Shown here piece by piece: positions 1 to 64,000 of a stretch of 64,000 nt of DNA. The translations under genes and the position numbers were made by a program. Where the stretch lies: NCBI GenBank assembly GCA_018004935.1, contig JAGNBF010000001.1, positions 62,001-126,000 on the forward strand. Reading direction: 5' to 3'. Each line of letters opens with the position of its first letter. Position 1 is the stretch's first letter. Origin of the DNA: Chloroflexota bacterium (lineage in GTDB: Bacteria > Chloroflexota > Anaerolineae > Promineifilales > Promineifilaceae). The notes beneath the pieces are model-generated. The model searched no databases. It worked only from the letters and a program-made list of their open reading frames with translations, and was not told where the DNA came from.

Positions 1-892
1 CTCTGGTAAGGGTCAGACCGATGGCGCAGAGGTTGGTGTGGATGGCATGGTGCAGGGTGGCGACCTGCCCTGTTTTCAACACCCGCACAAACGGCTCCTG
101 GTCGTAGGTGGTCTGGTACAACTCGTGTAACTTTTTATCCGTCCAGCCGGGGTGCAGGGGGACGTAAATGGTGGACAGGATACCACGCGGCACGGGCAAC
201 AGGTGGGGCGAAAAGATGAGCGAGGGCGGTTCGGCCTGCCACATCCCCAACCCTTGTTCGATTTCGGGCAGGTGGCGGTGCTGGCGACCAATGCTGTACG
301 GGCTGAAGTTGTCGGATACCTCGACAAAATGGGTGTTTTGTTTGGGCACCCGCCCCGCCCCGGAAACCCCCGATTTGCTGTCGGCGATGACTGTGCCCGC
401 GATGGCGTTGGCTGAGCAGAGCGGCCGCAGGGCGAGCAAAATGCTGGTGGGGTAACAGCCAGGGTTGGCGACGAGTTGGGCCTGGGGTAGTTGCTCGCGG
501 GCAAATTCGGTGAGGCCGTAGACGGCAGAGGGGAGCAGTTCCGGGGCGGGGTGGGGGTGATGATACCACTGTTGGTACGCGGCCGCGTCCTTCAATCTAA
601 AATCGGCACTCAGATCAATCACCCGGACACCCGCCTGCAACAGCTTGACGGCGACCGCGGCCGCGTCCCCATGCCCCAGGCACAAAAAGGCCACCTCAAT
701 CTGGTCCAGCGGCGCGTGGTCGGGGTGGATGAGGGGGATGGGCGGTGCGGCCGCGAACAGGTCTCGCAAACTCTTCCCGGCTGATGAGGCCGATGTCGCA
801 AACACAATCTCCGCCTGCGGATGCCTCTGCAAAATTTTGACCAACTCCACCCCCGTGTAGCCGGTTGTGCCGTAGATGCCGATGCGAATCAT
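1..892 (-). CDS. argC: N-acetyl-gamma-glutamyl-phosphate reductase, 3' end cut by window edge
   Basis: NADPH-dependent reduction of N-acetylglutamyl phosphate to the semialdehyde, third step of arginine synthesis, cytosolic. About 297 residues are visible of a family length near 345. The N-terminus MIRIGIYGTTGYTG carries the Rossmann glycine motif, and the catalytic cysteine lies in NPGCYPT near residue 146. The start at 892 is the first ATG and gives the canonical N-terminus. No other arg gene lies to the right; the rest of the operon is probably left of the window. Expression is probably controlled by the leader peptide and terminator at 1049-1239. Confidence 0.95.
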   Translation of the reverse strand, partial: MIRIGIYGTTGYTGVELVKILQRHPQAEIVFATSASSAGKSLRDLFAAAPPIPLIHPDHAPLDQIEVAFLCLGHGDAAAVAVKLLQAGVRVIDLSADFRLKDAAAYQQWYHHPHPAPELLPSAVYGLTEFAREQLPQAQLVANPGCYPTSILLALRPLCSANAIAGTVIADSKSGVSGAGRVPKQNTHFVEVSDNFSPYSIGRQHRHLPEIEQGLGMWQAEPPSLIFSPHLLPVPRGILSTIYVPLHPGWTDKKLHELYQTTYDQEPFVRVLKTGQVATLHHAIHTNLCAIGLTLTR

Positions 893-909
893 GTTTAATC
901 CTAACCTGG

Positions 910-1030
910 AAAAACCAGAAAAAAGGAACACAGAGGGCCACAGAGAAGGCACAGAGAGACACAGAGTTTAAGAAAGTCAACACTTTTTCTCTGTGAATCT
1001 CTGTGTCTTCACCTCTGTGTTCTCTGTGTA
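910..1030. repeat. Degenerate cacagag-type inverted repeat
   Basis: Short CACAGAGA-like words on the left half are mirrored by TCTGTGT-like words on the right half, giving an imperfect inverted repeat between the argC start and its leader terminator. It resembles intergenic repeats common in large environmental genomes. No coding signal is seen. In the argC mRNA it would form part of the untranslated leader. Confidence 0.55.
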
Positions 1031-1048
1031 ACCTCTTTGGTGAATAAA

Positions 1049-1086
1049 ACAAAAAAGCCCACCAGACTCATACCAGTCTGGTGGGC
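1049..1086 (-). terminator. Attenuator terminator of argC leader
   Basis: A 12-bp perfect stem (1057-1068 with 1075-1086, loop 1069-1074) is followed in the minus direction by six T residues and more T-rich sequence. Its first arm contains ACCAGACTGGT-type sequence that can pair instead with ACCAGTCTGGT inside the leader ORF (plus positions 1133-1143). That gives mutually exclusive terminator and antiterminator forms. Confidence 0.8.
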
Positions 1087-1116
1087 TTTGGTTTTGCTGT
1101 TGATGTTTGTTACTCG

Positions 1117-1203
1117 TCAGACAACCCAAAAAACCAGACTGGTAAGCTGGCTAGGACGGCGGCGGCGCAGGCGCAAAACGGGTTGGTTGACGTGCGTAAA
1201 CAT
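1117..1203 (-). CDS. Arginine-rich leader peptide (28 aa) of the argC attenuator
   Basis: The ORF reads MFTHVNQPVLRLRRRRPSQL and continues for eight residues to TGA. Five of six consecutive codons are Arg (CGC CTG CGC CGC CGC CGT). The codons just after the Arg run (Thr-Ser-Leu-Val) form the segment that can pair with the terminator's first arm. A ribosome stalled on Arg codons would leave that segment free and favour readthrough into argC; a moving ribosome would cover it and allow termination. There is no Shine-Dalgarno, but the promoter -10 ends 8 bases before the ATG, so the mRNA may be leaderless. Function is inferred from this architecture. Confidence 0.8.
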   Translation of the reverse strand: MFTHVNQPVLRLRRRRPSQLTSLVFWVV

Positions 1204-1211
1204 GGTGGGGA

Positions 1212-1239
1212 ATAGTAACAGAGAAATCAGGCGCGTCAA
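1212..1239 (-). promoter_or_regulatory. Promoter for the argC leader transcript
   Basis: On the minus strand TTGACG (1239-1234) and TACTAT (1217-1212) are separated by 16 bp. The predicted start falls at or next to the leader-peptide ATG at 1203, which explains the missing ribosome-binding site. Confidence 0.6.
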
Positions 1240-1407
1240 CGGCAAATCCGCCATCTGGTTAAATTCGTGCAAACCGTACAATATTCAGGCGGGTCTTTTG
1301 GCTAAATTTGTACAAGTAGTGACCTACGCGGCCGCGATGAGAACAAAAAATAACAGGTTGGTGTTACAATTCTCCCGGATTTAGGGTTGCCAGGTGAGGA
1401 AACAAAT

Positions 1408-2637
1408 ATGTTGACGAAGATAAGCATTCAGAGCTTCAAATCTATTCACCACATTCAAGACCTGGAGCTGGGCCAGGTCAATGTATTTGTGGGTGCAAAT
1501 GGGAGTGGCAAAAGTAATTTATTGGAAGCGGTAGGGGTATTGAGCGCGGCCGCGGCCGGACGTATAGACAGTGCTTCACTACGTGAAAGAGGCGTCCGTC
1601 TCAGTCCACCTCAACTCTACATAGCTTCGTTAAAACAGCAATTAAGCATACCACCACAAATTCATACAACGTCCTGGCTTGATCAGTATTCGCTTGAGTA
1701 CGGTATCACACTCCACCCATCCCAAACAGATATCGCCAGACTTGACGCACTTGAAGTTTTGTCAGGTGCAGACATTACGTTTAACACAAATGGCATGAGC
1801 AATGTATCATCTGATGAAAATCGTGCCTTGAGAGAAAGTAAAGAACAGTACCTAACCAAAGGTTTGTTTGCTTTTCTGCTCAATTTGGGCAAACTGCCTG
1901 CTCAAGCGGAAACATTGAATGCTATATTGAGTGACTACGCCATTTATGCGCCAACAACACCCGTTTTGAGGGCCATTCAGTCAGATATTTTCACACGAGA
2001 CCCAATGGGCCTGTTAGGGGGGCGGTTGGCTGAGGCAGTGGAAGATATTTTGAACCTGGAGCAGAAAACTTTTGGCTCACTGGCCTTAGATGAGTTATTG
2101 GAACTTCTGGGCTGGGTTGAAGAGTTTGATATTACGGCCCCTTCGCGGGAACTTCTGTCGCCCGATGTGCCATCCTTGCGGAGCATCATCCGTTTCAAAG
2201 ATTTTTGGATGGGTGAAGGGCGCAATCAACTTTCCGGTTATGATGCTAACGAGGGAGCGTTATACGTGCTTTTTATGCTGGTTCTGGCTTTGCACCCCCG
2301 CGTGCCTCGTTTCTTTGCAGTGGACAACTTTGATCAGATGCTTCACCCCCGGTTAGCCAGAGCTTTAACCCGGCTGTTCTGTCGTCTGGTTTTAGAAACG
2401 GAACCCAAACGGCAGGTCTTACTCACCACCCATAATCCCATGGTGTTGGATGGGCTGGATTTACGTGACGAACGTGTCCGCTTATTTACGGTAGAGCGCA
2501 ATCAAAACAGTGGGGGTGCAACCATTGTACGTCGGGTAGAACTATCCGAAGCTGTATTGGCAACCGCTCAAAATGGGATGCCGCTTTCGATGATGTGGGT
2601 ATCAGGGCTTTTGGGCGGCGTACCGGATATTTTTTAG
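1408..2637 (+). CDS. AAA/OLD-like ABC ATPase, probable defence component
   Basis: SMC/OLD-type ATPase of about 409 aa. Walker A is GANGSGKS near residue 30 and the H-loop is LLTTHNPMVLDG near 340. The Walker B region reads FFAVDNFDQMLHP, so the usual DE pair is altered, and the signature region is LSGYDANEGAL rather than the usual LSDGT. The start at 1408 follows GGTGAGGAAACAAAT. A TOPRIM-type gene follows after 15 bp in the same direction. ATPase plus TOPRIM pairs of this build are typical of phage-defence modules (OLD, PARIS, AbiL-like). Assignment to one named system is not possible by eye. Confidence 0.75.
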   Translation: MLTKISIQSFKSIHHIQDLELGQVNVFVGANGSGKSNLLEAVGVLSAAAAGRIDSASLRERGVRLSPPQLYIASLKQQLSIPPQIHTTSWLDQYSLEYGITLHPSQTDIARLDALEVLSGADITFNTNGMSNVSSDENRALRESKEQYLTKGLFAFLLNLGKLPAQAETLNAILSDYAIYAPTTPVLRAIQSDIFTRDPMGLLGGRLAEAVEDILNLEQKTFGSLALDELLELLGWVEEFDITAPSRELLSPDVPSLRSIIRFKDFWMGEGRNQLSGYDANEGALYVLFMLVLALHPRVPRFFAVDNFDQMLHPRLARALTRLFCRLVLETEPKRQVLLTTHNPMVLDGLDLRDERVRLFTVERNQNSGGATIVRRVELSEAVLATAQNGMPLSMMWVSGLLGGVPDIF

Positions 2638-2652
2638 CAAACAGGCAGTGAT

Positions 2653-3381
2653 ATGAAAATTGGCACAGTTGTTGAGGGGCCAACGGATCGGCTCTTGTTG
2701 GAAGCAATTATTAGCCATGTTATGCCGGGAGAACATCAATTTTTAGCCTTACAACCGGTGGGTTTAGGGGCAAGTTTTGGGGAAACAGGAACCGGCTGGA
2801 AAGGGGTACGCCGCTTTTGCCGGGAAATCTATCAGCGTCATCAGAGTAATATTGCCTCTTACATGGCGGATTATCAACTCGATTTATTGGTCATCCACCT
2901 GGATGCCGATGTCATCCGCGAAGCAGATTTGTGGGAAGACACCCCTTTGCCAGAATGGCTTAACCCACTTCCTTGTCCCCCGATTGCGGCAACTGCCGGG
3001 CAATTAAAACGGCTTGTAGCCCATTGGTTGAATGAACCTGCGGCCGCGAATCTCCCCCTTTCCCTCATTTTCGCCATCCCCTCTCAGGATACCGAAAATT
3101 GGACCTTTGCCGCCCTCTTCCCCGAAGATGCGTTGTGCCAACGACCAGAATACGAATGTGTCCAGGGCGAAAACCAATACCACCCCGCTTACCAACTCAC
3201 CCTCAAAGACTACGGTAAATATTTGCAACGGAAAGAATCACAGATCAAAAAATCGGTTGTCACCTACCGCCGCCTTGTGCCAGAGATAATGAATCGGTGG
3301 GAACAAGTGTGCCGTATCTGTACTCAGGCACATCAGTTCCAGCAAGATTTAAGCCAAACCCTAACGAGCCAGGATCAATAA
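2653..3381 (+). CDS. TOPRIM-fold nuclease-like protein (DUF4276-like)
   Basis: 242 aa. The N-terminus has VEGPTDRLLLEAI, the glutamate motif of TOPRIM folds, and LLVIHLDADV near residue 80 supplies the DxD pair; a third acidic site may lie in SQDTENW. The length and gene order after an AAA ATPase match the TOPRIM partner of two-gene defence systems. The likely role is metal-dependent nucleic-acid cleavage switched by the ATPase. The last 21 bases overlap the small convergent gene at 3361-3507. Confidence 0.65.
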   Translation: MKIGTVVEGPTDRLLLEAIISHVMPGEHQFLALQPVGLGASFGETGTGWKGVRRFCREIYQRHQSNIASYMADYQLDLLVIHLDADVIREADLWEDTPLPEWLNPLPCPPIAATAGQLKRLVAHWLNEPAAANLPLSLIFAIPSQDTENWTFAALFPEDALCQRPEYECVQGENQYHPAYQLTLKDYGKYLQRKESQIKKSVVTYRRLVPEIMNRWEQVCRICTQAHQFQQDLSQTLTSQDQ

Positions 3382-3507
3382 CACCAGGCAGGCAAACATC
3401 ATAAGGCCAATAAAGCCGCAACCGCCGAGAAAAACGGGGCGTCGCCGCCAGCCAATGCCGGGGCAAATGATGAAGGGGCGTCGTCGGAAAGCGGGTCTAC
3501 GAAACAT
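3361..3507 (-). CDS. Small Arg-rich single-pass membrane protein (48 aa), unrecognised
   Basis: The ATG at 3507 has a strong ribosome site, AAAGGAG, 7 bases upstream. The first 26 residues are basic (MFRRPAFRRRPF, GWRRRP) and the last 22 form one hydrophobic helix ending in LVLLILAR. It is antisense to the 3' end of the TOPRIM gene. The heptamer repeat at 3523 lies just upstream of its ribosome site. A positive-inside single-pass topology is likely. No family is recognised; it could be a small membrane toxin or regulator. Confidence 0.55.
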   Translation of the reverse strand: MFRRPAFRRRPFIICPGIGWRRRPVFLGGCGFIGLMMFACLVLLILAR

Positions 3508-3522
3508 GAGAAGTCTCCTTTT

Positions 3523-3582
3523 GGATGCGTGATGCGTGATGCGTGATGCGTGATGCGTGATGCGTGATGCGTGATGCGTATC
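3523..3582. repeat. Minisatellite of 7-bp unit GATGCGT, about 8 copies
   Basis: Near-perfect heptamer array in the 5' leader of the small gene at 3361-3507. A degenerate relative lies at 40618-40660. Confidence 0.9.
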
Positions 3583-3655
3583 AATAATGATGAAAGATAA
3601 CGCCCAATTGTCAAACAAAATTCGCCCAGATGTAATCCGTTTGTAAAATAGCCTT

Positions 3656-3721
3656 GTTGGTTACTGGTTACTGGTTACTGCTCACTGCTCACTGCTCACT
3701 GCCCACTGCCCACTGCCCACT
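3656..3721. repeat. Heptamer minisatellite drifting in three blocks
   Basis: Successive 7-bp units run as CTGGTTA, then CTGCTCA, then CTGCCCA, about three copies of each, just before the amidohydrolase ribosome site. The block pattern suggests slippage of changed units. Related words appear at 35875-35910 and near 58270. Confidence 0.85.
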
Positions 3722-3738
3722 TTCCCCCAGGAGTTCCC

Positions 3739-5346
3739 ATGTTTGCGACCCTTGTTTTGACCAATGGCAAGATAATGACGATGGATGAACATCAGCCGCA
3801 GGCCACGGCGATTGCCATACACGGCAACCGGATTTTGGCCCTCGGCACGGATGCGGCGATGAAACGGTTGTTGGCTCCCGGTGGCGAATGGCTGGATTTG
3901 CGCGGCCGCACCGTCACCCCCGGTCTTGTTGATGCGCACGTCCACTTCCAATGGTACAGCCTGGGACTCCAGGTGGTAGATTTGTTTGAACTGCCTAGCC
4001 TGGATGAAGCGTTGGCACGGGTACGGGCGGCTGTGGCAACCCACCCCACCGGGCAATGGCTCCGCGGCCGCGGCTGGAAACAGGACATCTGGCCCGACCG
4101 CGCCTGGCCCACCTCTGCCCACCTGGATGGGATCGCCGCTCACATCCCCATGCTCCTCACCGAAAAAAGCGGCCATTCCGCCTGGGCCAACAGCCTCGCC
4201 CTCAAAATGGCCGGGATCACCCCCCACACCCCTGACCCCGAAGGCGGCCAGATTCAGCGGGACCCCCACGGCCAACCCACCGGCATCCTGTTCGAGAACG
4301 CCATTAGCCTGGTGAACGACATCATCCCCAAACCGACGGTGGAGCAGATCGCGGCCGCGATGCGGGTCGGGCAAGAAAAAGCCTGGCAGGCCGGGCTGAC
4401 TGGTATTCACGACTTCGATGGGCCGTTCTGCTTCCGCGCCCTGCAACAACTCCACCAGAGCGGCGAACTCGGTCTGCGCGTGGTCAAAAACATCCCGGCG
4501 GAAAAGCTGGAACACGCCGTTGAGGTGGGGCTGAAAACGGGCTTTGGCGACGAATGGCTCCGTATTGGTGGCATTAAAATTTTTGCCGATGGGGCGTTAG
4601 GGCCGCGCACCGCCGCCATGATCGAACCTTACGAGGGGGAGCCAGACAACCGGGGTATCGTCGTCACCGACAAAGAAACGATGAAGGAGATCGCCTCGAC
4701 GGCCAGCCTGCATGGGCTGAGTGTAACCGTCCACGCCATTGGCGACCGGGCCAACCATGATATTTTGGATGTGTATGAGGCGGTGCGGCAAGAGGAGAAG
4801 GAGCGGGGGGTGCGGCCGCAACAACGCCGTCACCGCATCGAACACGTACAAATTCTCCACCCCAGCGACATCACCCGGCTGGCCCAGCACCAGATTATCG
4901 CCTCGATGCAACCCATTCACGCCACCGGGGACATGGCGATGGCCGACCGCTACTGGGGCGACCGGGCGCAAACCAGCTATGCCTGGCGCACCCTGGCCGA
5001 AACGGGCGCACTGCTTGTTTTTGGCTCTGATGCCCCGGTAGAATCCATCGAACCTTTGCGGGGGATTCATGCGGCGGTGACGCGGCGGCGGGCCGATGGC
5101 ACACCGGGTCAGGATGGCTGGTATCCGGCCCAGCGGCTGAGTCTGGCAGAGGCGCTACGGGGGTTTACGACTGCGGCCGCGATCACCAGCGGTCAAGAGC
5201 ATCATCTCGGCTCACTCACCCCCGGCAAACTGGCCGATCTCACCATTTTTGACTGCGACCTCAGCGCCATTTCACCCCACGAGCTAATCAACGTCACCAT
5301 TGACGCCACCCTCGTGGGTGGCGCGTTCAAATATCGGCAAATATAA
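3739..5346 (+). CDS. Metal-dependent amidohydrolase, YtcJ-like
   Basis: 535 aa. The metal-binding HxH is in DAHVHFQW near residue 66, further ligands lie in VTVHAIGDRA and RIEHVQ, and the late Asp in FGSDAPVES. This is the amidohydrolase_3/YtcJ architecture, in which a TIM barrel is flanked by the small beta domain formed by both ends (NGKIMTMD at the start, LADLTIFD at the end). Substrate unknown; relatives hydrolyse C-N bonds of cyclic amides or imidazolones. The start follows CAGGAGTTCCC. The next gene begins 2 bp after the stop, suggesting coupling. Confidence 0.9.
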   Translation: MFATLVLTNGKIMTMDEHQPQATAIAIHGNRILALGTDAAMKRLLAPGGEWLDLRGRTVTPGLVDAHVHFQWYSLGLQVVDLFELPSLDEALARVRAAVATHPTGQWLRGRGWKQDIWPDRAWPTSAHLDGIAAHIPMLLTEKSGHSAWANSLALKMAGITPHTPDPEGGQIQRDPHGQPTGILFENAISLVNDIIPKPTVEQIAAAMRVGQEKAWQAGLTGIHDFDGPFCFRALQQLHQSGELGLRVVKNIPAEKLEHAVEVGLKTGFGDEWLRIGGIKIFADGALGPRTAAMIEPYEGEPDNRGIVVTDKETMKEIASTASLHGLSVTVHAIGDRANHDILDVYEAVRQEEKERGVRPQQRRHRIEHVQILHPSDITRLAQHQIIASMQPIHATGDMAMADRYWGDRAQTSYAWRTLAETGALLVFGSDAPVESIEPLRGIHAAVTRRRADGTPGQDGWYPAQRLSLAEALRGFTTAAAITSGQEHHLGSLTPGKLADLTIFDCDLSAISPHELINVTIDATLVGGAFKYRQI

Positions 5347-5348
5347 GC

Positions 5349-5909
5349 ATGGCAAAACCCAAATTCTCTATTGCCCACAAAGATGAAGAAATGTTGGCAC
5401 TTGTGAGCAAGACGGATCAAAAAACATTGGCACTTTGGGCGATTGATTGTGCCGAGCGTGTTATGCCCTTTTTTGAGGAAAAATATCCTCAAGATAATCG
5501 CCCACGCCAGGCTCTTAACACGTTACAAACCTGGCTGGATACAGGGGTCTTCAAGATGGCGGTGATTCGTAAGGCATCGTTGGATGCTCACGCGGCCGCA
5601 CGTGATGTGGGTGAAGACAGCCCCGCTCGTTCTGCCGCCCGTGCCGCTGGTCAGGCGGTAGCCACGGCCCATGTTGCCCGCCATGCTTATGGCCCAGCCA
5701 TTTATGCCCAACAAGCGATCCATAGAGCCAGCACCCCCGCCGAAGCGGATGCGGCCGCGGCCCAAGAACGGGATTGGCAATATCAACAGCTACTGGCTCG
5801 CCAGGGGATGGATGAAAACAGCGAGGGGGCGAGTAGCGAGGGGGCGAGTAGGGACTTGAAACCTGAAACTCAAAACTTTGAACTCGAAACTCGAAACTTA
5901 TTTTCGTAG
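5349..5909 (+). CDS. Imm5-like putative immunity protein with repeat-derived tail
   Basis: 186 aa. The core (residues 1-150) has the alanine-rich helical pattern of Imm5-like proteins: LALWAIDCAERVMPFFEEK, then AHAAARD, then ARAAGQAVATAHVARHA. No toxin gene is adjacent, so an immunity role is only a family label. The last 30 residues (from NSEGASSEGAS on) are low complexity and come from repeated DNA (GAGGGGCGAGTAGC twice, then GAAACTC words), suggesting the original stop was lost into intergenic repeat. Confidence 0.6.
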   Translation: MAKPKFSIAHKDEEMLALVSKTDQKTLALWAIDCAERVMPFFEEKYPQDNRPRQALNTLQTWLDTGVFKMAVIRKASLDAHAAARDVGEDSPARSAARAAGQAVATAHVARHAYGPAIYAQQAIHRASTPAEADAAAAQERDWQYQQLLARQGMDENSEGASSEGASRDLKPETQNFELETRNLFS

Positions 5910-5953
5910 GAGTTCCCCATGGGCCTTTGGCGCACCAAGAGGGATGAAAATTT

Positions 5954-6004
5954 GTAGGACGATTTGGTAAATCGTCCACTGGGCGATTTACCAAATCGCC
6001 CTAC
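5954..6004. repeat. Inverted repeat GTAGGACGATTT / AAATCGCCCTAC
   Basis: Two roughly 24-bp arms around a 3-bp centre lie between the immunity-like gene and the hydrolase. The type is a dispersed intergenic palindrome. The following TTTCGTAGGAG supplies the next ribosome site. Confidence 0.8.
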
Positions 6005-6027
6005 ATTTTCGTAGGAGTACATAACCG

Positions 6028-6870
6028 ATGTCCTTTATGATTCCCTTTCATGATTACGGCGGCCGCGGGCCATTGCTCCATTTCGCCCACGCCAATGCCT
6101 ATCCCCCAGGCAGTTACCGCCTCTTCCTCAACGCCCTCACCCGTAACTTCCAGGTATTAGCGGTGAAACATCGCCCCCTGTGGCCCCAGGCTCAACCCCA
6201 GGAGATGAGCAGTTGGCATCGTATCGCGGATGATCTGATTGAGTTTTTTGATCAGCAGAAGTTGCAGGGGGTGATAGGGGTTGGGCATTCGCTGGGTGGG
6301 GTGGCGACGATGGTCGCGGCCGCGAAACGACCCGAATTATTTAGCCAGTTGATACTCATTGATCCCGTGTTCCTGGCCCCACACCTGCTGGCCATGGTAG
6401 ATGAACGCATTGCCCAACAACTGGAACCGTTTGAGTTTCCTCTGGTGGCGGCGGCCCAACGGCGGCGAGATTGGTGGAGTAGCCGTGCGGCCGCGTTTGA
6501 ACATCTCCGCCCCAAATCTGTCTTTGCCGGGTTCAGCGACGAGGCCATGTGGGATTTCATCAACTATGGCCTGACCGATGATGCCAATGGCGGAGTCCGT
6601 CTGGCCTTCCCCAAAGAGTGGGAAGCCCGCATCTACAGTATGCCCCCTACCTTTGTCTGGGAATATGTGTCCCAAATCAGCCAGCCCACCCTGGCTATCC
6701 GCGCCGCCAACTCCGACACCCTCTTCCCGCCGTCGTGGGAAAACTGGCAGAAGCTCCAGCCCGGCGCGACCTTTATCGAAATGCCAGAAACCACCCACTT
6801 GTTGACGATGGAAAAACCAGAGGCGGTGGCAAATTTGATTGCGCGTTGGACGAAGGATTTACGATTGTAG
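6028..6870 (+). CDS. Alpha/beta hydrolase
   Basis: 280 aa alpha/beta hydrolase fold. The nucleophile elbow is GHSLGG near residue 87, the acid is probably in NSDTLFPPS near 232, and the histidine in TTHLLTMEKPE near 259. The oxyanion strand appears as HFAHANAYP. Substrate cannot be predicted. The start follows GTAGGAGTACATAACCG. The DinB-fold gene follows after about 80 bp of ATTTACGAT-type repeats. Confidence 0.85.
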   Translation: MSFMIPFHDYGGRGPLLHFAHANAYPPGSYRLFLNALTRNFQVLAVKHRPLWPQAQPQEMSSWHRIADDLIEFFDQQKLQGVIGVGHSLGGVATMVAAAKRPELFSQLILIDPVFLAPHLLAMVDERIAQQLEPFEFPLVAAAQRRRDWWSSRAAAFEHLRPKSVFAGFSDEAMWDFINYGLTDDANGGVRLAFPKEWEARIYSMPPTFVWEYVSQISQPTLAIRAANSDTLFPPSWENWQKLQPGATFIEMPETTHLLTMEKPEAVANLIARWTKDLRL

Positions 6871-6950
6871 ATTGACGATTTACGATTCAATTTATGCATA
6901 TCAATCGTAAATCTAAAATCGTAAATCGTAAATCACAAACGGAGTTCGTT

Positions 6951-7445
6951 ATGTCAACTTTACAGATACAAAAACTATTTGTTTACAACGCCTGGGCCTG
7001 GGATCATCTGTTTGCCAGTGTCGAAAAGTTGGGCGCGGCCGCGTACCGTGTAGATCGCCCCTTCTTTTGGGGGTCCATACACGGCCTGCTTGTCCATGCC
7101 CTCACCGCCGAATGGATCTGGTATGTACGTTGTCAAGGAGAAAGCCCTACCCGTTTACTTAACCCTGACGATTATCCTGACTTTGCCGCCGTTCGTTCTG
7201 CCTGGCAACCGGTCAACGCGGATTGGATTGTTTATGTCGGCTCATTGACCGATGCTGACCTCTTGCGGCGCATTGAATACCGCAACACCAAAGGGTACGG
7301 CTATAACATAGGTTTAGCTGATCTACTCCAACACGTCATGAATCACGCCACTGAACATCGGAGCCAACTTACTCCTCTGCTGTACAATCTGGGCGTACCA
7401 ACCCCATCCCTGGATTACCTGGCGTTCTGTTTGGAGCAACCATGA
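6951..7445 (+). CDS. DinB/YfiT-like metal-binding four-helix protein
   Basis: 164 aa. The family's metal ligands are visible as the early histidine in SIHGLLVHAL and the late pair in HVMNHATEHRSQ. The DinB superfamily holds metal-dependent thiol transferases and related enzymes; it is unrelated to DNA polymerase IV despite the name. The ATG at 6951 follows ACGGAGTTCGTT. Its TGA overlaps the start of the ROK kinase (ATGA), so the two are translationally coupled. Confidence 0.85.
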   Translation: MSTLQIQKLFVYNAWAWDHLFASVEKLGAAAYRVDRPFFWGSIHGLLVHALTAEWIWYVRCQGESPTRLLNPDDYPDFAAVRSAWQPVNADWIVYVGSLTDADLLRRIEYRNTKGYGYNIGLADLLQHVMNHATEHRSQLTPLLYNLGVPTPSLDYLAFCLEQP

Positions 7446-8407
7446 AACCCTTTCCCCTGAAGGCCCAGCCCTGGCTGGGGCTGGATATTGGCGGTACAAA
7501 GATAGAAGCGCTGGTTGTTAATGACCAGGATCAGGTGTTGGGGCAAGCTATTGTGCCGACAGCTACGGCTACCCCTGATCATTTGTGCCAAAGCATCAGC
7601 GCGGCCGCGACACAGGCCTTGACGCAGGCACAGAGCGATTTCACCCAGGTAGCCGCTGTGGGGATGGGGATCCCTGGTCAGGTAAACCCAGACACGGGCG
7701 AGGTAACTCTGGCCGTCAACTTAAACCTGAGCAACTTTCCCCTCGGTGCGGTATTGAGTCACGCCTGGGGCAAACCGTGTTTTCTGGAAAATGATGTGCG
7801 TGCGGCCGCGGTGGGTGCCTATTTCCACTTAATCCAACCCTCGCCCCTCACCCCCCCCGCCTCAGCCTTGCGCCATATCGCCTACCTCAGCATCGGTACC
7901 GGGATCGCGGCAGGCATCATCCTGGACGGACGCCTCCATCGAGGTGCAAATGGCATGGCTGGGGAAGTGGGGCACATCCCTCTAGACCTGGCGGGTGAAC
8001 GGTGCGCCTGTGGGCAAACAGGTTGCCTGGAGACGATTGCCGCCGGACCAGCCATCGTGCGTCAGGCGGCACAGGTTGGCCTAAAGGTGTCTCATGCGGG
8101 TGAGGTGTACGCGGCCGCGAGCCACGGTCATCCCCAGGCCCAGGCCATCATCCAGCGTGTCAGCCTCAGCCTGGGCCGGGCCATCCAATGGTTGATTATG
8201 ACCTGCGATGTCGAAAAAGTGGTTTTGGGAGGTGGTGTCACACGATCCGGAGCCACTTTCCTGGAGCCAATCTGCCACGCCTTAGCCCAACTACGTGCCC
8301 ACTCCCCCCTGGCCCAGACCCTGCTCGCCACCGACAAAATCACCCTTATTCCCCCTGGTTTCAATGCCGGAGTTTGGGGAGCTATTGCTCTAGCCCGCCA
8401 AAAATAG
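7442..8407 (+). CDS. ROK-family sugar kinase, likely N-acetylglucosamine or glucose kinase
   Basis: 321 aa. The phosphate loop is GLDIGGTKIEA at residues 13-23, the catalytic Asp lies in ENDVRAAAVG, and the ROK zinc motif is GERCACGQTGCLE near residue 190. It is followed by nagA and an SIS isomerase gene in the same direction, so the natural reading is kinase of amino-sugar catabolism making GlcNAc-6-P; glucokinase activity is equally allowed by sequence. Start overlaps the upstream stop and has GGAGCAACC before it. Confidence 0.85.
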   Translation: MKPFPLKAQPWLGLDIGGTKIEALVVNDQDQVLGQAIVPTATATPDHLCQSISAAATQALTQAQSDFTQVAAVGMGIPGQVNPDTGEVTLAVNLNLSNFPLGAVLSHAWGKPCFLENDVRAAAVGAYFHLIQPSPLTPPASALRHIAYLSIGTGIAAGIILDGRLHRGANGMAGEVGHIPLDLAGERCACGQTGCLETIAAGPAIVRQAAQVGLKVSHAGEVYAAASHGHPQAQAIIQRVSLSLGRAIQWLIMTCDVEKVVLGGGVTRSGATFLEPICHALAQLRAHSPLAQTLLATDKITLIPPGFNAGVWGAIALARQK

Positions 8408-8475
8408 CCGGGCATACTTGAACCAAACTGCCCACGTCCTACGGCTTACACTTTACCTCTGCATTCCATCCTACT

Positions 8476-9627
8476 ATGCTCTACATACACCACGCTACCA
8501 TCCTTACGCCCCACACCACCATCCCCGATGGTGCCATTCTGATTGACCGCGGCCGCATTGTGGCCGTTGGCCCCGGGCAAAATATCCCCCGCCCGGAAGA
8601 TATACCTACCATTGATGCCACCGGTCTGACCCTCGTACCCGGTTTCATAGACTTGCAACTGAACGGGGGATTCGGTCACGACTTCACCCAAAACCCAGAG
8701 ACCATCTGGACGGTGGCCGCTAAATTGCCCCAAACAGGAGTGACGACTTTTCTTCCCACCATTATCACATCGCCACTTCATGCAGTAGAACAGGCGCAAA
8801 AACAGTGGCAGGAAGGTCGCCCGGCCAGTTTTGGCGGTGCCGAACCGATGGGGTTGCATTTGGAAGGGCCATTTCTACACCCCAACAAAAAGGGCGCCCA
8901 CAATCCACGCTGGTTGCGACGGCCCAGCCTGGAAGCCATTCGTTCCTGGACCTGGGAAAATGGCATTCGCCTCGTTACGCTGGCTCCAGAACTGCCCCAG
9001 GCGCTCGATTTGATCACCGTATTAGCCAGCCGAGGAATTATTGTCAGTGCCGGACATTCTCAGGCAACCTTAGAAGAAGCTACGACTGGTTTCAATGCGG
9101 GCATTCGTTACGCAACACACCTGTTTAATGCCATGACGGCCATGCATCACCGGGAGCCAGGATTGGTCGCGGCCGCGCTCAGCGACCCCCGGCTTATCAT
9201 TGGAATCCTGCCCGATGGCATCCATGTTCACCCCCACTGGGTTAAACTGGCCTGGCAACTGACAGGCCCCAACCGCCTCAACCTTGTCACTGATGCCATG
9301 GCCGCCCTGCTCATGCCCCCAGGAACCTACTACCTGGCCGATCAAACGGTCATTGTAGATGAAACCGGAGCACATCTGGCAGATGGCACACTGGCCGGAA
9401 GTGTCATCTCTATGGATCAGGCCCTGCGTAATCTTATGGCTTACACAGGCTGTTCTCTCAAGGAAGCCTTACCCACCGTAACCAGTACCCCTGCCGACCT
9501 GCTTGGTCTGGGGCAACGCAAAGGAACTATCGCTCCAAACTATGACGCCGACCTGGTTTTGCTGGATGTGCGCCAACGAGTACAAAAAGTTTTACTGGCC
9601 GGAGAAATCATCTACAGCCGCGACTAA
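8476..9627 (+). CDS. nagA: N-acetylglucosamine-6-phosphate deacetylase
   Basis: 383 aa amidohydrolase that removes acetate from GlcNAc-6-P. Visible family motifs are [57 protein letters not shown] and the catalytic Asp in VTDAMAAL. It is second in the amino-sugar operon, between the kinase and the SIS-domain gene. No clear ribosome site precedes the ATG at 8476; the 68-bp gap has no terminator. Confidence 0.95.
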
Positions 9628-9643
9628 ACAGGGACTATCTTTT

Positions 9644-10696
9644 ATGACAATCCTTTCCCATACCCACCTCTATCAGGAAATCCACCAACAGCCAACAGTG
9701 TTAAGCCGCTTTTTTGGCAGTGCGGCCGCGATCACCCAACAACTGGCCCAGGCCATACAAAAGCGGGGCATCACCCATGTCGTCATCGCCGCCAGAGGCA
9801 CCAGCGATAATGCTGGTCGTTACGCCCAATACATCCTGGGTGCGATAAATGGCCTCATCGTAACCCTTACCACCCCCAGCCTGTTCACCATCTACCAGCG
9901 CCCTCCTCGTTTTGGCAACGCCCTCGTTTTAGGCATCTCCCAAAGCGGCAAAAGCCCCGATATCGTCGCTGTACTGGCCGAGGCCCGGCATCAGGGAGCA
10001 CTTACCGCCGTCATCACCAACACCCCTGATTCAGATCTGGCCCAACAAGGCGATTTTGTCATTGACCTGGCGGCTGATGAAGAAAAAGCCGTGGCCGCTA
10101 CCAAAACATACACGGCTTCGTTAGCGGCGATTGCCTTACTCAGCGCCAGCCTGGCCAATGACTCGACCATGCAAACCGATTTGTACCATTTGCCTGATGC
10201 GGTGACGCAAATTCTGGCCCTGCAAGACACCATTGCCCAGGCCGCTCCCCGTTATCGCTATATGGAACGTTGTGTGGTGATTGGGCGTGGTTACAACTAC
10301 GCCACAGCCTATGAAACGGCGCTCAAAATGAAAGAACTAACTTACACCGTTGTTGAGCCATACAGCAGTGCCGACTTTTTGCATGGGCCATTGGCCGTAT
10401 TAGAGCCGGGTTTCCCTGTAATTATATTAGCCCCATCCGGGGTCATGGTGAAAGAGATGGAATTATTTTTGCGGCCGCTACAAGACCGCCACGCCGAAAT
10501 CATTGCCATTAGTGACAACCCGGCCATTTTACACCAGGCCCGTATCCCCCTGGCCTTACCCTACACCGTGCCGGAATGGCTTTCCCCCCTCACCACCATC
10601 GTTGCCGGTCAACTATTGGCCATGCACCTGGCCCACACCCGTGATTACGATGTTGACGCCCCACGGGGCATCCGCAAAGTAACCGAAACGCGCTAA
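9644..10696 (+). CDS. SIS-domain aminosugar isomerase/deaminase (NagB-II / GlmS C-half type)
   Basis: 350 aa with two SIS domains. Motifs are [14 protein letters not shown] (first sugar-phosphate site), [12 protein letters not shown], the GlmS-like [14 protein letters not shown] and [19 protein letters not shown]. It lacks the N-terminal glutaminase of GlmS, so it should act as a glucosamine-6-P deaminase, closing the pathway GlcNAc to fructose-6-P with the two preceding genes. The ATG at 9644 is 16 bp after nagA. Convergent with rpmE, separated by the terminator at 10784. Confidence 0.88.
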
Positions 10697-10783
10697 AACA
10701 AAAGAGACCGCCCCCATACAGGCCCTTGAGAGCTGTGCCTGTCGAAACCCTCAAACACCTGTATCGTTATCCTGTATAACAAA

Positions 10784-10822
10784 AAAGGCAGATACGTTCT
10801 CGTATCTGCCTTTGATTTTTTT
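10784..10822. terminator. Bidirectional Rho-independent terminator
   Basis: Stem AAAGGCAGATACG with CGTATCTGCCTTT around loop TTCT, T-rich to the right and A-rich to the left. It ends both the amino-sugar operon (+) and the rplU-rpmA-rpmE operon (-). Confidence 0.9.
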
Positions 10823-10842
10823 GTTCGGTGTCCTGATTGGTG

Positions 10843-11292
10843 TTAGCTCAACAACCCTTCAGCGCGTAAGAACCGTTTAATATCAATCAACGCTTTCTGA
10901 CCAATCCCCGGCAAAGCCAGCAACGCATCTTCGCCATCGGTTTGTAGTTTATTGGCCACGTCACTGACGGTCGTCAAACCAGCTTCCCGGAGCGCATTTT
11001 CCGCCCGTGTTCCCACAGACATCATATCTACGGTCCAGCGGGTAGGATCCACAGCTTCTTTTTGCTCTTCTTGGGTGGTGCGGATTTGTTCCCGTACCTG
11101 CAAGCGGCGCATAAAGCGGTCAACCTGCCCTTCAGTGTCTAACAGGCGGGTTTGCCCGGTGAAGAAAGGGTGATTGCCTGACCAGATTTCCACATGAATT
11201 TCTGGTTTTGTGGCTCCAGTTGTCATCACAACAGAGCCGTTGCAAATGACTTTGGCTTCAGGATACCATTGAGGATGAATCCCTGATTTCAT
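10843..11292 (-). CDS. rpmE: 50S ribosomal protein bL31 fused to a helix-hairpin-helix domain
   Basis: 149 aa, about twice the normal bL31 length. Residues 1-72 match bL31 ([38 protein letters not shown]). The zinc ligands are mostly lost: CNGS replaces the first CxC and WSGN replaces CxxC, so this is the zinc-free form. Residues 93-149 ([18 protein letters not shown] and [16 protein letters not shown]) look like the HhH domain of the RNA polymerase alpha C-terminus. The start overlaps the rpmA stop, so it is coupled to it. The fusion could help tether to rRNA or another partner; that is a guess. Confidence 0.88.
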
Positions 11293-11558
11293 GCGCTCTG
11301 CTCTCCTTCGGCTTGGTAAACGCTGACCACTTTGCGGCCATGCTTCACTTCAAACTTAACTTTCCCTACGATAAGGGAATAAATGGTGAAATCACGTCCC
11401 AGCCCCACATTGTTGCCGGGTTTTACATTGGTCCCTTTCTGGCGGATGATGATGTGCCCTGGCATAACCAGTTCACCACCATAGGATTTAACACCCAATC
11501 GTTGGGCATTACTATCACGGCCATTGCGGGATGAGCCACTACCTTTTTTATGTGCCAT
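11289..11558 (-). CDS. rpmA: 50S ribosomal protein bL27
   Basis: 89 aa. [20 protein letters not shown] and [11 protein letters not shown], then [12 protein letters not shown] are canonical bL27, whose N-terminal tail reaches the peptidyl-transferase centre. The N-terminus begins directly with AHKKG, so no cleaved leader as in Firmicutes. A GAGGAG ribosome site precedes the ATG. It lies between rplU and rpmE, and its TGA overlaps the rpmE ATG. Confidence 0.98.
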
Positions 11559-11637
11559 GTTCCATGCTCCTCTCTGCGTAACCAGGAGACAGGTTTTATC
11601 CTGTACTTTATTCTACCCCGGTCGCTTCAGACTATGT

Positions 11638-11955
11638 TTAACCGGCGTAAACCACTTCATCAACCCGCAGACGGGTATAATGCTGGCGATGCCCCTGACG
11701 ATGACGGTACCGATTCTTGGGTTTGTATTTCCATACCAGGATTTTCTTGCCCCGATATTGTTCTACGACCGTCGCTTTGACAATGGCGCCGGAGACATGG
11801 GGTTGACCGACAACGATGGCATCATCATTGGCGATGAGCAAAACATTGCTCAACTCGATTTGAGTCCCCACTACCTGCGTCAATTTCTCGACACTAAAAC
11901 TGTGCCCTGCTTCGGCCCGATATTGCCGACCACCGGATTCAACAATTGCGTACAA
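11638..11955 (-). CDS. rplU: 50S ribosomal protein bL21, TTG start
   Basis: 105 aa. MYAIVESGGRQYRAEAGHSF and the later KILVWKYKPKNRYRHRQGHRQ match bL21. The start codon is TTG at 11955 with GGAGGTAGGCC before it; there is no in-frame ATG that would give the conserved N-terminus. The ribosome site directly follows the T tract of a hairpin (11967-11992), so early transcript folding probably controls the operon. Confidence 0.97.
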   Translation of the reverse strand: MYAIVESGGRQYRAEAGHSFSVEKLTQVVGTQIELSNVLLIANDDAIVVGQPHVSGAIVKATVVEQYRGKKILVWKYKPKNRYRHRQGHRQHYTRLRVDEVVYAG

Positions 11956-11966
11956 GGCCTACCTCC

Positions 11967-11992
11967 AAAAAAAACGGCATCTCAAGATGCCG
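11967..11992 (-). terminator. Leader terminator/attenuator before rplU
   Basis: Hairpin CGGCATCT/AGATGCCG followed on the minus strand by eight T residues, then GGAGG and the TTG start. It sits about 50-70 bases into the transcript from the promoter at 12051-12079, an arrangement expected for a ribosomal-protein leader that terminates unless opened. Confidence 0.7.
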
Positions 11993-12050
11993 GGTAACAA
12001 GCTTTCTTAAACAAAATTATCTTCCTACAATTGAAAGACAACGGAGGGGA

Positions 12051-12079
12051 ATTATAGACGGTGAAGGCATGATTGTCAA
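12051..12079 (-). promoter_or_regulatory. Consensus sigma-70-type promoter of rplU-rpmA-rpmE
   Basis: On the minus strand TTGACA (12079-12074) and TATAAT (12056-12051) are separated by exactly 17 bp, a perfect match to the housekeeping consensus, as fits a strong ribosomal-protein operon. Confidence 0.85.
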
Positions 12080-12190
12080 AGATAAGTTGGATTGCTGTGT
12101 ATTCCGCTTGCATTTCCCCTTTTTGCAGGTCAAAATAAACTAACCTGTTGCCGCCTGAAGGCCTGGGGGCGTGAAACCTGCCAGGATTTG

Positions 12191-14458
12191 ATGGGTTGTG
12201 CTACCATGCAAGAACATGTGGACGCCGATGGGCGGACTTTTTTCGACCTTATCCGCACTTATCTGAATTGTACGGATATGGCGTGTGTGCAACACGCCTT
12301 TGATTTTGCTCGCCAGATGCACGGAGATGCGCAACGTGAATCTGGCGAGCTTTTTTTTACGCACCCGTTGACGGTTGCTTATTATCTGGCGGAGTATCAA
12401 TTGGATGCTCCGGCGTTGGTGGCCGCTTTATTGCATGATGTGGCGGAAGATACGCGGGTTACGATTGGGGAGATTGAGACGCAGTTTGGGGCGGAGGTGG
12501 CCCAATTGGTGGATGGGCTGACGAAGTTTGAGCAGGTGAGTGAGGGCGCGGCCGCGAGACAACTCTCTAAAGCCGAAATTGAAAGCAAAACCCTGCATAA
12601 ACTTCTCGGTATGATGGCTCGTGATGTCCGCATTGGCATTATCAAGCTGTTTGACCGGCGGCACAACATGCGCACCCTCAAAGCCAAAAACCGCCAATCC
12701 CAGGAGCGTAAAGCTAAAGAAACCCTGGCCGTTTACACTCCCCTGGCCAATCGCCTGGGTATCTGGTCCCTTAAATCAGAATTGGAAGCCCTTTGTCTCA
12801 ATATCTTACATCCTGTGGCTTACCAGCGAATTGAGCAACAGTTACGTGCGCTTCGCCAAAAACAGTCCTCCATGTTTGAAAGCCTACGCCAGGAAATCAC
12901 CGATGCCCTGGAGGAAATTGGGGTACCGGTCATAGATATTTTGCATTCTCCAGAGAATATTTACACCATTTACAAAGGAATGATCCAAACACATGGTTCA
13001 GGGGAACATGTGTTTACCCAAAATGGGCATATTCCCCCGGTATTTCGGGTGGTGGTTCTGCTGAAAAATGAGCTGGATTGTTATCTGGCTGTGGGTAAAA
13101 CCCACCAAAAATGGCGGCCTGTTGCCGGACGGTTTGATGATTACATTGCGGCCCCCCGAGAAAATCTGTATCGGGCTTTGCATACGACTGTTGTTTATAG
13201 CAATGGTCAACATGTGCGGGTTCGTTTCCGTACCGCCACAATGAACATTATGTCAGAGATTGGTATTCTGGCTAAGTGGGCACACCTGGGTGGAGGAATT
13301 GCTCCGAAGGAGCTAAACGAACGGGTTAAGGGTTTGTTGAAGAATATCAGCACTAATATTGATGTAGATGCGCAGGATCATACGGTGGGGTTGCAAGGGG
13401 TGATGGAGGATGTGTTTTATGAACAGCAGATCGTCACCTTTACTCCGCAGGGCGATAGCAAAGAGTTGCCGAAAGGGGCCACCGTGCTGGATTTTGCCTA
13501 TGCCGTGCATACGGAAGTCGGTAATTTTGCCCGTGAGGGGTTTGTTAATCAACAGGCCGCGCCCCTGAATCAACCCTTGCGTGATGGTGATATGGTGGAG
13601 ATTCGTAAAGGTCGGAGTGGTCCTCATCGGGTATGGCTGGATGAAGATTTAGGTTATTTGCGGACGAGTTATGCGCGGGCCCATGTGCGCCGTTGGTTTC
13701 GTCGCCTGAGCCGGGAGCAGGCGTGGCAAGCGGGGAGACAGTTGTTGGAGGATGAATTACAGATGTTAGGGTTGATGGAGTTTGGGCATCGGGAAGCGGC
13801 CGCGGTACTCCATTACGCCTTAGCCGATGAGTTGTATGTGGCCCTGGGGTTGGCCGAACAATTACCTACCAGTGTGGCAACCCGTATTCTAACTACTGTC
13901 TGGCAAAAAGGGATTTCCCGTCAGGCTGGTACTGTTGTTCGTGCGGTGGATGGGCAGGCCTTTTTTATCAAGAACATTGTTAATGTCCCCTTACGTCTGT
14001 GCGGTTCCTGTGAGCCTCGACCCGGAATGCCCATTGTCGGCTATAAACGCTCTGATGGACAGGTGACGATTCACCGGGAAAGCTGTTACACCTTATCCTC
14101 AGATATTCCCCGGAGCCGCCTCATGCAATTACGCTGGGGCGAAGGTGAAACCAGCCAGGTACGCCCCATCACCATTCAGATTAATGTGTATGATCGCCCC
14201 AACTTGCTTTACGAGATCACCCATTTTTTGCGTGAGGAACAAACCAACATTTCCTCTATTTATGCTCCAGAAACACCGCGTACCGGTGATGCTACAGAAA
14301 ATGAAAAGCAGGTGTTTTTGGGTCTGGAAATTAGCAGTCCACGTCAGTTGGTGCGCATTCTGCATCGGATAAAAGCCCTGGTAAATGTTTATGTTGTCCG
14401 TTGTTTGCCGACATCGTCGGCCAAAATTTTACCCCCTTCGTCTTATCGCCCCGAATAG
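12191..14458 (+). CDS. RelA/SpoT-family (p)ppGpp synthetase/hydrolase
   Basis: About 755 aa. The N-terminal HD domain is intact (FTHPLTVAYYLAEY, LLHDVAEDT, LFDRRHNMRT), so hydrolase activity is expected. The synthetase domain follows (residues ~250-400), then a TGS domain (VTFTPQGDSKELPKGATVLDF region) and a C-terminal ACT domain (TIQINVYDRPNLLYEITHFL). Synthetase residues are harder to judge: the usual RxKxxxSIxxK region reads ENIYTIYKGM, so the synthetase may be altered. ATG 12191 is chosen; 12206 is an alternative. Divergent from rplU. Confidence 0.88.
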   Translation: MGCATMQEHVDADGRTFFDLIRTYLNCTDMACVQHAFDFARQMHGDAQRESGELFFTHPLTVAYYLAEYQLDAPALVAALLHDVAEDTRVTIGEIETQFGAEVAQLVDGLTKFEQVSEGAAARQLSKAEIESKTLHKLLGMMARDVRIGIIKLFDRRHNMRTLKAKNRQSQERKAKETLAVYTPLANRLGIWSLKSELEALCLNILHPVAYQRIEQQLRALRQKQSSMFESLRQEITDALEEIGVPVIDILHSPENIYTIYKGMIQTHGSGEHVFTQNGHIPPVFRVVVLLKNELDCYLAVGKTHQKWRPVAGRFDDYIAAPRENLYRALHTTVVYSNGQHVRVRFRTATMNIMSEIGILAKWAHLGGGIAPKELNERVKGLLKNISTNIDVDAQDHTVGLQGVMEDVFYEQQIVTFTPQGDSKELPKGATVLDFAYAVHTEVGNFAREGFVNQQAAPLNQPLRDGDMVEIRKGRSGPHRVWLDEDLGYLRTSYARAHVRRWFRRLSREQAWQAGRQLLEDELQMLGLMEFGHREAAAVLHYALADELYVALGLAEQLPTSVATRILTTVWQKGISRQAGTVVRAVDGQAFFIKNIVNVPLRLCGSCEPRPGMPIVGYKRSDGQVTIHRESCYTLSSDIPRSRLMQLRWGEGETSQVRPITIQINVYDRPNLLYEITHFLREEQTNISSIYAPETPRTGDATENEKQVFLGLEISSPRQLVRILHRIKALVNVYVVRCLPTSSAKILPPSSYRPE

Positions 14459-14490
14459 GCAATCTTGGACATGATAGCCTTCATTCTCTC

Positions 14491-15717
14491 ATGGTTGAAC
14501 ATATGACTGAACGACTGTACTACACGGATTCTTACACCACGAAATTTCAAGCAAAAGTAGTAGAGCGGTTTCGCCATCAGGGTCAATTGGCGCTGGTATT
14601 AGAACAAACCTATTTTTATCCCACTTCGGGGGGGCAATTGGCTGACCTGGGCTGGATCAATGGCGAACCGGTGATAGATGTGTTTGTGCGAGAGGCGGAT
14701 GGGGAAGTTGTGCATCTGCTCAATAACAAAGAAGAAATTTGGACAAATGAGGTAAAAGCGGAGATTCAATGGGATCGCCGTTTTGATCATATGCAGGTGC
14801 ATACGGGTCAGCATATTCTTTCGCAGGCGTTTATCCAGGCGGCACAGGCGCAAACGGTCAGTGTACACATGGGAGATGATAATTGTACGATTGACTTGCA
14901 CACAACGGATATTGCCCCGAATCAGGTGGAGCAGGCGGAGTGGTTAGCGAATCAGATTATTTGGGAAAACCGGACGGTGAAGCCGTATTTTGTGACGGTG
15001 GAGCAGGCAGAAAAACTGAATTTGCGTAAGCTCCCGCCGGTGCAGGGCAAAATCCGGTTGATTGATATTGATAAGTTTGATTTGACAGCTTGTGGGGGGA
15101 CGCATGTGGCCCAAACGGGGGAGGTGGGTCTGATTAAGGTGGTGAAGTTGGAAAAATATAAGGAAGGATTGCGGGTGGAGTTTCGTTGCGGCCGCAGAGC
15201 TTTACTCGATTATCGCCTGAAAAATAGCATCGTTCATCGCCTGACCACCGTATTAACCACCGGGTATCCAGGCATCGAACCGGCTGTCAGTAAACTGCAA
15301 ACGGAGCTAAAACAGGCGCAACGAGTGCTCAAGAAACAACAAGAAGATTTGTTGGCGCTAGAGGCTACCCGTTTGTTGAACATCCCACCCGCCAAAGGCA
15401 AGATTCGGCTTATTTGTAAAACCTTTGCCGATGGAGATGCAGGACAGGTGCGAACGCTGGCCAAGCAGTTGACTCTGGAAAAAGGTGTTATTGTCTTGTT
15501 TGGGGTGGCCGGAGAGAAGGCACAATTGATTTTAGCCCGCTCTGAGGATGCGCCCGGGAATATGAATGAGCTGATCAAAACAGCGTTACCGGTATTGGGC
15601 GCGGCCGCGGGTGGGGGGAATGCTACTTTTGCCCAAGGGGGTGGCCCAGCGGCTGATCCGGAGCGTGTGGCTCAGGCCCTCAGCCGGGCCGAAAAGCTGG
15701 TCCTGGCTCAACTCTAA
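14491..15717 (+). CDS. AlaX-type alanyl-tRNA editing protein (long form)
   Basis: About 408 aa. Matches the editing half of alanyl-tRNA synthetase: FYPTSGGQLAD, the zinc motif HTGQH near residue 110 and its partner CGGTH near 210, then a DHHA1-like C-terminus with GGGNATFAQGGG. It hydrolyses Ser or Gly wrongly charged to tRNA-Ala. The aminoacylation domain is absent, so this is AlaX-L rather than alaS. Start 14491 or 14503. It begins 32 bp after relA/spoT. Confidence 0.92.
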   Translation: MVEHMTERLYYTDSYTTKFQAKVVERFRHQGQLALVLEQTYFYPTSGGQLADLGWINGEPVIDVFVREADGEVVHLLNNKEEIWTNEVKAEIQWDRRFDHMQVHTGQHILSQAFIQAAQAQTVSVHMGDDNCTIDLHTTDIAPNQVEQAEWLANQIIWENRTVKPYFVTVEQAEKLNLRKLPPVQGKIRLIDIDKFDLTACGGTHVAQTGEVGLIKVVKLEKYKEGLRVEFRCGRRALLDYRLKNSIVHRLTTVLTTGYPGIEPAVSKLQTELKQAQRVLKKQQEDLLALEATRLLNIPPAKGKIRLICKTFADGDAGQVRTLAKQLTLEKGVIVLFGVAGEKAQLILARSEDAPGNMNELIKTALPVLGAAAGGGNATFAQGGGPAADPERVAQALSRAEKLVLAQL

Positions 15718-15719
15718 AG

Positions 15720-15880
15720 GTTCGCTCAAGATTAATGTATCTTTAACAAAGAGTTTGTGATAAACCTTATCGGTTTCGGAAAACCTGTCAGGTTTGTAAG
15801 CATAACAACCTTGTTAAGAGAGCATTAAGTTGGGTGGTGCGGTCAGGAGACCGGCCACAGCAAACGCAAAAGTAACTGCC
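15720..15880. repeat. Intergenic repeats: aaCCTGTCAGGTTt palindrome and GGTCAGGAGACCGGCCA element
   Basis: Holds CGGAAAACCTGTCAGGTTTG (shared with 45219-45241 and 55291-55330) and one copy of GGTGCGGTCAGGAGACCGGC followed by CACAGCAAA at 15835-15862. Other copies of the second element lie at 43617, 44962, 44993 and 50303. Confidence 0.8.
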
Positions 15881-15902
15881 CGCTAAAATTGGGACAGAAT
15901 TT

Positions 15903-16985
15903 GTGGGTCGCCTAACTGTTATGCTCCCTGTTGCCTGGCCTCGTGCCGTTCTACACCTGGACATGGACGCCTTTTATGTCAATGTGTACCTGCTGGATCA
16001 CCCAGAGGCACGAGGGAAGCCACTTATCGTGGGGGGGAAACCCAATGAACGGGGGGTTGTGGCCTCGGCCAGTTATGAAGCGCGGAAGTTGGGGATTCGC
16101 TCAGCGATGCCCAGCAGTCAGGCAGTGCGCCTTTGTCGTGATGTGCTTATTGTCCCGGCAAATTGGCCGCGCATCCGCGAATGTTCCCAGATGGTTATGG
16201 CGATTTTGCGCGAATATGGCCCAGTGGAGCAGATGAGTGTGGATGAGGCGTATGTGGATTTGGTGGGGTATGAACAGCCGGACCGGCTCGCGGCCGCGAT
16301 TCAGGCTCATGTCAAAACCAGCACTCAGCTTCCGGCCTCTGTGGGGCTGGCTACGAATAAGCTGGTGGCTAAGGTGGCTTCTGATTTTCGTAAACCTGAG
16401 GGATGTATGTTGGTGGAGCCGGGGCAAGAGGCCGCTTTTTTGGCCCCACAACCGGTACGGGCTATCTGGGGAATTGGGCCGCGCACAACAGAGCGGTTAC
16501 AGGAATTAGGTATAAAAACATGTGGTCAGCTTGCGGCCGCGGATCTGAGCCAGATCAAACCATTCTTCAAAAACCAGGCCGAAAGTCTCATCCAGCGGGC
16601 TTGTGGCCGGGATGATCGCCCGGTTGTGGCCGAGCGTGGACAGAGTAAAAGTATTAGTCAGGAGTGGACCTTTAATCAGGATGTGAATGATCCCCACCTG
16701 TTGCGGCGGCGTCTGCGGGAAATGAGCGAAGCGGTGGTAGCCTCCCTGCAAAAAGAGAACCTGGTTGCTCATACCGTCTATGTCAAATTTCGGTGGGCTG
16801 ATTTCACCACCTTCACCCGACAAAAATCGGTGGAAGTGGGAGTGGATGATGTGGAGACGATTGTGGCGTTAGCCGATGCTATCTGGCAGGAGCATTGGCC
16901 CATGGGCCAACGGATGCGCTTATTGGGGATGGGAGTCAGCCATCTAGAGCTAATTCAAGGGCGGCAGTTACGGTTTTCTTTTTGA
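15903..16985 (+). CDS. dinB: DNA polymerase IV (Y family)
   Basis: About 360 aa. The catalytic acids are in LHLDMDAFYVNV and MSVDEAYVDL; the steric-gate and finger region ASASYEARKLGIRSAMP is intact; the helix-hairpin-helix is AIWGIGPRTTERLQELGI; and the little-finger domain follows. Translesion DNA synthesis in the cytosol. The C-terminus ends RQLRFSF with an aromatic/leucine character that could serve as clamp binding. The start is unclear: GTG 15903 has a GGGACAG upstream, ATG 15921 gives a more typical length. Confidence 0.95.
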   Translation: MGRLTVMLPVAWPRAVLHLDMDAFYVNVYLLDHPEARGKPLIVGGKPNERGVVASASYEARKLGIRSAMPSSQAVRLCRDVLIVPANWPRIRECSQMVMAILREYGPVEQMSVDEAYVDLVGYEQPDRLAAAIQAHVKTSTQLPASVGLATNKLVAKVASDFRKPEGCMLVEPGQEAAFLAPQPVRAIWGIGPRTTERLQELGIKTCGQLAAADLSQIKPFFKNQAESLIQRACGRDDRPVVAERGQSKSISQEWTFNQDVNDPHLLRRRLREMSEAVVASLQKENLVAHTVYVKFRWADFTTFTRQKSVEVGVDDVETIVALADAIWQEHWPMGQRMRLLGMGVSHLELIQGRQLRFSF

Positions 16986-17461
16986 CAGCCGTTTGCCTAT
17001 GCCTGCATCTGCGGATGTACACGGGCGGGCTGTTGTGATGAAAGCCATGGTCCAGCTTTCCCAAAGCGGGAGAGGGGAGTTGGTTCCCTTGAGTTTGGCC
17101 CTTTATACTGCCAAAGGGCATAATCCGACATTTTTTCACCCTGTCGCCGTCTCACTTTATCGTCGTGTTGGGCTTATCCAAGGCCACCCCTAACCCCGCC
17201 CCCAGGGGCGGAGAACTACTTTTTTGATTTTTCGACTTCGCTTTTGGTACTATTCATGGTAGGATGTCCTTTGTTTGTGAGAAAATCAACAAGTACAACC
17301 CTTTTTCTACCCCTTTTTCAAAGAGCCAAACCCAAATTTTGGCGTAAATCTGGCCGTCGTTTGGAAAACGGTGCAAGAAGACATTCGTCCTCTCAAAAAG
17401 ACCGTTCAGCAAATTCTGGCTGATTTGTCTGGCTCACCCCCATCGCCATAAGATTTTTGCC
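16986..17461. repeat. Non-coding interval with a dispersed repeat at about 17105-17215
   Basis: The stretch GCCAAAGGGCATAATCCGAC onward to CAAGGCCACCCCTAACCCCG recurs inverted at 53160-53265. The last 100 bp show a short open reading tail (VWKTVQEDIRPLKK-like) with no start codon, perhaps a decayed gene end. No intact gene is seen. Confidence 0.6.
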
Positions 17462-19798
17462 TCATTTGACTAACGCAACTGTTTGCCACAACTTGCTGGG
17501 GTTTAAGGGAATTTGCAACAGTTCCAGCCCTGGGATGTTCAAGGCGTTTTCCACGGCCTGGACAAACAGAGCCGTGACGGGAATGGCACCCCCTTCGCCT
17601 GCCCCTTTGACGCCCATAGGGTTGAGCGGCGAGGGGGTTTCGGTGTGCCCGGTGATGATGGGGGGTACGTCTAATGAGGTAGGGATTAGGAAGTCCATAA
17701 AGGAGCCGTTGAGCAGTTGACCGTTTTCGTCCCAGACCAGTTGCTCGTAGAAGGCGTTGCCCAGCCCTTGGGCCACCCCACCCTGTACCTGACCATCGAG
17801 GATGAGGGGGTTGATGACGCGGCCGCAATCATGCACCACTACATATTTCAATACCTTCACATCGAACGTCTCCGGGTCTACTTCAACAATGGCGGCGTGT
17901 GCCCCATTGGCCGTCGCCCCCCGTTCCGGGCCAAAATAGTTCGTCGCTTCTAAGCCCGGCTCCGTGCCCGGTTTGACGGCACCGCGTAACGGGTTGGCCG
18001 CCTGGGCCAACTGCCCCAACGGGATGGCTCGATCCGGCACACCCTTTACCCGTACCGTGCTATCCACCAGTTCCAAATCCTCAGCCGAGGCTTCTAACAT
18101 CTCCGCCCCCAGTTTGAGGATTTTGGCCCGCACGTCTTTGGCCGCCTCATTAATGGCGTTGCCCGCCACCACTGCACCCCGGCTGGCAAATGTGCCCGCC
18201 CCCCAATAAAACTGGTCGGTATCGCCCGTAACCACATCAATGTTGCGTACATCCACCCCCAACTGATCGGCCACGATTTGGGCGAAGACGGTGTAATGGC
18301 CCTGTCCCTGTGTGCCGACGCCGGTGACAACGGAAACGCGGCCGCTGGCCTGCACCTGCACCCGCGCCCCCTCGTAAGGGCCAATTCCCGTCCCTTCGAC
18401 ATAGGCCACAATGCCGATGCCCACCGTTTTACCCTCGGCCCGCAGGCGGGGTTGCTCTTCACGGATGAACTGATCGTACTCAATGAGTTCTAACGCCTTA
18501 TCCAGAGCCAGGTGGTACTGACCACTGTCATAGGTCAGGGCCGTAAAATCCTGGTAGATGATTTCGTTGTTGTAGGGAAACTGATCCGGCTGGATGAAGT
18601 TGCGCCGCCGGATTTCGGCCTTGTCCAGCCCCAATTCCTGGGCCGCCAGGTCCAAAAATCGCTCAATAACAAAGACGCCATGTTGCCGCCCGGCTCCCCG
18701 GTAAGGGGTGACGATGGGTTTGTTGGTGAACACGGCCCGGAAACGGCTATGGTAATGGGGGATGTGGTAGGGGCCAAGCAGGGTACATTGGCTGTTGATG
18801 GGGATAGTCAGGCCGTAGGGATCATAGGCCCCGGTGTCGTGCAGGAAGGAATCTTGCACCCCCAGAATATGCCCCTCACTGTCGAAGGCGATTTCGGCCT
18901 CGTGGATTTGCATCCGTTCCTGGGTGGTGGCGACAAAATTCTCCGCCCGATCTTCAATCCATTTGATGGGGCGGTTGAGCCGCATGGCCGCCCAGGGGAC
19001 GAGCACCTCTTCCTGGTAGAACATCATAATTTTGGGGCCAAAACCACCACCGATGAACGGGGCGATCACCCGCACTTGCTTCTCGGACAGCCCCAACATG
19101 GCGGCCATGCCGTTGCGAATGACGACGGGAGCCTGGGTGGTGTCCCAGATGGTCATGCGCCCGGCGCGGTGATCCCATTCGGCCACTACGCCCCGGTTTT
19201 CCATGGCCGCCGAGGGGCCACGGTCGTAGACGAAGCGGCGTTTTAACAGCAGATGGGCCGCGTCCCTGGCCTGGGCGTAATCCCCTTTGCTTTGGGTCAG
19301 GTCGGCGGCAATATTGTGGGGGACATCGGCATGAATCGCGGCCGCGTCGTCCCCCATTGCCTTCTCCAGGTCTACATTAGCCGGGAGGGGGTCATACTCC
19401 ACCCACACCTGCTCGGCGGCGTCCTCGGCCAGGTAACGGCTCTCGGCGATGACCATGACGATGGGTTCACCGACGAAGCGCACCTTATCTTTGGCCAGGG
19501 GGACCTGGGTGCGGGCGTGGAAGATGGCATCCTTCACCGGGGGGGGCGGGACGAGGAGTGGGCCGGGTTGCCAGTAGTCGCCCAGGTCGTGGGCGGTGTA
19601 GATGGCGATGACGCCGGGGAGCGTTGCGGCCGCGGCCGCGTCTACACTCACAATCCGGGCATGGGCATACTGACTCCGCACAAAGGCCACATGGGCCATA
19701 TTGGGCAAGTCCACATCATCCACAAACAACGCCCGCCCTGTCAACAGGCGTGGGTCTTCATTCCGCTTAATCCGTTCACCAAAGAATTGTGTTGTCAT
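17462..19798 (-). CDS. Molybdopterin-binding large subunit, xanthine dehydrogenase/aldehyde oxidase (CoxL-like) family
   Basis: 778 aa. Residues 1-120 form the a/b hammerhead domain (RLLTGRALFVDDVDLPNMAH). The Moco-binding part shows FIGGGFGPK, the active-site loop TPYRGAGRQHG, GTQGQGHYT and the catalytic glutamate in GVKGAGEGGAIP near residue 730. The loop is not VAYRCSFR, so it is not a true CO dehydrogenase. The partner FAD and 2Fe-2S subunits are not adjacent in this window, which is unusual and leaves the substrate open (purine, aldehyde or nicotinate-like hydroxylation). Confidence 0.92.
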   Translation of the reverse strand: MTTQFFGERIKRNEDPRLLTGRALFVDDVDLPNMAHVAFVRSQYAHARIVSVDAAAAATLPGVIAIYTAHDLGDYWQPGPLLVPPPPVKDAIFHARTQVPLAKDKVRFVGEPIVMVIAESRYLAEDAAEQVWVEYDPLPANVDLEKAMGDDAAAIHADVPHNIAADLTQSKGDYAQARDAAHLLLKRRFVYDRGPSAAMENRGVVAEWDHRAGRMTIWDTTQAPVVIRNGMAAMLGLSEKQVRVIAPFIGGGFGPKIMMFYQEEVLVPWAAMRLNRPIKWIEDRAENFVATTQERMQIHEAEIAFDSEGHILGVQDSFLHDTGAYDPYGLTIPINSQCTLLGPYHIPHYHSRFRAVFTNKPIVTPYRGAGRQHGVFVIERFLDLAAQELGLDKAEIRRRNFIQPDQFPYNNEIIYQDFTALTYDSGQYHLALDKALELIEYDQFIREEQPRLRAEGKTVGIGIVAYVEGTGIGPYEGARVQVQASGRVSVVTGVGTQGQGHYTVFAQIVADQLGVDVRNIDVVTGDTDQFYWGAGTFASRGAVVAGNAINEAAKDVRAKILKLGAEMLEASAEDLELVDSTVRVKGVPDRAIPLGQLAQAANPLRGAVKPGTEPGLEATNYFGPERGATANGAHAAIVEVDPETFDVKVLKYVVVHDCGRVINPLILDGQVQGGVAQGLGNAFYEQLVWDENGQLLNGSFMDFLIPTSLDVPPIITGHTETPSPLNPMGVKGAGEGGAIPVTALFVQAVENALNIPGLELLQIPLNPSKLWQTVALVK

Positions 19799-19807
19799 CG
19801 CAAACCT

Positions 19808-20152
19808 TTAACGCCCTATTTCAAGTCGGGCATTTTCACGTATGGCCTCAATGATGGTTTCGTTTACGGTCAGTTCTCCAGTATCCACTGCTACATCAAT
19901 CGTACCGACTACCCCAATCCGTCCCCTGGAACGGGATGATAGCACCACCGGAACACGCCAGAATGCCCCCTCTGTCTGCCAGACCAGATCAGGCATTTCC
20001 CCCGAAAGGAGATCGGCAATGTGATTACCCGCGTAAATCCCCACCTTTTTACGTGCCTTCTCTGGGGTAATGCGAATATCCGCTGTCAAATCTAATTGGA
20101 GATGAAAGGGGCCACTTTCAGGTGGTTTTACTGTCTCAATGGTTATTGTCAT
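19808..20152 (-). CDS. Hypothetical protein (114 aa)
   Basis: Not recognised. A soluble, beta-rich pattern: MTITIETVKPPESGPFHLQL, then GNHIADLLSGEMPDLVWQ, then RGRIGVVGTIDVAVDTGEL. The ATG at 20152 follows GGGGAACAGCC; a 20170 ATG in frame is less likely. It is read downstream of a 63-aa ORF in the same direction. Such two-gene pairs are often toxin-antitoxin or DNA-mobile accessory genes, but there is no motif to say so. Confidence 0.6.
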   Translation of the reverse strand: MTITIETVKPPESGPFHLQLDLTADIRITPEKARKKVGIYAGNHIADLLSGEMPDLVWQTEGAFWRVPVVLSSRSRGRIGVVGTIDVAVDTGELTVNETIIEAIRENARLEIGR

Positions 20153-20215
20153 GGCTGTTCCCCATTCCAAACTGACTTTCTCTGTTTGTAGAAATGAATA
20201 TCAAACTCTTGACCC

Positions 20216-20407
20216 TCAGCGTAGGAATTGTTGGAGTTGTGCGGCCGCTTTTTCCTGTTGGTCAGGTGTGAAAACAGGATAAACGGCTTCTGTAGCAAAA
20301 AACCGTGAGGGATTCTCCTCTTCCAGAAGCATTTTCGAAATAGCTTCGATGAGCTGTAATTTTTCAAACCTCGGTAAAGATTTGATTTTTCTTGTGATCT
20401 CTGTCAT
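20216..20407 (-). CDS. Small hypothetical protein (63 aa), antitoxin-like build
   Basis: Begins MTEITRKIKSLPRFEKLQLI with GGAGGTG 9 bases before the ATG at 20407. The helix KLQLIEAISKMLLEEE resembles the short helical antitoxin-like proteins that carry LPxxEKLxLIExL segments. It lies 63 bp upstream of the 114-aa hypothetical gene in the same direction. Function not established. Confidence 0.55.
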   Translation of the reverse strand: MTEITRKIKSLPRFEKLQLIEAISKMLLEEENPSRFFATEAVYPVFTPDQQEKAAAQLQQFLR

Positions 20408-20515
20408 CAACACGGGCCACCTCCAAACATTACTCTTTTGATTCAATTGTACGGAGTGCTTTTGGTGGATGGCAAGAATGTTTTTCCCTTCACCCAATTG
20501 ATGGCACTATTCTAT

Positions 20516-21952
20516 CTAATGTTTGTCAATTCCGTGTTTTTGTAAAAATTGCTCATAATGTCTGGTTAAAGCCGCGTGATCTGGAAGAACGTGTTTATTT
20601 TCCGGTAGTTTCAACTTACAACCTTCAAGGTATTGATAACTTGATCCCAAGAGTCCAGGAGCAATCGTAACCGTATGAGTATCTGGTTTGATGGATAACA
20701 GGTGCAAATCAAACAATGTATGTATATCTGCTCTGAGTAGCAACCCATTTGCGGGATGATTAGTTGTGGCTCCTGAATATGGAATGATATGCGCCGATTC
20801 AAGGGTTGCTTCAACATCACATCCCGTTATCGAACATCTTCGATCATACGCATTAAGTAGCTTACGGCGGAAATCAGATTGTCCTTGTCTTTGTACGATG
20901 GAGGAAGTGATACGCCGTTTGGCATCTTCAATATCTTTAGCGTTAAAGTAACCGTCACTTTCGATTCGTTGTCTTTCCAAATATAACTCAGGCGTGTCTC
21001 TTAACATGCCCCAAAAATCACTTACCCGCTTTTTTTGTCGACGCATTTGGAATTCAGAATCACGCGATCTCGAAATAGGGGATTTCAGGATTTTGTTAGA
21101 GGCTCTTGAATAAGATTGCCAGACTTCCGGTCTTTGCAATAAAACAGAAACATCTTTAAGGTCTTTTACGTATCCCCATGTCAAAGGGCTTCCTGATTTT
21201 CGAGTGGACTTAACCGGATGACATTCAAACTCAATGTGGGATGTAAAATCCTGATCTAGAAGCAACCAAATTCCTTGCTGAGGATCAGCTATATTTACAG
21301 CAGCTAGAAATATCCCACCAATTACTAAGCTAACTACTTGTTTATGAACACCAAACCAACTCATATCGGGGTGGCTTGTATTTTCAAAAGCCAACTCAAA
21401 AAAGCGAATAAAATCATTGCTTAGATCGCGGGGAATTTTTCGATGTCTCACTATCCACTGTGCAATATCGTCTTGCCAAGAATAATCGGCATTGTTAAAT
21501 TGTGTTCTCTCCTTCTGTGTACTAGGCGAAGGTTTTTTTGAGGTGATATTTGTTGATTGAGGTGCAATGTTGTTTACCTTGTGATCATCCACTGTAATCC
21601 ACTCTAATTTTTCCAATGCCTGAACTAAAGTCGGATGCATAGTCCATAAAAATCCTCTTGAGGAATTTTTGCCTGTTGATAAAACAGACCACCAACGGTA
21701 TGTCTTATTATCTCGGCGTGATGGCATCTTTTGAAGCACATTCGCAATCAATCTTCCTAACTCGCCATACTTCAAGTTAATGAATGGAGGGGCATATCTC
21801 AGTGCAACGGCTATTTCACTGTAATTAACGGCGTGTTGTGGAGCATGGTATTGAATTCGCATTATTTGATAATGTACATCTTTAAGGTCTGATCCAAGTA
21901 TGAAAAAGGCTGTTTCATATTCTTCAACTGAGTATTCGGTGTAAGTTATCAT
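20516..21952 (-). CDS. HNH endonuclease, probable horizontally acquired
   Basis: About 478 aa. The C-terminal HNH nuclease (residues ~370-430) reads CSITGCDVEATLESAHIIPY then NHPANGLLLRADIHTLFD, a McrA/restriction-type HNH. The N-terminal 350 residues are unrecognised and probably recognise DNA or modified bases. Its base composition is visibly richer in A+T than its neighbours and it contains no GCGGCCGC octamer, both signs of recent arrival. An upstream in-frame ATG at 22000 abuts the hicB stop; 21952 follows AAAAAAGGAT. Confidence 0.8.
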   Translation of the reverse strand: MITYTEYSVEEYETAFFILGSDLKDVHYQIMRIQYHAPQHAVNYSEIAVALRYAPPFINLKYGELGRLIANVLQKMPSRRDNKTYRWWSVLSTGKNSSRGFLWTMHPTLVQALEKLEWITVDDHKVNNIAPQSTNITSKKPSPSTQKERTQFNNADYSWQDDIAQWIVRHRKIPRDLSNDFIRFFELAFENTSHPDMSWFGVHKQVVSLVIGGIFLAAVNIADPQQGIWLLLDQDFTSHIEFECHPVKSTRKSGSPLTWGYVKDLKDVSVLLQRPEVWQSYSRASNKILKSPISRSRDSEFQMRRQKKRVSDFWGMLRDTPELYLERQRIESDGYFNAKDIEDAKRRITSSIVQRQGQSDFRRKLLNAYDRRCSITGCDVEATLESAHIIPYSGATTNHPANGLLLRADIHTLFDLHLLSIKPDTHTVTIAPGLLGSSYQYLEGCKLKLPENKHVLPDHAALTRHYEQFLQKHGIDKH

Positions 21953-22001
21953 ATCCTTTTTTCGCTTTGACCATCTTTGTATAGTAAACACAATCAACAT
22001 G

Positions 22002-22358
22002 TCAAGCAGGTTCGCGTTTGCCGAGACTTTCGGCCAGGATGGATGTGACCAGCGCGTTCATGCTGACGCCTTCTTGTTTTGCCCGCAGGGCTAAACGAGC
22101 ATGGATATTTTTGGGGACACGCTGGATGAATTTGCCACTGTAACTGCCGCCACTCCCCGGCTCTGGCACAGGCAAGTTCAGGCTTTCTAAAGCGGAAATC
22201 GTTTCCTGTAAAGCATCCAGGCCATTTTGGATCGCTTCTTCTACCGTTTCGCCATCCGAAATACATTCCGTGAAGTCGGTAAAGGAAATCAAGAATCCGC
22301 CACCGTCTTCTTCTGAAAGGGGGTGAATTTCAAAGGGGTATTGGCGTAAGTTTCTCAT
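22002..22358 (-). CDS. HicB-family antitoxin-like protein, orphan
   Basis: 118 aa. The N-terminal HicB fold is shown by YPFEIHPLSEEDGGGFLISF, then DFTECISDGETVEEAIQNGL. The C-terminus RVPKNIHARLALRAKQEGVS-MNALVTSIL is a ribbon-helix-helix DNA-binding unit. No HicA toxin (a ~60-80 aa dsRBD-like ORF) is present on either side, so this may be a regulator freed from its toxin. It is followed at once by the HNH gene. Confidence 0.82.
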   Translation of the reverse strand: MRNLRQYPFEIHPLSEEDGGGFLISFTDFTECISDGETVEEAIQNGLDALQETISALESLNLPVPEPGSGGSYSGKFIQRVPKNIHARLALRAKQEGVSMNALVTSILAESLGKREPA

Positions 22359-22401
22359 AACTTATCCCAGAACAAAACAAGCAGTTCATGTGAGGTTACT
22401 G

Positions 22402-22968
22402 TCAACAGTTTTCCTCATACGCCCGTTGCAGCCAGTCGAGCAGTTCGGTGTCTACCTCGGCGAGGGTGGTGAGGCTGATTTGTACGGGCATGGTGTCGTG
22501 GATTTTGGAAGGCACGAGGCGGCCGCCGGGTTTCTGCCCCTCCAGGCGCAAGGCCAGGTCTAGCCGTTTCCTCGTAGTGGGTTGGATGCGGGCAAAGGTG
22601 CGGCGGGGGGTGACGAGGGAGACGTAGGTTTTGCGCGTCTGAATGGTGACGCTGGGAAGGATCGCGGCCGCGGCCGCAATCGCCTCAAATATCGGTCGCA
22701 ACTCAGTCCGGTCCCCGTACTGCCCCTGGATGAGTTCATCCGCCGAGGCCAGCAGAAAATCAGGATAACCAAACCGCTCCATCACCAGCAGAGTTTGGGC
22801 ATAACCGGTCACGTCCTGCTCCGTCAGCCAGGCGCGGAGTGCCTTTTCGTCGCTGAACCCCTCAGCCTGAACGCGTTGGTTCCAGGTGTTCACATCCTCA
22901 CCGGTACGCTCCTGAAGCAGACGGGCCGACATCTTACTCATCTCTTGCCAATCGAGCGTTTTCGCCAT
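22402..22968 (-). CDS. DUF4287/DUF5655-type protein
   Basis: 188 aa. The first half has the DUF4287-like pattern LLQERTGEDVNTWNQRV; the second half PIFEAIAAAAAILPSVTI, RKTYVSLVTPRRTFARIQPT and LDLALRLEG matches DUF5655, a domain predicted to bind nucleic acid or be transported. The ATG at 22968 follows GAGGGCACA. Two overlapping GCGGCCGC octamers encode its Ala run. Function unknown. Confidence 0.75.
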   Translation of the reverse strand: MAKTLDWQEMSKMSARLLQERTGEDVNTWNQRVQAEGFSDEKALRAWLTEQDVTGYAQTLLVMERFGYPDFLLASADELIQGQYGDRTELRPIFEAIAAAAAILPSVTIQTRKTYVSLVTPRRTFARIQPTTRKRLDLALRLEGQKPGGRLVPSKIHDTMPVQISLTTLAEVDTELLDWLQRAYEENC

Positions 22969-23018
22969 TGTGCCCTCCATTCAAGGGTATCATGGGAACA
23001 TCTGCGGGTAATTTTCTA

Positions 23019-23351
23019 TCAGGTGGGTTCTAAAACGATTTCCCCTTTGTTATAAAATGTTTGACCCACACGCTGAATATGCCCAAGTAAATCAGGGTTA
23101 CTAATATCTTGGAGAAGCGATAGATCAATGGTGTAGGGCAGGAGTAGATCGTCAAGGTCGTTTAAAATGTGGTAAAGAATTTTCACTGTCAAATCAGCAT
23201 TACCAGATAAGGTCAGGTCAATATCTGAGCCATGTTTATAATTCCCTTTGGCCCGCGAACCATACAAAACGGCCTGCTCTACCTGCGGGTAAGTAGCCAG
23301 TACAGCACAAATTTTTTGGATAGTCCGCTCTTTCAGACCAAAACGCTCCAT
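23019..23351 (-). CDS. mntA: MntA-type minimal nucleotidyltransferase antitoxin
   Basis: About 110 aa. The motif GS-x10-DxD is complete: GSRAKGNYKHGSDID near residues 33-47. In HepT/MntA modules MntA adds AMP to HepT and neutralises it. Its ATG at 23351 overlaps the TGA of the upstream hepT by one base, so the pair is co-translated. A GTG one codon earlier is an alternative start. Confidence 0.9.
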   Translation of the reverse strand: MERFGLKERTIQKICAVLATYPQVEQAVLYGSRAKGNYKHGSDIDLTLSGNADLTVKILYHILNDLDDLLLPYTIDLSLLQDISNPDLLGHIQRVGQTFYNKGEIVLEPT

Positions 23352-23773
23352 CACAGGTTTGCTTCCTTCAATTGAGCCAGGAGGTCATGTAGCTTCAGGA
23401 ACTCCGGGTAGTATTGTTGGCAGATTGCGGCCGCAATCTTTTGCGCCATCTCCTCGTTATACGTATGCGCCGTTAAGATGCGGCTCGTAATCATCTCCAT
23501 CCACGTTTCGCCATCTTGCACCAACCCTCGCTGAAAAGCCAGCCGGAACGCATCACGACTGCCGTGAATCGCTGTCTCTCCTTGTACCTCGAAGTAATCT
23601 TTCAAGACATTCCAGGCCAATTCATAGGTGTACTCAAAACCCTGAATTAACCCCTGTTCTTCCAGTTTGGAGAGCGCACGTTGTTGGCTCAGTTCTACCG
23701 CTTCCTGTAATTGCCGCAGGGCTTTCGTAAAATTATTGAACCGTTGTACCCAACGAATATCTTCTGTGCTCAT
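23351..23773 (-). CDS. hepT: HepT-type HEPN ribonuclease toxin
   Basis: 140 aa helical HEPN protein. The catalytic RX4HXY motif is present as RILTAHTY near residue 94. These toxins cleave RNA and are inactivated by AMP added to the motif's tyrosine by MntA. The gene lies upstream of mntA in one operon, with GGAG before the ATG. The surrounding genes (HicB, HNH, GxxExxY) make this a small accessory region. Confidence 0.9.
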   Translation of the reverse strand: MSTEDIRWVQRFNNFTKALRQLQEAVELSQQRALSKLEEQGLIQGFEYTYELAWNVLKDYFEVQGETAIHGSRDAFRLAFQRGLVQDGETWMEMITSRILTAHTYNEEMAQKIAAAICQQYYPEFLKLHDLLAQLKEANL

Positions 23774-23811
23774 AAAATATCTCCGTGCGGTTCAAGGTTT
23801 GAGGCTCTTTA

Positions 23812-23925
23812 GGAATTCAGGGGGTGATACCAGATGCATGGGCTGGCCTTGTGTCTGCCCAGTGTGGGGCAACCACAAGGGTTGCCCGTACCCTACGAAA
23901 TCCCCAAAACCCAAGGTTGAGTCAT
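23812..23925. repeat. About 105-bp intergenic repeat, copy 1 (GGGCTGGCCTTG ... GGGTTGCCCGTACCC)
   Basis: Matches 61950-62060 in the same orientation and 54825-54935 and 62222-62315 inverted. The core reads CAGTGTGGGGCAACCACAAG then GGTTGCCCGTACC, and it is bordered by GAATTCAGGGGGT on one side and AAATCCCCAAAACCC on the other. All copies are intergenic. Confidence 0.85.
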
Positions 23926-23950
23926 ATTGTACCTGTAAGCAAAACGTGTT

Positions 23951-24634
23951 TCATCTCTCAAACACCGCCACCGCCCGCACCGGCGACCCGGTTCCGCCCC
24001 GTATTTTGAGCGGCAAGCCGATGAAACGAAAGCGGCCGCGTCCCACCAGTTGGTGCAGGTTGATCAGGTTTTCGTAATGGGTAAAGCCTAACTCGCCGCA
24101 GATGTGATGGACTTCTTTGTTGGAGACGTGACGCACACCGGGTGAGGCGGTCTCCACCCCAAAGGCGGCGATGTGGTGGTGAGCGAGGTAACGCGCGGCC
24201 GCGATGCTCACCCCCGGCCCGTTCTGCCAATTCTCCGTCCCAAAGGCGCGGCGATAATGATCGGTGTACAGGAGTACCGTATCGCCCGGCTTGATCACCT
24301 GCCCCGCCTGAGCCAAATCATCCGGCTCAATCAATTCCCGTAGCCCCTTGTGCGACAGGTCTAAACAGATGCCTTCGGTGTAGAACATCGTCAGCGGCAT
24401 GGTATCAATGGATTGCCCCCGGTACTGACGCGCCATGTGGTTGAGGGCGTCCACATGCGTCCCCGTGTGCTCCCCCATTTCCAGCCGGTTCACGGCGGGC
24501 GAAACAACGCTACTATCGGTAATGCCATCCCACTGCTCATGGGAGACGTGCATCGTGATATTCACTTCCGGCAACCCTGGAAACACCGGCATCCCCGTGA
24601 AAATCTCCTGACTTAAATCAATAATTTCTAACAT
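23951..24634 (-). CDS. Cyclase-family metal hydrolase (kynurenine formamidase-like)
   Basis: 227 aa. The family metal site HxGTHxDxxxH is intact as EHTGTHVDALNH near residue 57; N-terminal IIDLSQEIFTGMPVFPG is typical. Family members are Mn/Zn hydrolases such as N-formylkynurenine formamidase and isatin hydrolase. Two further cyclase-family genes lie at 26846 and 30301, suggesting a set acting on related ring or amide compounds. Confidence 0.88.
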   Translation of the reverse strand: MLEIIDLSQEIFTGMPVFPGLPEVNITMHVSHEQWDGITDSSVVSPAVNRLEMGEHTGTHVDALNHMARQYRGQSIDTMPLTMFYTEGICLDLSHKGLRELIEPDDLAQAGQVIKPGDTVLLYTDHYRRAFGTENWQNGPGVSIAAARYLAHHHIAAFGVETASPGVRHVSNKEVHHICGELGFTHYENLINLHQLVGRGRFRFIGLPLKIRGGTGSPVRAVAVFER

Positions 24635-24641
24635 AATACCT

Positions 24642-25025
24642 TCACGGATGTTGTCTACGCAGATGAGTCAGCCAGGAAGAGAGTGCCACGGTTAGGGCCA
24701 GCAACAGAAAGAGCATCACCCTCGGTTCGTTGCCCTGGGCGGGGTTGGTGAAGCCTTCACGCGCCAGAAAAATAAGGTTGAGAACCAGATACGCACCGAT
24801 GGAACTGAAGGCCAGGGGCAAAAACTTGGCCTTGAAGCGGCCCCAATTGATCGCAACGAGCCAGAGCAAGATGATGATGTTCGCGGCCGCACGGATGGGT
24901 TCTAGTTGATTGGTGGCGGCATGAATCACTACATCAAACATCTGCACCAGCACAAGGCCGAGGCTCAGGCCCCGCAGAAGCAGAGGGGAAGGGATGGGTT
25001 TGGGCATGGGTGGTTTGTTTGTCAT
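24642..25025 (-). CDS. Small integral membrane protein
   Basis: About 127 aa with four hydrophobic segments (LSLGLVLVQMFDVVIHA; AANIIILLWLVAINW; LPLAFSSIGAYLVLNLIFLA; VMLFLLLALTVALSSWL). No family recognised. It starts upstream of the cyclase gene with 7 bp between them, so they are probably co-transcribed. The start at 25025 gives MTNKPPMPKP; a weak 25034 ATG also exists. Confidence 0.7.
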   Translation of the reverse strand: MTNKPPMPKPIPSPLLLRGLSLGLVLVQMFDVVIHAATNQLEPIRAAANIIILLWLVAINWGRFKAKFLPLAFSSIGAYLVLNLIFLAREGFTNPAQGNEPRVMLFLLLALTVALSSWLTHLRRQHP

Positions 25026-25130
25026 GAGCCACAATGGTAGGAACTCAGGGGAACTCCGTTGTTTATCCGTGTTTTTCCTTAGCCATGTTTCTTTTATCAG
25101 TGGCTACTTTCACAGGTGAAGGGGATAGGT

Positions 25131-26039
25131 TTACGCGGCCGCGGCCACCGCATGTTCTGTTATCGCTTCCACTACCTGGGGCCATGTCTCAATCGGCAAA
25201 CTATGCCCCATCCCCGGAATGATGAGCAGTTTGGCATTGGGAATCGCTTTGGCCGTCGCCTGACCCCCCGCCACCGGAACCAACGGATCGGCGTCGCCGT
25301 GAATAACCAGGGTGGGGGTGGTGACAGAACGGAGCGCATCTTGCCGACTGCCGCTGGCTAAAATAGCCGCCATCTGCCGCGCCGTACCGGCTGGATGCAA
25401 TCCCCGGTCATACGCCTGCGCCGCCATTTCCCGCACGCGCTCGGCATGGAACGGGAAATGGTTCCCCGCCAGAACATGCCAGGAGCGCACGGATTGTTCA
25501 ATGTAGGCTTCCCGTTCTTTGGCTGGTGGGGTGCGTAGAAGAGCCAGCGCCTCGCGGGTAGGCCAGGGCAATTTACGATCCCCCGTGGTAGACATGATGG
25601 ATACAGCTGTTTTGAGCCGCTCCCGGTGATGAATGAGGAGTTCCTGCACGATCATGCCGCCCATCGAAGCCCCGACCACATGCGCCCGTTCAATCCCCAA
25701 CGCATCCAGCAGTCCCACCGCATCGGCGGCCATATCTTTGAGCAGATAGGGGGCTTTGATGGGCAGGCGCAGGATTAAACGCAGTAACAGGCGGGGGAAG
25801 TTGGGCATCGCGGCCGCGTCAAATTTCGTCGAGCGGCCAATGTCCCGGTTATCAAAGCGGATCACCCAGTAACCCGACAGGGCCAACTGTTGACATAAAT
25901 CAGCTTGCCAGGCGATCAACTGCCCACCCAACCCCATAATTAACAGCAAAGGCTCCGCTTCCGGGCTACCAAAACTGTCATAGGTCAGGGTAAGTCCATT
26001 GGCCGCAACCTGTTTTTCACCACTGTAAGGTACGCGCAT
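25131..26039 (-). CDS. Alpha/beta hydrolase
   Basis: About 302 aa. Nucleophile elbow GASMGG near residue 105, oxyanion strand LIMGLGGQ, catalytic Asp in HGDADPLVP, His in GMGHSLPIETW. The pattern fits esterase/aclacinomycin-methylesterase-like hydrolases. The ATG at 26039 follows GGAGTGTTAACC; a longer reading to 26087 would begin inside the repeat CACGAATTAACACGAATT and is rejected. Confidence 0.88.
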   Translation of the reverse strand: MRVPYSGEKQVAANGLTLTYDSFGSPEAEPLLLIMGLGGQLIAWQADLCQQLALSGYWVIRFDNRDIGRSTKFDAAAMPNFPRLLLRLILRLPIKAPYLLKDMAADAVGLLDALGIERAHVVGASMGGMIVQELLIHHRERLKTAVSIMSTTGDRKLPWPTREALALLRTPPAKEREAYIEQSVRSWHVLAGNHFPFHAERVREMAAQAYDRGLHPAGTARQMAAILASGSRQDALRSVTTPTLVIHGDADPLVPVAGGQATAKAIPNAKLLIIPGMGHSLPIETWPQVVEAITEHAVAAAA

Positions 26040-26102
26040 GGTTAACACTCCAGAAAAAGATTTGCCACGAATTTCACGAATTAACACGAATTATGGTGGG
26101 TA

Positions 26103-26474
26103 CTAACGGGTTACACGTTTTTGCTGTAAGGATTCTTTGCCAAAGTTCAGTAAGAGAGCCAGGCGATAACCTGTTGCCGCCAGATAGTGCATTGCCTGAG
26201 CTTCGTGGGCTGGATGAAGGGATGAAACGGCTTTTATTTCCAGGATGATTTTCCCATCAACCATAAAATCAGCTTCATACTCTCCCACTAATAAGCCTTT
26301 GTAGCTTACAGGCAGAGGTTTGTACTGTACAAAAGGAATTTGCCGCAAGGTCAGTTCGTGGGCCAACGCCTTTTGATATACCTTCTCCAGAAAGTTGGCC
26401 CCTAAATGCTGATGCACCTCCATCGCCGCTCCTACAACAGCATACGAGAGTTCCTTGTAAAGAATTTCCGCCAT
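26103..26474 (-). CDS. GxxExxY-family protein (PDDEXK-like nuclease fold)
   Basis: About 123 aa. LGANFLEKVYQKALAHEL is the family hallmark (here N replaces the second Gly), followed by the PDDEXK core: YEADFMVDGKIILEIKAV. The last strand TGYRLALLLNFGKE is typical. Family members commonly sit beside TTCGTGTAATTCGTGG-type repeats, exactly as here, with five 80-bp copies upstream and a fragment downstream at 26060-26095. Probably a nuclease linked to the spread of that repeat; this is inference. Confidence 0.85.
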   Translation of the reverse strand: MAEILYKELSYAVVGAAMEVHQHLGANFLEKVYQKALAHELTLRQIPFVQYKPLPVSYKGLLVGEYEADFMVDGKIILEIKAVSSLHPAHEAQAMHYLAATGYRLALLLNFGKESLQQKRVTR

Positions 26475-26484
26475 ACCCCACCTC

Positions 26485-26850
26485 AAAAATTCCTCTTAAT
26501 TCGTGCAATTCGTGGCAAAAATCTTGCCATCAACACCCATCACTGGCCTAAAAACAAGCACCCACAAAAATTCCTCTTAATTCGTGCAATTCGTGGCAAA
26601 AATCTTGTCATCAGCACCCATCACTGGCCTAAAAACAAGTACCACAAAAATTCGTCTTAATTCGTGCAATTCGTGGCAAAAATCTTGTCATCAGCACCCA
26701 TCACTGGCCTAAAAACAAGTACCACAAAAATTCGTCTTAATTCGTGCAATTCGTGGCAAAAATCTTGTCATCAACGTCCACTACCAGCCAAAAACAAGCA
26801 CCCACAAAAATTCGTCTTAATTCGTGCAATTCGTGGCAAAAATCTTTATC
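26485..26850. repeat. Tandem repeat, five copies of an 80-81 bp unit
   Basis: Each unit holds TTCGTGCAATTCGTGGCAAA then AATCTTGTCATCA and CACTGGCCTAAAAACAAG. The word TTCGTGCAATT starts at about 26500, 26581, 26661, 26741 and 26821. Units differ by a few bases (the first two have CCTCTTAA, the later ones CGTCTTAA), so the array grew by unequal crossing-over or slippage. Units do not alternate with unique spacers, so it is not CRISPR. Confidence 0.95.
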
Positions 26851-28513
26851 CCGTGAAGGCAATAAACCGCCCCCACATGGACGTGGTTTCCATACCGGGG
26901 GGCAAGAAGGCGGCGATGAAGACGCGGCCGCTACCCGCCCCGGCTATATCCCCACCCAAATTCTCGGCATGGACAATCCCCTTGGGGAACAGATTCAGGT
27001 GCATATCCTGATAATACTGGTCGAGCGGATACATCTCATCCCAATCCTTGCCGTACTGGTCAATGAGCTTCTGGTTGGCCTCGGCGAACGTTTTGGGATG
27101 CCACAACCGCTGAATGGTGTTCATCGGGTGCTCCATCGCCACGCAGTCTACCCCCAACCATTTGATCTTCCTGCGAATACACCAATCGGCAAAGTCAGGC
27201 GAGGGGCCGGGATGTTTGATCATGTAACGGAATTCGTCGGAGTCGAGGCTGTTCCAGCCGTACTTGTGCCAGCCGGTTTTAACAATGAGGATGTCCCCAT
27301 CGTGCAAGTCCACCACACTTTCGATCATCTCTGGAGTGTAGACGCTGGAGTTGCTGACCAGATGGGAGATGTCGGCGATGACGCCAGGGCCAAACCAATA
27401 ATCGAAGGGCATCTGGCCGATGGTGCGCCCTGCCGACCAGAAATGTTTCTCGCCGTCCATGTGGGTAGCCAGATGGAAGCTGGCGCGGCAATGGGCATTG
27501 TTCCGCCCCAGACCAAAATATTGCCCGCCCACCCGCTTGGTGTATTTGACGCTGAGGGGTTCGTAGTTGGCCCATTGCGGGGTTTGTACGCTGAAGGGTA
27601 GGGTCATGTCCAGCATTTGGGTGTTGTGCATGAAGGCGAAGAAATCAGCTTCGGACAGGTCATCAGGGGGAGTGATCGCGGCCGCGCGACACCACGCCGA
27701 CTCCACTTCCATAAACGGCACGGGCATGATCATGATCCAGGCCCGCCGGTTGCCCAACTGCCCAATCTGACCGCCCAACGACTCGGCCAGCAACAAACCG
27801 GCTTTGGGCATGGTGATGTGGGTCAACTGGTGATACCACTCCGGCGGGAACGTCTCATCCCAGCTTTTGCCGGTGCTGGCCTTGAGTTTGGCTTCGGCCT
27901 TGTCAAATTCACGGGCGTGGGCGGTGCGGATGTTCGTGTTCATCGGGTGTTCGGCACAGCCACAATCCACGCCGATGAGCTTTAATTTCATGTCCAACGC
28001 CCACTGGAAAAACTCCGGCGACGGCCCAGGATGACGCACATAATAACCAAACTCTTTGTTCTCAATGCCGCCCTGCGCGTTGGGGTTGGCGACATCGGGC
28101 TGATCCCAGCCGTATTTGTGGTAGCCGGTGTTGATGAGCAGGATGTCTCCTTCTTTGACCGTAACCCGTGAGGTGATCATTTCCGGGGTGTAGAGACTGT
28201 AGTCAGACACGGCATCGGAGATGTCTACAATGACGCCTTCGCCAGAGAGCGCGGCCGCGGGAATATCAGCGATGGCTTTGGCCCCGGAATGGAACGCCCG
28301 TGGCCCCACGACGTGGGAGCCGGTGTTATTGCTCCATTCGATGATCTGCCCATTGGCTCCCTGCCCGCCGCCCCAGGAGCCGGTCAGCCGTTTGAAGAAA
28401 TGCACCTGCAACGGCATCTCCCCCGGCCAGGGGGGGGTAAAAATGCTGAGATTCTGCGTTAAATCATGCCACTTGGCATTACTCAGTGTTGCGATAACCT
28501 GTTGATGATCCAT
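26846..28513 (-). CDS. Double-domain cyclase-family protein
   Basis: 555 aa made of two cyclase domains (residues ~1-290 and ~295-555). The C-terminal copy keeps the metal motif as HLATHMDGEKHF. The N-terminal copy reads NTGSHVVGPRAFH, having lost the first His and the Asp, so it is probably structural. Both copies share TPEMI, GDILI, TGxHKYGW and HPGPSP blocks, which shows internal duplication. Closest in the window is the single-domain gene at 30301. The 3' end lies against the 80-bp repeat array. Confidence 0.88.
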   Translation of the reverse strand: MDHQQVIATLSNAKWHDLTQNLSIFTPPWPGEMPLQVHFFKRLTGSWGGGQGANGQIIEWSNNTGSHVVGPRAFHSGAKAIADIPAAALSGEGVIVDISDAVSDYSLYTPEMITSRVTVKEGDILLINTGYHKYGWDQPDVANPNAQGGIENKEFGYYVRHPGPSPEFFQWALDMKLKLIGVDCGCAEHPMNTNIRTAHAREFDKAEAKLKASTGKSWDETFPPEWYHQLTHITMPKAGLLLAESLGGQIGQLGNRRAWIMIMPVPFMEVESAWCRAAAITPPDDLSEADFFAFMHNTQMLDMTLPFSVQTPQWANYEPLSVKYTKRVGGQYFGLGRNNAHCRASFHLATHMDGEKHFWSAGRTIGQMPFDYWFGPGVIADISHLVSNSSVYTPEMIESVVDLHDGDILIVKTGWHKYGWNSLDSDEFRYMIKHPGPSPDFADWCIRRKIKWLGVDCVAMEHPMNTIQRLWHPKTFAEANQKLIDQYGKDWDEMYPLDQYYQDMHLNLFPKGIVHAENLGGDIAGAGSGRVFIAAFLPPGMETTSMWGRFIAFTG

Positions 28514-28785
28514 GATGTCTCCTCATTTCCGTAGTTGAGATGATAATTCGTATCTATACAGTCCCTCACCCTACCCCTCTTCCCAGGGAGAGGGAACTAA
28601 CTCCCCTCTCCCGCTTCGGGAGAGGGGCCGGGGGTGAGGGTCAGCGGTTTCACATCCTCATTTCCCGCTCGGCGTCGTGTAGGATGCAGAGCATCCCAGA
28701 GGGAATTCCCACGCCGAGCGTGGGAATAAGTTGTGACACCTGAATAGTTACGATAATTCTTGTAACCAATTGCTCTGAGAGTTGG
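28514..28785. repeat. Intergenic interval with hairpin repeats
   Basis: Contains CCCTCACCCTACCCCTCTTC and its mirror AGAGGGGCCGGGGGTGAGGG around CCCGCTTCGGGAG (28560-28640), a G/C-rich hairpin related to the mobile hairpin element at 39565. A second inverted motif, CCCACGCCGAGCGTGGG, is at 28710-28726. CCTGAATAGTTAC at 28738 matches the ends of the palindrome at 54702. No gene is seen. Confidence 0.65.
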
Positions 28786-29256
28786 CTAAATCGGCCCGAA
28801 ATGTATTTTCTGCTCAAAATTTGCCTCAATGTGACCATCGGTAGTAACTTCAAAAGAGGCAGTCAGTTCGTATTGATCCCGCATACCAGGGTGAGTGCAT
28901 TCTACAAATTCAATGCGATCCGGGAAAAGCAAAGCCAGGTCAAAGGAACTGGCGGCAGGTGGTTCTGAGAAGATAAGGGTGATTTCTCGTTCGGATGTTA
29001 ATTCGACCGATTCAACAATGCCCAAATCATCGGCTAAAGTAACTTTCTCAAAGTAGTTATTCCCCAGGTCAGTCCCACAGCCAGTGCCTTGCTCCCAAAC
29101 TATCCGTACCTGAACCGTACCATCCGCCTGTAGCCCGTCGTCAAGCAAATGCGGCTCGGTCATGTTATCACCCTCGGTGCAATCTTTGGGTTGGGTACAG
29201 GCTGATAATAAACCGATCAAGAGAAGGATGAATAGGAGCAAAAACAGTTTTTTCAC
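28786..29256 (-). CDS. Predicted lipoprotein, unknown function
   Basis: 156 aa. The signal peptide MKKLFLLLFILLLIGLLSAC ends in a lipobox (LLSAC, Cys 20), so the mature protein should be lipid-anchored outside the membrane. The mature part is beta-rich and acidic with a few Cys (DCTEGD, GTGCGTDLG, VECTHPG). No family recognised. Confidence 0.75.
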   Translation of the reverse strand: MKKLFLLLFILLLIGLLSACTQPKDCTEGDNMTEPHLLDDGLQADGTVQVRIVWEQGTGCGTDLGNNYFEKVTLADDLGIVESVELTSEREITLIFSEPPAASSFDLALLFPDRIEFVECTHPGMRDQYELTASFEVTTDGHIEANFEQKIHFGPI

Positions 29257-29269
29257 AACAGCCCCCTTT

Positions 29270-29599
29270 CTACTTGGTAGGTAAGGTCAAGGCGAACTCA
29301 AGTCCTTGATTCACCCACCTCTCTAAATCGGCATCGTTAGCGTATCCATCCGGGCTGACCATCACCCAGCCGCTCATGGGTCTGCCGGTCATGTCGAAGG
29401 GGCGGGCGTGGGGTTTGGTTAATGATTCCTGGTAGTTCTCTACACCAACACGCACAATCAAATCCTCGCCCGTGACGCCGCAGGCCATATTCCCCCTGGC
29501 AATAAACCCCACCCCACCAAACATCTTTTTCTCCTTCACAGTTGGGTGACTGCCTATCAACTCTCGAATCCGTTGGATTAAACCTTCGTCGTATGCCAT
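29270..29599 (-). CDS. TfoX/Sxy N-terminal-domain protein
   Basis: 109 aa. KMFGGVGFIARGNMACGVTG and LIVRVG, then RPMSGWVMVSPDG fit the TfoX_N domain. TfoX/Sxy regulate competence in proteobacteria; single-domain homologues are widespread and mostly uncharacterised. The ATG at 29599 has AAAAGGAGTCTTT before it; the longer frame would read through the CACCAATA repeat and is rejected. Confidence 0.85.
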   Translation of the reverse strand: MAYDEGLIQRIRELIGSHPTVKEKKMFGGVGFIARGNMACGVTGEDLIVRVGVENYQESLTKPHARPFDMTGRPMSGWVMVSPDGYANDADLERWVNQGLEFALTLPTK

Positions 29600-29642
29600 A
29601 AAGACTCCTTTTGGTGTATTGGTGTATTGGTGTATTGGTGTA

Positions 29643-30143
29643 TTAGGGGTTGGGTTGGTCAAGGAGGTTTTGCAGGATGAGGAGATCATCTGGAGTGAAT
29701 AGCTCGTCAAGTTCAACGAACTCAGTAGCATAAATAGTGGATTCTTCACGCAAGGCTTTACCATCAGACGAGGTGTAGGATTTGCGGGATTGTTTGATGT
29801 AACCCAGAAAACCATTCAGTTGGCGAGCTAGTTGACCAATCCTGGCAATCTGATTTTGCACCACATTTTCGGGCATCAACTTGCGTTTATGGACCCGGTT
29901 AAGCCAATACTTTGTTTCAAATACACTTCCACGAGCGTAGTAAAGAAACTGCAATTTCTCGCCGTAATGGTAACGTCCAAACGATTCACTGATATTGGCC
30001 CCAATAGAATCCACGGCTCTGGTTAGCTGTTTCCCTACAGTATCACGAGCAAAATCGGTCCATTCAGAAACTTGCTTCCATACATCATCAGCTAATGCCT
30101 CAGCTACGCGTAATACCTGCAAATCATCAATAGATGCCCCCAT
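29643..30143 (-). CDS. Four-helix bundle protein (23S rRNA-intervening-sequence type)
   Basis: 166 aa. TRAVDSIGANISESFGRYHY then LQFLYYARGSVFETKYWLNR is the signature of the S23/four-helix-bundle family. Both ends lie against CACCAATA minisatellites (29608-29646 and 30166-30306), and its stop codon is in the repeat. Such genes are frequently mobile between rRNA introns and repeats. No 23S rRNA is present here. Confidence 0.85.
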   Translation of the reverse strand: MGASIDDLQVLRVAEALADDVWKQVSEWTDFARDTVGKQLTRAVDSIGANISESFGRYHYGEKLQFLYYARGSVFETKYWLNRVHKRKLMPENVVQNQIARIGQLARQLNGFLGYIKQSRKSYTSSDGKALREESTIYATEFVELDELFTPDDLLILQNLLDQPNP

Positions 30144-30165
30144 GATTCACCTCTAAAGAGAGGTA

Positions 30166-30306
30166 TATTGGTGTATTAGTTTATTAGTGAGGGTTGTCAA
30201 TACACCAATACACCAATATACCAATACACCAATACACCAATACACCAATACACCAATACACCAATACACCAATACACCAATACACCAATACACCAATACA
30301 CTAATA
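30166..30306. repeat. Minisatellite of 8-bp unit CACCAATA, more than 12 copies
   Basis: Long, nearly perfect array between the four-helix-bundle gene and the cyclase-family gene, whose TAG stop comes from the repeat. Shorter arrays of the same unit occur at 29608-29646, 35390-35450, 38590-38690 and 42345-42395. Confidence 0.95.
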
Positions 30307-31176
30307 CACCTTTCCGCGTCCCCCCAACCTCTCCACATGCACCGGGTCATAACAATCCCCGTACTTCGTCTTCGGCATATTGGCTTTCTTCGCCATTAGT
30401 TCTTCGTATTCCGCATCATCCACCATCGCGACGATGCGGGCGATGCTGGCTTCCCCATCTACAAACCGCCAGGGGAAACAACCCACCTGCACCCGCCGGT
30501 TGACCAGCAGATCAATATCGCCACCCACACATTCGGCGTGGATGATGCCCCGGTGGAACATCCAGAGGTGCATCATCTGGTACATATCTTTGGTGAAATA
30601 TTCGGCCAGGGACTTGCCGTATTTGTCGCGGAAATGGGCGTCGGCGTCCTCAGCCTGGGCGGGCATCCAGTCGCGGATTTTGGTGTTCATGGGGTGGTCG
30701 GCACTGCCACAATCCACCCCGATCCAGCGGATTTTCTTCTCGATGCACCAGTTGGCAAAACGGGCGTCCGGGCCGGGGTGCATGACCATGTAGCGCACCT
30801 CATTGCCGTAGGGTTGATCCCAGCCGAAATGGTGGTAGCCGGTGTGGATGATGAGGATGTCCCCTTCGCGCACTTCCACCCGTTCTTCGATCATTTCCGG
30901 GGTGTACACATCGTAATCACCGCAACAGTCGCTCAAATCTACGATCGCGGCCGCGCTGCACAGAAAATCTAAACTCAATGAAGCAATATCTTTGCCCGGT
31001 GTATAAAAATGGATTTCGCCGTCCAGATGGGTTCCCACGTGGTTGCTATGTGTCACCAATTGCCCATTCGCGCCATTGGGAGCCAATCGCTTGAAATATT
31101 TCACCTGCAACGGTTCATAAGTCGGCCAGGCCGGTGTGCCAATACCAAGGGGGATGGATAGGTCTATGAATTTCAT
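30301..31176 (-). CDS. Cyclase-family metal hydrolase
   Basis: 291 aa. The metal motif is intact: HVGTHLDGEIHF near residue 45. It shares YTPEMIEERVEVREGDILII, HPGPDARFANWC and GVDCGSADHPMNTK with the double-domain gene at 26846, so these are paralogues. The start follows an AAAGGAGTAATACC ribosome site. The stop overlaps the minisatellite, so a slightly longer original C-terminus is possible. Confidence 0.9.
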   Translation of the reverse strand: MKFIDLSIPLGIGTPAWPTYEPLQVKYFKRLAPNGANGQLVTHSNHVGTHLDGEIHFYTPGKDIASLSLDFLCSAAAIVDLSDCCGDYDVYTPEMIEERVEVREGDILIIHTGYHHFGWDQPYGNEVRYMVMHPGPDARFANWCIEKKIRWIGVDCGSADHPMNTKIRDWMPAQAEDADAHFRDKYGKSLAEYFTKDMYQMMHLWMFHRGIIHAECVGGDIDLLVNRRVQVGCFPWRFVDGEASIARIVAMVDDAEYEELMAKKANMPKTKYGDCYDPVHVERLGGRGKVY

Positions 31177-31275
31177 GGTATTACTCCTTTGAATGGGGCG
31201 ATTGAGAGAGTCTCTATCCCATTCTAGCCAACCTCACCCAATATACCAATTGCAGATAGGATATAATTCACCCCC

Positions 31276-32397
31276 ATGAAAATCCAAGCCCTTGACCTCT
31301 ACCATATCTCTATGCCTCTGGTCTCTCCGTTCCAGACCAGTTTTGGTACGGAAACTGAACGGGAATGCCTGATTGTTGCTCTTCATAGTGAAGGGCTAAC
31401 CGGTTGGGGTGAATGTGTGGCCTCGCCTTTCCCCGGTTACAGCTATGAAACAATTGGCACAGCCTGGCATCTACTTACCGATATTATGATCCCCATGATT
31501 TTAGGCCAGGAGTTGCAGGAGCCGGGCGACCTGGAAGAATGGCTTAAAAGCATTCGCGGCCACCCACTGGCGAAGGCGGCTTTGGAACAAGCGGTCTGGG
31601 ATATTACGGCGCAACGAGATGGCCTTTCGCTGGCCCAAAAATTGGCACAACCATATGCCGAAGGGCCTCGCGGCCGCGTTAAAGTTGGCGTCAGTATTGG
31701 TATCCAACCCCGAATTGAGCGCACCCTGGAAATGATTCAGGAATACGTTGACCAGGGCTACCGGCGCATTAAACTCAAAATTAAACCTGGACATGACATC
31801 GAACTGGCCCGCCGTGCCCGTGAAACTTTCCCCAACCTGCCTATCATGTTGGATGCCAACTCGGCCTACCGGCTGGAAGATGTTGCCACCTTCAAAGCGA
31901 TGGACGATTTGAACCTGCTGATGCTGGAGCAACCTCTAGGGTACGAAGACATTTACGACCATAGCCGGTTGCGGCCGCGGATCATCACCCCCATCTGCCT
32001 CGACGAAAGTATCCACTCCGCCGACCATGCCCGGTATGCCCTGGCTATCGGGGCCTGCGACATTATCAACATTAAACCGGCTCGGGTAAGCGGCTGGCTG
32101 GAAGCCCGGCGCATTCATGACCTGTGTTACCAAAACGGTGTGCCCGTCTGGTGTGGGGGTATGTTAGAAACTGGCATTGGTCGGGCCGCTCAACTGGCTC
32201 TGGCTTCCTTACCCGGCTTCACCCTGCCCGGTGATATCTCAGCCACCGAACGATATTACACGCATGACATCGCCACACCGTTTCACCTCAACGCTGAAGA
32301 CAGCACCCTGACCGTGCCCACCGGCCCTGGCCTCGGTATCGAAGTCGATCATCACCAACTGACCGCTGTCACCCGGCGCAAAGAAACATTCAGATAA
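31276..32397 (+). CDS. menC: o-Succinylbenzoate synthase / N-acylamino-acid racemase
   Basis: 373 aa enolase-superfamily member of the MenC type 2 / NAAAR group. The catalytic Lys is in RIKLKIKPG, metal ligands in MLDANSAY, LLEQPL and CLDESI, the second Lys in INIKPARVSGW, and PVWCGGMLETGIGRA follows. It catalyses dehydration to o-succinylbenzoate in menaquinone synthesis or N-acyl amino acid racemisation; sequence alone does not separate the two, and no other men gene is in the window. Divergent from the cyclase gene. Confidence 0.9.
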   Translation: MKIQALDLYHISMPLVSPFQTSFGTETERECLIVALHSEGLTGWGECVASPFPGYSYETIGTAWHLLTDIMIPMILGQELQEPGDLEEWLKSIRGHPLAKAALEQAVWDITAQRDGLSLAQKLAQPYAEGPRGRVKVGVSIGIQPRIERTLEMIQEYVDQGYRRIKLKIKPGHDIELARRARETFPNLPIMLDANSAYRLEDVATFKAMDDLNLLMLEQPLGYEDIYDHSRLRPRIITPICLDESIHSADHARYALAIGACDIINIKPARVSGWLEARRIHDLCYQNGVPVWCGGMLETGIGRAAQLALASLPGFTLPGDISATERYYTHDIATPFHLNAEDSTLTVPTGPGLGIEVDHHQLTAVTRRKETFR

Positions 32398-32737
32398 ACA
32401 CCAGGTATCGGGCAGATTATAGACCTGGTTGGCAGACCCATCCCCCTACATCCTTCCCTCAGGGAAGGGGGGAACCCAACAGCGTGGTTTTCGGGGCGAA
32501 GGCCCCGAAAAACCACGCCCAGAAAAATTCCCCGCCCCTGGGGGCGGGGTTAGGAGTGGGGGCTTCTGGCAACAAACCGATACAGACAGTCGTCATAAAA
32601 GCATACCGTGTACTTTCATTAAGCTGTACTAGAGGATGAGTGCCGCCCAAGGGAATAGACAATCGTCCTGACAAGTCACGTTATTTTTACGCCCCTAACA
32701 AGCCAGTTGCGGCATAATACGGAGGTTAATACAACGC
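32398..32737. repeat. Intergenic interval with a hairpin-element variant (32445-32562)
   Basis: The flanks TCCTTCCCTCAGGGAAGGGG and CCCCGCCCCTGGGGGCGGGG are the same as in the elements at 39565, 50335 and 53020, but the central hairpin here is GCGTGGTTTTCGGGGC / GCCCCGAAAAACCACGC (32482-32518), a different sequence that still pairs. The remainder up to proC shows no gene. Confidence 0.8.
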
Positions 32738-33577
32738 ATGTTCATGGATCAAACCATCGCATTCATTGGTAGTGGAGTCATGGGGGAAGCCATGATTCGG
32801 GGACTCATCACCCAAAACATTGTCCAACCGGGGCAGATTATCGCCTCAGACCCCCACCTGGGTCGGTTACAAGATTTACAGACCCGACATGGCATTCATA
32901 CCACTCACGACAACCGCCATGCCGCCGAAGAAGGACACATCATTGTCCTATCCATCAAACCGCAAGATTTAGACCATGTGATGCCTGAAATCCGGGGTCA
33001 TCTGCGGCGGCAGGATTTGCTCCTTTCGATTATTGCTGGGGTACCCATCCGTAAACTGGCCGATGGCACAGCCCATGCGGCCGTGGTGCGGGCCATGCCC
33101 AACACCCCAGCCCAAATCGGCCAGGGTATTACCGTCTGGACAGCCACCCCAGAGGTGTCTCAAGGGCAGAAAAAGCAGGCGCAACTGATTTTGGGATCAT
33201 TGGGCGAAGAAATCTGCATGGATGATGAACGTTATTTGGATATGGCTACCGCATTAAGTGGCTCTGGGCCAGGTTATGTGTTTATGATGATGGAAGCCAT
33301 GATAGATGCCGGTGTTCACCTGGGTTTTTCCCGACAGGTAGCCACCCAACTCGTTATTAAAACACTCAAAGGCTCCGTCGCTTACGCCGAACAGTCTAAC
33401 AAACATGTGGCTGAACTGCGTAATCAGGTTACATCGCCGGGCGGCACAACCGCCGAAGCATTGTATCACATGGAGAAAGGTGGTCTCCGTACCGTCATTT
33501 CGCGCGGTATCTGGGCCGCCTATCAGCGTTCCGTGGCTTTAGGGCAAGGGAAAGGCAGAGAGAATTTGGATTTGTAG
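32738..33577 (+). CDS. proC: Pyrroline-5-carboxylate reductase
   Basis: 279 aa, final step of proline synthesis with NAD(P)H. Rossmann motif FIGSGVMGEAMIRGL at the N-terminus, VRAMPNTPAQIGQGIT near 110, and the dimer/proline site ALSGSGPGYVFMMMEAM and VTSPGGTTAEAL are all intact. Ribosome site ACGGAGGTTAATACAACGC. No leader peptide with proline codons is visible in front. Confidence 0.96.
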   Translation: MFMDQTIAFIGSGVMGEAMIRGLITQNIVQPGQIIASDPHLGRLQDLQTRHGIHTTHDNRHAAEEGHIIVLSIKPQDLDHVMPEIRGHLRRQDLLLSIIAGVPIRKLADGTAHAAVVRAMPNTPAQIGQGITVWTATPEVSQGQKKQAQLILGSLGEEICMDDERYLDMATALSGSGPGYVFMMMEAMIDAGVHLGFSRQVATQLVIKTLKGSVAYAEQSNKHVAELRNQVTSPGGTTAEALYHMEKGGLRTVISRGIWAAYQRSVALGQGKGRENLDL

Positions 33578-33656
33578 CGGGTAAGTTGTTGGGATTAGCC
33601 CTGTAGTTCCGCAGTTCCTGGGCAAAGTGACGTTTTCTCAACACCTGGTGAGCGTC

Positions 33657-34469
33657 ATGGGGATGATAATGAACTGGAGTGGACAACAGGGTATTTACCC
33701 ACGTACCATTGCGGATACGGTGGGGGAATGGGAACTTCTCCTGAAGGAAGATCAGGAAAAGTTAGCTTCCGCCAGTAGTCGCTATTCTCCTCTTACGCAA
33801 CTGCGAGCCTCTGTACTGATCGCCGGAGTCCGTGCCGAACGGGAAACGGGCAACCCCTTTGCCCTCATAGAGAAGATGCTCTGGACGCCAGAAGAAGGCA
33901 TCTTTTTGCAGGAATTACACCTGGAGCGATTGGATGCGTCCGCGGCCGCGTTCGGTGTCCCTTATGATCATCATCGTTTGCGTACCTACATCCAAAAACA
34001 GCTCTTCAGCCTGGAAGATCCAACCCTCATCACCATCCAATTGACCTTGCGGGGAGAAGTTTATCTCTTCACCGAGCCGTTTCGCCCCGCGGCCGCGACA
34101 TCTCTGTTACACCTGGCACTAGCCGACTCACCCCTGGATTCTCGCCAGCCCCTGCTTTACCACAACACCACCCATACCACTCTCTTTGCCCCCTATCGTG
34201 AAGCCTTTCCCCGTCATGATGCTGTGCTTTTATGGAATGAACGCGGTGAACTGATGCAAACAACCGCCGGTAATCTGGTTGTGGAGTTACGCGGTGAGCT
34301 ATTTACACCGCCAGTGAGTTGTGGTCTGCTTCCCGGCACCTTCCGAGCCGAATTGCTCAACACCCGCAAAATTCGTGAACAGGTGATCACCCTGGCCGAT
34401 GTGCCCATTTGCGGCCGCGCCTGGGTTATTGATTCCATTCACAAATGGCGCGAGTCGTCCATTATTTGA
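33657..34469 (+). CDS. Class IV aminotransferase-like (PabC lyase-like), PLP lysine missing
   Basis: About 270 aa. It matches the C-terminal aminodeoxychorismate-lyase half of PabB-PabC fusions: LWTPEEGIFLQELHLERL, VLLWNERGELMQTTAGNLVV and LFTPPVSCGLLPGTFRAEL. In active members the PLP lysine lies in an HKTT(x)R motif; here it reads YHNTTHTTLF, so Lys is replaced by Asn and the following Arg is gone. The protein is either inactive, reused, or works without the Schiff base. The start is uncertain (GTG 33627, ATG 33657, 33663 or 33669). Confidence 0.75.
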   Translation: MGMIMNWSGQQGIYPRTIADTVGEWELLLKEDQEKLASASSRYSPLTQLRASVLIAGVRAERETGNPFALIEKMLWTPEEGIFLQELHLERLDASAAAFGVPYDHHRLRTYIQKQLFSLEDPTLITIQLTLRGEVYLFTEPFRPAAATSLLHLALADSPLDSRQPLLYHNTTHTTLFAPYREAFPRHDAVLLWNERGELMQTTAGNLVVELRGELFTPPVSCGLLPGTFRAELLNTRKIREQVITLADVPICGRAWVIDSIHKWRESSII

Positions 34470-34501
34470 CCCCTATTCTCAGAATTCGCTCATTTTGGGG
34501 A

Positions 34502-34531
34502 TTGACAACCACCAGGGAACTGTGTTAATCT
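34502..34531 (+). promoter_or_regulatory. Promoter upstream of the small-ORF/Y-RNA region
   Basis: TTGACA (34502-34507) and TAATCT (34526-34531) with 18 bp between. It should drive the 41-aa ORF at 34572 and possibly more downstream, through the terminators at 34728 and 35001. Confidence 0.65.
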
Positions 34532-34571
34532 CTGCCCCGTACTGTAAAACTGTTTTCTGTGAAGGAACACC

Positions 34572-34697
34572 ATGACGCGCTTTCAGACAGCATCATCCAA
34601 ACAAATAAGGCTAACGATAGCATCACTCGCCGATAGATGTTGGGATGGTGGAAGTTTGATCCAGCTCGCGGCCGCGCCCGTTCATCGGGCAAGATAA
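34572..34697 (+). CDS. Small ORF, 41 aa, unrecognised
   Basis: Starts MTRFQTASSKQIRLTIASLA with AAGGAACACC before the ATG, 34-40 bases after the predicted transcript start. Includes a GCGGCCGC octamer as Ala-Ala-Ala. It ends where a GATAAGC/GCTTATC hairpin begins, and a terminator follows 30 bp later. It may be a leader peptide for the gene at 34779 or a small protein in its own right. Confidence 0.4.
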   Translation: MTRFQTASSKQIRLTIASLADRCWDGGSLIQLAAAPVHRAR

Positions 34698-34727
34698 GCA
34701 CACACCTTTACCTGGCTTATCAGCGGA

Positions 34728-34757
34728 CGCGGGCTTACAAGCCCGCGTTTTTGTTTT
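34728..34757 (+). terminator. Rho-independent terminator between two small ORFs
   Basis: CGCGGGC/GCCCGCG stem (34728-34734, 34741-34747) with TT/AA extension and a T-rich tail TTTTTGTTTT. It could be an attenuator in front of the 63-aa gene. Confidence 0.8.
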
Positions 34758-34778
34758 ATCTACATGATGGAGGTGGTT

Positions 34779-34970
34779 ATGCCACAAACAGCAACACAAA
34801 TCTATCAGCCAACTCAATGTAAACCATATGGCGTGCTCGCTTCGCGGCCGCAATCCCAGCCCGGATTTCAGGGCAGTTGGCACATAGAAGGTGTTGACGC
34901 GGGCAAAAACGCGCCCCTCTCATCCATTGGGAAAACCCGTCCCATCCAACCTGACCGGTGGTTTGTGTAA
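34779..34970 (+). CDS. Small protein, 63 aa, unrecognised
   Basis: The ATG at 34779 has GGAGGTGGTT immediately upstream, a very strong ribosome site. The sequence begins MPQTATQIYQPTQCKPYGVL and ends TRPIQPDRWFV; polar, Pro/Gln-rich, one Cys, no membrane segment. It is flanked by two strong terminators (34728, 35001), so it is its own transcription unit or attenuated. It lies upstream of the Y-RNA array and Ro60. No function can be assigned. Confidence 0.6.
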   Translation: MPQTATQIYQPTQCKPYGVLASRPQSQPGFQGSWHIEGVDAGKNAPLSSIGKTRPIQPDRWFV

Positions 34971-35000
34971 CAACACACAATCCCACAGACTGGAACAAAA

Positions 35001-35037
35001 CGCGGGTTTTCCACACGGAAAACCCGCGTTTTTTATT
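35001..35037 (+). terminator. Strong Rho-independent terminator
   Basis: A 12-bp perfect stem CGCGGGTTTTCC / GGAAAACCCGCG with loop ACAC, followed by TTTTTTATTTT. Ends the 63-aa gene. Confidence 0.92.
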
Positions 35038-35065
35038 TTCTGGTCCCTGCCTGGCCGGAAAAAGT

Positions 35066-35121
35066 TCCCAGAGTTTCCTGGGTTCACAGTTCAAGGAACA
35101 CCACGAAACTCTGGGGACTCT
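35066..35121. repeat. Imperfect inverted repeat AGTTCCCAGAGTTTC / GAAACTCTGGGGACT
   Basis: 15-bp arms with one mismatch around about 26 bp, between the terminator and the Y-RNA array. The word GAGTTCC recurs in a cluster at 37690-37730. It may be a structured leader element; no function assigned. Confidence 0.6.
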
Positions 35122-42544: not shown

Positions 42545-43579
42545 CTAATGAACGGTGGGCAATTGTTGCCCAAATGCCACGAGTGAGGGAGCGGTTAGGG
42601 CCAGTTTGTGCAGATAGGAGAGACGGTCTATGTCTGTTATTTGTTCCAGGTGAATAGTCAGGTGTGCTGAGGCTGGCCCAAAACGAACCTCTAGCGTATC
42701 CCGAATGGCGGAACGCAACCCTTGCTGAACCCCTTGTTGTAACCCTTGCTGAACCCCTTGTTGTAACCCTTGCTGAACCCCTTGTTGTAACCCTTGCTGA
42801 ACCCCTTGTTGTAACCCCTCTTCTCTTGCGATCCGTTCCACACTGGTAACATAAGGCATGTTATCTCTCTCCTCAAGACGGGTAATCTCCATCTTAAACT
42901 GCTGTGCCAGAGTCTGGGGTAAAGCCATTACCCAATCTATAAAGCGAAATAGCTCTAAAACTTCCTGCCGATTATAGCCGCGACGGTATAACAATCGCGC
43001 CAATGTCAGTTTGGCCGCGTATCGTTCATTCGGTTTGTGCCGGGTGGCCTGGGTTTGTAAGTGCGCCATTACCACAACCGCAAAGGGGTTGGTATTGTTG
43101 GCTAACGTCTCCCATTGTCCCTGATAGTCTAACAGTTTTACGATGGGAAAGTCCAGCGAAACCCGGCAACCAAATAGTTCATAACTAAAATGGGCAGGGC
43201 GCCATTGGGTTTGCTCATCTGTTAAAATCGCCAGGCTGGCGACGGGACGACGGTAACGATCAAAGACCCGATAATTGTAAACATACATACGCTCGTCAAA
43301 GCCGTCATCCCTTTGCCCCTGGATTTCAATATGGATGAGTACCCAGGCTTCTTGCCCATTTTGTAGATAAACGGAGACCAGTTTGTCCAGACGGCGCAGA
43401 CCCAGTTCTGCGTCCCGGACAACTTGCTGTAACTCCTGGTCTAGAAATTGATAACCCAGGGTCCAATCTATCTGGTGGTATGCCTGGGGGAAGAAAAAGG
43501 CGATAAATTGGGGAAAGAATTGCTCCAGCATCTCTTTCCAGGGTGAGTCTAAATCGAGGGGTGGCGTGTCGTTTAGCAT
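42545..43579 (-). CDS. Rpn/DUF4351-type PD-(D/E)XK nuclease with QQG repeat
   Basis: 344 aa. The N-terminal nuclease shows RRLDKLVSVYLQNGQEAWVL and IHIEIQGQRD (the D...E-x-Q core) with YNYRVFDRYRRPVASLAILTD. Residues ~255-290 are a tandem LQQGVQQG octapeptide coded by 24-bp DNA repeats (42715-42815). The C-terminus VRFGPASAHLTIHLEQITDI is the DUF4351-like tail. Rpn proteins are recombination-promoting nucleases/defence toxins whose C-terminal repeats vary in copy number. No GCGGCCGC lies in this gene. Confidence 0.85.
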   Translation of the reverse strand: MLNDTPPLDLDSPWKEMLEQFFPQFIAFFFPQAYHQIDWTLGYQFLDQELQQVVRDAELGLRRLDKLVSVYLQNGQEAWVLIHIEIQGQRDDGFDERMYVYNYRVFDRYRRPVASLAILTDEQTQWRPAHFSYELFGCRVSLDFPIVKLLDYQGQWETLANNTNPFAVVVMAHLQTQATRHKPNERYAAKLTLARLLYRRGYNRQEVLELFRFIDWVMALPQTLAQQFKMEITRLEERDNMPYVTSVERIAREEGLQQGVQQGLQQGVQQGLQQGVQQGLQQGVQQGLRSAIRDTLEVRFGPASAHLTIHLEQITDIDRLSYLHKLALTAPSLVAFGQQLPTVH

Positions 43580-43678
43580 GGAGCGTCTGGATGTTTTAGG
43601 GTTTACTCGAAATTAAGTTAGGTGGCTCGGTCAGGAGACCGACCACAGCAAACTCAAAAGTTGTTTACGAGCAAGCCG
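43580..43678. repeat. GGTCAGGAGACCGGCCA element, one copy
   Basis: TTAGGTGGCTCGGTCAGGAG then ACCGACCACAGCAAACTCAA at 43617-43660. Sister copies are at 15835, 44962, 44993 and 50303, and a weaker inverted one near 62082-62112. Confidence 0.8.
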
Positions 43679-44887
43679 TTAGTTGTTGGTAGTCGGAACG
43701 ATGGTTCCCAGTTCTCCGGTGACAAAACGGCGAGCGGTTTCGGCCAGGATGGCCGCGCCCAGGGGCATGACATTTTCGTCAATGTCAAAAATGTCGGTGT
43801 GATGATTACGCATAACGTTGTCCGGGGTCTGTGCCCCTAGAAAGAACATGGCCCCGGGGGCTTTTTGGGTCATGTAAGCGAAATCTTCTGCGCCCATACC
43901 AAAGGGTTCATTTTTGATGGCCGCCTGGCCTGCTAAATCTTGGGTCACTTGCCGCATCCAGCCGTTCACTTCTGCATAGTTGACCATCGCCGGATACCCT
44001 TTGGTTAATTCAAAGCGGTACGAACCGCCCATCATCTCGCTGAGGCGCAGGGCATTTTCTACCTCACGCCACAGCCGTTCCCGCGTGGGCTGGTCAAAGG
44101 AGCGAATTGTGCCCGCCAGATGGAGTTCGCCGGGGATAACGTTGGTGGCCGTTCCGGCATGAATCATGCCCAGGCTGACAACGCAGGGGTTTAGGGGGTT
44201 GATGCGCCGGGAGGGAATGGCGTAAATGTCGGGCAAAATCGAAGCCAACATGTGTAAGGGATCACTGCCTTCGTGGGGGGCGGCCCCGTGTCCCCCATCA
44301 CCACGAATCCAGGCTTCAAAGGAGTCTACGTTGGCCAGGCTGGGGCCATCACTGAAATGGACTTCGCCGCTGGGCAGGTTGGAGATAACGTGCAGGGCGA
44401 TTACCCGATCCACGCCGATCATGGCCCCATCGTCAATCATGGCGGTGGCCCCGCTGATACCATTCTCGTCGAAGGCTTCTTCGGAAGGTTGGAAAAGGAA
44501 ACGCACGCGGCCGCGCCAACCCCCTTCACTTAAACTTTGTTTCAGCAGGTGGGCCGCTCCCAGGAGCATCGCCGTGTGTGAATCATGGCCGCAGGCATGC
44601 ATCACCCCTTTGTTCTGTGAGGCATACGCCAGACCCGTCTTCTCAATAATCGGTAACGCATCCATATCCGCCCGGATGGCGATCACCGGCCCATCACCCG
44701 TGCCCATCTCCCCCACGACGCCGGTTTTGCCCACACCCGTTTTGATGGTGATACCCCCAATCTCCTGCAACGTCTCGGCTACCAGGGCGGCCGTGCGAAA
44801 CTCGTGAAAGCCCAATTCTGGGTGGGTATGAATATCACGGCGCAGGCGGATGAGTTCATTTTTCAGGTTATTGGCTCGGTTTAACAT
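43679..44887 (-). CDS. M20D-family amidohydrolase (N-acyl amino acid / hippurate hydrolase type)
   Basis: 402 aa. Metal motifs HACGHDSHTAMLLG near residue 97, EEAFDENG (catalytic Glu pair), HVISNLPSG and FGMGAEDFAYM. RRDIHTHPELGFHEFRT marks the M20D/carboxypeptidase Ss1 group, which cleaves N-acyl amino acids or indole-3-acetyl conjugates. The ATG at 44887 is followed at once by LNRANNLKNELIRLRRDIH. No operon partner. Confidence 0.93.
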   Translation of the reverse strand: MLNRANNLKNELIRLRRDIHTHPELGFHEFRTAALVAETLQEIGGITIKTGVGKTGVVGEMGTGDGPVIAIRADMDALPIIEKTGLAYASQNKGVMHACGHDSHTAMLLGAAHLLKQSLSEGGWRGRVRFLFQPSEEAFDENGISGATAMIDDGAMIGVDRVIALHVISNLPSGEVHFSDGPSLANVDSFEAWIRGDGGHGAAPHEGSDPLHMLASILPDIYAIPSRRINPLNPCVVSLGMIHAGTATNVIPGELHLAGTIRSFDQPTRERLWREVENALRLSEMMGGSYRFELTKGYPAMVNYAEVNGWMRQVTQDLAGQAAIKNEPFGMGAEDFAYMTQKAPGAMFFLGAQTPDNVMRNHHTDIFDIDENVMPLGAAILAETARRFVTGELGTIVPTTNN

Positions 44888-45262
44888 GGATTAGCTCCTT
44901 GATAAGGGATGGGTTGAGGGTCGAAAGCAGTTAGTGCATGTCTAGAAATCATTTGAGGAGTGCGGTCAGGAGAGCGGCCACAGCAAGGTTAGGTGGTGCC
45001 GTCAGGAGACCGGCCATAGCAAAAAGGGCAAAAAGGGTAGTTATTTTTAGATAGTTCCTATGTGTGGCTACGATTAAAACAGAAAACAAGCTGTTCAGCG
45101 AATTGGGCGAACTGAATGAGGGTGTCAATTTTGGAGATGTTCAGAGAATCGCTGTGGCTGGTCTTCTGACTGTGCCCCTTCGTATCCGCAAAAGTGAGGC
45201 GCACCCATTTAGACCTGACAGGTTTTCGGAAACCTGTCAGGTCTGGGTGGAGCTTGTTTTGG
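44888..45262. repeat. Intergenic interval with two GGTCAGGAGACC copies and a CCTGTCAGG palindrome
   Basis: Copies of the GGTCAGGAGAsCGGCCAyAG element at 44962 and 44993 lie only about 30 bp apart. GACCTGACAGGTTTTCGGAA followed by ACCTGTCAGGTC (45217-45245) is a hairpin found again at 15775 and 55291. A short ORF (45064-45306) overlaps these repeats and is not believed. Confidence 0.75.
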
Positions 45263-48200
45263 TTATCTGCGGGTTGCTGTCTTGGCCAGGCGTAGCAGAG
45301 CGATGAGGGTGAAACTTCCCAAGAGCAGAAGTAAGGCGAGAGGCCAGATGAAGGGAGTCGCGGCCGCGGTCATTCCCGTCAGGGCAATCGCTGAAGGGGT
45401 GTAATTACTGATTACCAGTGGCGTGCCGGTTAACTGGGCCAGACTGGGGACGCTACCCGTGGTTATGGTGAACGTTACCCGATTGTTTGCCGTATCTACT
45501 GTTGCGCCGCTCACTTGTAACCAGGCTGTCCCATTCCACCACCAGAGCCGGTTGTTCGCTTCCGTGCCCGTCTCATCAGCATAGGTCATTTCAATGACCA
45601 ACTGATTTACATTGCTGGTATTACTCAGATGCACATCGTAAAAATGGGAACGTACTATAGAAAACGTAGACTGGGGCGAAGCAGTGAATTCGGCCAGGGA
45701 GATAATGGGTTCGCCGTTGCCTAGTTTGGTAACGGTAATGCCGTGGCCGCTGGCGAGAGGCAAGACCGCCACATCTGGGCCGATGCCCATTTCACGGGTG
45801 GTCTGGCGGATCAGATTGGCGGTTCCGCTGTTGTAATCTACCCATACTGTTACCGACTGGCTACGCACGGCCCCATCCGGGGCGGTGAGGTGGGCCTGAA
45901 TGACCGCTTCATCTTCTGTGGCGGGGGCGTTGTAGGTGACAGAGGCTACCCCACTGCTGTTGGTCAGGGCGGTGGCGCTGTTTAATGAGCCACCCCCAGT
46001 TACCAGAGCAAAGTTGACGGTGAGACCGGCGGGAACGGTTTGCCCGGCTATATCGTAAACGGTGGCGCTGATGAGCGTGGCGCTATTGGGGGCGATATGG
46101 TTACTGGCCCCACTGAGATTAACCTGGGTGGGGGGCAATGAGGGGATGCTGTCGCTGGTCTCGGGGTTATCGAAGGGGGGAACCAGGACGGCACTGCTCA
46201 GGCCGGGGATGTTGTTGACGGTCAACGTTGTGCCGCTGATGGCCCAATCGGTCCCGTTGTTGAGTACATTTTCTAATACCAGACCATCGGGACACGCGGC
46301 CGCAACCGCACCCAAATGAAGGGTAACGTTTTTGGGTGTGGTACTCCGGTTGAAGATGGCGATGGCGCAAGCGGGCGCGGCCGCGTCGGTACGGGCATAA
46401 GCGTACACATTATTGACATCATCCGTGAGCAAGGTGATGACATCGCCAGTGCGTAACACATCATAATTGGCCCGCGTCTGGCCGAGAATCTGGTAGGTGG
46501 TGAGCAGGCTGTTGTTGGGCAAACCGGCGGGCAAACTACCGGATACGCTGGGGAAGGTTATGTAATCATCCCGTAACCAGGGGTAAGTCGCCCGGCTATA
46601 CGGATCGTCCTGGATGATACCGTTGACCGGTTGCCCGGCTCCCCATTGGCTATAACCCCCGTAATCCACCGCCCCCAACCCCACTTCATCACCATAGAAG
46701 AAGGTAGGCGCTCCGGGATAGGTGAACTGCAAGGCGGCCATCAGGGCCATTTTGGCCAGGGCCGAATTTAGATCGGTAGACCGTTCGCGCAGGACAAACA
46801 GCGGCCGCTGGGTGTCGTGACTGCCCATCAGGTTCATCATGGTGTACCAGGCTACCGGCGGATAATCTTCGCGGATGGAACCCAGGACGTAATCGAACTG
46901 GCTGGGGGAAAGTTGCCACATTGTCTGGTCACTGTTGTTGTCGTTGTCGGTCCAGGTGGTGTCAATCAGGAAGCCTAGGACTGCTTTGCGGTAGCGGTAA
47001 TTCATTGTGGCATCCATCTGATCGCCGTAGAGCCAGGGGGTGGCCTCAAACCAGACTTCGCTATAAAGCGGCCCGGTCAGAGTGTCGTTGGTTTTGACCT
47101 GATTGCGGAACTGTACCCACCAATCGTGAGGGATTTCATCGGCTACGTCGAAGCGCCAGCCATCGGCGCCCTGGTTGTACCAATATTGGATAACTGAGGT
47201 ACCGCTAACGCCATTATCGTCGTCATTGTCCACGTCGAAAATGTAGTCACGCACGGCATTGCCCATGACGTAATCGGTAAGGTTGGGCAGGGTGTCATAA
47301 CCCCACCAGGAGTCATAGGTTCGGCCGCCATAACATGGTCCACCTGTGCCATACAGGTTAAAGAAAGCGGCAAAGGGTGACGCGGCCGCTTCGCATGCCC
47401 CACTGCTATTATTACCCGCTACGGCATTGCCGTTTACGTCCCAGCGGTTATACCGATCAAAGTAAGTGGAATCGGAGCCAGTATGGTTGAACACCCCATC
47501 CAGAATAAGGTAGATGCCACGGGCCTGAGCCTCGGTAGCCAGCGTAGCAAACAAGGCGTTGTTGCCATAACGAGGGTTGATTTGCAGGTAGTTGCTGGTG
47601 TCATAACCATGGTTAGAGGGGGACGCAAAGACAGGGTTGAGGTAGATGGCCGTCACACCCATACTTTGCAGATAATCCAACTCATCTATGATGCCTTGTA
47701 AGTCACCGCCAAAAAAGTCGGCGCTCCACTGATTTTGTTGGCAAGGGCCTAGGCCGTCGCCGCCATCGGTGGCACGGGGGTTACAGGGGGCCTGATTCCA
47801 GGTGGTGTGGAGATAGCTATTGTTGCCATACACATCTGGATAAGGCCAGCCGTTGTCGTTGGTTGGGTCGCCGTTGCGGAAACGGTCGGGCATGATCTGG
47901 TAGATGGTGATGTTTTGGGACCAGGCGGGGGTGGTAAAGGCTGGATCATAGACGGTGATGCGGAAGGCGTTGGCAAAATAAGCGGCATCTTCGCCGTTGT
48001 CGGCCATGAAACCAGTGCCATTTTCATATCGGTCTTCGTGGTCGTAGCTGTTGTGAGCATAATCATCAATGTACCAATCACTATCCGTGCCATCAGTCAG
48101 GATGAATTTATAGGCGATGGTTTGAGGGGTAGCCGGGACGGTGAAGGTGGCTTCGTACCAGTCATAGGTAGGGTTGATGTCCCCTGACATTTTGCTCATG

Positions 48201-50104
48201 GAGTAATCGGTCGTGCTTCCCGCATAGATGCGCAGGGTGGCGGCGGTCAGGTCATTTTCGGCTGTGCGGATGCGGAGTGTGACCTGGCTACTGGCTGGAA
48301 CTGCACCAAAGGGGGAGCGATAAGGGGCACCCCCGATAGTGGTGGTGCGGTTGCGGCTATCGTGTAGGACTTCGTACCAGCGTACGTTGTTATCGGTGCC
48401 AGGGGTGGCACAACTGGCCCCGGTGCAAAAGATAGAGGTAAGGGATGTGTCTCGGTCCGCGGCCGCGCTGTTATCAAAATCATTATTCGTCGCTTCTACC
48501 CGGTAGTAGGTGGGATCGCTAAAAGTAACAGTGGCGCAGTAGGTGTTACCTCCGGTGAGCGTCATAGGGGTTGTGGTGCCCCCGCCACTATTAACGGTGG
48601 CAAAGGACGCATCATGGCGCAGTAATATCTGGAAGAGGCCACTGTTGTTATCGCCGCTATCGCTCGTATTCTCGACTATATCGGCGCACACCTGGCTACC
48701 TGTGTAGGGTACGAAGTTGCTGATCGCCGGGCCACTGCTGTCATCATCCAGAATGGAGTAGGCATAATCATTGTTACTACAGCCTGAAGCCCCAACCCAT
48801 TGCCCCATCAGGTTGAGTCCCTTGTTATTATTGCCACTGCCACCACTGGTACGGCATAAACTTCGTTCGCCCGTTTCATCTTCAGTGACAATGGTGTAGT
48901 ACACATCCCCCACGGCTTGTGAGGGGATGGTGCCGCTATAAACGGCGTATTCTAGTTCCGGGCTATTGTGCCAGCTACCCGTCCAGGTGTAATCGAGATC
49001 CATGTCTACATTGACGCCCCCGGGGAAGTACAGAATACGAGGAGAGAGCGCGGTGTCGGTGAGGTCAGTGGCCGTACTTAGAAAGTAAATAACACTGGTT
49101 TCATCATCATAAACATAGACATCGGTAGCATGTCCAGGAATTTGCCCCCCATAACGCCGAGTGGAGAGGAAAGTGGGGTCTTCCTGGCCGGGGTTGTTGT
49201 TTTCGCTGGGGATTTTCTCAATGGCCGGGTGATCGCCATTGGTACAACCGGTAGAGAGGGGTTGGTCGCAGGCCGAGTGATAAAGCCGTTCCCAGACTAC
49301 GGCGGTGGGAGCATTGCTGGAGCCGCGCAGTTGCACCCACCAGCCAAAAAAGATGTTGCCATCGTTCAAATCGCGATCCCAGGCGTTACCGCTTTGGCCG
49401 GGTATGCCCGCCACATCTACCGCGCCGGTAGCTGTCGCATCTACGACATTATTCCAGCCAGCATTGTTGTTGAAGGTGGCAACGGTCAGCCCAAAATCAC
49501 TGTTAGCGGTCAGCCCATTCAGATCAGCCAGAGGGACGCGGGCTTCGACAATATCATTGGCGGTGCTGATGGCGATTTGGGAGCCGCCGATGCCATACCA
49601 TCCGCCAGCATCAATCCATTCGATTTCTGGGTTGCCGCTACCAGCGACATGCAACGCCAGTTGTCGTTCTGGCCGGATAAAGGCACGACTGGCAAAGGTG
49701 ACACCGGAATCATCACCCAGGAAGTTTTGGGCGGCATCGGTATTGTCCTGATCTGTGTCGAAACCGATGGCGATGTGGACATCATTTTGGTTGCTAATGT
49801 TGACCATGCGGAAAAGCATGTAGAGATAGGTTCCGTCGGTGGTCAGGCGTATTTCGGTTATATCGTTGTCGTCGGTCATGCCGGAATCAGTGCGGCGGTC
49901 GCCAGAGACGCCTGTGTAAAGCCATTCGTCGCCACTTTCGGCATCGGTGTGGGGTGTGGGTGAGGGCGTTCCTGTCCAGTCGGTGGGGTTGCCATCAACG
50001 GTGCGCGCGGCCGCGAATGACCTCTCTGTTTTTCCTAAAGTAAGCATGATAAACAAGGCCAGGATTCCGGCCAGGGTGAGGCGAGCATAACGGGTATATG
50101 ACAT
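45263..50104 (-). CDS. Giant secreted GH13 alpha-amylase/neopullulanase-type enzyme
   Basis: 1613 aa from ATG 50104. Signal peptide MSYTRYARLTLAGILALFIM to AAA; residues ~30-250 a DOMON-like sugar-binding domain (VDGNPTDWTG); several beta modules; GH13 core at ~730-1330 with IYQIMPDRFRNGDPT, nucleophile in GWRFDVADE, acid in SEVWFEA and the third Asp in MGSHDTQR; a Big-1-like domain (ISATVYDIAGQTVP) near 1340-1430; and a final membrane helix (PLALLLLLGSFTLIALL) with basic tail. It should hydrolyse alpha-glucans outside the cell while tethered to the membrane. Five GCGGCCGC octamers or more lie within it. Confidence 0.92.
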   Translation of the reverse strand: MSYTRYARLTLAGILALFIMLTLGKTERSFAAARTVDGNPTDWTGTPSPTPHTDAESGDEWLYTGVSGDRRTDSGMTDDNDITEIRLTTDGTYLYMLFRMVNISNQNDVHIAIGFDTDQDNTDAAQNFLGDDSGVTFASRAFIRPERQLALHVAGSGNPEIEWIDAGGWYGIGGSQIAISTANDIVEARVPLADLNGLTANSDFGLTVATFNNNAGWNNVVDATATGAVDVAGIPGQSGNAWDRDLNDGNIFFGWWVQLRGSSNAPTAVVWERLYHSACDQPLSTGCTNGDHPAIEKIPSENNNPGQEDPTFLSTRRYGGQIPGHATDVYVYDDETSVIYFLSTATDLTDTALSPRILYFPGGVNVDMDLDYTWTGSWHNSPELEYAVYSGTIPSQAVGDVYYTIVTEDETGERSLCRTSGGSGNNNKGLNLMGQWVGASGCSNNDYAYSILDDDSSGPAISNFVPYTGSQVCADIVENTSDSGDNNSGLFQILLRHDASFATVNSGGGTTTPMTLTGGNTYCATVTFSDPTYYRVEATNNDFDNSAAADRDTSLTSIFCTGASCATPGTDNNVRWYEVLHDSRNRTTTIGGAPYRSPFGAVPASSQVTLRIRTAENDLTAATLRIYAGSTTDYSMSKMSGDINPTYDWYEATFTVPATPQTIAYKFILTDGTDSDWYIDDYAHNSYDHEDRYENGTGFMADNGEDAAYFANAFRITVYDPAFTTPAWSQNITIYQIMPDRFRNGDPTNDNGWPYPDVYGNNSYLHTTWNQAPCNPRATDGGDGLGPCQQNQWSADFFGGDLQGIIDELDYLQSMGVTAIYLNPVFASPSNHGYDTSNYLQINPRYGNNALFATLATEAQARGIYLILDGVFNHTGSDSTYFDRYNRWDVNGNAVAGNNSSGACEAAASPFAAFFNLYGTGGPCYGGRTYDSWWGYDTLPNLTDYVMGNAVRDYIFDVDNDDDNGVSGTSVIQYWYNQGADGWRFDVADEIPHDWWVQFRNQVKTNDTLTGPLYSEVWFEATPWLYGDQMDATMNYRYRKAVLGFLIDTTWTDNDNNSDQTMWQLSPSQFDYVLGSIREDYPPVAWYTMMNLMGSHDTQRPLFVLRERSTDLNSALAKMALMAALQFTYPGAPTFFYGDEVGLGAVDYGGYSQWGAGQPVNGIIQDDPYSRATYPWLRDDYITFPSVSGSLPAGLPNNSLLTTYQILGQTRANYDVLRTGDVITLLTDDVNNVYAYARTDAAAPACAIAIFNRSTTPKNVTLHLGAVAAACPDGLVLENVLNNGTDWAISGTTLTVNNIPGLSSAVLVPPFDNPETSDSIPSLPPTQVNLSGASNHIAPNSATLISATVYDIAGQTVPAGLTVNFALVTGGGSLNSATALTNSSGVASVTYNAPATEDEAVIQAHLTAPDGAVRSQSVTVWVDYNSGTANLIRQTTREMGIGPDVAVLPLASGHGITVTKLGNGEPIISLAEFTASPQSTFSIVRSHFYDVHLSNTSNVNQLVIEMTYADETGTEANNRLWWWNGTAWLQVSGATVDTANNRVTFTITTGSVPSLAQLTGTPLVISNYTPSAIALTGMTAAATPFIWPLALLLLLGSFTLIALLRLAKTATRR

Positions 50105-50513
50105 GGTGCAAACCTTCTTTGCCACAGATGAATGTGAGCCACTGTGGGGTGTGGCTTCTAGTTGAGTGGGGGCAATAACTGCTGATCTGTTGCCGATTTT
50201 AGGCGGTGGCAGGAAGGGAAGCCGTTCGGAAATGGTTAGAAAACGGGGTAAGGTGTAAGTTGTGAACCATAAACGCAAGTCATCGTTTGGAAATGGCGTG
50301 GGTGGCGCGGTCAGGAGACCGGCCATAGCAAGGCAATCCCCACCCCTAACCCCGCCCCCAGGGGCGGGGAACTTTTCTAAGGGGTATTTTTCGGGGCATT
50401 CGCCCCGAAAAATGCCCCATTGGAATTCCCCCCTTCCCGAGGGAATCGGCAGGGGGGATGGGGTCAATGAAGGCGTGACCCGATTAAAAATTTAATGAAC
50501 AACGGGGCCGGGG
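50105..50513. repeat. Intergenic region with mobile hairpin element copy B
   Basis: 50303-50330 carries one GGTCAGGAGACCGGCCATAG element, and 50335-50505 is copy B of the hairpin element: hairpin arms 50381-50397 and 50402-50418 with one G-U pair, then the shared end GGGTCAATGAAGGCGTGACC and ATTAAAAATTTAATGAAC. A partial GGGGTTAGGAGTGGGG follows at once. No gene is seen. Confidence 0.85.
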
Positions 50514-52133
50514 TTAGGAGTGGGGAAACTCTATTTTGGCTATTTTTCCCGGCAGACTGTAGGCAGTATGCCAGCGGCTGGCGTAAGCATCCACCTCAGT
50601 TTGCCAGTGGGCATCATCCCAACCCAGTTCTGGCTGAACGGTGGTGCGAATAGTATCTATCCAGGGTAGGCCACCTTCGGGTAAGAGTAACCCTAAGCGG
50701 GTGCGCCGCAACAGGAGATCGTCCAGGTGGACGACACCTTCGGCATAGGCGGCCCAACGGAGTTCGGCCCAAAGAGTGGGGGTATTGGCAATGGGTTGCC
50801 ATTCGTTTTGGGGAGAGATGGTGAGAAGCGCGGCCGCGTCGTCCCCATAGCGCCCCAGCAGTCGCACGCAGGTGGATAAGGGTAGTTCACTCTCGGTACA
50901 GGTAGACCGTGCGGCCGCGTCTAATACCCGCCCGTTAGTTCTGTTGAGTTGCCCCAGGCCAGGCAGTTGCGGCCGCACGGCCTTCAAGGCATCCAGCGCC
51001 ATCACCCGGAAAGTCGTCAATTTGCCCCCGGCCACCGTTAATAATCCTTTTTCCTGCCAGACCACATGCTCCCGTGACTCTTTTGAGGGGTCGGTTTTGC
51101 CCGTATTGACCACCGGACGAATCCCGGCAAAGGTAGCCTGCACATCGGCCGCTGTTAGCTCTTGGGCAGGGAAAGTGTGGTGTAACGCTTCTAAGAGATA
51201 ATCTACCTCGGCGGTGGTAATGGCCGGTTCATCAGTGAGGGGGATGTGGTGGTCTACATCGGTAGTGCCAAAGAGGACAACGCCTTCCCAGGGGATGACC
51301 ATCACCGGACGATGGTCTATGGGGTGGCTGAAACTGACGGCGCGGGTGAGCGGGAGCCGGTGCGCCGGGATGACCAGATGACTTCCGCGCAAAGGGCGCA
51401 GGTGCTGGGCCTGGCCCAGATTGCCCCGCAAAATGTCTGCTTCGGCTCCGGTGGCGTTGATAACCACATGGGCCTGGAGTTCAAGCGGCATTGCGGCCGC
51501 GCCAGGTGCCACATCCCGCACCACAACCCCACAAATATGACCATCTTGCCGACGGAGCAGACTTTCCACATGAGCATAATTCAGGGCGACACCACCATCC
51601 CGTACTCCCTCCCGAATAACGCGTAAGACCAGGCGGGCATCATCAGTTTGGGCATCAATGTAGCGAAAACCACCACGCAACTTTTCTGGATCTAATAACG
51701 GCCACCGTTTGTGGAATGATTCGGTGCGGTAGTAACGATGACCCCAATGAAGTCCCAGGGCATCATAAACGGCCAGCCCCAACCCCATCATCCAGGGAGG
51801 GGTGCCATCACCTTCATAACAGGCAAACAAAAAACGGAGAGGTGTAATCAAACCACGCCCTTCCTCTAGCAGGCGCTCTCGTTCGCGCACGGAGTGCAGG
51901 GTGGTCATGATCTGACCGTTTTTTAGGTAGCGCAACCCACCATGAACCAGCTTGGATGAACGGCTGGAAGTGCCAGAGGCAAAATCGCGCCCTTCCAGGA
52001 GTAATACCCGCAGGTTGGCCCGTGCCGCTTCGCGCAAAATGCCCGCCCCGGTAATTCCCCCGCCGATAACGATGATGTCCCAGGGCTGATTGAGTTCGGC
52101 CCATGCTTGTTGCCGCCAGTTTTTGTACCACAT
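50514..52133 (-). CDS. glpD: Glycerol-3-phosphate dehydrogenase (aerobic type)
   Basis: 539 aa FAD-dependent enzyme oxidising glycerol-3-phosphate to DHAP, peripheral to the membrane, passing electrons to quinone. FAD motif VIGGGITGAGILREAARANL, GTSSRSSKLVHGGLRYLK and the later ITTAEVDYLLEALHHTFP, AGGKLTTFRVMA blocks are intact; the C-terminal helical domain is present. The FadR-like regulator gene lies 25 bp upstream, same direction, so it likely controls glpD as well as itself. Confidence 0.96.
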   Translation of the reverse strand: MWYKNWRQQAWAELNQPWDIIVIGGGITGAGILREAARANLRVLLLEGRDFASGTSSRSSKLVHGGLRYLKNGQIMTTLHSVRERERLLEEGRGLITPLRFLFACYEGDGTPPWMMGLGLAVYDALGLHWGHRYYRTESFHKRWPLLDPEKLRGGFRYIDAQTDDARLVLRVIREGVRDGGVALNYAHVESLLRRQDGHICGVVVRDVAPGAAAMPLELQAHVVINATGAEADILRGNLGQAQHLRPLRGSHLVIPAHRLPLTRAVSFSHPIDHRPVMVIPWEGVVLFGTTDVDHHIPLTDEPAITTAEVDYLLEALHHTFPAQELTAADVQATFAGIRPVVNTGKTDPSKESREHVVWQEKGLLTVAGGKLTTFRVMALDALKAVRPQLPGLGQLNRTNGRVLDAAARSTCTESELPLSTCVRLLGRYGDDAAALLTISPQNEWQPIANTPTLWAELRWAAYAEGVVHLDDLLLRRTRLGLLLPEGGLPWIDTIRTTVQPELGWDDAHWQTEVDAYASRWHTAYSLPGKIAKIEFPHS

Positions 52134-52158
52134 AATAACACCTGTAGGACAACTATAT

Positions 52159-52851
52159 CTATTGCCGTATGACAGTTTGCCAGAGGTTGATGCTTTGTTG
52201 CATAATGCGTTGGGTGAGGTTCGCGGCCGCGGCCGCGTCTTTTGCTTCTATCATCTGTGCCAATGCCTGGTAATAGGCCTGCGAATGAGTGCGGTGGGCG
52301 GCTTCCGCAAAATAAAGTGGCCCGGCCGTCTGGTATAAAGCCGCAAACCCATTCAAAATTAAAGTAAAAATAGGGTTGCCAGAAGCAATGGTCAGTTGAT
52401 GGTGTAAGTGCCAATCCGCTTCGGCATAAGCCTGGGGTGTCTCTGGCAAACGACTCAGGGAGTGAACAAAAAATAACAAGGAATCGTTGGCCTGAGCGAC
52501 AGCCAGTTCCGTATAAGTCGGGGCCAAAAGTTGGCGCACCACCAAAAGATGGGCCACAAAGTTCGCCGGAGCATATTGGGGATAACGCGACAACACCGCC
52601 AATACTCCCAGACTACCTTCTTCCCAATAATTCTGGACGCGTGTGGGTTTGCCATGATTAATGTCTACCCAGCCATCGCGTGCCAATCGTTGTAATGTCT
52701 CGCGCAGGGTAGGGCGGGTTACGCCTAACTGTGTCGCCAATTCTCGCTCTGCGGGCAGGGTAGATCCAATGGGAAATTGTCCGGCCAAAATAGCTTCAAT
52801 GAGACGAGATTCGGCCAGTTCGGCCGGTTTTGCAGGGGTGTCCCAATTCAT
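52159..52851 (-). CDS. FadR-like GntR-family regulator
   Basis: 230 aa. The winged helix is LPAERELATQLGVTRPTLRE and TLQRLARDGWVDINHGKPTR; the C-terminal half has LDxH-free, FadR-type sequence, with SGNPIFTLILNGFAALYQTA. The blocks RLARDGW, HGKPT and SGNPI.LILNG match E. coli FadR as I remember it, rather than FCD-type relatives. FadR senses long-chain acyl-CoA. Start 52851 has AAGGAGTAAAT. Upstream lies an 18-bp palindrome typical of FadR/GntR sites. A link with glpD suggests control of lipid breakdown products. Confidence 0.82.
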   Translation of the reverse strand: MNWDTPAKPAELAESRLIEAILAGQFPIGSTLPAERELATQLGVTRPTLRETLQRLARDGWVDINHGKPTRVQNYWEEGSLGVLAVLSRYPQYAPANFVAHLLVVRQLLAPTYTELAVAQANDSLLFFVHSLSRLPETPQAYAEADWHLHHQLTIASGNPIFTLILNGFAALYQTAGPLYFAEAAHRTHSQAYYQALAQMIEAKDAAAAANLTQRIMQQSINLWQTVIRQ

Positions 52852-52865
52852 ATTTACTCCTTGAA

Positions 52866-52883
52866 TGGTAAGAGGTCTTACCA
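52866..52883 (-). promoter_or_regulatory. Probable operator for the FadR-like regulator
   Basis: TGGTAAGAGGTCTTACCA is a perfect palindrome with two central bases, 15 bp before the regulator's start. TGGT...ACCA half-sites are characteristic of FadR and related GntR proteins. Bound regulator would block its own operon (autoregulation). Confidence 0.75.
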
Positions 52884-53370
52884 GTTGCGGGTAGTATAAA
52901 TGATTCTTGGGCGTTTTGTCCAGAAGCAATTTCCTCAACCAGGAACCCCCATTCTCAATAGCCACTCTGCCGATTTTTGAACCATGCCCGCTTTTGTTTT
53001 TACGAACGGTAGAACAGCCTAATTGTTCATTAAATTTTTAATCGGGTAACGCCTTCATTGACCCCATCCCCCCTGCCGATTCCCGAGGGAAGGGGGTAAT
53101 TCCAATGGGGCATTTTTCGGGGCATTCGCCCCGAAAAATGCCCCTTAGAAAAGTTCCCTGCTCCTGGGGTGGGGTCAGGGGTGGGGGTGGCCTTGGATAA
53201 ACCCAACACGACGATAAAGGGAGACGGCGACAGGGCGAAAAAATGTCAGATTATGCCCTTTGACAGTATAACCCTCTCGAGGGCTGAGCTTGTCGAAGCC
53301 TCGTGTTGCCTGCGACAAGCTCAGGCAATGGCTTCGTAGCAACCGAAAAGTTCAGGATAACGCAAACAGG
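52884..53370. repeat. Intergenic region with hairpin element copy C (inverted) and two other repeats
   Basis: 53020-53190 is copy C, opposite to A and B (begins TTGTTCATTAAATTTTTAAT, hairpin 53107-53144). 53160-53265 is the inverted partner of 17105-17215. 53268-53340 is the CTCGAGGGCTGAGCTTGTCG element also found at 39250 and 63984. No gene is seen. Confidence 0.85.
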
Positions 53371-54580
53371 TATGACCAACAGATCCACACCGCCACTCTT
53401 TTCTATGGATAGCCGGGTGCAATTACGTCCATTATCGCAACAGATTGAAAATGGCGTCGCCATTATTGGTTATGGCGACCGTTTTTTAGAGTTACCGCTG
53501 GAGGGATTGCAGTTTATCACCTGGCTTAACCAGGGACTCTCCCTGGGTGAAGCACGACAACAGTTTGAAGCCCAATTTAACCCGTTCCCAGAAGCCGACC
53601 TGCTTGATGTGATGCAAGCCTTTCTCAAAAATGACTTTGTGGCCGCTGTAGATGGTCTGCCTCTCAATGCCTCTTCTGCACCCATTACCCAGACTCCATC
53701 TCGCATCCCCCAACATTGGGCCGAACGCCTCTGGTCAAAACCCGTCCTGATTGCCTGGATGCTCTTTGTTACCCCCGTTTCTCTCCTCTGGCTCTTCACC
53801 CCCGATTTATGGCCCCAACGCAGTGACTATTTCTGGCTCGATTTTTACTTCCTCATCATTCTGATTGGGCAATTGTTGTGGCTGGAAGATATGTCTACCC
53901 ATGAGGTGGCTCATTGGCTGGCGGCCAGGGCCAAAGGCATTCACGCCACCATTTCCTGGACGCAACGGTTGGGCGTCTTTCCCATGAGCCAGACAACGAT
54001 GCACAACATTTGGGCCGTGCCCCGGCAGGCGCGTTATTTGCCGCTGGCGGCGGGTATGGTGCTGGACATCGCCAAAGGGAGTGTAGTGCTGTACCTGCTT
54101 TTCCTGGATCGTTGGGGTTGGGTGCAGTTGCCTGCTCTGGCTCTGGCTTTTTTGCGCTACTACCTGCTCAAAAACACGTTGGCTCTGGTGGCTCAATTCT
54201 GGCTTTTTTCGCGCATGGATGGTTATTTTCTGCTGTCGGCGCTGTTGGGTCAGCGCAATTTGCAGGCGGATACGTTTACCTGGTTCAAGAGTAAATTCAA
54301 CCACTGGATTAAATTTGAGCCACCGGCCGGTGGCATGAAATTTGTGTACCTTTATGCGGTTATTTCAGTACTGGGGGGTGGTTTTGTGTTGAGCCAGTTT
54401 TTTCTTTATTCTGTGCCGATCCGGGTGCAGTTGATTTGGGATTCATGGCAGAAAGTGACCGCGGCCGCGCCCTCATCGCTCGATTATGCGGATGGGGTGG
54501 CGGCGTTGGTCAGCCAGGGGTTGTATGTGGGGCTGTTGGTGTATGCCCATTGGCGGGACCGGGCCAGTCGGCGGAAGTAG
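53371..54580 (+). CDS. M50-type membrane metalloprotease with N-terminal PqqD-like domain
   Basis: About 402 aa. Residues ~15-95 look like a PqqD-type RiPP-recognition domain (IENGVAIIGYGDRFLELPLE, then LGEARQQFEAQF and LKNDFVAAVDG). The membrane part contains HExxH as STHEVAHWLAA near 190 and the partner motif SRMDGYFLLSALLG near 290, the hallmarks of M50/peptide zinc metalloproteases, plus about six hydrophobic segments. Such fusions export or process ribosomal peptide natural products. Its likely substrates are the tiny peptides encoded 455 bp downstream. The start follows a GCAAACAGGT region; ATG 53407 is an alternative. Confidence 0.8.
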
Positions 54581-54701
54581 GGACGCGGGGATGGGGGACG
54601 CGGCGATCTTATTGCCCTTTCGCTCCCTCACCGTGTCTTTTTTGTGGGGAGAAGAGAGTGGGATACAATGCGGCCGCAAACCAGTTCGTCAGCCAATTCC
54701 A

Positions 54702-54807
54702 TGTAACTATTCAGGTGGCACTTTTGCCAGAGAGACCCTAAAGGTTTTGATTAACATGAGGCCAGAATCACCAGAGGTCAAAACCTTTAGGGTCTGAATA
54801 GTTACAA
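54702..54807. repeat. Nested palindrome, about 106 bp
   Basis: Outer arms TGTAACTATTCAG / CTGAATAGTTACA (54702-54714, 54795-54807) enclose perfect 17-bp arms GACCCTAAAGGTTTTGA / TCAAAACCTTTAGGGTC (54734-54750, 54778-54794). The outer arm occurs singly at 28738. A MITE-like or structured element. Confidence 0.8.
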
Positions 54808-54824
54808 TTCCATTAAATTAGGGT

Positions 54825-54935
54825 CTTCGGGATTTCGTGGGGTACGGGCAACCCTTGTGGTTGCCCCACACGGGGCAGGCACAAGGCCAGCCCGTACATC
54901 TTTGTTCACCCCCTGAATTCCCCAAGAGCCTTAAA
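54825..54935. repeat. About 105-bp intergenic repeat, inverted copy 2
   Basis: GGGATTTCGTGGGGTACGGG then CAACCCTTGTGGTTGCCCCA and CACAAGGCCAGCCCGTACAT; inverted relative to 23812 and 61950. Bordered by CCCCCTGAATTCCCC. Confidence 0.88.
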
Positions 54936-54965
54936 TTGTTATTTACCCTTTCTTGTTTGTCATTC

Positions 54966-54988
54966 CGGTATGAGGCCAACCCATACCG
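54966..54988. promoter_or_regulatory. Inverted repeat CGGTATG / CATACCG upstream of the peptide genes
   Basis: 7-bp arms separated by 9 bp, 47 bp before the first peptide start. Could be an operator or RNA hairpin. No convincing -10/-35 pair is seen. Confidence 0.4.
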
Positions 54989-55034
54989 TTAAAACTTACC
55001 CAGGTTTGTTCATCATTCTACAAGGAGGTGCCCC

Positions 55035-55091
55035 GTGAAAGTTAAACCAGTTGAAACAGTGCAACCCACCGCCCAATTAAGCAACATTTAG
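55035..55091 (+). CDS. 18-aa peptide gene 1 (MKVKPVETVQPTAQLSNI)
   Basis: GTG start with AAGGAGGTG 5-13 bases upstream, the strongest ribosome site in the region; stop TAG. It is first of three near-identical micro-ORFs. Differences among the three are confined to residues 5 and 13-17. Substitutions are mostly at third codon positions (GTT/GTC/GTG, CAA/CAA, ACA/ACC/ACT), which is expected for real coding selection. Function unknown: a ribosomal peptide precursor is the best guess, given the PqqD-M50 protease upstream. Confidence 0.75.
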   Translation: MKVKPVETVQPTAQLSNI

Positions 55092-55101
55092 GAGTTCCAT
55101 C

Positions 55102-55158
55102 GTGAAAGTCAAATCTGTCGAAACCGTCCAACCAACAGCCCAATTAGGCAGTATCTAG
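55102..55158 (+). CDS. 18-aa peptide gene 2 (MKVKSVETVQPTAQLGSI)
   Basis: GTG start. The TAG stop of gene 1 lies inside this gene's ribosome site (tAGGAGttccatc), so translation is coupled. Ten bases separate stop and start, the same as between genes 2 and 3. Confidence 0.75.
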   Translation: MKVKSVETVQPTAQLGSI

Positions 55159-55168
55159 GAGTTTCATC

Positions 55169-55225
55169 ATGAAAGTGAAAGAAGTCGAAACTGTCCAACC
55201 TACCGGCAAATTGAACAGTATTTAA
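55169..55225 (+). CDS. 18-aa peptide gene 3 (MKVKEVETVQPTGKLNSI)
   Basis: ATG start with tAGGAGtttcatc, again overlapping the stop of gene 2. TAA stop. Consensus of the set is MKVKxVETVQPTxxLxxI. The terminator begins 15 bp after the stop. Confidence 0.75.
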   Translation: MKVKEVETVQPTGKLNSI

Positions 55226-55239
55226 CCGTATTGTGGATC

Positions 55240-55280
55240 AAAAAACGCCTCGTTCTTTATCGAATGGGGCGTTTTTTATT
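55240..55280 (+). terminator. Rho-independent terminator of the peptide operon
   Basis: AAAAAACGCC (55240-55249) pairs with GGCGTTTTTT (55268-55277), with a loop that can pair further (TTC/GAA), followed by ATT. Directly after the third peptide stop. A separate CCTGACAG/CTGTCAGG hairpin at 55291-55330 lies between it and the PBP gene end and may terminate the latter. Confidence 0.9.
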
Positions 55281-55338
55281 CGGGTAGGAGAAGGGAAACC
55301 TGACAGATCTCAGAAGACCTGTCAGGTTTTTTTGATCC

Positions 55339-58128
55339 TTATGACGAAGGTTCAATTGTCAGCGTGATGGTGTGGGGTTCGCCGACGTAGTTACCGTCCC
55401 AGAGGATGACGATGAGGCGCAGAAAGTAGGTTCCGGCGGGCATGGCGTCGGCGTGGAGCATTTCTAGTGTGCCGTTGACGACTGGAGTGTTGTGCGTTTC
55501 GCCCAGTGTGACCCACTGCACATCGTTACCGTTGGGGATGCCTAGCTCCACTTTGTAGAATTGCACCTTTTGCGGATCAAAGTCGGCCGTGCCGATGATG
55601 GGCAAAATGCCAGTGACGGTTTCATCCTGGCGTGGGCTGGCGATGCGCCATACCGCCGGGGCATTGGGATCACGGGCCAGGGCCAGCATCTCATCGGTGC
55701 AGGTAGCGGTGGGCAAGATGAGAATGTTGTTGGCTTGTGCCCATTCGTGGGCGGATTTCAGGCTTTCCGGGTTGCGCGGCGGGGTGAGGAAGAGGGTCGC
55801 GGCCGCGTCCGGGGGCAGTAATGTCACCTCCGTCCCTTGCGTGAAATGGCAAAACAGTTGCGCTGGCGGCGCGTCCTCATCTGCCGTTTGCCCTATCAAC
55901 ACCTCGGCGGGCAAGGGGGGCAAGACGACGGCGGGCATACGCCACACCGCTGGTTCCACCTGTTCCCAGGCCACCAACGCGGCGTCTGGGGCGGGGGTGG
56001 GAATGGTGTTGCTGGCGGTCAGGAACCATTCCGAGCCGGAGCGCACACAATCCGTCGCTCCCACCGTCACCGAACTCAAATCACATAGCGGCCGCTCTTC
56101 CAGACCGGCGGGGGGTACAAACTCGCTGGGCGGTTGCGCCCCGTTGCTGGCTAACACCGCTACCAGTTCCGGGTTGGCGTACACCGCCTGGATATAGGTT
56201 GACCAGAGGGGAGCCGCCCCGGTCAGGCCACTCACATCAATCATTTCGCTGTTGTCGGTGTTGCCCGTCCAGACCCCCACGACGAAGCCGGGGGTGTACC
56301 CCATGGTCCAGTTGTCGCGGAAATCATTGGTGGTGCCGGTTTTCGCGGCCGCGGGGAAGGGCACATTCAACGGGTTGTCCCGCCCCATCGCCGGGATACG
56401 GGCCACGTCATCATCCAAAATGTCGCTGATGAGGAAAGCTACACGGGGATCAAGTACCGGTTGTGGCGCAGGGGTTTCGTAGTTGAACAACACCGTGCCA
56501 TCACTTTTTTCCACCCGCAGGATAGAAACGGGCGGAATGCGGTAGCCGCCATTGGCAAAGACGGAATAGGCCGAGGTCAATTCTAGTGGCGTCACATCGC
56601 CACCGCCGAGGGTTAGTGACAGGCCGTAGTTGTTGGGGTTGCTGTCCCAACTGGCGATACCCATTTGCCGGGCGAAGGTGAGGAAATCAGGAATGCCGAT
56701 ATCTTGCAGGAGTAGAATGGCCGGGATGTTGTAGCTGTTGGCCAGGGCTGTCCGCAGGCGCACCGGGCCATGAAAACGGCCATCGTAGTTGACGGGTGTG
56801 TATTCACTGCCATCGAATTGGGGATAATCTACCGGCACATCCCAGAGGATGTCGGCGGCGGACCAGACAGGTTGGCCGGTGGTGGGATCAGGGGAGAGCG
56901 CGGCCGCATACGTCAACGGTTTAATCGAGCTACCCGGCTGTTGCGGGGACAGGGCAATGTTCACGTGGCCGTCAATGGCTTCGTTCTGATAATCCACACT
57001 GCCCAACATGGCGATAATTTCCCCGGTTCCCGGCTTGAGGGCCACAATCGAGGCGTTAGTCAGGTTATTCGTCGCGGCCAAAGCGGCTACATGTTGCCGG
57101 GCGATATTCTCGGCCAACTCCTGGTAGCGTAAATCAATGGTCGTTGTCACGTTCAGGCCACCATTCGCCACCATCTCCGCGCCGTATTGTTGCTCTAACT
57201 GCTGGCGCACCCACACCGTAAAATGGGGGGCTTGCAGGCTGACTTCCTGCACGGCAAAGGTCAGCGGTGTCTGGTAGGCGGCTTCGGCGTCGGTCATGGT
57301 GATATATCCTTCATCCACCATCAGCATCAGCACCAGCCATTGCCGCTCTTTAGCCCCTTCCAGGTTGACGAGCGGGTCCAGGTCAATGGGGCTTTGGGGC
57401 AGGGCGGCCAACAATGATGTTTCGGCCAGGCTCAGTTCCGTGACCGATTTGCCGAAGTAGGTTTGTGCGGCCGCTTCCACCCCGTAGGCCAGATTGCCGT
57501 AATAAATCTCGTTCAGGTACATCTCCAGGATTTCGTCTTTGCTGTACTCCCGATTCATCAGCCAGGCCAGAACGATCTCCTTGATTTTGCGGTCATAACT
57601 GACTGTCACTCGTTCCTCATAATCGAAGGCGATGTGGCGCACAATCTGTTGGGTGATGGTACTCCCACCGACGGGTCGCCCTTCCGGGTCGCGCAGGTTG
57701 GCGATGAGGGCGGCGATGAGCGAAGGGGCGTCCAGGCCGATGTTTTCGTAGAAGGTGTCATCTTCCACAGAGATGGTGGCGTAAATGAGTTCTTGGGGAA
57801 TATCGGCGATGGCCACTTGGGTGCGGTTGCCTTCGCCGAAGATTTCCCAGAGGAGTTCCCCGTTGCGGTCGTAGATGCGGGTGGTTTGGAACGTTTCGCG
57901 GCCGCGGGCCTCAGCCAACGCCGTTATGCCCTCCTGTAACTCCGCCTCGTATCGGGCATACACCAGCGTGCCCGATACCAATAATCCCCCAATCCCCAGT
58001 AACAACCCTATAAGCAGAGAGAGCCAAAAAAAACGGCCTAAACAACTGCGTCGCTTGGGACCATTTTTATGACGCTTAAAGCGGACGGTTTCGGCTTCGA
58101 CGGGGGAAAAATCGGGTTGAGATGACAT
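55339..58128 (-). CDS. Class A penicillin-binding protein (transglycosylase/transpeptidase)
   Basis: 929 aa from ATG 58128 (GGAGTTACCATC before it). One N-terminal membrane helix (FFWLSLLIGLLLGIGGLLVS), GT51 glycosyltransferase with EDDTFYENIGLDAPS and GGSTITQQI near 140-190, then transpeptidase motifs PGSSIKPLTYAAAL (SxxK), NSYNIPA (SxN) and AAKTGTTNDFRDNW (KTG). A C-terminal Ig-like domain (residues ~830-929) is extra. Builds and cross-links peptidoglycan outside the membrane; so the organism has a murein wall, which fits some Chloroflexota lineages. The kinase gene is divergent. Confidence 0.94.
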   Translation of the reverse strand: MSSQPDFSPVEAETVRFKRHKNGPKRRSCLGRFFWLSLLIGLLLGIGGLLVSGTLVYARYEAELQEGITALAEARGRETFQTTRIYDRNGELLWEIFGEGNRTQVAIADIPQELIYATISVEDDTFYENIGLDAPSLIAALIANLRDPEGRPVGGSTITQQIVRHIAFDYEERVTVSYDRKIKEIVLAWLMNREYSKDEILEMYLNEIYYGNLAYGVEAAAQTYFGKSVTELSLAETSLLAALPQSPIDLDPLVNLEGAKERQWLVLMLMVDEGYITMTDAEAAYQTPLTFAVQEVSLQAPHFTVWVRQQLEQQYGAEMVANGGLNVTTTIDLRYQELAENIARQHVAALAATNNLTNASIVALKPGTGEIIAMLGSVDYQNEAIDGHVNIALSPQQPGSSIKPLTYAAALSPDPTTGQPVWSAADILWDVPVDYPQFDGSEYTPVNYDGRFHGPVRLRTALANSYNIPAILLLQDIGIPDFLTFARQMGIASWDSNPNNYGLSLTLGGGDVTPLELTSAYSVFANGGYRIPPVSILRVEKSDGTVLFNYETPAPQPVLDPRVAFLISDILDDDVARIPAMGRDNPLNVPFPAAAKTGTTNDFRDNWTMGYTPGFVVGVWTGNTDNSEMIDVSGLTGAAPLWSTYIQAVYANPELVAVLASNGAQPPSEFVPPAGLEERPLCDLSSVTVGATDCVRSGSEWFLTASNTIPTPAPDAALVAWEQVEPAVWRMPAVVLPPLPAEVLIGQTADEDAPPAQLFCHFTQGTEVTLLPPDAAATLFLTPPRNPESLKSAHEWAQANNILILPTATCTDEMLALARDPNAPAVWRIASPRQDETVTGILPIIGTADFDPQKVQFYKVELGIPNGNDVQWVTLGETHNTPVVNGTLEMLHADAMPAGTYFLRLIVILWDGNYVGEPHTITLTIEPSS

Positions 58129-58446
58129 GATGGTAACTCCTCCAAACAAATCTGGTCGTGAATGACGGTTGGGCCAGGGACTTCTGGTTTTACAACAATC
58201 AGTTTAGCAGATGATGAGAGGCTATTACCTGTCGCCAGCTAGACGGGATGGGAACGAAATGGGAACGCTCATGTTTGTGGATAGTAAACAGTGAGCAGGA
58301 AGTGAACAGTTTTTGACCTGTAACCTGGTAAGAGAGGAATGGTATCTTTCAATATAAGAGGTAACTGTTCAGTTGTGTATACACATCTGCCAGACCCCTC
58401 GTAAATCCTAAACCGTTCACTATTTATCATTTCCGGGAGTCAAGGC
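58129..58446. other. Divergent intergenic region, 318 bp
   Basis: Between the PBP and kinase genes. GTAAACAGTGAGCAGGAAG and GTGAACAG are related to the heptamer minisatellite at 3656. ATTATTTATCATTTCCGGGAG before the kinase start supplies a ribosome site; no clear consensus promoter was found by eye. Confidence 0.5.
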
Positions 58447-61400
58447 ATGATCGGTCAACTGTTACAGGGGCGGTATCGGTTGGAAAAAGAGTTAGGCCGA
58501 GGGGGAATGGGGTTGGTGTACCAGGGGCATGACACATTGCTCAATCGCCCGGTGGCGGTGAAGGTGTTATCGGGGGCTGACTTGGGCAGTCGCGGCCGCA
58601 GTCGGCTCCTCAGTGAAGCGCAGGCTGTGGCCCGGCTCAATCACCCCAACATTGTCGGTGTCTATGATGCTGGCTTCATCCCCCCCACCCAATCCATCGA
58701 ACTCCAGACTGCTCCAGCCCCTTTTATCGTTATGGAATTGGTAGACGGGCAAACGTTACGCCAGACCCCAAAACTCCCCCTGGAAACAACCCTGGCTATC
58801 TTGCGCCAGATTTGCGCCGCCCTGGAGCACGCCCACACCCACCACCTGATCCATCGCGACCTGAAGCCGGAAAACATCATGCTGACCCGCACGCAAACGG
58901 TGAAATTGATGGATTTTGGCCTGGCCCGTTCCCTGGACGCCCCCCGTCTCACCCAAGAAGGTGTGGTAACGGGCACATTCGCCTACCTGGCTCCGGAAAT
59001 CCTGCGTGGTCAACCGGCCACCATTCAGTCCGACCTATATGCGTTGGGGGTAATGGCCTATGAGTTACTCACCGGGAAAGCACCATTCCACAACAGCCAG
59101 ATGCTGGCCCTCATTTCCCAACATCTCTATGCCAGCGTCATCCCTCCCAGTGCCCACGTGCCGGATATTCCCCCGGCGCTGGATCAGTTCGTTTTGGCCT
59201 TATTGAACAAACAGCCCGATGATCGGCCTGCTTCGGTAACGGTGGCGCGTGAAGCGTTGGATCATCTGCACCCGACAACCCGCCCCCTGGTGTTGCCGGT
59301 TTCCCCATTGGTCCACATTGCCCGCGGCCGCATCGTGGGGCGTCAGCGCGAATTAGAAGAAGCCATGAGCCATTGGCAACGCGTGCGGCAGGGGGAAAAT
59401 AGTGTCCTGCTCATCAGCGGCGAGCCAGGTGTGGGCAAGACCCGGCTGGCCCGTGAATTGATCGCCATCGCCGAAGCCACCCGAGCAACCGTCCTGTTTG
59501 GTGAATGTTATGCTGAAGGGGGAATGCCCTATGCCCCCATTGCCCAGATGATCCAAACCCTGGCGGCTTTACCCAACCTGCCCGTCTCCCTTACCGAAAC
59601 CATTCTCCCTGATTTACTTTCCTTACTTCCGGGCCGCTGGGTTGCTCCCCCTGCCTCAGCCGACTTACCCGCCCTTGACCCTTCCGCCGAACAGCAACGG
59701 TTGTTTGCGGCAGTCGCCGCTCTTTGCACGGCGCTCACAGCTACCCATCCCCTCCTACTGGTAGTAGATGATGCTCACTGGGCTGATGGCAGTACCCTGG
59801 CCTTGTTGCGCTATCTGGCGCGTCGCGGCCGCCAAACCCATCTGCCCCTGCTCATCCTTTGCACCTACCGCGAAATTGAGCTGGACGAAGACCGCACCTT
59901 TGCCGAATTTCTCACCGACCTGAACCGGGAACGTCTGGGTCAGCGACTCAAATTGACTCGCCTCACTCAGCCCCAAACGCATGACATGCTCAAAACATTG
60001 TTTGCCGGGGAAGTAACAGCCGATTTTCGTGACCTGGTTTATCGGGAAACCGAGGGCAACCCTTTCTTCATTGAAGAGTTATGTAAAGCCCTTATTGAAG
60101 AAGGGCAGGTGTACCGGGAAAAGGGGCAATGGATGCGGGCCAGCCTGGACGAATTACGCATTCCTCAAAGTGTTCATCTGGCCATCCAGAGCCGCATCAA
60201 CAAATTAGCTGTGCCCGTGCAAGATCTTTTGCGGCTGGCCGCAGTGGTGGGGCGCGAGTTCGACTTCCCCACCTTGCTTCAGGCCAGCGACATGGACGAA
60301 GAGTCGCTCATTGCCTACCTGGAGCAGGCCCAACGTGCCCAACTCATTGAGGAAACCCCTGGCCGGGGGCCGGAACGGTTTGTGTTTGCCCATGCCCTGA
60401 TTCCCGCCACGCTTCGGGATAACCTCAGCAGTTTGCGGCGGCATCGGTTGCACCGCCGGGTGGCAGGGGTTATAGAACAGCTCCGCCCGGATGATCTAGA
60501 AACGCTGGTTTACCACTATAGCGAGGCTGGGGATGAGGCCAATGCCCTGGCGTATACCATTCAGGCGGGGAATCGTGCCCTTTCGGTCTATGCCAATCGC
60601 GAAGCGGAACAGTATTACCGGTCGGCCTTGTCGTTAACCCAGGAACCGGCACAACAGGGCCAACTTTACGCCAATTTGGGGCAGTCCTTGTTTCGGCAGA
60701 GCCATTACAATGAGGCGATTAGTAGCTGGCGAGAGGCGATTGCGGCGTATCAGGCAGTGGGGGATGAGCAGGCGATGGCCGGATTGTATGCGCGGGCGGC
60801 GCGTGCGGCCGCGTACAGTGGCAACATGCCAGAAAGTCTGGCCCTGTGTGAAGCCGGTATTACAGCCCTGGCAGGCACGCAGGACAACGTGGGTCAGGCG
60901 TCACTGTACCACGAGGCGGCACGAGCCTATCATTTCACTGGCCAGGTGGAACCCGCCCAACGGTATTGCACCCTGGCCCTGACTCTGGCCCGTCGCCTGG
61001 GAGCGGTGGAAGTGGAAGCCGAAGCCTTGACCACCGCAGGATTATTACCGGGGCATACCTATTCGGTCCAATTGGCCCTATACCAGCAGGCGATCCAACT
61101 AGCGGAAAAGGGGCACTTTTTAGGGACGGCCACCCGGGCTTACAATAATTTGGCCAATACATTGGAAGAAGCCGGTGATCTGTTATCAGCGCGGGAATAT
61201 TATCAGCGTGCGGCCGCGTTGGCTCGGCAACGGCAAAGTCCATCAGAGGAGCTGTTTGTTACCAGCCAGGTGGCCAATATCTCCATGTGGTTAGGTGATC
61301 TGGCTGTGGCAGAACAACAAGTCGCCGATATGCGGCAATTACTTACCCAGGTAGGTGATGAAGGGGGCTGGGGTGGTTCAGGTCTACGCCTGACGGAGAT

Positions 61401-64000: not shown

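What the first reader, a model, noticed from the sequence alone, without database searches (positions are those of the whole stretch)
53371..55225. PqqD-like/M50 peptidase next to tiny peptide genes: candidate RiPP system without a known modifying enzyme
The protein joins a predicted peptide-recognition domain to an intramembrane-type metalloprotease with HEVAH and MDGYF motifs, the organisation used for processing or export of ribosomal peptides. The three micro-genes lie 455 bp downstream in the same direction. No radical SAM or cyclase gene is nearby, so this would be a minimal recognition-cleavage system, perhaps for signalling.
Basis: inference. Interest (0 to 1): 0.8.

Follow-up and report, generated by a model that had tools for sequence, protein, structure and literature searches.

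The report
Two-part peptide-cutting system with 18-residue precursors
A membrane protease carrying a built-in peptide-recognition domain is inherited together with real genes for tiny 17-21-residue peptides in several Chloroflexi, apparently a stripped-down system that recognises and cuts a small precursor to release a short peptide, without any of the usual modifying enzymes nearby.

Summary
The protein at 53372-54580 has a PqqD/RRE-type N-terminal domain (AlphaFold2; best solved relatives are lasso-peptide RREs bound to their leaders, and PqqD) fused to an M50 membrane metalloprotease (HEVAH, MDGYF; SpoIVFB/RseP-like). The three 18-codon genes (55035-55225) are real: strong ribosome-binding sites, purifying selection (pS 0.60, pN 0.09) and a terminator behind them. 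Both refutation tests were passed. All nine Anaerolineae genomes with a close protease homologue also encode the micropeptide MKVxxVExVxxT + variable tail: next to the protease in eight, on another contig in one. Among roughly 385 genomes without the protease, one has the peptide. The leader VETxxxTA recurs in 27-45-residue precursors beside distant protease homologues in Herpetosiphon-like Chloroflexota, Nostoc, Lysobacteraceae and an actinobacterium. I found no modifying enzyme around any close homologue. The 454-bp gap in the window is inflated by two dispersed repeats. Best reading: an undescribed, minimal RRE-M50 precursor-processing system, related to but outside the daptide protease family (MpaP), that releases a 5-8-residue C-terminal peptide. 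Cleavage, export and a signalling role are inferred, not shown.

The parts
53372..54580 (+). RRE-M50 protein (402 aa): PqqD/RRE-type winged-helix domain (res. ~14-97) fused to an M50 intramembrane-type zinc metalloprotease (HEVAH 177-181, MDGYF 282-286)
   Evidence: AF2 model pLDDT 89.8; VIA-align Z 9.0 TbiB1, 8.3 PqqD for 14-94; Z 7.8 SpoIVFB, 7.7 RseP for the membrane part; invariant H177, E178, H181, D283 over 25 homologues
53411..53662 (+). RRE (PqqD-like) domain, residues ~14-97
   Evidence: Separate AF2 model pLDDT 90.2; Foldseek prob 1.00 to TbiB1 and PqqD; 6 of 17 family members match Pfam PqqD weakly, best E 0.0018
53900..53914 (+). HEVAH zinc-binding/catalytic motif (residues 177-181)
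   Evidence: H177, E178, H181 invariant in 25 homologues
54703..54805 (.). MITE-like inverted repeat (103 bp, ends GTAACTATTCAG/CTGAATAGTTAC, flanked by direct repeat AATTCCAT) inserted between protease and micro-genes
   Evidence: about 20 near-identical copies elsewhere in the genome; coordinates and direct repeat; hairpin z -7.6
54821..54940 (.). Second dispersed repeat (~110-130 bp) in the gap
   Evidence: more than 20 copies elsewhere, 87-98% identical
55035..55091 (+). micropeptide gene 1, MKVKPVETVQPTAQLSNI (GTG start, AAGGAGG site)
55102..55158 (+). micropeptide gene 2, MKVKSVETVQPTAQLGSI (GTG start)
55169..55225 (+). micropeptide gene 3, MKVKEVETVQPTGKLNSI (ATG start)
55239..55278 (+). 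Rho-independent-type terminator behind the micro-genes
   Evidence: 55226-55285 folds at -25.1 kcal/mol, z -5.7, 0 of 200 shuffles as stable; not listed by the consensus scan; similar hairpin + T runs are seen behind the micro-genes of L050, L051, L054

Best explanation
This is a minimal precursor-processing system. The micro-genes encode 17-21-residue precursors with a conserved leader (MKVxxVExVxxT) and a variable 5-8-residue tail. The RRE domain of the membrane protein binds the leader, most likely by adding it as a beta-strand as lasso and PQQ RREs do. The fused M50 protease then cuts near the leader-tail junction (T12/[G/A]13) and releases the short tail peptide (AQLSNI, AQLGSI, GKLNSI here; SSWGG, WIWGGGG, YIYDG and similar in relatives) at or across the membrane, probably as a secreted effector or signal. 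Shown: the domains, the reality of the micro-genes, leader conservation, gene linkage and genome co-occurrence, and no recognised modifying enzyme beside the homologues. Inferred: binding, cleavage, cleavage site, export, function, and absence of modification by an enzyme encoded elsewhere.
For: RRE fold of residues 14-97 and M50 fold with invariant H177/E178/H181/D283. Purifying selection on the micro-ORFs: pS 0.60 vs pN 0.09 in the window copies, 0.72 vs 0.20 over 15 copies. Co-occurrence: 9/9 close-homologue genomes have the peptide, 8 adjacent (gaps 56-75 nt in five; a 1-nt TAATG overlap in L052), one on a separate contig (G210); one orphan peptide in ~385 genomes without the protease; Fisher p 1e-8 with the strict pattern. 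The leader motif recurs in longer precursors beside distant homologues across phyla, and in Chloroflexota all 12 hits to the long-form pattern lie at the protease locus. The closest named family is the daptide intramembrane metalloprotease, described as an RRE-dependent intramembrane leader peptidase (PMC10036551).
Against: No biochemical evidence. The precursors lack a hydrophobic segment, so how they reach an intramembrane active site is open. No dedicated exporter in the close-homologue loci; C39 peptidase domains in this genome are stand-alone open frames, not ABC-fused. The window peptides lack the aromatic/Gly tail of their relatives, so tails may have different fates. One genome (G265, 74% complete) has the peptide but no detected protease.
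Confidence: 0.62

Rival explanations
1. A true RiPP whose modifying enzyme is encoded elsewhere in the genome; the RRE-M50 protein performs only the last step, leader removal, as MpaP does for daptides or EpeP for epipeptides.
For: Distant relatives of the protease sit beside RRE-ThiF enzymes (L151, L152) or a ThiF protein (L149). Tails in relatives are aromatic/Gly (WIWGGGG, YIYDG), like substrates of crosslinking enzymes. Closest named protease families serve RiPPs.
Against: No modifying enzyme recognised in Pfam scans around the window or in the ORFs examined beside the other close homologues. Contexts differ between genomes; only the peptide follows the protease. Window tails (QLSNI) have no Cys, Trp or Tyr.
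Confidence: 0.25
2. Peptide-pheromone system working like SHP/Eep of streptococci: the released tail is a signal read by a neighbouring histidine kinase or TPR protein. (A functional refinement of the best explanation, compatible with it.)
For: Precursor length (17-21 aa, active C-terminus) and an M50 protease match the SHP/Eep logic (PMC3150281). Orthologous membrane histidine kinases (46-68% identical) lie just downstream in four loci; a cyclase-AAA-TPR protein is convergent with the peptide gene in L050, L051, L145, L157; distant loci have an adjacent TPR protein.
Against: Leader is charged, not the hydrophobic signal of SHPs. No sensor is common to all loci and none is adjacent in the window. 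A terminator separates the kinase from the peptide genes.
Confidence: 0.3
3. The micropeptide is a small regulator or adaptor of the protease (for example a ligand of its RRE domain) and is not cleaved.
For: Strong leader conservation and surplus from tandem copies would also fit a ligand.
Against: Tails vary while the leader is conserved, and tandem copies carry different tails (L053, L055), as expected of precursors; homologous leaders carry 14-30-residue tails elsewhere.
Confidence: 0.08
4. Unrelated neighbours: the tandem micro-ORFs are chance or serve another gene.
For: 454-bp gap in the window.
Against: Gap is inflated by two mobile repeats; linkage or co-occurrence in eight further genomes; selection on the reading frame.
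Confidence: 0.03

Closest known systems
Daptide intramembrane metalloprotease MpaP/DapP (NCBIfam NF041824)
   Same: RRE-dependent intramembrane peptidase that removes a leader (PMC10036551); 8 of 25 family members match the model, best E 4.7e-11, over RRE and protease parts (L120 residues 16-326)
   Different: The window protein does not match; L120 scores 42 bits against a cut-off of 300; no DapB/C/D/M enzymes seen beside the close homologues; peptides do not end in Thr
Epipeptide protease YydH/LiaK (EpeP), NF058609
   Same: M50 protease maturing a small ribosomal peptide; 3 of 25 members match weakly (best E 0.0034)
   Different: Epipeptides need a radical SAM epimerase and have ~49-aa precursors (established knowledge); none recognised here
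SHP/Eep pheromone systems of streptococci
   Same: Micro-genes of 22-23 codons, activity in the last 8-9 residues, S2P-class membrane metalloprotease (PMC3150281)
   Different: Eep is not described with an RRE; SHP precursors are hydrophobic; a dedicated Rgg receptor is adjacent
Lasso-peptide and PQQ RREs (TbiB1, TfuB1, PqqD)
   Same: Same fold (Z 8.3-9.0)
   Different: Stand-alone domains serving cyclases or radical SAM enzymes; leader motif YxxP-type (PMC12710340), not VExVxxT
Pearlin proteases TglG/TmoG
   Same: Membrane M50 proteases acting on the C-terminus of a scaffold peptide (PMC10885120)
   Different: Release a single modified C-terminal amino acid built by PEARL-dependent pathways; no PEARL/LanB gene recognised in these loci

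Membership tests
RRE / PqqD superfamily (N-terminal domain) | three strands then three helices, winged-helix fold superposing on PqqD/lasso RREs | tested here: met
RRE / PqqD superfamily (N-terminal domain) | sequence match to Pfam PqqD at the curated cut-off | tested here: not met
   window protein no hit; 6 of 17 relatives only weakly, best E 0.0018. The fold is the stronger test for this fast-diverging domain
RRE / PqqD superfamily (N-terminal domain) | binds the leader of a precursor peptide | not testable with these tools
   needs binding assay
Peptidase family M50 | HExxH in a membrane helix plus a distal conserved Asp | tested here: met
   H177, E178, H181, D283 invariant in 25 homologues; helix 159-187 carries HEVAH
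Peptidase family M50 | M50 fold | tested here: met
   SpoIVFB Z 7.8 over 128 residues, RseP 7.7 over 167, MjS2P 5.9; moderate values for a helical protein, but the right family with the motifs in place; Pfam M50 above cut-off for L120
RiPP (strict sense) | ribosomal precursor with conserved leader and variable core | tested here: met
   16 copies in 10 genomes
RiPP (strict sense) | post-translational modification by a pathway enzyme | tested here: inconclusive
   no such enzyme recognised beside the close homologues; an unlinked enzyme is not excluded
Daptide | precursor ends in Thr; DapB/C/D/M enzymes present | tested here: not met
   tails end in I, G, S or R; none of these enzymes recognised near
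Daptide | protease scores over the NF041824 cut-off (300 bits) | tested here: not met
   L120 42.4 bits, window no match
Epipeptide | radical SAM epimerase next to the precursor | tested here: not met
   none among window neighbours; no CxxxCxxC ORF in the next 19 kb downstream of the micro-genes
RRNPP/SHP-Eep pheromone system | hydrophobic precursor N-terminus and adjacent Rgg-type receptor | tested here: not met
   leader is charged; window neighbours are GlpD-like, GntR/FadR, PBP, kinase

The most novel reading that the evidence does not exclude
A broad, undescribed family of peptide-signalling or effector systems (Chloroflexota, Cyanobacteria, Pseudomonadota, Actinomycetota) built on one constant pair, a VETxxxT-leader precursor and an RRE-M50 protease, in which the RRE serves cleavage alone; the Anaerolineae branch is the minimal form with 17-21-residue precursors releasing unmodified 5-8-residue messages.
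Probability: 0.3. Interest if true: 0.85.

Novelty: new variant of a known kind. Interest (0 to 1): 0.66.

Why it matters
RREs are used as markers of modified peptides. A conserved RRE-protease with an 18-residue precursor and no modifying enzyme would show that the recognition module can serve plain peptide release, and would add a peptide-release system to Chloroflexota. The long-form precursors tested match no family in NCBIfam or Pfam, and the leader motif was not found in the searchable literature, so such micro-genes are easily overlooked. The two-gene size makes the claim unusually easy to test.

Tried and rejected
Pfam and NCBIfam on the window protein alone gave nothing: domain identity needed relatives and structure. 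The first PDB profile search gave dihydrofolate reductase at E 0.011, rejected as chance because the domain-only profile put TbiB1 first. A one-mismatch search for the window's VETVQPT DNA gave hits in 22 of 56 order genomes, but control patterns gave as many and the hits lie in other reading contexts: rejected as chance. Whole-model Foldseek E-values were all above 0.2; the domain model and VIA-align resolved it. Literature searches for a PqqD/M50/TPR RiPP and for the leader string found none. Most actinobacterial relatives (L073-L117) show no VETxxxT ORF within 1.5 kb upstream under the scan used, so the peptide link is not shown there except in L076. Considered and set aside: attenuator leader peptides (the ORFs lie behind the gene and before a terminator).

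Full report
What is there. The reported protein runs from ATG 53372 to stop 54580 (402 aa). Three tandem ORFs of 18 codons follow at 55035-55091, 55102-55158 and 55169-55225, each preceded by an AGGAG-type site, at a 67-bp period, and followed by a strong terminator hairpin (55226-55285, z -5.7). An exact pattern for them occurs nowhere else in the 8-Mb genome.

Are the micro-genes real? Between the three copies, codons 2-13 differ at 0.60 of synonymous but only 0.09 of non-synonymous sites; differences by codon position are 3/4/17. Over 15 copies from nine genomes the values are 0.72 and 0.20. Small ORFs without coding function would not show this.

What is the protein? Family libraries are silent on it, but its relatives are not: one Chloroflexota homologue passes the Pfam M50 cut-off and touches PqqD, 8 of 25 match the daptide intramembrane metalloprotease model and 3 the YydH/LiaK epipeptide model. 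An AlphaFold2 model from 25 homologues has mean pLDDT 89.8. Residues 14-97 superpose on RREs (TbiB1 with leader Z 9.0, TfuB1 8.5, PqqD 8.3, TigE 8.2, ThcOx 8.1), and the membrane part on SpoIVFB (7.8) and RseP (7.7). A model of the domain alone repeats this (Foldseek prob 1.00 to TbiB1 and PqqD). A profile of the domain finds TbiB1 as its best sequence match in the PDB (E 0.017). H177, E178, H181 and D283 are invariant in all 25.

Do peptide and protease belong together? P0001 has 54-60% identical homologues in eight other genomes out of 396 of the class. Seven of these have micro-ORFs of the form MKVxxVExVxxT + tail directly downstream: MKVRKVEKVKPTGVSRGNG, MKVRKIEKVKPTGARRSS, MKVRKVEKVKPTG(S/N)SWGG, MKAKKVEVVRPTGHKWGG (twice) with MKVKKVEKIKASGWIWGGGG, MKVKRVESVKTTGFGYDG, MKVKKVEVVKPTGHGWNG with MKVKKVEKVKASGWIWGGGGG, MKVRKVEVVKTTGYIYDG. 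In G105 the protease is split over two contig ends, and the peptide is beside its C-terminal piece. Gaps are 56-75 nt in five loci, and in L052 stop and start overlap as TAATG. The eighth, G210, has the peptide MKVRKVEVVKPTANPRR on another contig. A strict 38-base pattern for the peptide occurs in six of 392 genomes, with zero hits to the reversed control; five have the protease and the sixth, G265 (74% complete, same genus as G210), shows none even with the profile. Fisher's exact p is 1e-8, though the genomes are related by descent and the pattern was drawn from these loci, so the number overstates independence.

The 454-bp gap of the window is exceptional and explained: it contains a 103-bp MITE-like element flanked by the direct repeat AATTCCAT, with about twenty near-identical copies elsewhere in the genome, and a second dispersed repeat with more than twenty copies.

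The family is broader. A profile search reached Nostoc, Lysobacteraceae/Tahibacter, a Bacillota MAG and many actinobacteria at 20-30% identity. Beside several of these lie 27-45-residue precursors with the same leader, such as MKKLTVRDVETLKTTAAFYGGDPCWPL, MKKFAIREVETVKTTAALYECRACFPDWFCDWIDMAA, triple MKTVEATQPKTMKKFVIREVETLRTTAAAAYVCWICSSCW, and tandem MKKLAIRKVETLKTTAAFYAGGCGGPPRQIP. The window peptides (VETVQPTAQLSN) resemble this long form (VETVKTTAALYS) more than the other short ones do. In Chloroflexota the long-form pattern occurs in four of 301 genomes, all twelve hits at the protease locus, but all in one genus (the label 'Herpetosiphon-like' for that genus is my guess from genome size and position, not a tool result). 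Partners change: a TPR protein in most distant loci, a C39-peptidase ABC exporter in L036 and L058, ThiF proteins in L149, L151, L152, the latter two with a PqqD-like domain. Only peptide and RRE-M50 are constant.

Surroundings. Neighbours of the window locus are an FAD-dependent glycerol-phosphate-type oxidoreductase, a GntR/FadR regulator, a class A penicillin-binding protein and a kinase-AAA-TPR protein; none modifies peptides by annotation. Across the close homologues two further associations appear in parts of the tree: orthologous membrane histidine kinases downstream in four loci, and a cyclase-AAA-TPR protein convergent with the peptide in four. These are hints at a receptor, not evidence: they could reflect inherited gene order.

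Mechanism. Leader conservation, tail variability, tandem copies and an RRE fused to an M50 protease point to leader-guided cleavage, the step that the daptide paper ascribes to MpaP, an 'RRE-dependent intramembrane peptidase' (PMC10036551). I commit to: the RRE captures V6-E7-x-V9, the protease cuts near T12-[A/G]13, and a 5-8-residue tail is released. Not shown: binding, cleavage, site, side of release, modification by an unlinked enzyme, biological role.

Comparison. It works like MpaP and, in precursor size, like SHP/Eep (PMC3150281), but fails defining features of daptides, epipeptides and SHP systems. It is therefore filed as a new variant of RRE-guided M50 processing. The long-form peptides tested match no NCBIfam or Pfam model, and text searches of open papers found neither the motif nor the pairing; subscription literature was not searchable.

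Noticed in passing
window, throughout: The octamer GCGGCCGC occurs 100 times in 64 kb against about 1.8 expected from base composition (GCCGCGGC 10, GGCGCGCC 1): a highly iterated palindrome like HIP1 of cyanobacteria.
   Followed up: partly
54703-54805 and 54821-54940: Two dispersed repeat families, each with roughly 20 or more copies in the genome; the first has inverted ends and an 8-bp direct repeat at its flanks.
   Followed up: partly
L054 5866 (+), L059 3641 (-): A second type of micro-ORF, MWRFKKQTKYNIWVWDG / MRFAKKQTERHNAWVWDG, lacks the VExV leader but ends like its neighbour (YDG/WDG).
   Followed up: no
L053 7281-8861, L054 6105-7691, L055 10119-11602, L059 1851-3395: Orthologous membrane histidine kinases (46-68% identical, weak MASE9 match in two) just downstream of the micropeptides in four genomes: possible sensor.
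   Followed up: partly
L050, L051, L145, L157: A ~1400-aa cyclase-AAA-TPR protein is convergent with the micropeptide gene even where the protease has moved away.
   Followed up: partly
L036, L058, L068, L069, L072, L147: Distant RRE-M50 loci carry a TPR or TPR-like protein of about 630-660 aa after the protease (in most of these) and/or a C39-ABC exporter (L036, L058): an apparently undescribed precursor/M50/TPR cassette.
   Followed up: partly
L149, L151, L152: RRE-M50 relatives beside ThiF-type proteins (in L151 and L152 fused to a PqqD-like domain); L149 has the precursor MQKVTIQIRKLEKIETTGARHAQGAG: possible separate RiPP class.
   Followed up: no
L055 between 9622 and 9832: A decayed middle micropeptide copy whose last codons still read SWSWGG before a stop.
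   Followed up: no

Follow-up and report, generated by a model that had tools for sequence, protein, structure and literature searches.

Three tandem 18-residue peptide genes near a predicted RRE-site-2 protease gene in a Chloroflexota genome

Results

Layout of the locus

The window (the whole stretch of DNA analysed here) is a 64-kb part of a 190-kb contig from a genome of 8 Mb. It contains three short tandem open reading frames (ORFs) and, upstream of these, the gene of a candidate partner protease:

53372-54580, + strand: predicted fusion of an RRE (RiPP recognition element, PqqD-like) and a site-2 metalloprotease, 402 aa (alignment, AF2 model, domain matches)
54703-54805, no strand assigned: MITE-like inverted-repeat element, 103 bp, between the protease and peptide genes and outside the system; 28 genome matches
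55024-55029, + strand: ribosome-binding site of peptide 1, the GGAGGT region of AAGGAGGT
55035-55091, + strand: peptide 1, MKVKPVETVQPTAQLSNI; GTG start, 57 bp, 18 aa
55102-55158, + strand: peptide 2, MKVKSVETVQPTAQLGSI; GTG start, 57 bp, 18 aa; Shine-Dalgarno (SD) sequence AGGAG overlapping the peptide 1 stop
55169-55225, + strand: peptide 3, MKVKEVETVQPTGKLNSI; ATG start, 57 bp, 18 aa; SD AGGAG overlapping the peptide 2 stop
55240-55277, + strand: terminator hairpin with a 16-bp stem and A/T flanks, which may act both ways (z -5.8)
55296-55329, + strand: second terminator-like hairpin, then a T run (z -4.8)

An earlier note on this DNA had described three intact 57-bp ORFs with strong ribosome sites, equal 10-nt spacing and stop codons overlapping the following SD, and both coordinates and sequence confirm this. 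Peptide 1 is preceded by the SD sequence AAGGAGG, the ORFs are exactly 10 nt apart in both cases, and each internal AGGAG shares letters with the stop codon of the copy before it (tAGGAG). Behind the ORFs, where one terminator was said to follow at once, a terminator-like hairpin is indeed present, though two were found and not one. One or both could act for the convergent gene, which ends at 55339. Neither is listed by a consensus terminator scanner, and the T run of the first is paired within its stem. A promoter scan gave no forward candidates.

The gap of 454 nt between the protease gene and peptide 1 includes the MITE-like element, whose ends are terminal inverted repeats (GTAACTATTCAG...CTGAATAGTTAC). 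Since 18 of its 28 genome matches are near full length with 98-100% identity, the element seems to have moved recently. Because this 103-bp repeat lies in the gap, co-transcription of peptides and protease is uncertain, and the two may be transcribed apart. The recognisable genes nearby encode a glycerol-3-phosphate dehydrogenase-like FAD oxidoreductase, a GntR/FadR regulator, a penicillin-binding protein and a Ser/Thr kinase; none in the window locus was recognised as coding for a tailoring enzyme, a dedicated exporter or transporter, a receptor or an immunity protein. Elsewhere in the window (35251-35372) lies a tRNA-like gene (Rfam tRNA score 50) with an insertion of ~50 nt in the anticodon region; ARAGORN makes no tRNA call there, and it is either a pseudogene or an intron-bearing tRNA.

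Coding selection on the three copies

The differences between the copies had been called largely synonymous, and a codon substitution test proposed. Start and stop excluded, 7 of the 10 differing codons are synonymous between copies 1 and 2, 6 of 11 between copies 1 and 3, and 6 of 10 between copies 2 and 3; over the whole ORFs, third positions account for 9 of 12 differences between copies 1 and 2 and for 8 of 15 in each of the other pairs. Under random mutation of an equal number of sites, the probability of seeing this few amino-acid changes and no stop codon is 0.0004 (copies 1 and 2), 0.009 (1 and 3) and 0.0017 (2 and 3), these comparisons being non-independent. Amino-acid change thus lies below the random-mutation expectation throughout, in agreement with the proposal. 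An RNA element is unsupported, as shuffled versions of the peptide region fold at least as well (z +1.3), and no Rfam match was found there. Given the synonymous bias, the low amino-acid change and the unstructured RNA, the three ORFs are coding genes under selection. Together with the homologous peptides and profile ranks described below, the codon bias supports the view of the earlier note that these are real, selected small genes in a translational-coupling arrangement.

The partner protease

The next same-strand gene upstream of the peptides starts with the ATG at 53372, its frame being open already from 53303. The encoded protein has no match in Pfam or NCBIfam. Its HExxH (residues 177-181) and Asp283 are invariant among 12 homologues, as is Pro349. 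The AlphaFold2 model, based on a 12-sequence alignment, has a mean pLDDT of 77 and a pTM of 0.63. For residues 5-94 the top matches are PqqD (5sxy; Z 8.9, 2.5 A over 88) and leader-bound TbiB1 (5v1u; Z 8.9), and for this RRE part Foldseek gives a probability of 1.00 against 5v1v. Residues 112-352 match SpoIVFB (Z 8.3), RseP (7.8) and the M. jannaschii site-2 protease (S2P) mjS2P (5.9); as such Z values fall where helical proteins match by chance, motif and fold jointly carry the S2P assignment. Whole-chain Foldseek E-values exceed 0.1, which counts against the fold assignment, and the latter consequently rests on domain-level matches and motifs. As modelled, the protein is predicted to combine an N-terminal PqqD-like winged-helix RRE with an S2P fold carrying HExxH and the distal Asp, which would place it among the RRE-S2P proteins.

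Relatives of peptides and protease

Beside most RRE-S2P homologues we found peptides with the leader motif V[KR]x[VL]E[ST][VL]KT[ST]A. Homologous proteases with adjacent motif peptides occur in Micromonospora, Streptomyces, Saccharothrix, Actinokineospora, Herpetosiphon, Ktedonobacteria-like genomes and G151, a genome of the same family as the window. A profile from the window and G151 proteases retrieved twelve loci in public genomes, and a short motif ORF lies beside the protease in 12 of 12 (at L056 on re-inspection).

The closest protease (locus L050) is 57% identical to that of the window, and an 18-aa peptide, MKVKRVESVKTTGFGYDG, is encoded 56 nt downstream of it. According to the earlier note, conserved DNA with broken frames would indicate an RNA element; this close homologue, the only one found, has an intact frame and diverged codons. 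A further possible ORF of 17 aa (MWRFKKQTKYNIWVWDG, ~5866-5919) follows the L050 peptide; it also has a DG ending, and its ribosome site is weak. The G151 protease is 25-27% identical to that of the window and has as neighbours a C39-peptidase ABC exporter and a 195-aa protein that matches no family, as well as two peptides (...KKFAIREVETVKTTAALYSRACG...), in which the motif VETVkTtA corresponds to VETVQPTA of the window. At the contig end of this G151 cluster (L046:8952-9113) there is a small ORF of another kind, MSKNKTTKMEVTNALVELDAIQLEAVNGSKDRW..., with a GS-type leader-like sequence.

The four Micromonospora-type loci encode MKKLTVRRLESVKTSAVAAACVVS, Saccharothrix encodes MKKLVVRRLETVKTSAATSCSVVVA, and L115, from a later search, MKKLVVRKLEPIKTSANADCVPAAA. 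Herpetosiphon loci carry ~8-10 successive peptides with a constant leader, MKK[IL]xIRK[VAT]ETLKTTAAFYAGGC, and variable tails (for example GGPRPLP, GPIGPIRGGTLIP and DPSFPIGPILEN). In the branch of L116-L118, L125, L129 and L130 the peptides are of the MKKIxVRKAGxVRLTxxA type, and several of these loci have another conserved gene downstream. The claim that the peptides lack Cys and aromatics holds for the three window copies and fails for the family, where relatives often contain both.

In the window and at L050 the protease precedes the peptides; in the other loci the peptides come first. In the protease tree, window and L050 form a deep branch of their own (support 1.0) within a mainly peptide-linked group (0.93) that is separate from the ThiF group. 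Proteases of this sister clade are paired with a ThiF adenylyltransferase. A ThiF gene adjoins all three plasmid homologues inspected, two of them in the ThiF-linked clade and one (L171) elsewhere in the tree; altogether ThiF neighbours were noted for the RRE-S2P relatives of L119 and L169-L171. Two loci of the ThiF clade, L119 and L126, have an upstream peptide ...IETT...GNS, and MccB-like chemistry is possibly at work in the ThiF-linked loci. A Crp-like regulator directly adjoins the peptide-protease pair at L051 (9427-10185; cNMP_binding plus HTH_Crp_2), L058, L059 and L061, which are the four Micromonospora-type loci, and at L115.

Specificity of the motif

We searched 396 genomes of the class with a degenerate DNA pattern for K[VI]KxVE[ST]V[KQ][TP]T, allowing one mismatch. 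This gave 4 matches, namely the three window copies and one beside the L050 protease, against 0 in the reversed control. A peptide profile that excluded the window places the three window peptides at ranks 2, 3 and 4 among 1277 small window ORFs, with individual scores that are weak (E 0.03-0.5). Rank 1, ORF 1679, looks like chance, its best single stretch scoring below peptide 3. Among 52 genomes of the family, confident matches came from G151 and the window only, so the system is sporadic; weak profile matches in other members look like chance. Exact occurrences of the motif elsewhere in the class, such as ETVQPTGSF (G170, G135) and ETVQPTRAL (G138), are segments of ordinary long proteins, those of G170 and G135 being threonine-dehydratase-like by eye.

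Judged by this motif and its place beside an RRE-S2P homologue, the window peptides belong to an unnamed precursor family. A description of it was not found in the literature searched, the coverage of which is partial, so that this is not proof of novelty.

Discussion

A probable minimal precursor-protease system

Since an RRE-S2P gene lies 0.5 kb upstream, the three peptides are tied to a recurrent precursor-plus-protease system. The earlier note reasonably held that they are not a classic bacteriocin, but missed this partner. We consider it likely, with some reserve, that the ORFs encode the precursors in a minimal system of two components, and that these precursors are bound by the RRE and then cleaved by the co-encoded membrane protease. 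Coding selection, peptide family membership and the recurrent gene pairing support this reading, as do the predicted RRE-S2P architecture with its intact catalytic residues, the Herpetosiphon arrays, where the leader stays constant and the tails vary, and the precedent of daptides, in which one RRE-S2P fusion likewise goes with several precursors. Against it stand the near absence of a tail, the lack of a recognised modification enzyme, transporter, receptor or immunity gene next to the peptides, the 454-nt gap with its mobile element, the weak single-peptide profile scores and the whole-chain Foldseek E-values.

We infer the course of events, from RRE binding, cleavage, cut site and export to product and role, as follows. 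The ORFs would be translated into precursors whose alternating V-K-x-V-E-T-V-Q-P-T acts as a recognition leader, binding the RRE domain of the protease as a beta strand. A leader bound by an RRE adds a strand next to beta-3 (PMC7470986), and the alternating V-K-x-V-E-T-V pattern suits such strand addition. The site-2 protease domain would then cut the bound precursor at the membrane, releasing or exporting a very short C-terminal fragment of ~3-7 residues (xLxxI). The product is not obvious, because the window peptides are shorter than all others compared and hardly extend beyond the leader. Most likely it would be either a peptide signal or a small antimicrobial: the xLxxI tails are short enough for a signal, and an antimicrobial is possible.

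Comparison with known systems

Daptide leaders are removed by an RRE-dependent intramembrane peptidase, and several precursors are encoded per locus (PMC10036551). The likeness to MpaP with MpaA1-A3 (PMC10036551; NF041824) lies in the N-terminal RRE fused to an intramembrane site-2 protease and in having more than one short precursor ORF per locus, much like each other. At E 3.5e-11 the Micromonospora relative matches NF041824, although relatives score far below the 300-bit cut-off. Unlike daptides, the window peptides have no ELExMEAP leader and end in Ile, not in a C-terminal Thr; the cluster also lacks genes for DUF-RRE, alcohol dehydrogenase, decarboxylase, aminotransferase and methyltransferase. 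The window system is not a daptide.

Epipeptides require a radical SAM epimerase, whereas none was recognised at the window locus. The similarity is that an M50 membrane protease, EpeP/YydH, matures a ribosomal peptide (PMC10885120; NF058609); no match to NF058609 above its cut-off was found, one relative reaching E 0.11. Further M50/S2P-type enzymes maturing peptides are, besides EpeP, TglG/TmoG (PMC10885120) and TmcP (PMC13252029). In pearlins, the M50 protease TglG/TmoG acts on the C-terminal residue of a scaffold peptide (PMC10885120), and a leader-only window peptide would fit such a scaffold. The pearlin peptide-aminoacyl-tRNA ligase (LanB-like, PF04738) is silent in locus and genome, and in all control genomes as well. 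TmcP resembles the window protease as an S2P-clan protease removing a leader in the membrane (PMC13252029). It differs in being a DUF3267 protein, and the TMcin precursor has a transmembrane helix that the 18-aa window peptides lack. An NHLP/NHLM C39 exporter is absent from the cluster; C39 matches in G000 lie only in open frames of ~155 aa on other contigs, and the G151 C39-ABC protein scores below the NHLM cut-off.

The enterococcal Eep and streptococcal SHP systems comprise S2P-processed peptide pheromones that are very short and unmodified. They share with the window very short peptides, a membrane metalloprotease and no need for modification; yet a cognate receptor gene was not recognised beside the window locus and Eep is not known to have an RRE.

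Alternative readings

The peptides might instead be full RiPP precursors, modified by an enzyme encoded elsewhere before the RRE-S2P removes the leader. This is the less likely reading. RiPPs in the strict sense carry a post-translational modification that goes further than proteolysis. In favour of such precursors, RREs are a usual feature of RiPP pathways (PMC7470986), Cys, Gly, Pro and aromatic residues abound in the tails of relatives, a C39-type exporter ABC protein is present in addition at G151, and the protease sister clade adjoins ThiF adenylyltransferases. Nonetheless, no tailoring gene was recognised beside the window, L050 and Micromonospora pairs, and the window tails offer no Cys or aromatic target; Lant_dehydr_N also has no match in the genome, a weak argument given that the control is silent too.

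More doubtful still is that the peptides are short RRE ligands, and not substrates, which switch the protease on or off towards another target. The window peptides are almost entirely leader, as this would have it, and the Crp-like neighbours of the Micromonospora-type loci and L115 hint at a regulatory circuit in some hosts. However, the variable-tail arrays of Herpetosiphon look like substrates, and neither the window nor L050 has any match to Crp-like proteins. That the ORFs are remnants of a structured or regulatory repeat, in three copies that decayed yet happen to be open, would account for their similarity, constant spacing and the hairpins behind them, but is very improbable and already largely refuted by the synonymous bias, the unstructured and Rfam-silent repeat region, the conservation of homologues at the peptide level and the lack of a close downstream gene to regulate on the same strand.

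Significance

Peptides of 18 aa escape annotation, and both the window peptides and their protease are unnamed in Pfam and NCBIfam. The recurrence of the pair in distant bacteria indicates a pared-down precursor family without a name, whose members are recognised and probably cut in the membrane. Tentatively, and with the odds rather against it, one may picture a widespread class of ribosomal peptides in Chloroflexota and Actinomycetota, matured solely by RRE-guided intramembrane proteolysis, which releases unmodified signals or antimicrobials of 3-10 residues from loci ranging from two-gene cassettes to arrays of about ten precursors. The RRE-S2P together with the leader motif makes the peptides searchable across Anaerolineae, Herpetosiphon, Ktedonobacteria-like genomes and actinomycetes. 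Should a minimal cassette work in the absence of tailoring enzymes, this would demonstrate plain intramembrane cleavage under the guidance of an RRE, and RiPP leader recognition would be linked to peptide signalling.
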